Of a stretch of 37,953 nt of DNA, positions 1-37,953 are shown piece after piece. Position 1 is the first letter of the stretch. Every line of letters starts with the position of its first letter. The position numbers were made by a program, and so were the translations under genes. The notes beneath the pieces are model-generated. The model saw nothing but the letters and a program-made list of their open reading frames with translations, was not told where the DNA came from and made no database searches. Location of the stretch: assembly GCA_022565155.1 (NCBI GenBank), contig JADFKB010000013.1, forward strand, positions 1 through 37,953, written 5' to 3'. This DNA is from Chloroflexota bacterium (lineage in GTDB: Bacteria > Chloroflexota > Dehalococcoidia > DSTF01 > RBG-16-68-14).

Positions 1-255
1 GACAGCGCCGCGCCCTGGAACGACGGCCGCTGGCGAGTCGAGGCCGCGAACGGCGATGTGAACGTGGAGCGGACGGACGGCGATCCGGACCTGACGCTCT
101 CGGCGACGACGCTGGCGCCGCTGTTTAACGGCTACCTCTCACCTACAGTCGCTGCGTTCGCCGGACGCGTCCAGGCGCGAAACGAGAACGTGCTCGCCAC
201 CGCAGACGCCTTCTTTGCCACCAGCTACCCGCCTTACTGCGCCGACGGCTTCTAG
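1..255 (+). CDS. C-terminal end of an Eis-like GNAT acetyltransferase (partial)
   Basis: Frame 1 is open from the first base to TAG at 253-255, so the gene starts upstream of the window. The 84 visible residues match the C-terminal sterol-carrier-like (SCP2) domain of Eis-type N-acetyltransferases. They show W-N-D-G-R-W-R, then a D-x-D-P-D-L-T-L strand, L-A-P-L-F-N-G-Y, an A-G-R turn, A-D-A-F-F and a terminal D-G-F. In the family this domain packs behind two GNAT domains and its C terminus reaches the active site. The acetyltransferase domains themselves are not visible, so the substrate cannot be guessed. The family call is by pattern recognition only. Confidence 0.7.
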   Translation, partial: DSAAPWNDGRWRVEAANGDVNVERTDGDPDLTLSATTLAPLFNGYLSPTVAAFAGRVQARNENVLATADAFFATSYPPYCADGF

Positions 256-386
256 CGGCGCGCAGCTTGGACGGCGAGGCGTGGGCTAGCCTAGCCGTGT
301 GTGTGCTATTCTCTGAGGCAGACCAGGCGCACCGTCAGGCACGCGCTTTGCAGAGCGGAGGCGTGTAGGAGCGATCCGGTTCCGAC

Positions 387-3125
387 GTGACTGAAGTTCA
401 AGGCCTCCGCCACTCCCTCCAACGTACCGTCGCATCCAAGCTGCGCGGCTGGACGCTGATCCAGGCGCTGGCGCTGCTCGCGGCGGCCGCCTTCGCGTAC
501 AACGGCGCGCGCATCCTCGACGCCGCGCCGCGCACTAACGAAGCGCTGTTCAACGACTTCGACTCGGCTATGCTCTGGCTGGGCCTGGCGCTGCTCGCGC
601 TGCTGCTGGCGGCCTGGCGGCCGGCGCGACCGGCCCTGACGCCGGGTGCCTGGCGGCCGGCGATCGAATCGCTCTGGCGGGACCATCGAATGGAGATCGC
701 GCTCTTCGCCCTGATCATCGGCGCCGGCGTCTTCATGCGCTTCTTCCGCTTCGGCGATACGCTGCCGCCGGAGATCGGCCTCTGCTGCGAAGAGCACATC
801 AACGGCGGCGTCGCCTACAACGCGCTCCACGGCGAGCGGCCGGTGCTCTTCCCGCTCGTCCGCTGGACGTCCGCGCTCGGCTTCCTCGTGTTCGGTGAGA
901 CGTCGTTTGGCCTGCGCTTCTTCTTCCCCGTGATGGGCGTCGCAACGCTGGTTGTGTTCTACTTCCTGCTGCGCCAGCTCGTCAGCGTCCAGACCGCGCT
1001 CTTCGGTCTCGCGCTCTACGCGGTCGCCTGGTGGCCGGCGCTGCGCAACCGCCAGACGACGGGCGGCACGCTCTATGCCGTGCTGTTCGCCTTTTTCCTC
1101 GTTCGCGGCCTGAAGACCAAAAACCCGCTGATGTTCCTGGCCGCCGGCGTGCTGGCCGGCCTCATGTCGTACGAGTACGAGGCCTACCGCGCCGTACCCA
1201 TCATCGCGGCCGGCTTTCTGGGCGCGGCGGCGTTGTGGCTGGTGTTGCGGCGCGGAATGAATACGAGCAGCGGCGAGCGGGCTTTGGCGCTGCTCAAGAT
1301 CGCCTGGCGACCGGCGCTGATCTTCATCATGGCCGCAGGCATCGTATTGGTGCCGATGATCGTTGGCACGGCGCAAGGGAAGGACCTCTACCTAACATCG
1401 GTGCACCGGCAGGAGGACACCCGTGGCGGCTCGCGCCTAGCCGACGAGTGGCCGGATCAGTTGAAGTGGGCTGCGCAACTCTTTCTGCCGTTCGGGCCAA
1501 TGGACTATCCGATATCGCCGCCACGGGAAGCGCCCGGTGTTCACCTCCTCGATCCGCTGACGGCGTCGCTGGCTATCATGGGCGTGGTGGCTGCCGCCGT
1601 CCTCCTCTTCCGCGGCCTCCGCCTCTGGTTCGTATCGTGGGTGGTGCTGAGCCTCGTGGGAGGATCGTTGCTCTTGGGCGAATTCGCGCCCTGGTCGTTC
1701 TTCGGGCTGCTGCCTGTCTTATTGCTGCTGGCGGCGCTGTTCGTGGACGATGTCCGTTCGTACATCGCCCGCCGGTTCGGCGCGGCCGGCGGCAGGGCGC
1801 TCACGGCCGCACTGATCGCTGGCATCGCTTTCAGCTTCTGGTGGAACGCCGACACGCTATTCAACGACGTCGCGACATCTCACGAAATCCAGCGCGTCTA
1901 CGGGGATGAGAGATCGTTCGTCTATGCGATGTGCAGCTACCTGAACGATCGGGGTGACGAGAACTTCACGTTCGCCTTCAGCAACGCCCGGGCGGTGGAC
2001 GGCTTCGCCGCGCCGCACGAAACGGCGGAGGAGCAGCGCCGCGCCTGGGGCGATTTCATCTGGGCCTGCCACGATCTGGACGGCGCTGCGCTGCCGGCAG
2101 CGGAAGAGGCCTGGCCGCTATCAGACATACCGGCAGGCCCGGTCACGCTCGTTTTTGCCGACCCGCTCGGCCCCGCCGATGAGCTGATCGCAGAGCTGAA
2201 TCGCGCCTACCCCGGCCTGGGCAAGCCTGACCACTTGGTCACAGGCCCGGCGGACACCTATACGCTGATCGGCTACGAATTCGCCAGCGGAGAAGCGCTG
2301 AACCGCACCGGTCTCTGGGCCGACTACACGATCGAAGGCAGCGCCGAGATCGCCGCCTCGCGCGTCGATCCGCTCGACGGCCTGGTCTGGGACGAGCCGC
2401 CGCTGGCGCCGCCGTTCACTGTACGCTGGCGCGGCGTCGTCCACGTCGCCGAGCTGACTACAGCCAGCCTCCAAGTCGAGACGGACGATCCGGTGTCGGT
2501 ACTGCTCGACGGCCAGCTCGTCTACAGCACTGTGGAAGCGGAGGCCAGCGAGAGTTTCATCGACCTGCTGCCCGGCTGGCATCCAGTGGAGATAACGCTG
2601 ACCAAGCAGCAGGAAGGCGGCGGCGTACGCTTGGTCTGGGCGGAGCAGTTCGGCGAAACGAAGGCCGTAGCGGCAGACGATCTCTTCCCGCTGAAAGAGC
2701 TAGACGGCTGGATCCACGAGCGGTCGATGGGGCTACAGGGCGACCCCCGCCAGCTCGTTAGCCAGCGCTTCGATTTCGCTCCGCACCTGGCCTTGACATC
2801 GGTGCTGAGGCTCGCCTCGCCTACAGGCGAAGCGTTCGTCACCGAAGAGCGCTGGCGGGGGTTCATCGATCTGGCGGAGCAAAGCGAACTCGCATTCCGC
2901 GCCGAGTTCCGGGCGGGCACGCTCACGCTGCTAGTGAACGGCCAGCCGTTCGCGACGGCGGATGCCTCAGCACAACCGGCGACGTTCCTACGAGCTTCCC
3001 TCGAGCTCCCTGCAGGCCGTCATCTGATCGAGTTAGTGCAGGAGTTGGTGCGGGACACGACCTGGTCGGGCGCCCGTCTCTTCGTCGGGGACCGGTTTGG
3101 GCAACCGGTGCGCGTCACGCCGTAG
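387..3125 (+). CDS. GT-C/GT39-like membrane glycosyltransferase with C-terminal PA14-like domain
   Basis: 912 residues starting at GTG 387. The N-terminal half (about 20-490) is polytopic, with ten or more hydrophobic segments. It resembles dolichyl-phosphate-mannose mannosyltransferase (GT39/ArnT-like) proteins, including an acidic first loop with C-C-E-E-H (about 133-137) and a membrane arrangement typical of GT-C enzymes. Such enzymes transfer a sugar from a polyprenyl-phosphate donor on the outer face of the membrane. From about residue 645 a soluble beta-rich region resembles a PA14 carbohydrate-binding domain (V-R-W-R-G, E-T-D-D-P, D-G-Q, G-W-H-P-V-E-I). A second beta-sandwich-like stretch follows to the end. 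Two GT2 genes lie next door on the other strand, so a surface-glycan role is likely. The donor and acceptor cannot be read from the sequence. The 3' end converges on the next gene with a 9-bp gap. Confidence 0.75.
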   Translation: MTEVQGLRHSLQRTVASKLRGWTLIQALALLAAAAFAYNGARILDAAPRTNEALFNDFDSAMLWLGLALLALLLAAWRPARPALTPGAWRPAIESLWRDHRMEIALFALIIGAGVFMRFFRFGDTLPPEIGLCCEEHINGGVAYNALHGERPVLFPLVRWTSALGFLVFGETSFGLRFFFPVMGVATLVVFYFLLRQLVSVQTALFGLALYAVAWWPALRNRQTTGGTLYAVLFAFFLVRGLKTKNPLMFLAAGVLAGLMSYEYEAYRAVPIIAAGFLGAAALWLVLRRGMNTSSGERALALLKIAWRPALIFIMAAGIVLVPMIVGTAQGKDLYLTSVHRQEDTRGGSRLADEWPDQLKWAAQLFLPFGPMDYPISPPREAPGVHLLDPLTASLAIMGVVAAAVLLFRGLRLWFVSWVVLSLVGGSLLLGEFAPWSFFGLLPVLLLLAALFVDDVRSYIARRFGAAGGRALTAALIAGIAFSFWWNADTLFNDVATSHEIQRVYGDERSFVYAMCSYLNDRGDENFTFAFSNARAVDGFAAPHETAEEQRRAWGDFIWACHDLDGAALPAAEEAWPLSDIPAGPVTLVFADPLGPADELIAELNRAYPGLGKPDHLVTGPADTYTLIGYEFASGEALNRTGLWADYTIEGSAEIAASRVDPLDGLVWDEPPLAPPFTVRWRGVVHVAELTTASLQVETDDPVSVLLDGQLVYSTVEAEASESFIDLLPGWHPVEITLTKQQEGGGVRLVWAEQFGETKAVAADDLFPLKELDGWIHERSMGLQGDPRQLVSQRFDFAPHLALTSVLRLASPTGEAFVTEERWRGFIDLAEQSELAFRAEFRAGTLTLLVNGQPFATADASAQPATFLRASLELPAGRHLIELVQELVRDTTWSGARLFVGDRFGQPVRVTP

Positions 3126-3134
3126 TAGCCGCCA

Positions 3135-4202
3135 CTACGGCTGTCCTCGCCGCCAGAGCGCCCGCAGGCACCACGCACCTTGGTTCGCCGCCCGATCGCG
3201 GATGCTGCGCCGCTTGGCCGCGTAGCGTGGCAGCTGCACGAGCGTGACGGCCAGCGCGGCAACGGTCGCGGGCACGAGCGCCAGGCCGTAGAGCAGTTGG
3301 CGGCTCCGGCTGAGACCAAACTCCGAGGCGTTGAACGGTGCGCCGATCGACATCATCGGGGCCATCAGGGCGAACTCCCACCAGGCCATTACCTTGTAGA
3401 ACGCCAGGTAGCGATTACGGATGATGCGGATAGTCTTCACTACGGTGCCCCATGAAAGCTCCGTCTTCAGCGTATGCTTGTGATAGACCACAGCCCTGGA
3501 CGCAATTACCGATCGGTAGCCCAGCGCCCGCACACGTAGCCCCAAATCAAGATCTTCGGCGTAGGCGAAGAAGCCGGGGTCGAAGATGTAGTCGAACTGC
3601 TCCGCCACGCTCCGGCGCAAGGCAATACAGACGCCGTGGAGGAACAGCGTGTCACGCAGCCCTTCGCCACGCAACCCTTCGATCGATGGCAACTGCTTAT
3701 ATTGGATGTAGCCGAGGCGGTTCACTTCCGACGTATACGCAGCCTGAGCGTCCGCCCGCTCGCCAATGCCGGCGAACTCTGGGTACCAGGGCTGGATGAT
3801 GTTCGCGTGAGCGGCCGCAACGTCCGGAGCCGAGTCAACTGCCGCCAGCAGCTCCCGTAGCCAGCCGCGATTCACCACTGTGTCCTCGTTGAGAAAGATG
3901 ATGCAGTCGCCACGCGCTTCCCGATAGCCCTTGTTGTTCCCTTCCGCGAATCCGTAGTTGCGGTCGAGTTCGAGCACGCGCACCTGCGGGAAGCGCTCCC
4001 GCACCTTCGGCGCTGACGCATCGAGGGAAGCGTTGTCGACGTACAGCACCTCATACTCGGCCAGCGGCACGTCCTGGTCGAGCACAGATGCCAGGCACTC
4101 CTCGATGTAGTGCCAGCCGAAGTAGCCGAGGACGATGACGGTGGCGCACGGCCGCTGGCCGTCCAGAGCCTGGCCGCTCTCGGTTCCCTCCGAATCAGTC
4201 AT
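3135..4202 (-). CDS. Family 2 glycosyltransferase (rhamnosyltransferase-like)
   Basis: 355 residues, ATG at 4202. The N-terminal GT-A domain shows the nucleotide-sugar fold: V-I-V-L-G-Y-F-G-W at about 23-31, Y-V-D-N-A-S-L-D, R-N-Y-G-F-A-E-G-N-N, and an N-E-D metal-binding motif in place of D-x-D. An E-D-L-D-L-G-L-R stretch near residue 215 supplies the likely base. Hydrophobic segments near 270-320 probably anchor it to the cytoplasmic membrane face. The family adds rhamnose or related sugars to lipid-linked glycans or surface polysaccharide. It is co-oriented with the next GT2 gene, with a 47-bp gap, and converges with the GT-C/PA14 gene. Sugar specificity is unknown. Confidence 0.85.
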   Translation of the reverse strand: MTDSEGTESGQALDGQRPCATVIVLGYFGWHYIEECLASVLDQDVPLAEYEVLYVDNASLDASAPKVRERFPQVRVLELDRNYGFAEGNNKGYREARGDCIIFLNEDTVVNRGWLRELLAAVDSAPDVAAAHANIIQPWYPEFAGIGERADAQAAYTSEVNRLGYIQYKQLPSIEGLRGEGLRDTLFLHGVCIALRRSVAEQFDYIFDPGFFAYAEDLDLGLRVRALGYRSVIASRAVVYHKHTLKTELSWGTVVKTIRIIRNRYLAFYKVMAWWEFALMAPMMSIGAPFNASEFGLSRSRQLLYGLALVPATVAALAVTLVQLPRYAAKRRSIRDRAANQGAWCLRALWRRGQP

Positions 4203-4249
4203 GTCGAAACGTTCGGCGTCACGGCCGCGCCGAGTAGGGAGATACCCCG

Positions 4250-5443
4250 CTACTCGACATCCATGAGGGCGATGAGGAAGCCGCCGAGGGCGAGGTTAGC
4301 GCCGACGATCATACTCGTCTGCGCGACCGCCGCCAGCCCCGCGGTCGAGACGCCGAGATCGTTGCCGCTCACCCACTCGTAGAAGAGCAGCGCGTCCAGG
4401 CCGGCGCCGATAGCAACGATTGCGAACGCCAAGCCTAGCATCCGCTCCAGCGTCGCGTACTGCCGCGCCACCCGCACCACCCAGTCCTCTGGGATGATAT
4501 CTCGCGATGCGGCGAAGAGGTGCGTGGCGATGCCGATCACCATCGCATTCGTGCCGACGACGAGCAGGATGCCGCCGGCGAAGACCGGCTGCCATGTCAA
4601 CGTACCGATCGTCACGCCTCCGCTGGCCCCGAGCGTTATGCCGAGCGATAGGATGCCCAGAAGCATCAGCACCAGGCCGGGGACTAGGAAGAGGTAGTGC
4701 GGTGAATAGAGCAACAGAAAGCGCAGGTGACGCCAGCCATCGCGGAAGGTGTTGAGCTTCGTCTCCCCCTTCCGGACTGCGTAGCTGGTATCGACTTCAG
4801 CCACCTTCAGACCGCGCCGGTACGCCTTCAGGATCATCTCGGATGCCAGCTCCATGCCGGACGATCGCAACCCCATCTTCTGGTACGCCTCTTGGGTGAA
4901 GGCTCGCAGGCCGCACTGGCTATCGGCGATGCGCGAGCCGGTAAACAGCCTCAGGAGCAAGGAGATGGCTGGCGTGCCGATCACGCGGTGGCTCCACGTC
5001 ATCGCGCCCGGTTCGATGCGTTGCATGCGATTGCCGACGGTCATATCGTAACCGTTGCGCAGCGGCTCGATCAGCGGGTCAAGATCAAGGAGGTCGTACG
5101 TATCGTCCGCGTCCGCCATTACGATCACCTCGCCCTGCGCTTCGGCAAAGCCGCGCAGGTGCGCCGCGCCGTAGCCGCGCTTCGGCTCGTCGATCACTCG
5201 AGCGCCCGCCCTGCGAGCCTCCTCAGCCGAGTGATCGGTCGAGCCGTTGTCGACGACGAGAACCTCGCCGCGCACACCGGAGCGCTGAAACCAGCCGCGC
5301 GCCTTCTCCACGCAGGCGGCGACGGTCTCCTCTTCGTTCAGGCACGGCAGCACCACCGACACCTGAACGGCGGACGAGGCACGTTCACCCGCCGATCCGG
5401 CGAGTTCGGCGCGCTTCGTCTCGGCTGGGTCTACAATCGCCAC
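4250..5443 (-). CDS. DPM1-like family 2 glycosyltransferase with C-terminal membrane segments
   Basis: 397 residues. The chosen start is GTG 5443, preceded on its strand by an AAGGGAGA ribosome site about 7 nt away. Residues about 27-250 form a polyprenyl-phosphate glycosyltransferase domain: S-V-V-L-P-C-L-N-E-E, V-V-D-N-G-S-T-D-H-S, K-R-G-Y-G-A-A, and D-A-D-D-T for the metal. Four hydrophobic segments follow (about 250-390). This resembles DPM1/GtrB enzymes that load a sugar onto undecaprenyl or dolichyl phosphate on the cytoplasmic side. It could make the lipid-linked donor for the GT-C protein at 387-3125; that link is inference from proximity. Confidence 0.88.
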   Translation of the reverse strand: MAIVDPAETKRAELAGSAGERASSAVQVSVVLPCLNEEETVAACVEKARGWFQRSGVRGEVLVVDNGSTDHSAEEARRAGARVIDEPKRGYGAAHLRGFAEAQGEVIVMADADDTYDLLDLDPLIEPLRNGYDMTVGNRMQRIEPGAMTWSHRVIGTPAISLLLRLFTGSRIADSQCGLRAFTQEAYQKMGLRSSGMELASEMILKAYRRGLKVAEVDTSYAVRKGETKLNTFRDGWRHLRFLLLYSPHYLFLVPGLVLMLLGILSLGITLGASGGVTIGTLTWQPVFAGGILLVVGTNAMVIGIATHLFAASRDIIPEDWVVRVARQYATLERMLGLAFAIVAIGAGLDALLFYEWVSGNDLGVSTAGLAAVAQTSMIVGANLALGGFLIALMDVE

Positions 5444-5496
5444 GGACGTCTCCCTTTTCTACCTTAGCATCGGTCCCGTCTAAAACAGCAGGCCGA

Positions 5497-5526
5497 TTAG
5501 TACACTCATTATACGGAAACTGTCAA
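5497..5526 (-). promoter_or_regulatory. Sigma-70-type promoter upstream of the DPM1-like gene
   Basis: On the minus strand there is a perfect -35 TTGACA (5521-5526) with TACTAA at 18-bp spacing (5497-5502). A perfect TATAAT (5508-5513) lies between them, with only a weak -35 of its own. Either element set would start transcription about 40-60 nt before the GTG at 5443. Confidence 0.45.
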
Positions 5527-5549
5527 GTAGCGTTTCTACGCAACTCTCT

Positions 5550-7736
5550 TTATCGCCTCACCAAGTAGATCTGGTAGGGAGATATCTCCTGGATCCAAAG
5601 GGCGCGATCCAACGTCCGCACGATATCGTTCGCCGGTTGCACTTCTCGAACAACAATGTAGTCGATGCCATAACGATCGACGACGGCTTCCAGCTCCTCC
5701 GGCGTGATCGTACCGTCGGCGAACGCTTTGGCGGCGTCTCTCCGTTCACCGGCGCCGGCGATGCCGCCGAAGTCCAGCGGGTAGATCTCCGTCAGCATGC
5801 CGGGGATCATGTGATGCAGCCCAGTCGGCTCCGCCAGCACAACCGAATTCGTGAGTAGCTCCCGGTCCAGATAATCGAACAGCCGCTCTTCATCTGCCTG
5901 AATACGCCAGCTCTCGGAGAAGGCGCGGTCGATGCCGCCCAGGAAGATCGATCCGTCGTTGCCGGGAAGCAACGTCTCCTCGCTCGTCCAGTTGTAGAAC
6001 GAGCCGCCATCCGCCCGCAGGTACTGCTCCTGCACAACGAGCGCGACCACCAGCGCGGTGATGACGATGACAGCCGGCGCTGCGCCCGCGACGAATCGAG
6101 CGCGCACACCGCCGCCGCTGAACCAGCGCAGCGGCCTCAGCCCGGGCACACGCCGCGCGGCCTGATACGTCAGGTAGGCGAGGATCGGCGCCATCGGAAT
6201 CATCCACGGTACCTTCCAGAGCGTTTGCGGCGTCATCACTTCCGCCAACGGTGTCGCCAGCGGCGGGAAGAAGAAGAGCGTCAGTGAGCCGAGCGTCATC
6301 GCCGCGACGAGCTGATTTCCCACGTCTCGACGCGCCAGCCACCAGACGGCGGGCGCCAGAATGATGGCCGCCAGCACCAGCGGATGCAGGATCATATGGT
6401 AGTTGCCCATCAGCAGCCCTGCGCCCAGCTCGACGAAGTGGAACTCGTCACGGAACGTGACAACGCCGCCGCCTGTCGAGAAGAGATCGGGCGCGACATC
6501 GACGAGGAGCTGCCGTTGCACGAATGGCCAGACGGACGCCAGCCCAACAGGTAGCAACAGCAGCGCCGTCCAGCCCGCTTCGCCCAACGAACGCTCCGTC
6601 AGCGCGCGCAAGGCGCCGAGGCTGGCGATGGCCGTCGCCAGGAATACTAATGGCACCGGATGGACGACGGAGATCGCCACCACGGTCAACGCGAACCCGA
6701 TGTAGGAGGTAGCTGACCGCATAGTAACGAAGCGAGTCAAGAACAGCAGCGCCACGGGGAAGAGGAGGAAAGCGCCGATCATCTTGTCTTCGCTGATACG
6801 AAGGAAGAGGTTTCTGCCAAACCCCTCGTGCGCCGACATATCGAGGAATGCGTAGCCCAGTTGGAACGCAACGGCGAGCAGCGCGACCGTCGCGCTTCGG
6901 AACAGCACGCGGGTCAACGCGTACGTCGCCAGCGCCACGAAGACGATAAGGAGCGGTCGCAAGTATTCGAGCAGCACCTCGTGCGGCGGGACATCCGTAA
7001 CGTCGGAGACCAACGCCTGCACCACCACCCAGACGTTGCTGCGCATGCGCGGATTGACCGTCTCGCCGGTACCCAGGAACGGCTCCTCCGCGTTCATCTG
7101 GTCCGTGTCCAGGTACTCCCGCACGTAGCCCAGATACGTCCAGTCATCGAAATCGCCGGAGAGCCGTTCCGAGGCCCAGAAGGGCACCGTCATCACCCCG
7201 GCGAGCACGATGCCGACCAGCGCCAAGAGCAAGAGACTGCCGGCCCTTCCCTCTCTTCCTATCTCTGTGCCCATCTCGGGCTCCGTGCCTGATGTGTCGG
7301 CATCGTCGCGCCAGAAGAGGATCGAGAGGCCGCAGGCGACCGCCACGACAATCGCATGCATCGTCGAGAAGTCCGCCAGCGTCAGGTGGCGCTCCAGCGC
7401 GACCAGCCCCGGCACGACGGCGAGGGCGAGCCCGAGAGCCGGCGCTACCGCCAGCCGCACGACAGGCCCTTGCCCCCGCAGCAGCGCCTGCTGGAGGAAG
7501 AGCCCCGGCAACACGACGATAAGGAGGAACGCGAGAACCACGGCCGGGTAGGGCGGCAGCTCGCTCAGGAGCGTCTGCTCGTAAACGACGAGGAACAGCA
7601 CAAGCATCGCGGGCACGGCGAGCAGCGCCGCCGGCATACGCCACGACAGCAGCGTGGCGGAGAGCCAGCGCATCAACGCATTGCTGGATATACCGCTCGT
7701 CGACATCCGTGTTTCTTCAAGCATGGCGCTGTTCAC
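5550..7736 (-). CDS. Large polytopic membrane protein, possible GT-C glycosyltransferase
   Basis: 728 residues from GTG 7736; ATG at 7724 or 7706 are alternative starts and none has a convincing ribosome site. About 12-14 hydrophobic segments run from residue 25 to about 560. A soluble tail of roughly 165 residues follows, containing W-T-S-E-E, a D-R-Y-G-I-D-Y-I-V-V-R-E strand and a C-terminal Y-Q-I-Y-L-V-R-R. Tails like this, predicting a small alpha/beta domain, occur on large bacterial GT-C-like and uncharacterised membrane proteins in polysaccharide loci. An acidic loop after the early helices (S-G-D-F-D-D-W-T-Y) resembles the first periplasmic loop of GT-C enzymes, where a catalytic Asp usually sits. 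The neighbouring GT2 genes support a surface-glycan role. I cannot name a specific family. Confidence 0.6.
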   Translation of the reverse strand: MNSAMLEETRMSTSGISSNALMRWLSATLLSWRMPAALLAVPAMLVLFLVVYEQTLLSELPPYPAVVLAFLLIVVLPGLFLQQALLRGQGPVVRLAVAPALGLALAVVPGLVALERHLTLADFSTMHAIVVAVACGLSILFWRDDADTSGTEPEMGTEIGREGRAGSLLLLALVGIVLAGVMTVPFWASERLSGDFDDWTYLGYVREYLDTDQMNAEEPFLGTGETVNPRMRSNVWVVVQALVSDVTDVPPHEVLLEYLRPLLIVFVALATYALTRVLFRSATVALLAVAFQLGYAFLDMSAHEGFGRNLFLRISEDKMIGAFLLFPVALLFLTRFVTMRSATSYIGFALTVVAISVVHPVPLVFLATAIASLGALRALTERSLGEAGWTALLLLPVGLASVWPFVQRQLLVDVAPDLFSTGGGVVTFRDEFHFVELGAGLLMGNYHMILHPLVLAAIILAPAVWWLARRDVGNQLVAAMTLGSLTLFFFPPLATPLAEVMTPQTLWKVPWMIPMAPILAYLTYQAARRVPGLRPLRWFSGGGVRARFVAGAAPAVIVITALVVALVVQEQYLRADGGSFYNWTSEETLLPGNDGSIFLGGIDRAFSESWRIQADEERLFDYLDRELLTNSVVLAEPTGLHHMIPGMLTEIYPLDFGGIAGAGERRDAAKAFADGTITPEELEAVVDRYGIDYIVVREVQPANDIVRTLDRALWIQEISPYQIYLVRR

Positions 7737-8195
7737 ATTCCGAACAGTCCAACCGTCTCAATGTTTCATCTCTCATGACGCGATCGGACGCACAAAAAGC
7801 AGAGCCGCCACAGTTCGCTCCGTAGCCCCTGCAAAGCTGACGACCCGTAGGCCGGCATGTCGATTACCGCGAGTCCCGCGAGCCGAATTCGCGATAGAAG
7901 GCGTCGCTATCGTTCACCCGAGGCATAACGTCCACCCTCTCGAAGCCACTAGCCGGCGGCGGTGCCCTGTCGTCACACGTGCCTACCCGCAGAACGACGC
8001 CACCATTCGCTACGTTACCGGCAGCCGGCGGGGAGCCAACTCGTCACGCTACCAGCAGTGCTCCAGCCTACCATAATGGTGAGCGTCCGAAGTGATGCGC
8101 ATGAGAGAATACGATCGCTTCACGAAACGCGCTGCCGCGAGCGGCGGTTGACGGTGCCAGTCTAAGATGTCAAACTGAACTACATTGGGGGGGCT
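7737..8195. other. Intergenic region between divergent genes
   Basis: 459 bp between the start of the membrane protein (minus) and the TetR gene (plus). Short open frames here have no recognisable protein character. It should contain divergent promoters and perhaps the TetR operator, but I see no clear -35/-10 pair or convincing palindrome. Confidence 0.4.
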
Positions 8196-8771
8196 ATGGC
8201 AACCACATCCAAGGGGGCTCGCGGCCGAGAAGCGACCTGTGCCGCGATCCTCGACGCGACCGGCGAGATCATCTCGGAGATAGGGATCACGGGCTTTACG
8301 ATCAGCCAAGTAGCCAGGCGTGCCGGCATCAACCGATCCCTCATCTACCACTACTACCAGAATCGCGACAACCTCGTTGCCCATGCCATCGATCGGATCA
8401 TGTCGCGCTACGACACTCCCGAATCGACACTCAGCGGCGACGCCGTCGCCCGCAGCGCCCGAATGTACATCGAGCATCCCGAGATCGGGCGCTTCATCTT
8501 CCAAATTCTACTCAGCGGAAACCCGCTTCTTCGCCTCGGCGAACGGTTCACCAACACGCTCGCTCATGTCGAATCTATGAGACGTCAGCAGGTCCCAGAC
8601 TCCGCTGCGGATTTCACCTTCAGCATGATCGTGTTGGGGCTCTCGCAGATGGCTTGGTCTTTCTCGCGGAAGGAACTAGCGAACGTTCTCGGCATCACCG
8701 TGGAGGAAGCGGACGAGCGATTCGTGCAAGAGATGCGCCACGTTTCAGAGCTGGGCCTGAAGTCTACCTAA
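8196..8771 (+). CDS. TetR/AcrR family transcriptional regulator
   Basis: 191 residues, ATG 8196 after a run of seven G that can act as a ribosome site. The first 55 residues form the TetR DNA-binding domain: A-A-I-L-D-A-T-G-E-I-I-S-E-I-G, then F-T-I-S-Q-V-A-R-R-A-G-I and S-L-I-Y-H-Y-Y-Q-N-R-D-N-L. This is the canonical helix-turn-helix with the Y-H-Y-Y-x-N/S-K/R signature. The rest is helical and would bind a ligand and dimerise. The nearest candidate targets are its own gene and the divergent membrane-protein gene. The ligand is unknown. Confidence 0.93.
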   Translation: MATTSKGARGREATCAAILDATGEIISEIGITGFTISQVARRAGINRSLIYHYYQNRDNLVAHAIDRIMSRYDTPESTLSGDAVARSARMYIEHPEIGRFIFQILLSGNPLLRLGERFTNTLAHVESMRRQQVPDSAADFTFSMIVLGLSQMAWSFSRKELANVLGITVEEADERFVQEMRHVSELGLKST

Positions 8772-8914
8772 CAACACATCTATCCAAACCGGCTGGCTTT
8801 TCCGCGCTTCCGCCGAGGCATTGCGGACCTCCGGTTGTCTTCTACGTCTCTCCGCCATCTCTATGTTACGGGGAAGGCGAATGAACGGGTGGCGATTCTG
8901 GAAACGGTTGTTGA

Positions 8915-8995
8915 CTCTCTGGGCAGGACTTGAATCGAGCCCTTCTCAAAAAGGAGCGGTTAATCCTTCCGCGGAAGGACTCGCTCTACCATCTG
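8915..8995 (-). pseudogene. Decayed tRNA-Asn-like remnant
   Basis: The plus strand here reads like a damaged copy of the intact tRNA-Asn at 11653-11727, in the same orientation. It shares the anticodon-side block AGCGGTTAA and the D-arm block TCGCTCTACCAT exactly. The acceptor/T-arm block CTGGGCAGGACTTGAA differs from CCGGGCAAGACTCGAA at only a few bases. Insertions of about 8-12 nt split these blocks and the arms no longer pair, so it cannot be a working tRNA. Confidence 0.5.
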
Positions 8996-9003
8996 TGTGT
9001 GTT

Positions 9004-9019
9004 TGGCTCCCTGGGCAAG
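9004..9019 (-). repeat. Fragment matching the tRNA-Asn 3' end (possible att remnant)
   Basis: TGGCTCCCTGGGCAAG matches 15 of 16 bases of the CCA end and acceptor/T-stem of tRNA-Asn at 11653-11668, in the same orientation. Integrative elements that enter at a tRNA 3' end leave such a copy at their far boundary. No integrase gene lies between the two, so this could be an old scar or chance similarity. The rest of the 9020-9301 stretch shows no gene or clear signal. Confidence 0.35.
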
Positions 9020-9301
9020 TGTCCAAACACCTCTACTACAGAATACCTTTACTGGTGAACCCGTAGCAGTTCCCGCGCTCATAGTTCCCGATTACGCCGA
9101 AGTCGTACAACCCACGTTGGGCGACACTAACCCACTATGCAGACATAGTGTCTACTCTAGACCTCCCCAATGCTGCGTGGCCCGCGCCGCAAAAGCGAGT
9201 CCAGAGCTAGCGTAGATGCGCAAGTTTGATACACTTCCGAAACATCCTCTGGGACATAAAGAGTTATAGTTCGAATCGGGACACCGGATTTGCTTCGTGC
9301 C

Positions 9302-10408
9302 ATGATGCGCTACGGTCCAATGGTCTTGAAGGCACTCATCGCTGCGCGCACTATCGGCGTCGGTGCAGTGATTGGTATAACCTCGGTCCTGCTCATCGCA
9401 TGCGGTAGCCCAGATGGCAGCACCGGGTCCAGTCCGACGACAGGCCAATCACCATCTGACATTCAGGGGACCGAAGGTTCCCGCCCAAACTTTCCTCGGT
9501 CGCGCTTCGTTCCGCTCGACAACCCTGACGTCGTTTCCGCTGAAGCCGCGAGCTTTCTCCAGCCAGATGATCGCGTGCTCGGAGTGACCGTCAACGGAGA
9601 GAGCCGCGCCTACCCCATAAGCATGATGACCTTTCATCATGTAGCAAATGACATCGTCGGTGGCGAGCGAGTTCTCGTCACCTTCTGAATACGCTGCAGC
9701 TCTGGGGTCGGTTTCGACCCCGTCATCGACGGCCAGGCCTATACGTTCGAGGAGTTCGGTCTCCGCGACGGGGTCATGGTCATGACCGACAGGCAGACGA
9801 ATAGCGTCTGGTCACATCTTGACGGCGAAGCCTTCGAGGGTCCAATGATCGGAACGGAGATGAGCTTCCTGCCTCTCATCCACACGACATGGGAGGAGTG
9901 GCTGGCGCTGCATCCAGAGACGTCTGTCCTCTCTTACGAGACTGATTTTCAATCGCAGTATCGCAACGTGACGATCGGAATGCCTAATGGCAGGTTTGAT
10001 CGAGAACTGTTGTCGGTAGACGACCGGCTACGTTCAGAAGAGCTGGTCCTTGGCGTAATGGTGGGTGATGCGTTCGTGGCCTACCCGGTAACGTCGTTGG
10101 AGCAGACGACCGGCGTCATTAACGTCCAAGTCGACGGCACGCCGATCGTCGTCTTCTATGATGCGGTAGCTAACGCCGGCATCGCGTTCTCGCGCAACCT
10201 CGACGGCAAGATAGCACGCTTCGAGCGCGCCCCAGGAGCCTCCTTCTTGGCCGTTGACAGCATCAGCGGTTCTCTTTGGGATTTCTCGGGACGCAACGTC
10301 TCAGACGACCTTGCGGATGCCTCTCTGACGTTTGAGACGTCATACCTGAGCGAATGGTATGGATGGTCTGCCTATCACCCAGACACGACCATCTACGAGG
10401 AGCCCTAG
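9302..10408 (+). CDS. DUF3179 lipoprotein with in-frame TGA at the conserved Cys: candidate selenoprotein
   Basis: Read through the TGA at 9686-9688, one frame encodes 368 residues of a DUF3179 protein. ATG 9302 is chosen; TTG 9290 and ATG 9305 are alternatives with no strong ribosome site. Residues 1-34 are a lipoprotein signal ending in L-I-A-C (lipid-modified Cys34). The first DUF3179 half has R-F-V-P-L-D-N-P-D-V-V-S, V-N-G-E-S-R-A-Y-P, N-D-I-V-G-G and V-L-V-T-F. The family then usually has C-P-L-C; here it reads TGA-I-R-C (position 129, then Cys132). The second half repeats the pattern (A-Y-P-V, V-D-G-T-P-I-V-V-F) and ends W-S-A-Y-H-P-D-T-T-I-Y. There are no other stops or frameshifts. 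Selenocysteine at 129 would make a U-x-x-C redox motif outside the membrane. A simple nonsense mutation (TGC or TGT to TGA) is the alternative. Base composition looks less GC-rich than its neighbours. Confidence 0.8.
9704..9721 (+). promoter_or_regulatory. Candidate SECIS hairpin of the DUF3179 gene
   Basis: GGGGTCG (9704-9710) pairs perfectly with CGACCCC (9715-9721) around the loop GTTT. The loop begins 22 nt after the TGA at 9686-9688 and its first base is G. This meets the bacterial SECIS pattern as I recall it: a short apical loop with an early G, roughly 16-37 nt after UGA. G-G-U falls at nucleotides 22-24 after the TGA. Confidence 0.6.
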
Positions 10409-10642
10409 ACTAGACGTACTAGCATGCAGCCCCATTGGCATATGGTGTGGTAAGGCCTTGGCGAAAGGCGATCCGATTCATTCCCCGATGGCACCAGAAG
10501 AAAACCGTTCATATAATGTGATCGAGCAGCTGCGACTGGGATCCCAGAGAGTCGGACGGCTGAGGCCAGTCGGGCTGCCGATGTCTCCGGAGCTGAAGCA
10601 TTTGAGGAGTGTAGCCTGGCAAGCGCCACAGTTCGTCCAACG

Positions 10643-11560
10643 ATGAGTGAAAAGCTGCGCGGCCTAGCGGCGAAGGGCCTGACCCAGTCTGAGGCGGCGA
10701 GGAAACTCGGCGTGTCACGGCAGAGGGTCAGCCAGGTCGCAGCCCGGCTCGGTCTGGCGTTCAGGCGGGGCGCTCCGCCAATACCCGAGGAGCGTCTCAA
10801 AGAGTTAGCGAGGAAGGGCCTGACGAAGACGGAGGCCGCAAGAGAGCTGGGCGTGCCGCTGGACCACGTGAGAAGCCAAGGAGAGAAACTTCAGCTCTCA
10901 TTCGCGCCGGCGTGGAGCAGACCAAAGGCTCCTACCACCGAGTTCGGGAGAATCCTCCAGGCAGCGCGGTTGGCCTCGGGCTACAGCTACTCCAGGCTGG
11001 CGGAGTTGTCTGGTCTGAACACAGAGCACGTCAGGACCATCGAGCGAGGGTGGATCCGACAGCCCAGGGCGAAAACTATCCGGGCACTGGCGGACTGCCT
11101 TGGTGGCCACACCACCTACGATGAGCTAATCCGTGCCGCCTGGGCCGGCCATCCACCGGTCTCGGAGCAGAGGCTGAAGGAACTAGCCAAGAAGGGCATA
11201 ACGCAGACTGAGGCCGCCAGAGAGCTTGGCGTGTCCCAAGGGCATGTGCGCAAGCTGGCAATCAAACTCGGTGTCTCGTTCGCCCCGGCATGGAGCAGAC
11301 CAAAAGCTCCTATCACCGAGTTCGGGAGAATCCTCCAGGCAGCGCGGTTGGCCTCGGGCTACAGCTACTCCAGGCTGGCGGTGTTGTCTGGTCTGAACCG
11401 CCACCACCTCACAGACCTCGATCTGGGACGGGTCAGACAGCCCAAGGAGAAGACCCTTCGGGCGCTGGCAGACTGCCTCGGTGGCCCTGCTCTGTACGAA
11501 GAGCTGGCCCGTGCTGTTCATGAAGCGGCGGCCCCGATGCAGAGAGGCGCCCGCAACTAA
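10643..11560 (+). CDS. Repeated helix-turn-helix protein
   Basis: 305 residues, ATG 10643, with no clear ribosome site. Three short HTH modules read L-x-x-L-A-x-K-G-[LI]-T-x-[ST]-E-A-A-R-x-L-G-V (about residues 5-40, 52-85, 178-212), like the DNA-binding helices of resolvase or sigma-4 type proteins. Two longer modules (about 97-165 and 223-291) look like Cro/CI (XRE) domains: F-G-R-I-L-Q-A-A-R-L-A-S-G-Y-S, L-A-x-L-S-G-L-N, then L-R-A-L-A-D-C-L-G-G. The order is A-A-B-A-B, so the second A-B pair is a tandem copy. A DNA-binding role is likely, its target unknown. It sits in the suspected island beside tRNA-Asn. No integrase or other phage gene is present. Confidence 0.6.
   Translation: MSEKLRGLAAKGLTQSEAARKLGVSRQRVSQVAARLGLAFRRGAPPIPEERLKELARKGLTKTEAARELGVPLDHVRSQGEKLQLSFAPAWSRPKAPTTEFGRILQAARLASGYSYSRLAELSGLNTEHVRTIERGWIRQPRAKTIRALADCLGGHTTYDELIRAAWAGHPPVSEQRLKELAKKGITQTEAARELGVSQGHVRKLAIKLGVSFAPAWSRPKAPITEFGRILQAARLASGYSYSRLAVLSGLNRHHLTDLDLGRVRQPKEKTLRALADCLGGPALYEELARAVHEAAAPMQRGARN
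10913..11397 (+). repeat. Direct repeat within the HTH gene, period 378 bp
   Basis: The stretch 10913-11019 recurs at 11291-11397 with only a few mismatches over about 107 bases; similarity declines beyond it. The period of 378 bp equals 126 codons, so the frame is kept. The low divergence, including at third codon positions, points to a recent duplication or gene conversion. Confidence 0.85.
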
Positions 11561-11652
11561 CGTCCATCACACCGCAGCCGCAGTACGCCCCGCTCTTTGT
11601 GCTGGACAGGCAAGAGAGGTTCGGCGGCGAGATGGGGGCAGTGGGTGTAGAA

Positions 11653-11727
11653 TGGCTCCCCGGGCAAGACTCGAACTTGCAACCTAGCGGTTAACAGCCG
11701 CTCGCTCTACCATTGAGCTACCGGGGA
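11653..11727 (-). tRNA. tRNA-Asn (GTT)
   Basis: The minus strand folds as a full cloverleaf with acceptor TCCCCGG/CCGGGGA. The anticodon stem AGCGG/CCGCT encloses the loop CTGTTAA, giving anticodon GTT. The T-arm is GCAAG-TTCGAGT-CTTGC. A CCA end is encoded. It is the 3'-most member of the three-tRNA cluster and the likely insertion site for the island on its 3' side. Confidence 0.95.
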
Positions 11728-11742
11728 ACGCCGATGACGAAC

Positions 11743-11816
11743 TGGTTGCCGAGCTAGGATTCGAACCTAGACGAGAAGCTTCAAAGGCTCCTGTGCTACC
11801 GTTACACCACTCGGCA
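11743..11816 (-). tRNA. tRNA-Gln (TTG)
   Basis: Minus-strand cloverleaf with acceptor TGCCGAG/CTCGGCA. The anticodon loop is CTTTGAA (anticodon TTG) on stem GGAGC/GCTTC with one G-U pair. The T-arm is CTAGG-TTCGAAT-CCTAG. CCA is encoded. Confidence 0.95.
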
Positions 11817-11871
11817 GCCCTTCGATACGGCGCGGCTGGCCGCTGCCGCACCTGCCGCGCGAGTATTCGCT

Positions 11872-11960
11872 TGGTGCCGAAGGCCGGGTTCGAACCGGCA
11901 CGCCCCTCACGGGGCAACGGTTTTTGAGACCGTCGCGTCTACCAGTTCCGCCACTTCGGC
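11872..11960 (-). tRNA. tRNA-Leu (CAA)
   Basis: Minus-strand class II tRNA, 89 nt with an encoded CCA. The acceptor is GCCGAAG/CTTCGGC and the anticodon arm is ACGGT-CTCAAAA-ACCGT, giving CAA. A long variable arm (GCCCCGTGAGGGGC) and the T-arm GCCGG-TTCGAAC-CCGGC complete it. It is the first gene of the tRNA cluster. Confidence 0.95.
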
Positions 11961-11993
11961 CCTGCTGGCGAAACTCATTCGCCCTGCCGTTCT

Positions 11994-12023
11994 ATTCTAT
12001 CCGCATCCGTTGACGTCCTACAA
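11994..12023 (-). promoter_or_regulatory. Promoter of the tRNA cluster
   Basis: On the minus strand TTGTAG (12018-12023) and TAGAAT (11994-11999) are separated by 18 bp. Transcription would start near 11987, about 27 nt before tRNA-Leu, and run through tRNA-Gln and tRNA-Asn. Confidence 0.5.
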
Positions 12024-12095
12024 GCTCGCGAACCTTCGCCTGCTCGACCTGTTATCCTTCCGGCGCATCGGCCGCGCCGCTACAATGGACGGGAG

Positions 12096-13178
12096 ATGGC
12101 CACCCGGCCTGCTACCACCAGCGCGCAGATTACCGACTCCATCCGCCAACGACTGATCGCGCGGGAGCGGCTGCTCTCGCCCTTCGCCGCCAGGAGCTTC
12201 GAGAGCCGCGGCCGCGAGCGGTTTGAAGAACCCGCGCCCGCGCGCACCGAGTACCAACGCGACCGCGACCGGATCATCCACAGCAAGTCGTTCCGCAGGC
12301 TGAAGCACAAGACCCAGGTCTTCATCGCGCCGACAGGCGACCACTTCGTCACCCGCCTCACGCATACTCTGGAGACCGCCCAGATCGCCCGTACCATCTC
12401 ACGCGCCCTCAACCTAAACGAGGACCTGACCGAGGCGGCAGCGCTCGGTCACGATCTAGGCCACACGCCCTTCGGCCACGCGGGCGAAGCGGCCTTGGCG
12501 GAGCTGCTGCCGGAAGGCTTTCGCCACAACGAACAGAGCCTGCGCCTTGTCGAGAAGCTGGAGAAGGGCGGCGAGGGTCTGAACCTGACCTGGGAGGTGC
12601 GCGAGGGCATCCTCAAGCATTCGAAGGCGCGAGGAGACATCCTCGCCGAGGGCTGGGGTACCGCCAGTACGCTGGAAGGCCAGGTGCTCAAGCTGGCCGA
12701 CTCCGTCGCCTACCTCAACCACGACATCGCCGACGCCATCCGCGCCGGCCTGCTAAGCGAGGCTGACCTGCCGGCCTCGAGCCGGGAAGTCCTCGGCACT
12801 GCCCACGCCCAGCGGATTAACACGCTCGTCCTCGACATCATCGTAGCGTCGTGGGCCGCGACGGGCGAGCTCGGCGCGGACGCGGGGGCGGAACCGCCGC
12901 GCATCTCGATGAGCGAAACGGCGGCGGCGGCGACGAACGAGCTGCGCGACTTCATGTTCGTCAACGTCTACGAGTGGGAGGGCCAGCAGGCGGAGGCCGC
13001 CCGCGCGCGCCACGTTATCGAGTTCCTGTTCGAACACTACATGTCGCATCCAGAGGCCGTTAACTCCGACTTCACCCGTCCAGACGACCCGCTGGTGCGC
13101 CGCACCGCCGACTACATCGCCGGCATGACCGATCTCTTCGCGCTGCGCACGGCCGAAGCGCTGGGGCTGAAGACATAG
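12096..13178 (+). CDS. dgt: Deoxyguanosinetriphosphate triphosphohydrolase-like protein
   Basis: 360 residues, ATG 12096. HD-domain phosphohydrolase: the metal-binding residues are seen at R-L-T-H-T-L-E (His90) and G-H-D-L-G-H-T-P-F-G-H (His119, Asp120). The N-terminal R-D-R-D-R-I-I-H-S-K-S-F-R-R-L motif is typical of dGTPase-like proteins. Known members hydrolyse dNTPs to the nucleoside and triphosphate. A TACAAT -10-like box at 12081-12086 lies only 9 bp before the ATG, and there is no proper ribosome site, so the transcript may be leaderless. It is followed 57 bp later by the SH3-like gene and then dnaG-rpoD, a neighbourhood often seen for dgt. Confidence 0.93.
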   Translation: MATRPATTSAQITDSIRQRLIARERLLSPFAARSFESRGRERFEEPAPARTEYQRDRDRIIHSKSFRRLKHKTQVFIAPTGDHFVTRLTHTLETAQIARTISRALNLNEDLTEAAALGHDLGHTPFGHAGEAALAELLPEGFRHNEQSLRLVEKLEKGGEGLNLTWEVREGILKHSKARGDILAEGWGTASTLEGQVLKLADSVAYLNHDIADAIRAGLLSEADLPASSREVLGTAHAQRINTLVLDIIVASWAATGELGADAGAEPPRISMSETAAAATNELRDFMFVNVYEWEGQQAEAARARHVIEFLFEHYMSHPEAVNSDFTRPDDPLVRRTADYIAGMTDLFALRTAEALGLKT

Positions 13179-13235
13179 CATCGCCGATGTCACGCCGCGC
13201 CTCCGTGATGTAGAGACAGTGCTGAAGGCTACCTG

Positions 13236-14183
13236 ATGGACGAAGACGAGACACCAACCCCGCCAGGCCCAGACGCCGGTGCATCGGACGGCCCGCCGCT
13301 GCTGCGAGAGCTGAGCGAGCCAACTCGCACGCCCGTCCCCGTTCCTCTAGCCGCTGAACCCGCGCCGCCCGCTGCGCCGGAGCAGGAGATCAACATCCTG
13401 CCGCCCGAGTGGGAAGCGCTGCTGCGGAACCGCGCCATCCTGAGCGGCATCGCCAGCATCGTCGTCCTGCTGCTCATCGTCGTCGTCCTGTTCGTGTTCA
13501 GCCGGGGCAAGGAAGAGCCGGTATTACGCGCAGTCGCAGCCGTGCCGACGGCCAACGCGGAAACCACCGCGTTTCCAACCAGCCGCCTCGCCGGCGAGGC
13601 GATCACGACGACAACGGTGCGAAACGGGCCGAACAGTTCGTTCTTGCCGCTCGGCACGATACCGCGCGGTGGCCGCGTGCCGGTCGTCGGCCGCAACGAA
13701 GACGAGAGCTGGCTGCAGGTGATCTTTCCCGCGGACTCTCTTCTGCGGGGCTGGGTGGATGCTGCGTTTCTGGAGGTGATCGGCGATATTTCACAGCTCG
13801 ACGTGGCTGGCCCCGGACCAGTACCCTCCCTGATAGCGCCCATTAGCACCTTCCGGACGCCGACACCGACGCAGCCGCCGCCTGTCGCCACCGAGCCGCC
13901 GGAGCCAACGCCCGAACTGGTCCCGACGCCGACGCCGCCAGCTACGCCCACGCCGCCGGAGGCGCTGCCGCCGACACCACCACCGACCGAACCCGACGAT
14001 CAGGCGACGCCAGGCCAGGCGCCGGACCCGCTCGCCACGACCGATACGAGCGGCGAAGAGCAAGCGCCATTCGCGGCTACGCGGTCATTGTTCAGACCTG
14101 CTACACTGGGGCCAATTATTGGGAGACAGTCGATGCCACCTTCGGCAGCGGGGCGCGGGCGAGAGAACGCCCAGGCCACGTAA
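13236..14183 (+). CDS. Single-pass membrane protein with SH3-like domain and Pro/Thr-rich tail
   Basis: 315 residues, ATG 13236. An acidic, Pro-rich N terminus is followed by one transmembrane helix (about 67-88) and then an SH3b-like segment (about 105-185). That segment shows T-T-T-T-V-R-N-G-P-N-S-S-F, L-G-T-I-P-R-G-G-R-V-P-V-V-G-R-N, W-L-Q-V-I-F and G-W-V-D-A-A-F-L. Bacterial SH3 domains of this sort usually bind cell-wall peptides. The region about 200-270 is a Thr-Pro-rich linker, common in exported proteins of this genome. The final 40 residues are low in obvious structure. The topology is probably N-in with the SH3 part outside. Confidence 0.7.
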   Translation: MDEDETPTPPGPDAGASDGPPLLRELSEPTRTPVPVPLAAEPAPPAAPEQEINILPPEWEALLRNRAILSGIASIVVLLLIVVVLFVFSRGKEEPVLRAVAAVPTANAETTAFPTSRLAGEAITTTTVRNGPNSSFLPLGTIPRGGRVPVVGRNEDESWLQVIFPADSLLRGWVDAAFLEVIGDISQLDVAGPGPVPSLIAPISTFRTPTPTQPPPVATEPPEPTPELVPTPTPPATPTPPEALPPTPPPTEPDDQATPGQAPDPLATTDTSGEEQAPFAATRSLFRPATLGPIIGRQSMPPSAAGRGRENAQAT

Positions 14184-14221
14184 CCGGGACGCCACCAAGT
14201 CGTTGTAGGAAGCGAACGAGT

Positions 14222-16206
14222 ATGAGCGCCATCGACGACGTCAAGAGCCGCATCGATATCGTAGACCTGATCGGGGAGTCCGTAGCGCTGAAACGCGCCG
14301 GCCGCAACTTCCGGGCTCTCTGCCCCTTCCACACGGAGCGCACGCCCTCGTTTCACGTCTCGCCGGAGCGGCAGACCTGGCACTGCTTCGGCGCCTGCGG
14401 TACCGGCGGCGATGTCTTCAGCTTCCTGATGAAGCGCCAGCAGATCGAGTTCGGCGAGGCGCTGCGCATCCTAGCGGATCGCGCCGGCGTCACCCTGGAC
14501 GACCAGCGCGACCCGAAAGAGGACGAACGCCGCCAACGCCTGCTCTCGGCGAACGAGACGGCGGCGGCCTTCTTCCACAACGCCCTCCTCCACGCAGAAG
14601 CCGGCGCGGAAGCCCGCGCCTACCTGGCCGAGCGGGGGCTTGACAAGCCAACGATCGAAGCGTTCCAGGTCGGCTACAGCCTCGATAGCTGGGACGCCCT
14701 GCGCAATCACCTGACGGAGCGCGGCTTCACGCCGGACGAGCAGCTAGCGGCCGGCCTGTTGGTGGAGAGCGATCGCGGCGGCTACGACCGCTTCCGTAAC
14801 CGGCTCATGTTCCCGATTCGGGACGCCCGAGGCCGCGTCGCCGGCTTCGGCGGCCGCGTATTGGCATCGGCGTCAGACGACCCGGCGAAGTCAGCAGGCG
14901 CGAAGTACATCAACACACCGCAGTCGCCGATCTTCGATAAGAGCGGCCTGCTCTACGGGCTGGATCGCGCAACCGATGCCATCCGCAAGGAGAAGACCGT
15001 CGTCGTCGTTGAAGGCTACATGGATGCCATCGCCGCTCACCAGCACGGCATGGCGAACTGCGTCGCATCGATGGGCACGGCGTTGACGGAGCGGCAGATC
15101 CGGACGCTGGAGCGCTTCCGCAGCAAGATCTTGCTCGCTATGGACGCCGACGCCGCCGGCATTGAGGCGACGCTGCGCGCGCTGCAAGAGGCCGGTGCTG
15201 CGGGCGCGATCCACGCCAGCTCTGCGACTGTCCACCCTGAGGCGCTCGGAGAGGACGAGTTCTCGAATCGGACCCGAGAGTGGTCCCGCAACGCGCTCAA
15301 GCGCGCCGCCGTCAACTTCTTCGTTATCCCGCTCTCCGGGAAGGACCCGGACGAGATGATCCGGGCCGACCGCGAGGGCTGGGACGCCGCCGTCGCCGCG
15401 GCGAAGCCGTTCACCGACCACATATTCGAGACCGTCGCCAACCGCAGCGACCTCTCGCAGCCGAATGGCCGCTCACAGCTCATGCAAGAGTTGCTACCCG
15501 TCGTCCGGCTGATCGATGAGCCGGTCTTCCGCGCCCACTACGTACAACGCCTGGCCCGCCTCGCCCAAGTCGAGGAAGAGGCCGTGCGCGGGGAGCTGCG
15601 CCGCAAGCCCGCCCGAACAGCCCGCCGCGACGCGACCGACGACCCTGCGGCCAGGCAGCCGCTGCGACGCGAGCCGGCGGAGGAGTTCTGCCTGGCCCTG
15701 TTGCTCCGCCACCCCGAACTGCGCCTCGAAGGCAGCGATCTCTCCCCGGAGCTCTTCCTGCTCAGCGAGCACCGCGCGATCCTGAGCGCGTGGACGGAGA
15801 CGCCCGAGATCGAGCCGCTGCGACAGGCGCTGCCGACGCCTCTCCACGAGCAGCTCGACCGCATTCTGGCCAGAGACCTGCCTGTGCTGGAGGGCGCGCA
15901 GCTACGCGCCGCCTTCCACGATTGCGTTCGGCGCATCGAGGTGCGCAGACTCTCGGCAGCCAAGCGGGCGAGCGCAGCCGCGCTCACCGACCCGGACGTA
16001 CAGCAGTACATGAGCGCAGCCGTGGAACAGGCCGTCGCACTGCAGGGCGCCGGGACTCCAGAGGACACCTCAAGTATTGAAGACGGCGGCCGCACCGCCG
16101 AACTCGCCGCTAGCCTGATCGAAGATACTGAGATGGGCCGCCGGCTCCATCAGATCCCCACCGAACCCCAGCCAGCAGAAACTGCGCAGCGAAGCGAGGG
16201 CGAGCG

Positions 16207-16210
<4 letters not shown>
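14222..16210 (+). CDS. dnaG: DNA primase
   Basis: 662 residues, ATG 14222 with an AGGAAGCGA ribosome site. The N-terminal zinc-binding domain has C-P-F-H (Cys34, His37) and C-F-G-A-C (Cys55, Cys59). The catalytic core carries the TOPRIM motifs E-G-Y-M-D (Glu264) and M-D-A-D-A-A-G (Asp308, Asp310), which bind the metals for RNA primer synthesis. The C-terminal part (about 480-640) is helical and corresponds to the helicase-interacting domain, though weakly conserved. It overlaps the rpoD start by 4 bp, the classical macromolecular-synthesis arrangement without rpsU. Confidence 0.98.
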
Positions 16211-17727
<1,517 letters not shown>

Positions 17728-17737
17728 ACGAACCCGA

Positions 17738-17775
17738 GTTCGGCATCACGCCGCCGAACATCGCCGCAGTTTTTC
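17738..17775 (+). terminator. Weak candidate terminator after rpoD
   Basis: GTTCGGC (17738-17744) pairs with GCCGAAC (17753-17759) around an 8-nt loop. A T5 run follows only after 11 nt (17771-17775). The gap is long for an intrinsic terminator, so this is tentative. Confidence 0.3.
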
Positions 17776-17830
17776 AGTCGAAGATGCGGTGACGCTGCAG
17801 GTACAGCTTATCGCGGAGTTGGTGTAGCGC

Positions 17831-18973
17831 CTAGTACCACTTCCAGAGCCAGTAGCGTTCGTAGGCGACCTTGCCCCAGTGCCAGACGGGGCTGGGAGAG
17901 CGCATGCTGATACGCCGCGGCTCGGCGAAGAAGTTGCCCTGCGCCATGCCGGCGACGCCGCCGCCCGCCTCCAGGAAGCAGTAGCCGGTGCCGTCGTACG
18001 TCTCGCGCTTGGCGTGGCCCAGCACGTTGTAGGCGATGTTGCGCGCCACCACCTCCGCCTGGCCGTGGGCGAAGACGCCCGCTTTCGGCAGCATCATGCC
18101 GTCTCCCAGCGGGATGTACGTGACGTCGCCGATGGCGAAGACGCCCTCGTGCTTCGTCTCCAGCGTGGTCCTATCGACAGGGATCCAGCCGGACTCGTCG
18201 GTCAGGCCTGAATCCTTCACGACCGCCGGCGCGCGGTGCGGTGGCACAACGATCGCGACATCGACGGGCGCAGTGCTACCGTCCTCGAACTGCAACTCGC
18301 CGTCCTTGATCGCTGCAACCTGCTGCTCGCCGTGGAACTCGATGCCTTTGTGCGCCAGCATCTCCTGTATCCCTCCGCCCAGCGTAGGCCCGCCGACGGG
18401 CATCGGAGCGGGCTCCGGCGTGTAGATCGCGAGCTCCATGTTGTGCCGGATGTTGCGGCTGTGGAAGTAGCCCTCCAGCAGCATCGCCCCCTCGTAGGGC
18501 GCGGCCGGGCACTTGTACGGCGTGCCGGCGACGACGATCGACACGCGCGCCTCCTTCAACGTCTTCAACACGCGGCTCAGCTTCTCCGCTCCATCCAGAC
18601 GATAGAAGGTGTGCGCATCCGCCAGGCCCGGGATCGATTCGTAGTCCATCTCCGCGCCAAGGGCCACGATCAGGTAGTCGTAGGTAATCTCGCGCCCGTT
18701 GACGGCGACGGACTGCTTGCCGGTATCGATACGCTCGATCTCACCCGCCACCACCTCAATGTCCTTACGGTCCAGGCGGGTAATGTCGCGGGTGATCGCA
18801 TTGGGCTCACGCTCGCCCGTCATTACCCAGAGGTAGGACGGGGGAAACGACTGCTTGAGGTTGCGCTCGACGACGGTGATCTGAGCTTTCCCTTTGAGCT
18901 TGCTATGCAGCTCGTTCGCGGCGACAACGCCGCCGACGCCGCCACCCAGTATCACGATCTTAGGATCGTCCAT
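17831..18973 (-). CDS. FAD-dependent oxidoreductase, sulfide:quinone oxidoreductase-like
   Basis: 380 residues, ATG 18973 with a GGGAGGAAG ribosome site. The FAD-binding Rossmann motif is V-I-L-G-G-G-V-G-G (residues 7-15) and the second flavin motif is F-A-I-G-D-V (279-284). Cys155 in Y-K-C-P-A-A-P-Y-E and Cys332 in G-Y-C-F-L-E occupy the places of the two core redox cysteines of sulfide:quinone oxidoreductase and flavocytochrome c sulfide dehydrogenase. A third cysteine present in type I SQR is not evident. The C terminus (W-H-W-G-K-V-A-Y-E-R-Y-W-L-W-K-W-Y) is aromatic and could bind the membrane. The likely role is two-electron oxidation of sulfide or a similar thiol with transfer to quinone. 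The substrate is inferred. Divergent from the FmdB-like gene. Confidence 0.85.
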   Translation of the reverse strand: MDDPKIVILGGGVGGVVAANELHSKLKGKAQITVVERNLKQSFPPSYLWVMTGEREPNAITRDITRLDRKDIEVVAGEIERIDTGKQSVAVNGREITYDYLIVALGAEMDYESIPGLADAHTFYRLDGAEKLSRVLKTLKEARVSIVVAGTPYKCPAAPYEGAMLLEGYFHSRNIRHNMELAIYTPEPAPMPVGGPTLGGGIQEMLAHKGIEFHGEQQVAAIKDGELQFEDGSTAPVDVAIVVPPHRAPAVVKDSGLTDESGWIPVDRTTLETKHEGVFAIGDVTYIPLGDGMMLPKAGVFAHGQAEVVARNIAYNVLGHAKRETYDGTGYCFLEAGGGVAGMAQGNFFAEPRRISMRSPSPVWHWGKVAYERYWLWKWY

Positions 18974-19050
18974 CGCTTCCTCCCGCGCACCAATGATTAC
19001 GTTCAGAGTCTGCTATATTGTAGCAGTCACATTTAGGAGGCGAAACCACC

Positions 19051-19278
19051 ATGCCGATGTATGAATACCGCTGTCCATCCTGCCGAAACGTATTTGAACT
19101 GTTGCGCCCAATGGCCCGCGCTTCGGAGCCGGCCGCCTGCCCCCGCGGCCACGCCGGTGCGGAGCGCATCGTCTCGCTCGTCGCCGATCGCTCCCCCGGC
19201 GGCGCGAGCGGGCAGTTCGAGCTGAACGGCGGCGGCTGCGCTTGCGGCGCGGGCGGCGCCTGCGGCTGCGCGGGATAG
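19051..19278 (+). CDS. FmdB-family zinc ribbon protein
   Basis: 75 residues, ATG 19051 with an AGGAGG ribosome site. M-P-x-Y-E-Y-R-C-P-S-C and a second pair near residue 30 (C-P-R-G-H, with His replacing Cys) form the zinc ribbon of FmdB-type putative regulators. The tail is rich in Gly and Cys (G-G-G-C-A-C-G-A-G-G-A-C-G-C) and could hold additional metal. The family has no settled biochemical role. The 77-bp gap to the divergent flavoprotein gene contains both promoters, but none is clear. Confidence 0.88.
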   Translation: MPMYEYRCPSCRNVFELLRPMARASEPAACPRGHAGAERIVSLVADRSPGGASGQFELNGGGCACGAGGACGCAG

Positions 19279-19287
19279 CGGAGTTCG

Positions 19288-20010
19288 CTACGCCTGCGCG
19301 GCGTCTGTCACCGGATAGCCTGCGATCGAATCCTGAGTCAACCGTAGGTACAGCCCCGAAACGCCCGCCAACACACCTACCTCCGCCAGCGTCGCCAGAC
19401 CGACCCAGAGGCTGATATTTTCCCAGAAGGCCTCCGGGAACATCTGGATCAGGTGATCGCGATTGGGATTCAGTTTCCAGAAGTCGTTGTTGAACGCGAT
19501 CAGGTGGAACTGCTCAAACGCCCTATCGAATCCGCTGACGGCGACGACGCCAACGGCACCGATCACTGCCGCGCTGATCAGACCTGAGAGCACGATCTGC
19601 TTCGCCAGCGTTCGCATGCTTCCCTCTCCCGCCCAGATGAAGACCGCGACGATGTAGGCGAGCGCGAAGAGCACCGCCGCTTCCTGGACACGGAAGCTGG
19701 TCTGGAGCAGCGCCTTCACGTCCTTCAGGTGAGCTGTCTCGCGCGGGTTGAACAGCGAGATTGGGGCGCCGTCCTTCTGCACGCGGATGAAGATTGTGTC
19801 GGCATCGTTGTTGAAGTAGTCCCGCAGCTCACCGCTCGCTTGCAGCAACTCCGAGCGCTCGATGCCGGTGGTCGCGGTCGTATCGTAGTGGTCGGTGGCG
19901 TACTCATAGAGGCGCGGCTCGTTGACGGCGACACGGATGTTCGTGGTGAGGAGGGCGACGGGGATGGCGATGATGAAGAGCAGAGCCGAGAACCGCCGGA
20001 CGAAGGCCAC
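19288..20010 (-). CDS. TIGR01906/DUF1461 integral membrane protein
   Basis: 240 residues, ATG 20010. Hydrophobic segments lie near 7-28, 108-128, 137-163 and 197-220. The family signature region is present: an external segment after the first helix with Y-D-T-T-A-T-T-G-I-E-R-S-E-L, then F-N-P-R-E-T-A-H-L-x-D-V-K. Between the later helices F-H-L-I-A-F-N-N-D-F-W-K-L-N-P and D-H-L-I-Q-M-F-P-E-A-F-W are strongly conserved in DUF1461 proteins. Function is unknown in the family. It converges with the FmdB gene with only 9 bp between them. Confidence 0.88.
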   Translation of the reverse strand: MAFVRRFSALLFIIAIPVALLTTNIRVAVNEPRLYEYATDHYDTTATTGIERSELLQASGELRDYFNNDADTIFIRVQKDGAPISLFNPRETAHLKDVKALLQTSFRVQEAAVLFALAYIVAVFIWAGEGSMRTLAKQIVLSGLISAAVIGAVGVVAVSGFDRAFEQFHLIAFNNDFWKLNPNRDHLIQMFPEAFWENISLWVGLATLAEVGVLAGVSGLYLRLTQDSIAGYPVTDAAQA

Positions 20011-20259
20011 ACAATCCTCCCGAACTTATCCACCCGATCGAAGCCAGTACAGAGATCGTAGGGTGGCGTTTTCCCCTTGTCAAGAGTCTATCGCATAGGC
20101 AGAGATGCGCTACCCTCCAACCATGACCGTTCTGGCGAGGGAACCTTTCGCGATGCAAGACCGTCTGGACAGAAGGTGTAGCCGCCCGCCGCGAGCGAGG
20201 CGGCTGGCACACGCGGATCGTCCACGCCAGTAGTGCCCCAGTAGTGAAAGAGGCAGCCG

Positions 20260-20542
20260 ATGCGCTCCACCGCCACCGTTCGCCAGGCTCTCGTCACCGC
20301 CGCCAGGCCGGCGGCCCTCGCCGTTATCGCCGTTGCACTCGCAGTAGTGGGCAGCCTTTCGGTAGACATCGACAGCGCACACGCCCGGCCCGGAAGAGAC
20401 CGGCGTGAAAATGCTTCCGGATACGGGCACGGGCGGCGTACGCGGCAGCAGCGGAGCGTGGCCCGCCGCGTTCGGGCTGGCAGCGGCCGCCGCCCTGGCA
20501 GCGACGCTCTGCATCGCGATCCAGCAGCGCAGGCGCTTGTAG
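20260..20542 (+). pseudogene. Small secreted protein with LPDTG-type sorting signal, disrupted by a frameshift
   Basis: ATG 20260, with a weak AGAGG ribosome site, opens a clear signal peptide: Arg-containing start, long Ala/Val/Leu core, S-A-H-A end. It then runs into Arg-rich nonsense. Moving one base forward near 20385 restores sense: E-E-T-G-V-K-M, the motif L-P-D-T-G (20414-20428), a Gly/Ser stretch, an Ala/Leu membrane helix, and Q-Q-R-R-R-L before TAG at 20540-20542. The repaired product would be about 93 residues, essentially a signal peptide plus a wall or membrane sorting tail like that of the intact cohesin protein at 32292. The cause is a real frameshift, a sequencing error or, less likely, programmed +1 slippage. 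Confidence 0.6.
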
Positions 20543-20607
20543 CTATGGGCCGCCTCGCGCTACACTGCGGGACAGCCAATCCGCATGCGTAAAGTAGGAG
20601 ATGTGGC

Positions 20608-21210
20608 ATGACCCAGCAGGCAGAGAGCGTCGTCACCCCGGAGCGGTTCGCTTCCGGAATGACCTACGAAGAGTGGATGCAGAAGATCGACCAGAACCAG
20701 AAGCGGTTTGAAGAGAACTACGGGGAGACGTCGATCTCGGAGGACGACGCGCGCGCGCTGCGTGCGCTCGTCGAGAAGCCGAACGGGCCGGCGAAGTGCC
20801 TGGCCCTGGGCGAGGCCTGGTGCCCGGATGTCTTCCGCGGCTTCCCCGTCATCGCCCGCATCGCCGAAGTGAGCGGCATGGAGTTGCGCACGTTCCTCCG
20901 CGACGAGAACAACGACATCATCGCGGAGTTTCTCAAGGGCGGCGAGCACGAATCGATCCCCGTGTTCGTGTTCTACGACCGCGACCACAACTACATCGCC
21001 CACTGGATCGAGCGGCCGGCGCAAGCGAACGAGGAGATGCCGGAGCTGCGAAAGCTGACAGCGCCCTTGCAGAACGCCGACATCTCGCCCGAAGAGCGAA
21101 AGAAGCTCATCAAGGCCTACATCGATTTCCAGCACGGCCCCACCTGGGCCGGCTGGCGAGACGCCACCGTGCGCGAACTTCGCGAGCTGCTGGAGGAGCG
21201 GACCAGCTAG
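20608..21210 (+). CDS. Thioredoxin-family protein with a single active-site Cys
   Basis: 200 residues, ATG 20608 with an AGGAG site. The core (about 50-125) has thioredoxin-fold order: a strand ending in L-A-L-G-E-A-W-C-P-D-V-F-R, later S-I-P-V-F-V-F-Y with the cis-Pro, and I-A-H-W-I-E-R. The active site reads W-C-P-D-V where related proteins have W-C-P-D-C, so the resolving cysteine is missing. A helical extension follows. No signal peptide is visible, so it is cytoplasmic. It leads a probable operon with the LLM oxidoreductase (77-bp gap). It may act by a monothiol mechanism or in a non-redox role. Confidence 0.8.
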   Translation: MTQQAESVVTPERFASGMTYEEWMQKIDQNQKRFEENYGETSISEDDARALRALVEKPNGPAKCLALGEAWCPDVFRGFPVIARIAEVSGMELRTFLRDENNDIIAEFLKGGEHESIPVFVFYDRDHNYIAHWIERPAQANEEMPELRKLTAPLQNADISPEERKKLIKAYIDFQHGPTWAGWRDATVRELRELLEERTS

Positions 21211-21287
21211 ATCGAAAGAGAAACAGAGATCAGGCCGGACGCCGGGCAATCGCGTCCGGCCCGCTCATGTCCCGCAGGAAGGTTACA

Positions 21288-22193
21288 ATGCCCCAGCTAC
21301 CTGCGCTCAGCCTGGCCGCCGTACCCGGCAGGCGGCAGGCCACGATCGAACTGGCGCAAGAGATCGAGCGGCGCGGCTTCGCCGGCATCTACTGCCCCAG
21401 CTTCGGCGATGGTCTCAGCCTCTGTCTCGCGATCGCGATGAACACGAACGAGGTTCGCTTCGGCACATCGATCGCAAATATCTACACCCGCCACGCCAGC
21501 GACTACGCGCAGACCGCCTCCTGGATCCACGAGGCCAGCGGCGGCCGCTTCGTGTTCGGCATCGGCGTCAGCCACGGGCCGGTGCACGGTCAGCTCGGCA
21601 TCACGGTCGGCAAGCCGCTGGCGGACATGCGCCGCTTCGTCGAGGGCCTCCGCGCGGCGCCCCGCGCGGGCGAGCTGCCGCCGATCGTGTTGGCCACGCT
21701 GCGGCGGCGCATGGTGGGGCTGGCGGGCGAGATCGCCGATGGCGTCGTCTGGGCGAACGGCGCCCGTTCACACATGCAGACATCGCTCTCCTACCTGCCG
21801 GACACGCAGGCAGAATCCAACGGGCGTTTCGTCGGCAACATGATCCCCACCTGCATCTCTGACGATAAGGACGCCGCGGCCGCAGTCATGCGCCGCACGC
21901 TGACCGGTTACATCATGCTGCCGAACTACCAGAACTACTGGATCGAGGCTGGCTACGAAGAAGAGATGGCCGCGATCCGCGAGGCGATCAGCGCCGGCGA
22001 TCACGACCGCCTGCCGGCGCTGGTAAGTGACCGCTGGCTGGCAGACGTGACGCTCTTCGGCAGCATCACCGAGGTGCGGGAAGGGCTGGATGCCTGGTAC
22101 GCCGCCGGAGTAAACACGCCCATCCTCGTTCCGTCATCGACCGAAGGCGGCCAGATGCGCGCATTTCAGGAGATGTTTGCTGCATTCGAGTAA
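21288..22193 (+). CDS. LLM-class (luciferase-like) flavin/F420-dependent oxidoreductase
   Basis: 301 residues. The frame is open far upstream, but ATG 21288 has an AGGAAGG ribosome site 5 nt away and begins the family's first strand. Features seen: G-F-A-G-I-Y-C-P near 25-32, F-G-T-S-I-A-N-I-Y, A-S-G-G-R-F-V-F-G-I-G-V-S-H, M-R-R-F-V-E-G-L and A-D-G-V-V-W-A-N-G. These are standard for the bacterial luciferase TIM-barrel family, F420-dependent subgroup. These enzymes move a hydride between F420H2 (or FMNH2) and diverse small substrates. Substrate unknown. The lipoprotein gene follows after 13 bp. Confidence 0.9.
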   Translation: MPQLPALSLAAVPGRRQATIELAQEIERRGFAGIYCPSFGDGLSLCLAIAMNTNEVRFGTSIANIYTRHASDYAQTASWIHEASGGRFVFGIGVSHGPVHGQLGITVGKPLADMRRFVEGLRAAPRAGELPPIVLATLRRRMVGLAGEIADGVVWANGARSHMQTSLSYLPDTQAESNGRFVGNMIPTCISDDKDAAAAVMRRTLTGYIMLPNYQNYWIEAGYEEEMAAIREAISAGDHDRLPALVSDRWLADVTLFGSITEVREGLDAWYAAGVNTPILVPSSTEGGQMRAFQEMFAAFE

Positions 22194-22206
22194 GGGAGAC
22201 GCGGTC

Positions 22207-22800
22207 ATGAATCGATTCAAGTTCACACTCGCTGCCATCGCTGTCGTCGCCGTCGCCTCGCTCGCCCTCTTGGCTGCGTGCAATGATGACGGCACGCCCG
22301 GCGATGGCCCGACAGCTCCCCGGCCCACCTTCTTCAACGCCCCATTTGAAGGCACCCGCGATCGCATCGACCAGTACACTGGTAGAGGAAGGACTGTGGA
22401 GTCCACGGTGCAACGAGTCGAGGCGTTTGACGGCGGGCCCTTCGACCGCATGGAGTTCACGTTTAATGACAGCGTCCCAGACTACACGATCGAGTACGTA
22501 GAAGCCCCCATCGCCTGCGGCTCCGGCTTGCCCGTGGAGGTGGCAGGCGCCGCCTTCCTCGAGATCCGGATGAAACCGACGGCCGCCCACGACGAGGCAG
22601 GGGTTGGGACGATCGCGTCGTCGGACATGCTTCTCGACCTCCCCACGCTCCTAGAGTTGAAGACAACCTGCGACTTTGAGGGTGAGGTAGTCTGGATCGC
22701 CGGGCTGAGCGAGGAGGTGGAATTCAGGCACAGCTTCCTGACGTCGCCGTTTCCCGTGCACCTCATCATCATCGACGTCGACCATCCAGGAGGAAACTAG
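22207..22800 (+). CDS. AMIN-like domain lipoprotein
   Basis: 197 residues, ATG 22207 with an AAGGGAGA site 7-8 nt upstream. Residues 1-25 are a lipoprotein signal ending L-L-A-A-C. The mature part has V-E-A-F-D-G-G-P-F-D-R-M-E-F-T-F, Y-T-I-E-Y-V-E, G-A-A-F-L-E-I-R-M-K-P, T-C-D-F-E-G-E-V-V-W-I-A-G-L and a last strand L-I-I-I-D-V-D-H. This is the order of the AMIN-like domain found in actinobacterial and Chloroflexota lipoproteins, thought to bind the envelope. It lies just behind the LLM gene and may be co-transcribed. Confidence 0.8.
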   Translation: MNRFKFTLAAIAVVAVASLALLAACNDDGTPGDGPTAPRPTFFNAPFEGTRDRIDQYTGRGRTVESTVQRVEAFDGGPFDRMEFTFNDSVPDYTIEYVEAPIACGSGLPVEVAGAAFLEIRMKPTAAHDEAGVGTIASSDMLLDLPTLLELKTTCDFEGEVVWIAGLSEEVEFRHSFLTSPFPVHLIIIDVDHPGGN

Positions 22801-23007
22801 CACCCTCGCCCGCACTGGGCCAGACAGGCCATATCGCTCCTCCCGGAAACGGTCGCCTGCGGCTGATGGCGAAGCGCACGGCTCCGGCTTCACGACCACC
22901 TCAACGCCTGGTTCGGCGACGCGCTATGATGGAAGTGGCTAAGCGCCGCAGCACGATCCGGCGCGTGGCCTGCTGACCATCAGACGTAGGGCGAAGCAAA
23001 GGAACAG

Positions 23008-24135
23008 ATGTCTACCACATTCAAAATCGGCAAGATCTTCGGAATCGAGATCGGCGTCCACTGGAGCTGGGTGTTCATCTTTGCGCTGATCACATGGTCG
23101 GTGGCGGAGAGCGTGCTGACGGAGTTCTTCCCGGAATGGAGCAGCAGCCAACGCTGGGTTGTCGGCGTAGTCGTCGCGATAATCTTCTTCGCGTCGATTC
23201 TGCTGCATGAGCTGTCTCATTCGCTCGTAGCGAAGGCGAAGGGCATCCCGGTGAACGGCATCACCCTGTTCGTCTTCGGCGGCGTCTCCAACCTGGGGCG
23301 GGAGGCGCAGACGGCTGGCGAGGAGTTCCAGATCGCTATCGTCGGGCCGCTCACCAGCCTGGCGATCGGCGTCGCCTTCGCGATCGCCTGGGCCACGCTG
23401 CGGGGCGCGGCGCCAGAGGTCTCGGCGATCGCTGGCTACCTGGCGCTGATCAACGGCGCCATCGCCGCGTTCAACATGCTGCCCGGCTTCCCGCTGGACG
23501 GCGGCCGCGTCTTCCGTTCGATCGTCTGGGCGCGCAACCGCAACTTGTTGCGCGCAACACGCATCGCATCGAGGACCGGAGAGTACGTCGCGTACGGGCT
23601 GATGGCCGCCGGCGCAGTCCAGTTCTTCTTCAACGCCGTGGGCGGCGTCTGGCTCTTCATCATCGGCCTCTTCCTGCGTAACGCCGCCACCTCCAGCTAC
23701 GAGCAGATGGTGCTGCAGGCGACGCTGAGCGGCCTCTCCGCCCGGGCGCTCGCCCGCCCCGGCGTCGCCGTCGCTCCCGACATGCCGGTGGAACAGCTCG
23801 TTTCCGACTTGATGCTGCGGGGACAGGGACGCTGCTTCCCCGTCATCTCCGGCCAGCAACTGCTGGGCCTCATTACGCTCACCGATGTCCAGCGGCTGGA
23901 GCGCGAGCAGTGGCCGCAGACGAGCGTCTTTCAGGTGATGACGCCGTTCGAGAAGCTCCACACGGTCGCCCCCGAAGACGAGGCGATGCAGGTGCTTCAG
24001 TTGATGAGCGAGAAGGACGTCAACCAGGTGCCGGTGGTGGACGGGCGGCTGTTCATCGGCATCGTCAGCCGCGGCGACGTCATGCGCCTGATTCAGGTAC
24101 GCCGCGCTGTCGCAACCAGCGACGGCCAGGATTGA
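23008..24135 (+). CDS. Site-2 protease family (M50) membrane metalloprotease with two CBS domains
   Basis: 375 residues, ATG 23008 with AAAGGA. Four to six membrane helices enclose H-E-L-S-H (67-71) and N-M-L-P-G-F-P-L-D-G-G (156-166; Asp164), which supply the two His and one Asp zinc ligands. F-V-F-G-G-V-S is the conserved substrate-binding loop. The C-terminal 130 residues are a pair of CBS domains (about 245-305 and 310-370), which usually sense adenine nucleotides. Such proteins cut transmembrane segments of anti-sigma factors or regulators. The target is not evident here. Confidence 0.95.
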   Translation: MSTTFKIGKIFGIEIGVHWSWVFIFALITWSVAESVLTEFFPEWSSSQRWVVGVVVAIIFFASILLHELSHSLVAKAKGIPVNGITLFVFGGVSNLGREAQTAGEEFQIAIVGPLTSLAIGVAFAIAWATLRGAAPEVSAIAGYLALINGAIAAFNMLPGFPLDGGRVFRSIVWARNRNLLRATRIASRTGEYVAYGLMAAGAVQFFFNAVGGVWLFIIGLFLRNAATSSYEQMVLQATLSGLSARALARPGVAVAPDMPVEQLVSDLMLRGQGRCFPVISGQQLLGLITLTDVQRLEREQWPQTSVFQVMTPFEKLHTVAPEDEAMQVLQLMSEKDVNQVPVVDGRLFIGIVSRGDVMRLIQVRRAVATSDGQD

Positions 24136-24187
24136 ATCTGCAACGTTAGCGGCGCCACGCTAGCGGCAATTGAGGAACTGCTGCGCC

Positions 24188-24988
24188 CTAGTTCTCCTCT
24201 AGCGCCTTCACCCGCGCTTCTAGATTTGCGATTCCCGTCTCGATCTCCTTCTTCAGATCGTCGTCGCGGCGGACGATCTCCTTGCCCATGGCGGTGATCA
24301 CCTTCTCTAGATCCGCGCGCGTCTGCTTCACTTCGGCTCTCAACTCTTCAACACCGGCCATATCGCCCTCCTCTACGAAATTGCGGTCAAACGTGTTCTT
24401 GTCCACCTCGACGCCGTGCAGCATCGGATGGCGGTCCTCAGTCGACCCGTCGTACTGCTTGCCAACCAGCTCGGCCTCCGTCCAGCCTCCGTAGGCGGGC
24501 GACAGGGCGAGCGTCGGGTCGAGATCGTAGTCGGCTGACCAGAGCGGCATGTGGCGGAAGTTGCGCGGGTTGCCGAAGTGGCCGTTCCACCACCAGTTCG
24601 CGGTGTAGATGATAGGACGCAGGCCGTTCCGCTTCACCTCATCGATCGCCTCGCTGATGATCGGCGCGGTGATGCCGTCGGTCTCGCAGTCGATCGCGAC
24701 GAAGACGAGATCGTCCCAGGCGCGGCCGCAGGCCTGTTTACCGTTACGAACTGCTGTCCGGCCGGAGCCCGCATTCAGCGCGACGTAGGTGGCGATCCGG
24801 AACCCGGCAGCCTTCGCCTCCAGCAGGTTGCGCTCCGCGTCGGGGTTTGCGCTGAGGCCATGCCAGGAGCCGACGATCGCCAGCTCCCAGCCATCCGCGA
24901 ACACGCGCCGCCACCAGCCCTCGCCCGGATGGCGCTGGTACATGGAGATGTCGATTGCTCTCACGGGCGCGTTCATGGCCGCCTTCAT
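24188..24988 (-). CDS. GH25-like (lysozyme fold) protein with C-terminal coiled coil
   Basis: 266 residues, ATG 24988 with an AAGGCGGG site. The N-terminal 200 residues resemble a glycoside hydrolase 25 barrel: A-I-D-I-S-M-Y-Q (Asp13), A-A-G-F-R-I-A-T-Y-V, F-V-A-I-D-C-E-T-D (Asp100, Glu102) and P-I-I-Y-T-A-N-W-W-W. The Asp/Glu pair is where the muramidase catalytic residues fall. Residues about 210-266 form a charged heptad coiled coil. No signal peptide is apparent, as in phage endolysins, but no other phage genes are nearby. It might be exported by another route or act on non-peptidoglycan glycans. Confidence 0.75.
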   Translation of the reverse strand: MKAAMNAPVRAIDISMYQRHPGEGWWRRVFADGWELAIVGSWHGLSANPDAERNLLEAKAAGFRIATYVALNAGSGRTAVRNGKQACGRAWDDLVFVAIDCETDGITAPIISEAIDEVKRNGLRPIIYTANWWWNGHFGNPRNFRHMPLWSADYDLDPTLALSPAYGGWTEAELVGKQYDGSTEDRHPMLHGVEVDKNTFDRNFVEEGDMAGVEELRAEVKQTRADLEKVITAMGKEIVRRDDDLKKEIETGIANLEARVKALEEN

Positions 24989-25182
24989 AGCGTACGCCCG
25001 CCTTCGCTAATCCACTGGCTCCACCGCCAGCGCGACACGATGATACGCCCGCTGAGAAGGTTCTGCAAGCGCCACTGGCACGACACCTGCCCGCCGGCAG
25101 ACAGGGGCATCGGCGTGAGCTCAGCCGAACGGCTATGGTCGCCCTCACAGAAAGCTATCGCCGGCGCCGTAAGACGCGGAGG

Positions 25183-27408
25183 CTAGACCTTCTCCAACGG
25201 CGCGTACGAGAGCAGCAGCTTCTTCACCCCCGAGCCGTTTCCGAACGCGACGGTCACCTCCTGGTCATCAGAGGTGACCGTGCAGCTCACGACGACGCCC
25301 TCGCCGAAGCGTTGGTGGCGAACCCGATCGCCAGCGGCAAACGCGGCGTCTTGAGGGGTCGAGGGTCGGGGGTCGAGGGCCGGGGGTCGCGCGCCAGGCC
25401 GCGCACCGGGCCGCATTCGGGCCAGACTCGGCTCGCGATAGCGCGGCTCGATCTCCTTGCCGCGGCCGGGCCGTCGCGCGGCGATTAGCTCCGGCGGCAG
25501 GTCTTTCAGGAATCGCGAAGGCGGGTTGCGCAGGCTGCTGCCCATCAGCCGCCGCCGGAATGCGCGCAGCAGGTAGAGACGATCCTTTGCTCTGGTCATG
25601 CCGACGTAGCACAACCGCCGCTCCTCCTCCATCTGCGCCGGATCGTCGAACGAGCGGATATGCGGCAGCACGCCCTCTTCCATGCCGACGATGAATACAA
25701 CCGGAAACTCCAGCCCCTTCGCCGCGTGGAGCGTGATCAACGTGACGGAGTCCGCCTGCTCGTTGTACTCATCGCTGGGCGCGACGAGCGCGACGTCCTC
25801 GAGCATCTGCGGCAGCGAGGCTTCGGGCGCCAGGCCATCGTACTCGGCGGCCAGCGTCTGGAGCTGCTGGACGTTCTCCCAACGCTCCTCGCCGTCCTCC
25901 TCGAACTCGGCGAGCAGGTAGGCGCGATAGCCGATGCGCTCCAGCAACGAAGCCAGCAGCTCGCCCACCGGCCGGTTATTCGATTGGTCGACCAGGCCGT
26001 CCAGCAGGTCGAGGAAGCCGAGCAGCGCCGTCACCGACCGCGGCGCCAGCCGGTGCGGCCGGGGCTGGCGGTCCTCCGCCAGCAGTCGAAGCGCGGCGTA
26101 AGGCGGCAGGTCCAGGCTCTCCGACCAGCGCTCCAGCTCGTCTAAGGTCTTCTCGCCGATGCCGCGCGGCGGCACGTTGACGACACGTTGGAACGCGATG
26201 CGATCGACGGGACTGTGGATCAGCCGCAGGTAGGCAAGCAGGTCTTTCACCTCCCTGCGAGCGTAGAATCGCGTGCCGCCGACCAACCGATACTGGATCT
26301 GCTCTCGCAGGAACACCTCTTCCAGCACCCGCGACTGCCCGTTCGTCCGATACATGACGGCGATGTCCCCGGAACGGTATGCGCGCGACTTGAGCAACGA
26401 CGTCACCTCGGCGGCAACGAGGTCGGCCTCCTCGGCGTCGTCGTAGGCCTCGTAGACCGCGATCTGCTCGCCGGCCCCCTGCTCCGTCCAGAGCTTCTTC
26501 TCCTTGCGCTTCTCGTCGACGGCGATCACGGCGTGGGCGGAATCGAGGATGTTCTGCGTCGAGCGGTAGTTCTGCTCCAGCAGCACCGTCTTCGCATTCG
26601 GATAGTCGCGCTCGAAGTTGAGGATGTTGCGGATGTCCGCCGAACGCCAGGAGTAGATCGACTGGTCCGGGTCGCCAACGACGCAGATATTGCCGTGGCC
26701 GCCGGCGAACTGTCGCGTCAGCACGTACTGGGCGATGTTGGTGTCCTGAAACTCATCGATCATCACGTGCAGCAGCCGCTGCTGGTGCTTCTGCAGCAGC
26801 GAGTCGTTCTGGCGGAACATCGTCACGGTGCGCATGATCAGGTCGTCGAAGTCGAGCCCGTTGTTCTCCTCCAGCAGCGTCTGGTAGCGCTGGTAGGCGC
26901 GCGCGACGATCTCGCCGAAGTAGTCGCGCACCCCCGATGCGTAGCCGGCCGGCGTCGCCAGCTCGCTCTTCGCGCGGGAGATGGCGCCCAGGATCGCGCG
27001 CGGTGGGAACTTGCGCGGGTCCACAGCCAGCTCCTCCAGCACCGCGCGCATCAGCGACTGCTGGTCGGCGTCATCGTAGATGGTGAAGGCGCGGTCGATG
27101 CCGGCCGCTTCGGCTTCGATGCGCAGGATGCGCACGCAGACGGCGTGGAAGGTGCCGAGCACGAGATCGCCGGCTGTCTGGCCAAGCAGTACGCCGACGC
27201 GATCGCGCAGCTCCCGCGCCGCCTTGTTCGTGAACGTGACGGCGAGGATGCGGCGCGGATCGACGCCTTCCTGTTCGATTAGATAGGCGATGCGGTGAAC
27301 GATGACGCGGGTTTTGCCGCTACCGGGGCCGGCCAGTATCAGCAGCGGCCCGTCTACGTGCCGGACCGCCTCTTGCTGTGCCGGGTTGAGGTCGTGGAGG
27401 ATCTCCAT
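25183..27408 (-). CDS. pcrA: UvrD/PcrA-type 3'-5' DNA helicase
   Basis: 741 residues, ATG 27408. Superfamily 1A motifs in order: L-N-P-A-Q-Q-E-A-V (Q motif, 7-15), G-P-G-S-G-K-T (Walker A, 27-33), I-D-E-F-Q-D-T, G-D-P-D-Q-S-I-Y-S-W-R, E-Q-N-Y-R-S-T, T-L-H-A-A-K-G-L-E-F and Y-V-G-M-T-R-A-K. The C terminus has the Tudor-like fold typical of PcrA (D-R-V-R-H-Q-R-F-G-E-G-V-V). It unwinds DNA in nucleotide excision repair and replication restart. Near 25366-25410 a short G-rich imperfect repeat (GGGTCGAGG units) codes for an Arg/Pro/Gly/Ala linker. uvrD is an equally valid name. Confidence 0.97.
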   Translation of the reverse strand: MEILHDLNPAQQEAVRHVDGPLLILAGPGSGKTRVIVHRIAYLIEQEGVDPRRILAVTFTNKAARELRDRVGVLLGQTAGDLVLGTFHAVCVRILRIEAEAAGIDRAFTIYDDADQQSLMRAVLEELAVDPRKFPPRAILGAISRAKSELATPAGYASGVRDYFGEIVARAYQRYQTLLEENNGLDFDDLIMRTVTMFRQNDSLLQKHQQRLLHVMIDEFQDTNIAQYVLTRQFAGGHGNICVVGDPDQSIYSWRSADIRNILNFERDYPNAKTVLLEQNYRSTQNILDSAHAVIAVDEKRKEKKLWTEQGAGEQIAVYEAYDDAEEADLVAAEVTSLLKSRAYRSGDIAVMYRTNGQSRVLEEVFLREQIQYRLVGGTRFYARREVKDLLAYLRLIHSPVDRIAFQRVVNVPPRGIGEKTLDELERWSESLDLPPYAALRLLAEDRQPRPHRLAPRSVTALLGFLDLLDGLVDQSNNRPVGELLASLLERIGYRAYLLAEFEEDGEERWENVQQLQTLAAEYDGLAPEASLPQMLEDVALVAPSDEYNEQADSVTLITLHAAKGLEFPVVFIVGMEEGVLPHIRSFDDPAQMEEERRLCYVGMTRAKDRLYLLRAFRRRLMGSSLRNPPSRFLKDLPPELIAARRPGRGKEIEPRYREPSLARMRPGARPGARPPALDPRPSTPQDAAFAAGDRVRHQRFGEGVVVSCTVTSDDQEVTVAFGNGSGVKKLLLSYAPLEKV

Positions 27409-27463
27409 GGACGCACCGGCATGATAGCACGGCCCGGAAGTTGGAACTCCGTGATAGACAACG

Positions 27464-28252
27464 CTAACGCAGCGCCCGCCGCGCGTACCACCCGCCGCCT
27501 AACGCGACGGCGGCGGCGAATCCGGCAGCCGCCCCCGCCGCGACGATACTGAACGCAAGGCCACCGCCACTGGCCACCGGTTCCGCCGACGGCGCTCCGA
27601 CATCCCGCGCCAGTTCGCTGACGCCGCCGACGCCCGGAGGCGGTTCGAACTCGAGCGAAATGGCCGTCACGCAGATCTCCTTCGGAGTCGCCGGCAGCAG
27701 CGGCACGCACGGGTCATAGCTAGCGCCATAGGTCCTACCGATAGGCGGCCAGCTAGCCAGCGGCAGCGGAGTTGCGCCAAACATCGGAACAACGCGGGCG
27801 GCAACATCGTTATGCAGGGACGCCGTCGGATCGGGACTGGCCGGGACCAATATCTCCGCGAAGACATCGATGAAGCTGTCTGCCGGAAAGTCTTGCCCCG
27901 GCTGCTGGCTGCGCACCTCGCCTATCGAAGCGAGCGTCGCGCTTTCGGTAACGACGACGGGGCCGGTGACGCTCTGGCCGCTGAGAAGCATCGAGATGAG
28001 CTCGATGTCGATAACCTGCACCCCGCCGTCGTCGTACGGGTCGCTCCGCTGCAGCGTCGCCGTGCCGGTCAGCTCCAGCGTCTCCTGGCCCAACCGGCTC
28101 ACCAACGACACCTCGCCGTGCAGACCGAACTGATCCTGGCCCGCCGGCGGGAAGGCGTAAGCCCGCTGGCCGCCGGCGAGCAGCGCGACCCCTGCCGCGA
28201 CGAGCGCAAGGAGCGCAATCGTTGGCGATGGGAAGGTCGGTCGCGGCATCAT
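27464..28252 (-). CDS. Exported, C-terminally anchored protein sharing a domain with the nearby metzincin
   Basis: 262 residues from ATG 28252 (ATG 28249 and GTG 28291 are possible). It has a signal peptide (about 8-32, ending A-Y-A). A beta-rich domain (about 40-150) contains I-D-I-E-L-I-S-M-L-L-S-G, G-P-V-V-V-T-E-S, D-F-P-A-D-S-F-I-D-V-F-A-E-I and S-L-H-N-D. The same pattern appears in the metzincin at 29389: T-E-I-V-A-M-N-L-T-G, F-K-A-N-S-F-F-D-I-F-F-E-V, T-L-H-N-Q. The C terminus is a Gly/Ala membrane helix followed by Y-A-R-R-A-L-R, a typical exported-protein anchor. I cannot name the domain with certainty and the function is unknown. Confidence 0.65.
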   Translation of the reverse strand: MMPRPTFPSPTIALLALVAAGVALLAGGQRAYAFPPAGQDQFGLHGEVSLVSRLGQETLELTGTATLQRSDPYDDGGVQVIDIELISMLLSGQSVTGPVVVTESATLASIGEVRSQQPGQDFPADSFIDVFAEILVPASPDPTASLHNDVAARVVPMFGATPLPLASWPPIGRTYGASYDPCVPLLPATPKEICVTAISLEFEPPPGVGGVSELARDVGAPSAEPVASGGGLAFSIVAAGAAAGFAAAVALGGGWYARRALR

Positions 28253-28383
28253 CAGCGTTCGTGCGTGCGCGCAGCGGTCATTAGCAGACACGCCTGCTTG
28301 ATCTTGAAACGTAGCCGGCGGGGGGTTATGTCAGGCTACCGTTAGTATACGGCGCTGCCGCTCATCTCGAAAGGCTGTGCCGC

Positions 28384-29196
28384 TTAGCCCGGCGCGGGGT
28401 AAACTGCCAGCTCGCTGCCGTAGAACGGGTCCGGGCCCAGCTCCGCCATCGTCAGCGCGACCGCATCGCCCGCCGGCAGCCCTTCGATCAGCAGGTGCTG
28501 GAGCAGGACACCCGTCGCCGCGTCTGTGTGGGCGGCCGATACTGTCTCATCCCAACTGATGTAGACCTCCGCGCCGCGGCCGACGAACGCCTCTGCCGTC
28601 CGCTCAGAAAGCAGCCCCTCGCAGCCCATCATGATGATCGTCGCGCCATCGTAATCGCCGGCGCCGTTATCGCCATTATCAATAAACCCCGCGCCGATGC
28701 CGAAGTACGGCTCGCCGCCGTCGCGGTAGCGGGCGATGACGAGGTCGTTGGCCGCCTGATCGCTCTGATAGCGCTCCGTCGTGTACGGCTCCGACGTGAA
28801 CAGGATCACCTCGTCCACCAGCTCGCCCGCCGGAGTCTCCGTCAGTAGCCGATCCGCGTGCGAGCGGAAGAGGATGACGTCGTAACCGCGCGTAGGCAGG
28901 CGGCGGTAGAAGTTGACTGTCACCTCTTCGCCCGGGTAGTAGTCAACCGTGTAGCCGGCGGCTTCTAGCTTTGCGGTCGCGTCCTGGACGAACTCTTCGT
29001 TGGGAAAGGTGAGGCTGAGCTGGTCGACGATCGCCGCGGTGGGCGGGCCGGAGGGCTCGTCAGAGCGGAGCAGCAGAAACCAGCCGCCGACACCGGCGAT
29101 CGCCACGAGCGCAGCCAACGCCGCGATATGCCGTCCGCCAATCGCACGCCGCTTCCGCTGGCGCCTGCCGCTCGCCGCCCGGCTCATCCCCTGCAT
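28384..29196 (-). CDS. Membrane-anchored protein with caspase-like (clan CD) His/Cys arrangement
   Basis: 270 residues from ATG 29196; ATG 29187 has a nearby GGGG. The upstream start at 29283 would overlap the divergent TTGACA promoter and is less likely. A basic N terminus precedes one membrane helix (23-43). The outside part has alternating strands and helices: a hydrophobic strand then R-S-H-A-D (His113, after D-V-I-L-F), and another strand then M-G-C-E-G (Cys192, after T-I-I-M-M). Caspase-fold peptidases place their catalytic His and Cys at the ends of two such strands, so this may be a peptidase. The fold call is inference and no named family was recognised. It sits back-to-back with the metzincin gene. 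Confidence 0.5.
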   Translation of the reverse strand: MQGMSRAASGRRQRKRRAIGGRHIAALAALVAIAGVGGWFLLLRSDEPSGPPTAAIVDQLSLTFPNEEFVQDATAKLEAAGYTVDYYPGEEVTVNFYRRLPTRGYDVILFRSHADRLLTETPAGELVDEVILFTSEPYTTERYQSDQAANDLVIARYRDGGEPYFGIGAGFIDNGDNGAGDYDGATIIMMGCEGLLSERTAEAFVGRGAEVYISWDETVSAAHTDAATGVLLQHLLIEGLPAGDAVALTMAELGPDPFYGSELAVYPAPG

Positions 29197-29276
29197 ATGT
29201 GACAGGATACCACCGGGCGTCCGGCCCCGCACTGTGCGTCGCCTTACATAGCTCCCATGCTGGTATCTAACAAGGG

Positions 29277-29305
29277 TTGACACAAGTTCAGGGCGGAAGT
29301 AGCAT
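29277..29305 (+). promoter_or_regulatory. Sigma-70 promoter of the metzincin gene
   Basis: TTGACA at 29277-29282 and TAGCAT at 29300-29305 are separated by 17 bp, a good match to the housekeeping consensus. Transcription would start near 29312, about 77 nt before the preferred GTG start. Confidence 0.6.
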
Positions 29306-29388
29306 ACCCTAGCTGAGAGCCTGGTGGCTGTCGCGGGGATTCACCGACCTTGAGCCGGGAAACGTTGGCTCGAAAGGGGCAGGGCGCC

Positions 29389-32208
29389 GTGTGGAAAATT
29401 GCAGCAGGCCTGGCGGCGATGGCATTACTAGGGTTCATCGCAGTCTGGAGTGGCACGTCGCTAGCTTCTCATGGTGCCGCCGGCGGGTCGGCGGGGCTGA
29501 TCGGCACGTTCGATATGGAGATGAACGTGGCCGACGATCCCAGTGGGCATCAGGAGTTCATCGAGATGCCGTCCCAGCTACCTGTGCAGGTGATCATGGA
29601 GGGAGAGAACATGGTGCTGGCGGGCCCCTTCCCATGGGTGTCGGTCACAGCTGCGTTCACAGAGGGCGAGTTCATGGCTTTCGGTATGGGCACGGTGGCA
29701 GGGAACCCTGACATCGTCGTATCCTTCCAAGGAATGCTGACCGCCGAAGGCCCTGTAGGCCACTATTTGATGGGGGCCGAGGGCGGCCTCCCCGGCGGGG
29801 ACCCCATCGACTACGAAGTGAAGCCGCCGGAGAAGAGCTACACCATCACCGTCCTCAAGCAGCACGCCGACACCAAAGCCGGCCTCCCCGGCTGGCGGAT
29901 GAACCTTCATCGCGGCGCCGGCTGCACCCCTGGCAGCGAGTTCCGTGTCGCCGATACGGACGCTGACGGCATCGCCGAGTTCGCCGGACTCGCTGCTGGC
30001 ACGTACTCCGTCAAAGAGAAGCTCCAGCCGGGCTGGAACAACGTGACGCCGCTCTGCCAGGACACCACGGTGCCGGGCGGCGCCGGCGTGGCCGGCGTGC
30101 CCGCCTGCCCGATCCAGCCGGACATGCCGCCGCCGGCCGCCGGCTGCGACCAGTTCAACTCCGCCGCGTCGGTGAAGGTGCAGTTCACCAACCCACCCTC
30201 CGACCCCCTGGACTGCGACCTGGGCGGCCCAACGCTGATTACACGCGACGCTGTCGTTGAGGGTACGCTGGACAGCATCCAGACCGAGATCGTGGCGATG
30301 AACCTGACCGGCACCTGCGGCGGGGTTGTCGTTACTGTGCGGGAGAGCTCGGACCGAGAGTCGCGCGGCAAGATCACTGAGCAGCAGAACAACGATCCGG
30401 GCGAGCTCGAGTTCAAGGCCAACAGCTTCTTCGACATCTTCTTCGAAGTTGACACGCCAATCGGTACGCTCCACAACCAGGAGCCGCTCCACCTGGAGTG
30501 CAAGATCCAGAGCATTCCGCCCTTCGGCTGCGTCTATGAGCCGGAGATAGGCAGCCTCATCCTCTACAACGACGCCGTGCCGAAGAAGGAAGTCGCAAAG
30601 CTTATCCACGCGGCGCACATCCCGCTGGATCCGAAGAAGAAGCTGCTGATCTTCGAGAACGCACCGAAGGTAACGCCGACGCCAACCGTGACGGCGGACG
30701 GCAAACAGTGCCCAGACGGCAGCACACTCGACACCGACGGAGACGACCTCCTCGACTGCTGGGAGACCGCCGGGATGGACTGGGACGGTGACACCATCAT
30801 CGACCTCGAGCTCTACGACGTCAACGGCGACGGCACCATCGACGCAAGCGAGCGAGCCGACCCGCTCCACAAGGATCTATACGTCGAGCTCGACTTTATG
30901 GCGGGGCATCAGCCCAGATCCGGGGCGATCCAAGATGTCATCGACGCCTTTGCGGCGGCACCCGTCACGAATCCTGACGGCACCACGGGCATCCGCCTCC
31001 ACGTCCAGGTGGACGAGGAAGCTCTGGCCCACAGCGATAGCCTGGCGTTCGTACCCTGTACGGCAGCCGGGACGCCTGACTTCGATGCGGTCAAAAGCGC
31101 TAGCTGGGGCACCGTAGCCGAGCGCGCCGACCCGAACACCGCAATCATCCTCAAGGCGAAGCGCTGGATCGCTCGCTACTCTCTCTGGGCGCACGATCTG
31201 CTAGGACTAGGCAGTACCTCGGGCTGCGCCGAGCTGCCCGGAAACGACCACGTCGTGTCGCTGGGCAGCTGGCCCGGCCACGGCGGCACCCGCGCCCAGC
31301 AAGCCGGTACCTTCATGCATGAGTTCGGGCACAACCTGAACCTGCGCCACGGCGGAAGCGATAATATCAACTGCAAGCCCAACTATCTGAGCGTGATGAG
31401 CTACAGCCGCCAGACATCGGCCGCCATCCCCCTTGACTACTCCCCCGACATGCTCCTCACGCTCAACGAAGCGAGCCTGAGCGAGCCCGCTGGCATCAGC
31501 GGCCCCGGGGGCAGCCTGACCAGGTATGGCCCGCCGCCACGGCTCACCGTGCCCGGCGATCTGCCCATCGATTGGAACCGCGACAGCGATGCGACGGACA
31601 CGGGCGTCGCCGAGGACATCAACAACATGGGGCCCGGCAGCGGCTGCGGTGCCGCTGCTGGCCAGATGCTGGCTGGCTTCGACGACTGGGACAACCTGGC
31701 GTACGACATCAGCAACGTCGGGGACTTCGCCGATGGCGTGCACCTGAGCGCCCCTTCGTCCGACGAGATCACGCTGGACGAAGCCATCACCCTTAGCGAC
31801 AACAGCGACGGCGACGATGTGGTGGACGTGCTGGACAACTGTCCGCTGCAGACTAATGCGGACCAAGCAGATGCGGACGGAGACGGCATCGGCGATGCCT
31901 GCGACGAACAGCTGGCAACGCCAACGCAAACGCCGGTGCCCACGGCTACGCCCACGCAGCCGGATCCGACCGACACGCCGACACCGACCGCCACGCCGGT
32001 GCCGACTGACGAGCCGGGCGGGGACGGCGACGCCAACAAGGACGGGACGGTAGACAGCCGTGACGTACTGCTCATACTACAGTCGATCGCCGGCTTTATC
32101 GGCCCGCCGCCGAACTCGGACGTAAACGGAAACGGCACGGTTAACGCACTAGACGCCGCTCTCGTCCTCCAGTTGATCGTAGGATTCGTACCCAGCCTGC
32201 CAGTATAG
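29389..32208 (+). CDS. Secreted metzincin metalloprotease with SpaA-like, TSP3-type and dockerin domains
   Basis: 939 residues from GTG 29389, chosen over TTG 29350 because AGGGG/AGGG lies just upstream and it gives a compact signal peptide. After a beta-rich N-terminal segment comes a SpaA/Cna-B-like domain (about 150-230: Y-T-I-T-V-L-K, A-G-T-Y-S-V-K-E). Next is the domain shared with the gene at 27464 (about 285-375). Then come Asp-rich calcium-binding repeats (L-D-T-D-G-D-D-L-L-D). The peptidase has H-E-F-G-H-N-L-N-L-R-H (644-654) and the Met-turn S-V-M-S-Y (668-672), the zinc site of metzincins. A thrombospondin type-3-like stretch (about 803-840), a Thr/Pro linker and a C-terminal dockerin (about 880-939, two D-x-N-x-D-G loops) follow. 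It is an extracellular protease probably tethered through its dockerin. Substrate unknown. Confidence 0.85.
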   Translation: MWKIAAGLAAMALLGFIAVWSGTSLASHGAAGGSAGLIGTFDMEMNVADDPSGHQEFIEMPSQLPVQVIMEGENMVLAGPFPWVSVTAAFTEGEFMAFGMGTVAGNPDIVVSFQGMLTAEGPVGHYLMGAEGGLPGGDPIDYEVKPPEKSYTITVLKQHADTKAGLPGWRMNLHRGAGCTPGSEFRVADTDADGIAEFAGLAAGTYSVKEKLQPGWNNVTPLCQDTTVPGGAGVAGVPACPIQPDMPPPAAGCDQFNSAASVKVQFTNPPSDPLDCDLGGPTLITRDAVVEGTLDSIQTEIVAMNLTGTCGGVVVTVRESSDRESRGKITEQQNNDPGELEFKANSFFDIFFEVDTPIGTLHNQEPLHLECKIQSIPPFGCVYEPEIGSLILYNDAVPKKEVAKLIHAAHIPLDPKKKLLIFENAPKVTPTPTVTADGKQCPDGSTLDTDGDDLLDCWETAGMDWDGDTIIDLELYDVNGDGTIDASERADPLHKDLYVELDFMAGHQPRSGAIQDVIDAFAAAPVTNPDGTTGIRLHVQVDEEALAHSDSLAFVPCTAAGTPDFDAVKSASWGTVAERADPNTAIILKAKRWIARYSLWAHDLLGLGSTSGCAELPGNDHVVSLGSWPGHGGTRAQQAGTFMHEFGHNLNLRHGGSDNINCKPNYLSVMSYSRQTSAAIPLDYSPDMLLTLNEASLSEPAGISGPGGSLTRYGPPPRLTVPGDLPIDWNRDSDATDTGVAEDINNMGPGSGCGAAAGQMLAGFDDWDNLAYDISNVGDFADGVHLSAPSSDEITLDEAITLSDNSDGDDVVDVLDNCPLQTNADQADADGDGIGDACDEQLATPTQTPVPTATPTQPDPTDTPTPTATPVPTDEPGGDGDANKDGTVDSRDVLLILQSIAGFIGPPPNSDVNGNGTVNALDAALVLQLIVGFVPSLPV

Positions 32209-32225
32209 GCTTAGGAGTCGTCGTC

Positions 32226-32234
32226 TGATATAAC
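32226..32234 (+). promoter_or_regulatory. Extended -10 promoter of the cohesin gene
   Basis: TGATATAAC gives an extended -10 (TG-N-TATAAC) about 58 bp before the ATG at 32292. The -35 at 17-bp spacing (32206-32211, TAGGCT) is poor. It lies 18 bp after the metzincin stop, so the cohesin genes may have their own transcript. Confidence 0.4.
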
Positions 32235-32291
32235 ATTGAGGCCAGAGAAGACAAGAAACGAACGAACCAGGAGCAGAAAGGCGAAGTAGAC

Positions 32292-33008
32292 ATGAAGACA
32301 CACTTGCGAATCGGGCTCAGCATCCGTAGCATCGCCGCCGTCATCGCGCTCGGCGCCGTCCTGCTGGCAGCGTCGCAGGCGCACGCGCAGAGCGAGGCGG
32401 TCACCGTCGGATCGGCGACGATCAACCCGGGCACGTCTAATAGCGTTGAGGTCCAATCGATCAACATCGCATCGCCGGGCCTCGGCGCCTGGGAGATCGG
32501 CATCACCTACGACGCATCCGTGGTGACAGCGCTTAGTTGCAGTGAGCCGGTAACGGTCAGCGTCTGCAACGCCAACTTCGCCTCTAACCGCGTACAGGTC
32601 ACCGGCGCAAGCGCAGGCGGCCTGACTGGCGACACGACGTTGGCCTCGATCACCTTCGAGTGCATCACAGACGGAACGAGCGTGCTTACGGTCGTCATCG
32701 ATGTGCTCGCGGACGCTACCGTTGGCAGCCCGCAGTCTATCAGCCCCGCGATCCAGAACGGCCTGATCACCTGCGCGGACTCATCCGGCTTGCCTGACGG
32801 CGGCCCGTCCACGCCGCGGCCGAGGCCAACCGCGACACCGGTCGTCGCGACAACGCTACCCGACGCCGGCACCGGAACAGGCGAGAGCGCGACGCTGAAC
32901 TGGACCATCGCCGGCCTTTCGTTCGCCGGCCTGGCGACGTTGGCCATGGTGACAGGCATCGGCGCACTGCGGCTGCAACGCCGCCGCTCGTCCGTCGATC
33001 GCAGCTAG
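32292..33008 (+). CDS. Cohesin-like surface protein with LPDAG-type sorting tail
   Basis: 238 residues, ATG 32292. The signal peptide ends A-H-A-Q (about 34). Residues about 36-165 have cohesin-type features: G-A-W-E-I-G-I-T-Y-D-A-S-V-V, L-A-S-I-T-F-E-C, and a last strand N-G-L-I-T-C. A Pro/Thr linker leads to L-P-D-A-G (189-193), then a membrane helix (about 203-226) and R-R-R-S, the LPxTG-like sorting layout. In cellulosomes cohesins bind dockerins with high affinity. Here the protein could display a docking site on the cell surface. Dockerin partners are encoded on both sides. Binding itself is inferred. Confidence 0.8.
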   Translation: MKTHLRIGLSIRSIAAVIALGAVLLAASQAHAQSEAVTVGSATINPGTSNSVEVQSINIASPGLGAWEIGITYDASVVTALSCSEPVTVSVCNANFASNRVQVTGASAGGLTGDTTLASITFECITDGTSVLTVVIDVLADATVGSPQSISPAIQNGLITCADSSGLPDGGPSTPRPRPTATPVVATTLPDAGTGTGESATLNWTIAGLSFAGLATLAMVTGIGALRLQRRRSSVDRS

Positions 33009-33700
33009 ATGGCAGCACGTAGGGGTGCACTGGTGAAACTGGCGGTGTTCGCGCTCGCGATCAGCGTCGTCATGCTCGCCGCCACGTCCGCGTCCGCGCA
33101 GGACGAGCTGATCAGCATCGATTCTATTACGATCACGCCCGGCGGCGGTACTACGCTGGAGGTAAACGCGCTGAACATGCCTGCGCCCGGCCTGGGCGCG
33201 TGGAGCATCGGCGTGGAGTACGACCCGTCGATTCTCTCCGCCCTCTCCTGCAGCCCCGCCCCCGGCTCCGTATGCAACGTCGACTTTTCGGCGCGTCAGG
33301 TGCGGATTGTGGGAGCATCAGCCTCGGGCCTAACCGGCGATAGCGTCCTGGCCAGCATCACCTTCAACTGCAACCGGGCGGGCGTCAGTGACCTGGTGAT
33401 CGACGTGAGCGAGTTTGCGGACGCGACGGTGGGCGGCGCCCGCAGCCGATAGTCTTCATGGTGCAGAACGGCCGCATCTCTTGCTCGGCCTCGTCGCCCG
33501 TGCCGCCGGGGCCGCCGCTGACGGGCGATGCGGACTGCAACGGCCGGGTGGACAGCCGTGACGCGCTGCTCGTCCTCCAGTTTGAAGCGGCGTTGCTCGA
33601 TTCCTTGCCCTGCCCCGACCTGGCGGACGTGAACGATGATGGCAGTATCAACTCCGTGGACGCCGGGCTAATCAAGCAGATCGACGCGGGCTTGGTCTAG
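33009..33700 (+). pseudogene. Cohesin-dockerin adaptor protein, frameshifted by one missing base
   Basis: The ATG at 33009 abuts the preceding stop. Residues 1-30 are a signal peptide and about 31-145 are a cohesin-like domain very close to the preceding gene's (G-A-W-S-I-G-V-E-Y-D-P-S-I-L, L-A-S-I-T-F-N-C, F-A-D-A-T-V-G). The frame then hits TAG at 33450-33452. Adding one C to the CCC run at 33439-33441 restores the expected continuation (P-Q-P-I-V-F-M-V-Q-N-G-R-I-S-C, parallel to the neighbour). It then runs through a dockerin-like module (about 177-230: D-A-D-C-N-G-R-V-D-S-R-D, D-V-N-D-D-G-S-I-N-S-V-D) to TAG 33698-33700. The repaired protein is 230 residues. Sequencing error and true mutation are both possible. 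Confidence 0.75.
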
Positions 33701-33725
33701 ACGCCAGGCCTGAGACAGAACACGA

Positions 33726-33758
33726 AACGGAGGCCGTCCAAGTTGGACGGCCTCCGTT
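33726..33758. terminator. Bidirectional terminator-like hairpin
   Basis: A 16-bp perfect inverted repeat, AACGGAGGCCGTCCAA (33726-33741) and TTGGACGGCCTCCGTT (33743-33758), around one base; in practice the stem is about 13-14 bp with a small loop. It lies between convergent genes. Flanking T or A runs are short (AAA on the left, TTG on the right), so efficiency in each direction is uncertain. Confidence 0.75.
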
Positions 33759-33780
33759 GTAGTCTGCTCGCCTCTCCGGT

Positions 33781-34878
33781 TTAGCTTTTTGCGGCTGCTA
33801 CCTCTTGCCGGGCCAGGTACACAACTTCACCCTCCAGCTTCACCCGGTACGTCGCCACGGGCTTTTGGGCCGGCGTCTTCTTCGGCTCGCCCGTCGCCAG
33901 GTCGAACTGCGAGTTGTGCCAGGGACAGGTGACGACAGTACCCTCGATCTGCCCTTCCGCCAGCGGCCCGTTAGCGTGGGAGCAGCGGTTGTCGATCGCA
34001 TAGATGCGGCCGCCGATGTTGAAGAGCGCCACCTGCTCGCCGGCGAAGTAGACGACGTTCGCTCCGCCCTCCGGAACCTCCGCGAGATCGGCCACCCGCG
34101 CCCAGGCGCCACTATCGCTTCGCGAACGCTCGCCGGCGATCTGGACATCGCCCGGCGCGCCGAGGCTGGCCAGCGCTTCCGGCAGCGGCATGGCGATGCA
34201 GGTGAAGGCCGGCGTGTCGCGCAGCGTGTACTCGCTCGCTTTGGAGTCGCGCAACTCCATCACCAGGTCGAGAAAGTCCTCCGGGCTGTCGGTCTCGAAC
34301 GAAACGACGAACTCCTGGTCGTCGATGCCGTAGGAGTACGTCGTGTTTAGCTTCACGGACGGGTACTGGCGGCCGACGGCGATGTGTTCGGTCATCATCT
34401 CCTGGCGCATCTTTTTATCCATCGCATACCAGGCGCGCGTCTTCACGAACGGGTAGACGAACAGGTACTTGGCGCTGCCGGGACTGACGCGCAGCCGGTT
34501 CTGCGGCTCTTCCGATAGGTCGGGCGTCTTGTAGATCGAGCGGCGCGTCATCGATAAGTAGGAGTACGGCGACCAGAGGTACGGCCCCATCGTCGTGCTG
34601 TAGATCCGCGTGGCGAGCGCCTGGAAGTCCTCCAGCCGCTCGCCCACCTGCCAGAGCAGCAAATCTACGTCGCCGCGGATGCCAACGAGGCTGTAGCTGC
34701 CGATCAGCATCCTATCGCCGAAGGCATCGACCGCCTCGCAGAGCTGGCGGCGGCCGGCCTCGCGGTCGTCCGGAGGCAGCAGCCGCCACGCCGGGTCGAT
34801 CTTGAAGAAACTGAACTTGACGAGCTGGCGCGACGTCGCGCCGGCCTCCGGCTGCGGGCCGTTCGTTCTGTCGCCCAT
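33781..34878 (-). CDS. HemQ/chlorite-dismutase-family protein fused to a Rieske domain
   Basis: 365 residues. The frame is open further upstream, but the family homology and an ATG overlapping the previous stop (TGATG) fix the start at 34878. Residues about 15-235 match coproheme decarboxylase (HemQ/ChdC): S-Y-S-L-V-G-I-R-G-D-V-D-L-L-L-W, V-Y-P-F-V-K-T-R-A-W-Y (Tyr142, probable catalytic Tyr) and M-M-T-E-H-I (His165, probable heme ligand). The end of that domain is T-L-R-D-T-P-A-F-T-C-I. Residues about 258-355 are a Rieske [2Fe-2S] domain: C-S-H (Cys299, His301) and C-P-W-H (Cys318, His321). HemQ makes heme b by peroxide-dependent decarboxylation of coproheme. The fused Rieske centre could supply or accept electrons. 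Translationally coupled to the aldo/keto reductase. Confidence 0.88.
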   Translation of the reverse strand: MGDRTNGPQPEAGATSRQLVKFSFFKIDPAWRLLPPDDREAGRRQLCEAVDAFGDRMLIGSYSLVGIRGDVDLLLWQVGERLEDFQALATRIYSTTMGPYLWSPYSYLSMTRRSIYKTPDLSEEPQNRLRVSPGSAKYLFVYPFVKTRAWYAMDKKMRQEMMTEHIAVGRQYPSVKLNTTYSYGIDDQEFVVSFETDSPEDFLDLVMELRDSKASEYTLRDTPAFTCIAMPLPEALASLGAPGDVQIAGERSRSDSGAWARVADLAEVPEGGANVVYFAGEQVALFNIGGRIYAIDNRCSHANGPLAEGQIEGTVVTCPWHNSQFDLATGEPKKTPAQKPVATYRVKLEGEVVYLARQEVAAAKS

Positions 34879-35885
34879 CAACTCTTCGCTGCCGACGGCA
34901 CCGGCACCGGCTCGCGGAAGACCGTCGGGTAGAGCTGCTCCAGCCGATCGTTCTCGTCGTCGGTCAGCGCCGGCGTTTCCGGCGCGGCGGCGAACTCGAC
35001 AACCTGCGCTTCGTTCAAGATGTTGGGCAGGACGGAGCTGATGCTGGGCTGCGCCAGGACAAACTGGATCGCGGCCTGGCCAATCGTGCGGCCCGTGCCC
35101 TCCCCGTGCAGGAAATCGACGTGCTCCACCTTGGCCATGCTCCTGTCCAGCCACTCCTGCTTTCGATGCGCGCGGTGGTCGGACGAGTCAAAACCTTCCG
35201 ACGGCTTGTATGTCCCATCGAGCAGGCTGGAGGCGTGCGGCACGCGCGAGAGGAGGCCGGTCTGGCACTCCTCGGCCACGGGGAAGAACGCTCGCGCCGG
35301 GTCCTGCTCCAGGATGCTGTAGATGATCTGCATGCTGGCGACGTCGCGCTCGCGCATCGACGCCATCGCCTCCTCCTCCCAGCCGATGTCCGGCCCGATC
35401 GCGGCGCCATAGTGCCGGATCTTGCCTTCCTGCTGCATGTCTTCCAGGGTCTCGAACAGCTCGTCGCTGCGAAGCGCCCAGAGGCGAGGGTTGTGGAGCT
35501 GGTAGAGGTCGATGTAGTCGGTGCCGAGGCGGCGCAGGCTCTGCTCCAGCGCCGAGCGCACGAACGCCGGCGAGAAGTCCTGCGGGAGCTCCTTGTGGCC
35601 GTCGCGCTTGCCGTCGTTGGTGTAGAAGTCGTAGCCGAATTTCGTCGCGATGATGATCTCGTCGCGATTATCTGGGAACGCCGTCGCCAGCATCTCCTCG
35701 CCCTTGCCGTTGCCGTAGGTATCGGCGGTGTCGAAGAGCGTGACGCCTAGATCGAACGCCTGCTGCAGGAGGGCGATCCCCTCGGCCTCCTCTATCGCGC
35801 CCCACCAGGGCGTGCTCACCGTCCAGACGCCGAAGCCAACCTCGGAGACGGTCAAATCGGTCTTGCCGAGCTTGCGATACTTCAT
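34878..35885 (-). CDS. Aldo/keto reductase
   Basis: 335 residues, ATG 35885. The catalytic tetrad is visible: Asp52 and Tyr57 in [10 protein letters not shown], Lys82 in I-A-T-K-F-G, and His131 in L-Y-Q-L-H-N-P-R. The start [14 protein letters not shown] is standard for NAD(P)H-dependent family members that reduce aldehydes and ketones. It shares one base with the downstream HemQ-Rieske start, so the two are one operon. Substrate unknown. A redox link with heme synthesis is speculative. Confidence 0.95.
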
Positions 35886-35980
35886 CTTAGCCTCCTCCAG
35901 CCGTCATTCTACTGCATTTGGGCAGGCGAGCGAACGCAGTCTTGCCTAGGTTCGCGACGGCCTAAGGCTGTCCGCTGCCG

Positions 35981-36544
35981 TTAGTTCGGCTTGCGGGCGC
36001 GGAAGCTGAAGCCGCCCGGGAACTGAAATACGCTGGCGTCCGCGAATCCGGCCTCTTCCAGCCGTTGCGGGAACGTCTCGGGATCGACCGGCACTCGCGT
36101 GTCGAAGATGTGGAAGAGGTTCCACTGGAAGCTCGGCGTGCTGTCGGAGCCGGAGAACGTGCCGCCGGGCCGCAGCACGCGACAGGTCTCTGCTAGCAGC
36201 TTGTCTTGCAGCTCCGGCGATGGCACGTGATGAAGCATGGTGAAGCTGAAGGCGCTGCTGAACGATGCGTCCGGAAACGTCATGGCGGTCGCGTCCCCTT
36301 CGACGACCGTGACGTTCTCGCCTTCCAGACGGCGGCTGAGCGACTGCGCCAGCGTGTGATCGATCTCGATCGTCGTTAGATGCGGTACTCGAGTTCGCAG
36401 CCAATCGGTGCTGACGCCGGGGCCGGAGCCGATCTCCAGCACGCTGTCTCCCAGTTCCACCCCTTCTACCATGCGGGGCATGTACTGGTGTAGTTGGCGT
36501 GCCCACATATTAGACTTGCAGTACCACCGATGAACGAGGTTCAT
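35981..36544 (-). CDS. Class I SAM-dependent methyltransferase
   Basis: 187 residues, ATG 36544, overlapping the PhyH stop by 4 bp. The SAM-binding motif V-L-E-I-G-S-G-P-G-V (35-44), the acidic ribose-binding residue in T-I-E-I-D, and motif III with V-L-R-P-G-G-T-F-S-G-S-D are clear. An F-S-F-T-M-L-H-H stretch resembles small-molecule (UbiE-like) methyltransferases. Last gene of the FTR-PhyH-methyltransferase operon. Substrate unknown. Confidence 0.92.
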   Translation of the reverse strand: MNLVHRWYCKSNMWARQLHQYMPRMVEGVELGDSVLEIGSGPGVSTDWLRTRVPHLTTIEIDHTLAQSLSRRLEGENVTVVEGDATAMTFPDASFSSAFSFTMLHHVPSPELQDKLLAETCRVLRPGGTFSGSDSTPSFQWNLFHIFDTRVPVDPETFPQRLEEAGFADASVFQFPGGFSFRARKPN

Positions 36545-37335
36545 TGTGCCGTCTCCCTCTCCGCTTCCAGCACGCGGCGCGGATGGCGGCCATCGACGTA
36601 ACCGACGAAGGGCGGATGGATGTTGTAGCCGAGCAGCTCTTGCAGGCGCTTCGGCAACTCTCGCACGATCTTGCGCGGGACGGCCAGAATGTGGTTCTCC
36701 TGCGGCCGCAGCCAGCCGGAAACGTACTCCAATATCGTGCCGAGGCGCGGCTTATCCGTCTGGTTGGCGCCGCCACCGTGGTAGACGCTGCCGACGAAGA
36801 ACATCGCTGACCCCGCCGTCATCTCCGCCATCACCACAGGCGTGTTCTCGTCCGGTCTAGTATCCAGCCAGCGATGACTGCCCGGCACGACGCGCGTGGC
36901 GCCGTTCGCCTCGGTGAAGTCGTCCAGCGGCCACATGATGTTCAGCACCAGCTCGTCGTGCGGCCGCGGGATCGGGTAGATCCCGTCGTCGGTGTGCAGC
37001 ACTTGCGCCTTCTCGCCAGGGCCGATCTCGATGCCCGTCGGCGCGCTGAGCTGGTAGCTCTCGCCCAGCACGCGGTCGAGGACGCCGAGGACGAGCGGAT
37101 GGATGGCGAGCTTGTCGAACGCGCGCGTCTTGGCGAAGATGGCGTAGACGCGGCGAGTGCTGAAGCCCTCGAAGGCGTTGCGGCCCTCCGGCGTCGTATC
37201 GAGAATCTTGGTCAACTCGGCCCGGATCGCGGCGGCGTCCTCCGGTGGGAGCAGGTTCTCGACAATCGCGTAGCCGTCCCGATCGAGAGCGGCGGCGACA
37301 TCGTCGGCCGTAGCGTCTGCGCGTAGTCGGTTCAT
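36541..37335 (-). CDS. Phytanoyl-CoA dioxygenase (PhyH) family protein
   Basis: 264 residues, ATG 37335. Fe(II)/2-oxoglutarate oxygenase features: H-T-D-D (His114, Asp116), a distal V-Y-H-G-G-G-A-N (His186) and Arg197 for 2-oxoglutarate. It also has D-G-Y-A-I-V-E-N near the start and N-G-A-T-R-V-V-P-G-S-H-R-W, both typical of PhyH. Such enzymes hydroxylate acyl-CoAs, amino acids or natural-product intermediates. It lies 15 bp after the FTR gene and overlaps the methyltransferase. Together they may form a short modification pathway. The substrate cannot be inferred. Confidence 0.92.
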   Translation of the reverse strand: MNRLRADATADDVAAALDRDGYAIVENLLPPEDAAAIRAELTKILDTTPEGRNAFEGFSTRRVYAIFAKTRAFDKLAIHPLVLGVLDRVLGESYQLSAPTGIEIGPGEKAQVLHTDDGIYPIPRPHDELVLNIMWPLDDFTEANGATRVVPGSHRWLDTRPDENTPVVMAEMTAGSAMFFVGSVYHGGGANQTDKPRLGTILEYVSGWLRPQENHILAVPRKIVRELPKRLQELLGYNIHPPFVGYVDGRHPRRVLEAERETAQ

Positions 37336-37350
37336 AGCTGCGCCGCTGTG

Positions 37351-37812
37351 CTACTTCTTGTCTTTGGCCTTCTGAATACTCCGTCCCTGCTTCTGCTCCA
37401 ACCGCCACATGGCGCGGCCCTTATCAGGGTCGGGGTCCTTGACGATGCCGTAGATCTCGCGGCCTTCGTGTCCCTCTGGCAGGTGCTCTGTAATCGGAAG
37501 ACCTTCCGAATTGCAGAACAGCATTCAGTGGCAGTACTTATACTTCTGCATCTCGTCGCAGGCGCAGATCCACTCGCTGGACTTGGCCTCTTCGGCCTTG
37601 TCTTCGTAGAAGTTGCACGGGCAGAGCGGCCGTCCGACTTCATCGATATGCTTGGCGAGGCCGATGACGAGGAACTCCGTCACGTCCCGCTGGGGATGGA
37701 GATAGCTGCCGCTCTTTTCGGCGAACTTCTCCACGAACTTCCACATCTTATCGATGTTCTTCTGTGAGGCTTGCTGGCGATCTTCATCGCTCGGTTTGTC
37801 AACCTGCTGCAT
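37351..37812 (-). CDS. Ferredoxin-thioredoxin reductase catalytic subunit with in-frame TGA at the redox Cys: candidate selenoprotein
   Basis: ATG 37812 with AAGGGAGG upstream. Reading through the TGA at 37525-37527 gives 153 residues ending at TAG 37351-37353. The FTR signature has exact spacing: C-P-C (64, 66), 16 residues, C-A-C (83, 85), 8 residues, C-H-[TGA] (94, 96). In characterised FTR the first Cys of the first pair, both of the second and the first of the third bind the [4Fe-4S] cluster. The second Cys of the first and third pairs form the redox disulfide. The TGA therefore replaces the cluster-facing redox Cys. After it the family's sequence continues: M-L-F-C, E-G-L-P-I-T-E-H-L-P-E-G-H-E-G-R-E-I-Y-G. 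Ending at the TGA would remove the catalytic centre and the tail. Selenocysteine at 96 is the best explanation. Heads an operon with PhyH and methyltransferase. Confidence 0.85.
37494..37509 (-). promoter_or_regulatory. Candidate SECIS hairpin of the FTR gene
   Basis: On the minus strand TCGGAA pairs perfectly with TTCCGA around the loop GGTC, starting 21 nt after the TGA. The RNA loop GGUC recalls the SelB-binding loop of the E. coli formate dehydrogenase SECIS. GGU occupies nucleotides 22-24 after the TGA, the same register as in the DUF3179 gene. Confidence 0.65.
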
Positions 37813-37824
37813 GGCGCCTCCCTT

Positions 37825-37953
37825 ATTCCTCTCACCCAGATAACGCTGCGCGTGTATCTGGTATTCCTCTCACCCAGATAACGCTGCGCGTGTATCTGGT
37901 ACTCCTCTCACCCAGATAACGCTGCGCGTGTATCTGGTACTCCTCTCACCCAG
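37825..37953. repeat. Tandem 38-bp hairpin repeats upstream of the FTR gene
   Basis: Three full units (37825-37862, 37863-37900, 37901-37938) and 15 bases of a fourth run to the window end, differing only at one T/C position. Each unit holds a dyad: CCAGATA-ACGC, a TGC loop, GCGT-G-TATCTGG, about 11 bp with one bulge. On the minus strand each unit also carries GAGAGGAG, which resembles a ribosome site. The array begins 12 bp before the FTR start codon, so it would lie in the leader or promoter region. There are no variable spacers, so it is not CRISPR. Confidence 0.95.

Follow-up and report, generated by a model that had tools for sequence, protein, structure and literature searches.

Two reviews, PMC9312934 (2022) and PMC13188914 (2026), tabulate the protein family DUF3179 (PF11376) among the selenoproteins, with the motif UxxC/T; the former credits the DUF3179 selenoprotein to Zhang and Gladyshev (2007) and to a deltaproteobacterial symbiont of Olavius algarvensis. 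A DUF3179 protein is also named in the gene table of another paper. The term Chloroflexi has no occurrence in the main text of PMC9312934, the stem Chloroflex has none in PMC13188914, and a literature search for SAR202 returned nothing.

Here we describe a DUF3179 gene with an in-frame TGA in the window, a stretch of 37,953 nucleotides from the draft genome of a Chloroflexota bacterium (GenBank assembly GCA_022565155.1, contig JADFKB010000013.1). A sequence-only reading of the window had taken this gene for a selenocysteine (Sec)-containing DUF3179 lipoprotein and for the probable founder of a new selenoprotein family. The presence of Sec is strongly supported by the position of the TGA among homologues, by the Sec machinery of the genome, and by selection on the codons that follow. 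The novelty of the family had to be given up: because the selenoprotein tables of both reviews already contain DUF3179, the gene is an added member of a known selenoprotein family.

Results

Gene and encoded protein

The reading frame is open from ATG 9302 to TAG 10406–10408 except for a single internal TGA at 9686–9688 (Table 1), with ATG 9305 and TTG 9290 as the other candidate start codons. As the sequence-only reading had stated, the frame has no other in-frame stop and the family motifs are intact on either side of the TGA, the Pfam profile PF11376 matching residues 72–362 across it (E, 8.7e-63; 212.9 bits against a gathering cut-off of 27). A stop-free stretch of 240 codons is expected by chance with a probability of 2.4e-4 at the base composition of the gene itself. 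When the TGA is taken as a stop, the gene splits into two pieces (9290–9688 and 9776–10408), so that genes of this kind are easily mis-annotated. The motif around the TGA reads V-T-F-U-I-R-C, and the only cysteines besides Sec129 are Cys34 and Cys132. The former lies in a lipobox (L-I-A-C34, recognized by eye) that follows a signal-like start, suggesting that the product is a lipoprotein located outside the cytoplasmic membrane. No NCBIfam model matched the protein at E up to 1, and single chance matches were returned by a PDB sequence search (E, 0.53) and by an Rfam search of 9300–10500 (E, 7). Elsewhere in the window, a DnaG primase is followed by a sigma-70 factor (14222–17727, plus strand), and one protein combines a chlorite dismutase-like domain with a C-terminal Rieske domain (33784–35154, minus strand).

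Table 1. Features of the DUF3179 gene, in window coordinates
Feature	Position	Strand	Basis
DUF3179 gene, predicted selenoprotein of 368 residues with Sec at 129	9302–10408	+	frame and PF11376 match
Signal peptide and lipobox LIA-C34, predicted lipoprotein anchor	9302–9403	+	sequence pattern by eye
First DUF3179 repeat, with His112, Asn116, Sec129, and Cys132	9500–9958	+	profile columns, comparison of halves, model pLDDT 95.6
Conserved His112 codon, 17 residues ahead of Sec	9635–9637	+	row alignment
TGA, very probably read as Sec129	9686–9688	+	in-frame TGA in Cys column of homologues
Cys132, partner of Sec129 in U-x-x-C	9695–9697	+	residue alignment
Putative SECIS hairpin, 7-bp stem and GTTT loop, over the GVGFDP codons	9704–9721	+	comparison of Sec genes
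Second, degenerate DUF3179 repeat lacking the Cys/Sec pair (limits approximate)	10019–10405	+	homology of halves

The TGA column across DUF3179 homologues

Three sets of homologues were compared. In 148 genomes, including the genome of origin, the PF11376 profile gave 106 matches, seven of which, all free of internal stops, were left unaligned. One TGA was found in 22 of the 106 matches, TAG in two (L070 and L071), and TAA in none. All 22 in-domain TGAs fall in the same profile column, which is occupied by Cys in 67 other rows. Two further TGAs (column 165) are the ordinary terminators between L009 and L010, a tandem of Cys-type DUF3179 genes that the genome of origin carries alongside the Sec form (C99:17117–19192, minus strand). 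The second set came from a contig scan of named genomes with peptide patterns that exclude the TGA column. Among its 47 loci, the column is TGA in 35 and Cys in 12, and 35 of the 36 TGAs found are in the column. The remaining TGA (column 45) belongs to L128, a Sec-type gene with a split frame, in which this second in-domain TGA stands where two relatives have Trp or residues of a Val-Asn region; L128 is either a damaged gene or an assembly error. The third set, a phylum search of 400 genomes, gave 14 rows with one TGA, two of which (the window gene and that of G073) were already known; the TGA lies in the column in all six rows examined of the 12 new ones. Among the other stops of this set, one row has a TAA and one has two TAGs, the TAA of G253 (L188) being outside the aligned domain.

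Pooled over the three sets, which overlap in some genes, and with read-through terminators excluded, the in-domain TGAs examined number 64, of which 63 share one column, in genomes whose record titles place them in five phyla. The TGA/Cys pairs that the sequence-only reading had proposed to seek among DUF3179 homologues do occur, and all in one place. Taken together with the machinery, selection, and folding results below, Sec is very probably inserted at residue 129, which would make the gene a true selenoprotein gene. His112 is likewise well kept: in the tree set described below, this position is H in 47 of the 48 Sec rows and in 68 of the 69 Cys rows. Over all Sec rows, H is found in 20 of 22 in the 148-genome set and in 34 of 35 in the named-genome scan; the exceptions have R in two cases and P in one, and both L181 rows have V.

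Paralogues of different types coexist in some genomes. In the related genome G103, for example, Cys types are accompanied by four Sec-type DUF3179 genes (L052, L060, L065, and L069), which differ in subtype. In five other loci (L080, L082, L088, L099, and L100), the first Cys is replaced by D, S, or G and the second Cys is absent; part of the DUF3179 family has thus lost the pair.

Sec machinery and selection downstream of the TGA

The genome of origin is a draft of 2.80 Mb in 185 contigs. It contains one tRNA-Sec (82.1 bits, the sole one of 16 matches above the cut-off of 47), together with SelB and SelD, both above the cut-off in profile searches. The Sec machinery that the sequence-only reading had suggested looking for is present in these three components, and SelA was not found in this 92.8% complete draft; G002, a genome of the same family, has a SelA fragment only. 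The gene for SelD, the maker of the selenium donor (L164; C119:11877–12806, minus strand), has an in-frame TGA of its own in the motif CAGUAGK, at the usual Sec site of SelD, so that this protein is apparently itself a selenoprotein. In control genomes, SelB and SelD were each above the cut-off in 2 of 14. Sixteen TGA-bearing genomes were surveyed in the same way: tRNA-Sec was found in 12, SelA above the cut-off in 12, SelB above the cut-off in 14, and at least one of the three in 15. The last genome, G028 (69% complete), in which tRNA-Sec, SelA, and SelB were all not found, carries the TGA form L049, a lone Sec form within a Cys-type branch. Since 99 of the 148 genomes have tRNA-Sec, its co-occurrence with the TGA is weak and uninformative as evidence.

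The nearest homologue of the window gene, L109 from a second draft genome, is 83% identical at the protein level and keeps the TGA. Between the two genes, dN/dS is 0.34 before the TGA and 0.17 after it (239 codons), the sign of purifying selection downstream that had been proposed as a check on the TGA. Against five more distant members, dN/dS after the TGA ranges from 0.14 to 0.31, values that are unsure because dS exceeds 1.

A putative SECIS hairpin overlapping the protein signature

The 7-bp hairpin with a G-initial loop that the sequence-only reading had noticed is present as GGGGTCG-GTTT-CGACCCC, its first base being the 16th after the TGA. Its stem and loop are the codons of G-V-G-F-D-P, so that the candidate RNA signal and the protein signature overlap. 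GGGGTCG-GNTT-CGACCCC, at a constant distance, is present in most genes of the window's type; the majority of the other Sec genes carry another hairpin, of the CGGGCAT-CGTGT-ATGCCCG type, at about that position. When folded alone and compared with dinucleotide shuffles, the hairpin region of the window gene is ordinary (z, −0.65 to −1.70); its support is the comparison among genes.

For this comparison, each gene was recoded at random from its own codon usage, with the peptide left unchanged. From 148 codon rows, 57 of them with TGA (53 distinct), 137 were used (50 Sec, 76 Cys, and 11 other) once rows that were duplicated, short, or interrupted by N or by a stop within the stretch had been set aside. 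The median z of downstream folding is −1.81 for the Sec genes as against −0.17 for the Cys genes, which show little excess (Mann–Whitney p, 4e-10, kinship ignored), and the Sec genes outside the window's type also differ from the Cys genes (p, 2e-5, kinship ignored). Within the window's type, the median z is −2.02 and p is below 0.05 in 16 of 24 genes, the window gene itself (L011) having z −2.12 and p 0.023. Values of p below 0.05 were obtained for 27 of the 50 Sec genes, yet also for 11 of the 76 Cys genes, and no folding excess is seen in L135 or in the three Sec genes with UTLC (z, −0.06 to 0.37). Downstream folding stronger than the protein and codon usage call for distinguishes the Sec genes from most Cys homologues.

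Covariation was examined in two groups of distinct Sec rows (51 in total), 25 window-type genes and 26 others. The 26 others have two-sided changes in six of the seven pairs, in 17 cells, a count reached in none of 500 shuffles, with 13 in the best slid version of the stem. Among the 25 window-type genes, pairing holds in 98.9% of cells. Double changes are seen at two pairs, a number matched in 4 of 500 shuffles, and both stem from one sequence, L126.

The UxxCSSG clade

A tree was built by a quick method from the 122 distinct rows covering column 77 and no fewer than 200 columns in all. The window gene falls in a clade of 25 rows, all Sec (SH-aLRT, 94), from Chloroflexota, Actinomycetota, Acidobacteriota, and Planctomycetota, the last with a single row on a long branch. 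No close Cys relative of the window gene appears on the tree. Over the 122 rows, the Sec label must have changed six times or more, and starred branches force four of these changes; as the tree is unrooted, these changes do not tell gain of Sec from loss.

Members of this clade are recognized by CSSG after the column. In the named-genome scan, 26 loci have CSSG, and the column is TGA in all 26 and Cys in none; these loci come from one genome collection, and because the scan was keyed on the CSSGVGFD peptide or a Trp motif, diverged members may be missed. All five CSSG rows of the 148-genome set have TGA, four of them being identical to genes among the 26 loci, and so do L177 and L178 from the phylum search, the former apparently the same as L127. 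The residues TGA-I-R-C, previously read as a departure from the C-P-L-C of the family, are thus better described as the signature of a clade with TGA in every scanned member. Among 74 ORFs neighbouring 23 of the 26 loci, similar proteins occurred as three pairs and never in a larger group, and no conserved neighbour pointed to a substrate. The retention of Sec across four phyla, with no Cys replacement seen, points to chemistry needing selenium.

Internal duplication and resemblance to Rieske folds

The two halves of DUF3179 are homologous by profile comparison (hhalign probability, 99.9; E, 5.8e-33), showing that the domain is an internal duplication, in which the putative redox pair is kept only in the first repeat. 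The AlphaFold models are confident, with a mean pLDDT of 92.3 for the whole protein and 95.6 for the first repeat. In Foldseek searches, the top matches are Rieske or NirD proteins (the first 18 for the whole protein and the first 11 for the first repeat), none of them with E below 0.001 and many being copies of one carbazole dioxygenase, those of the whole-protein search that include its oxygenase part having an rmsd of 17–20. With E above 0.001 throughout, the whole-protein model has a TMt of 0.57 with 5bok and 0.62 with 5cxm, and the first-repeat model has 0.55 with 3c0d_C (rmsd, 2.9).

Rieske domains of the same genome (ten matches, seven aligned) allow a comparison of residues. The spacing of 17 between His112 and Sec129 and of 3 between Sec129 and Cys132 equals that of H53, C70, and H73 in these domains, whereas the first cluster Cys is absent from DUF3179 (column 58 is variable) and the second His is replaced by Cys. 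The protein has no Pfam match to the Rieske domain (PF00355) at E up to 1, and profile comparison between Rieske and DUF3179 gave no sequence link (probability, <1%). Given the Foldseek E-values above 0.001, the variable place of the first Cys, and the absence of a profile link, the modeled fold of DUF3179 is Rieske-like at most, short of membership in the Rieske family.

Discussion

In the mechanism that we propose, SelB and Sec-tRNA would read the UGA at 9686 as selenocysteine, and the hairpin, as the comparison among Sec genes suggests, would direct this recoding. Bacterial SelB is selective for its hairpin. Sec129 and Cys132 would most likely shuttle between a selenolate/thiol pair and a selenenylsulfide bond, assisted by His112. 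The protein would then be an extracytoplasmic selenol/thiol oxidoreductase, an assignment that we consider fairly probable.

That the TGA is instead a real stop, left by a nonsense change in a Cys-type gene whose downstream part has since drifted, seems to us hardly credible. Other stops do occur in some DUF3179 frames, as in the two TAG matches among the 148 genomes and the TAA row and the two-TAG row of the phylum search, and L128 has an extra in-domain TGA and a split frame, but the concentration of nearly all in-domain TGAs in one column over five phyla and the low dN/dS after the TGA led us to reject this reading; moreover, the tree contains no Cys-type gene near enough to be the source of such decay, and the 83%-identical protein of the second draft genome has the same TGA.

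Two other readings accept the insertion of Sec and differ on what it does. His112, Sec129, and Cys132 might bind a metal or a cluster on a Rieske-like fold, as the leading Foldseek matches to Rieske or NirD proteins and the common spacing of 17 and then 3 would suggest. We think this unlikely, because no Foldseek match has an E as low as 0.001 and many represent the one carbazole dioxygenase, the profile link to Rieske is below 1% in probability, and the variable place of the first Rieske Cys, with no Cys among the residues listed there, leaves only three ligands. NirD, which has the Rieske-type fold, is not known to carry a cluster. Less likely still, the Sec protein could be a selenium or redox sensor or a binding protein with little catalysis: the UxxCSSG loci have no conserved neighbours, and the column is D, S, or G in several surviving Cys-less paralogues, so that part of the DUF3179 family does without Cys/Sec chemistry, but the clade has kept Sec throughout four phyla and showed no Cys replacement, which speaks against such a role for the window gene. 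A selenol/thiol oxidoreductase stays our preferred assignment.

Extending this assignment, we offer a tentative and rather doubtful picture of the UxxCSSG clade as an obligately selenium-dependent extracytoplasmic enzyme that arose by duplication of a Rieske-like fold, with conversion of the cluster site to a selenol–thiol active site and with a GVGFDP sequence partly dictated by the SECIS element. The repeats and the fold resemblance provide a testable idea of the role of DUF3179. With no Cys replacement seen, the clade is well suited to studying what selenium offers over sulfur, and the overlap of the putative SECIS element with the codons of the active site opens the question of how strongly an RNA signal constrains a protein sequence.

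In the literature searched, which comprises texts other than subscription papers and the 2007 paper, there is no mention of a Sec-only UxxCSSG clade, of the hairpin, of the internal duplication, or of a Rieske-like fold. New here are the UxxCSSG clade in four phyla, with TGA in all scanned loci, and the hairpin overlapping GVGFDP, as well as the internal duplication of DUF3179 and models that resemble Rieske/NirD folds below significance. Compared with Cys-type DUF3179 proteins (CPLC or CTLC), the window protein has the same domain, the same repeats, and the same His112, Asn116, and Cys132, and it has Sec where those have Cys. Compared with the DUF3179 selenoproteins as they are described in the accessible parts of the two reviews, it belongs to the same Pfam family and has the same U-x-x-C pattern, but its clade is marked by UxxCSSG instead of UPLC and has no Cys form in any of the 26 scanned loci.
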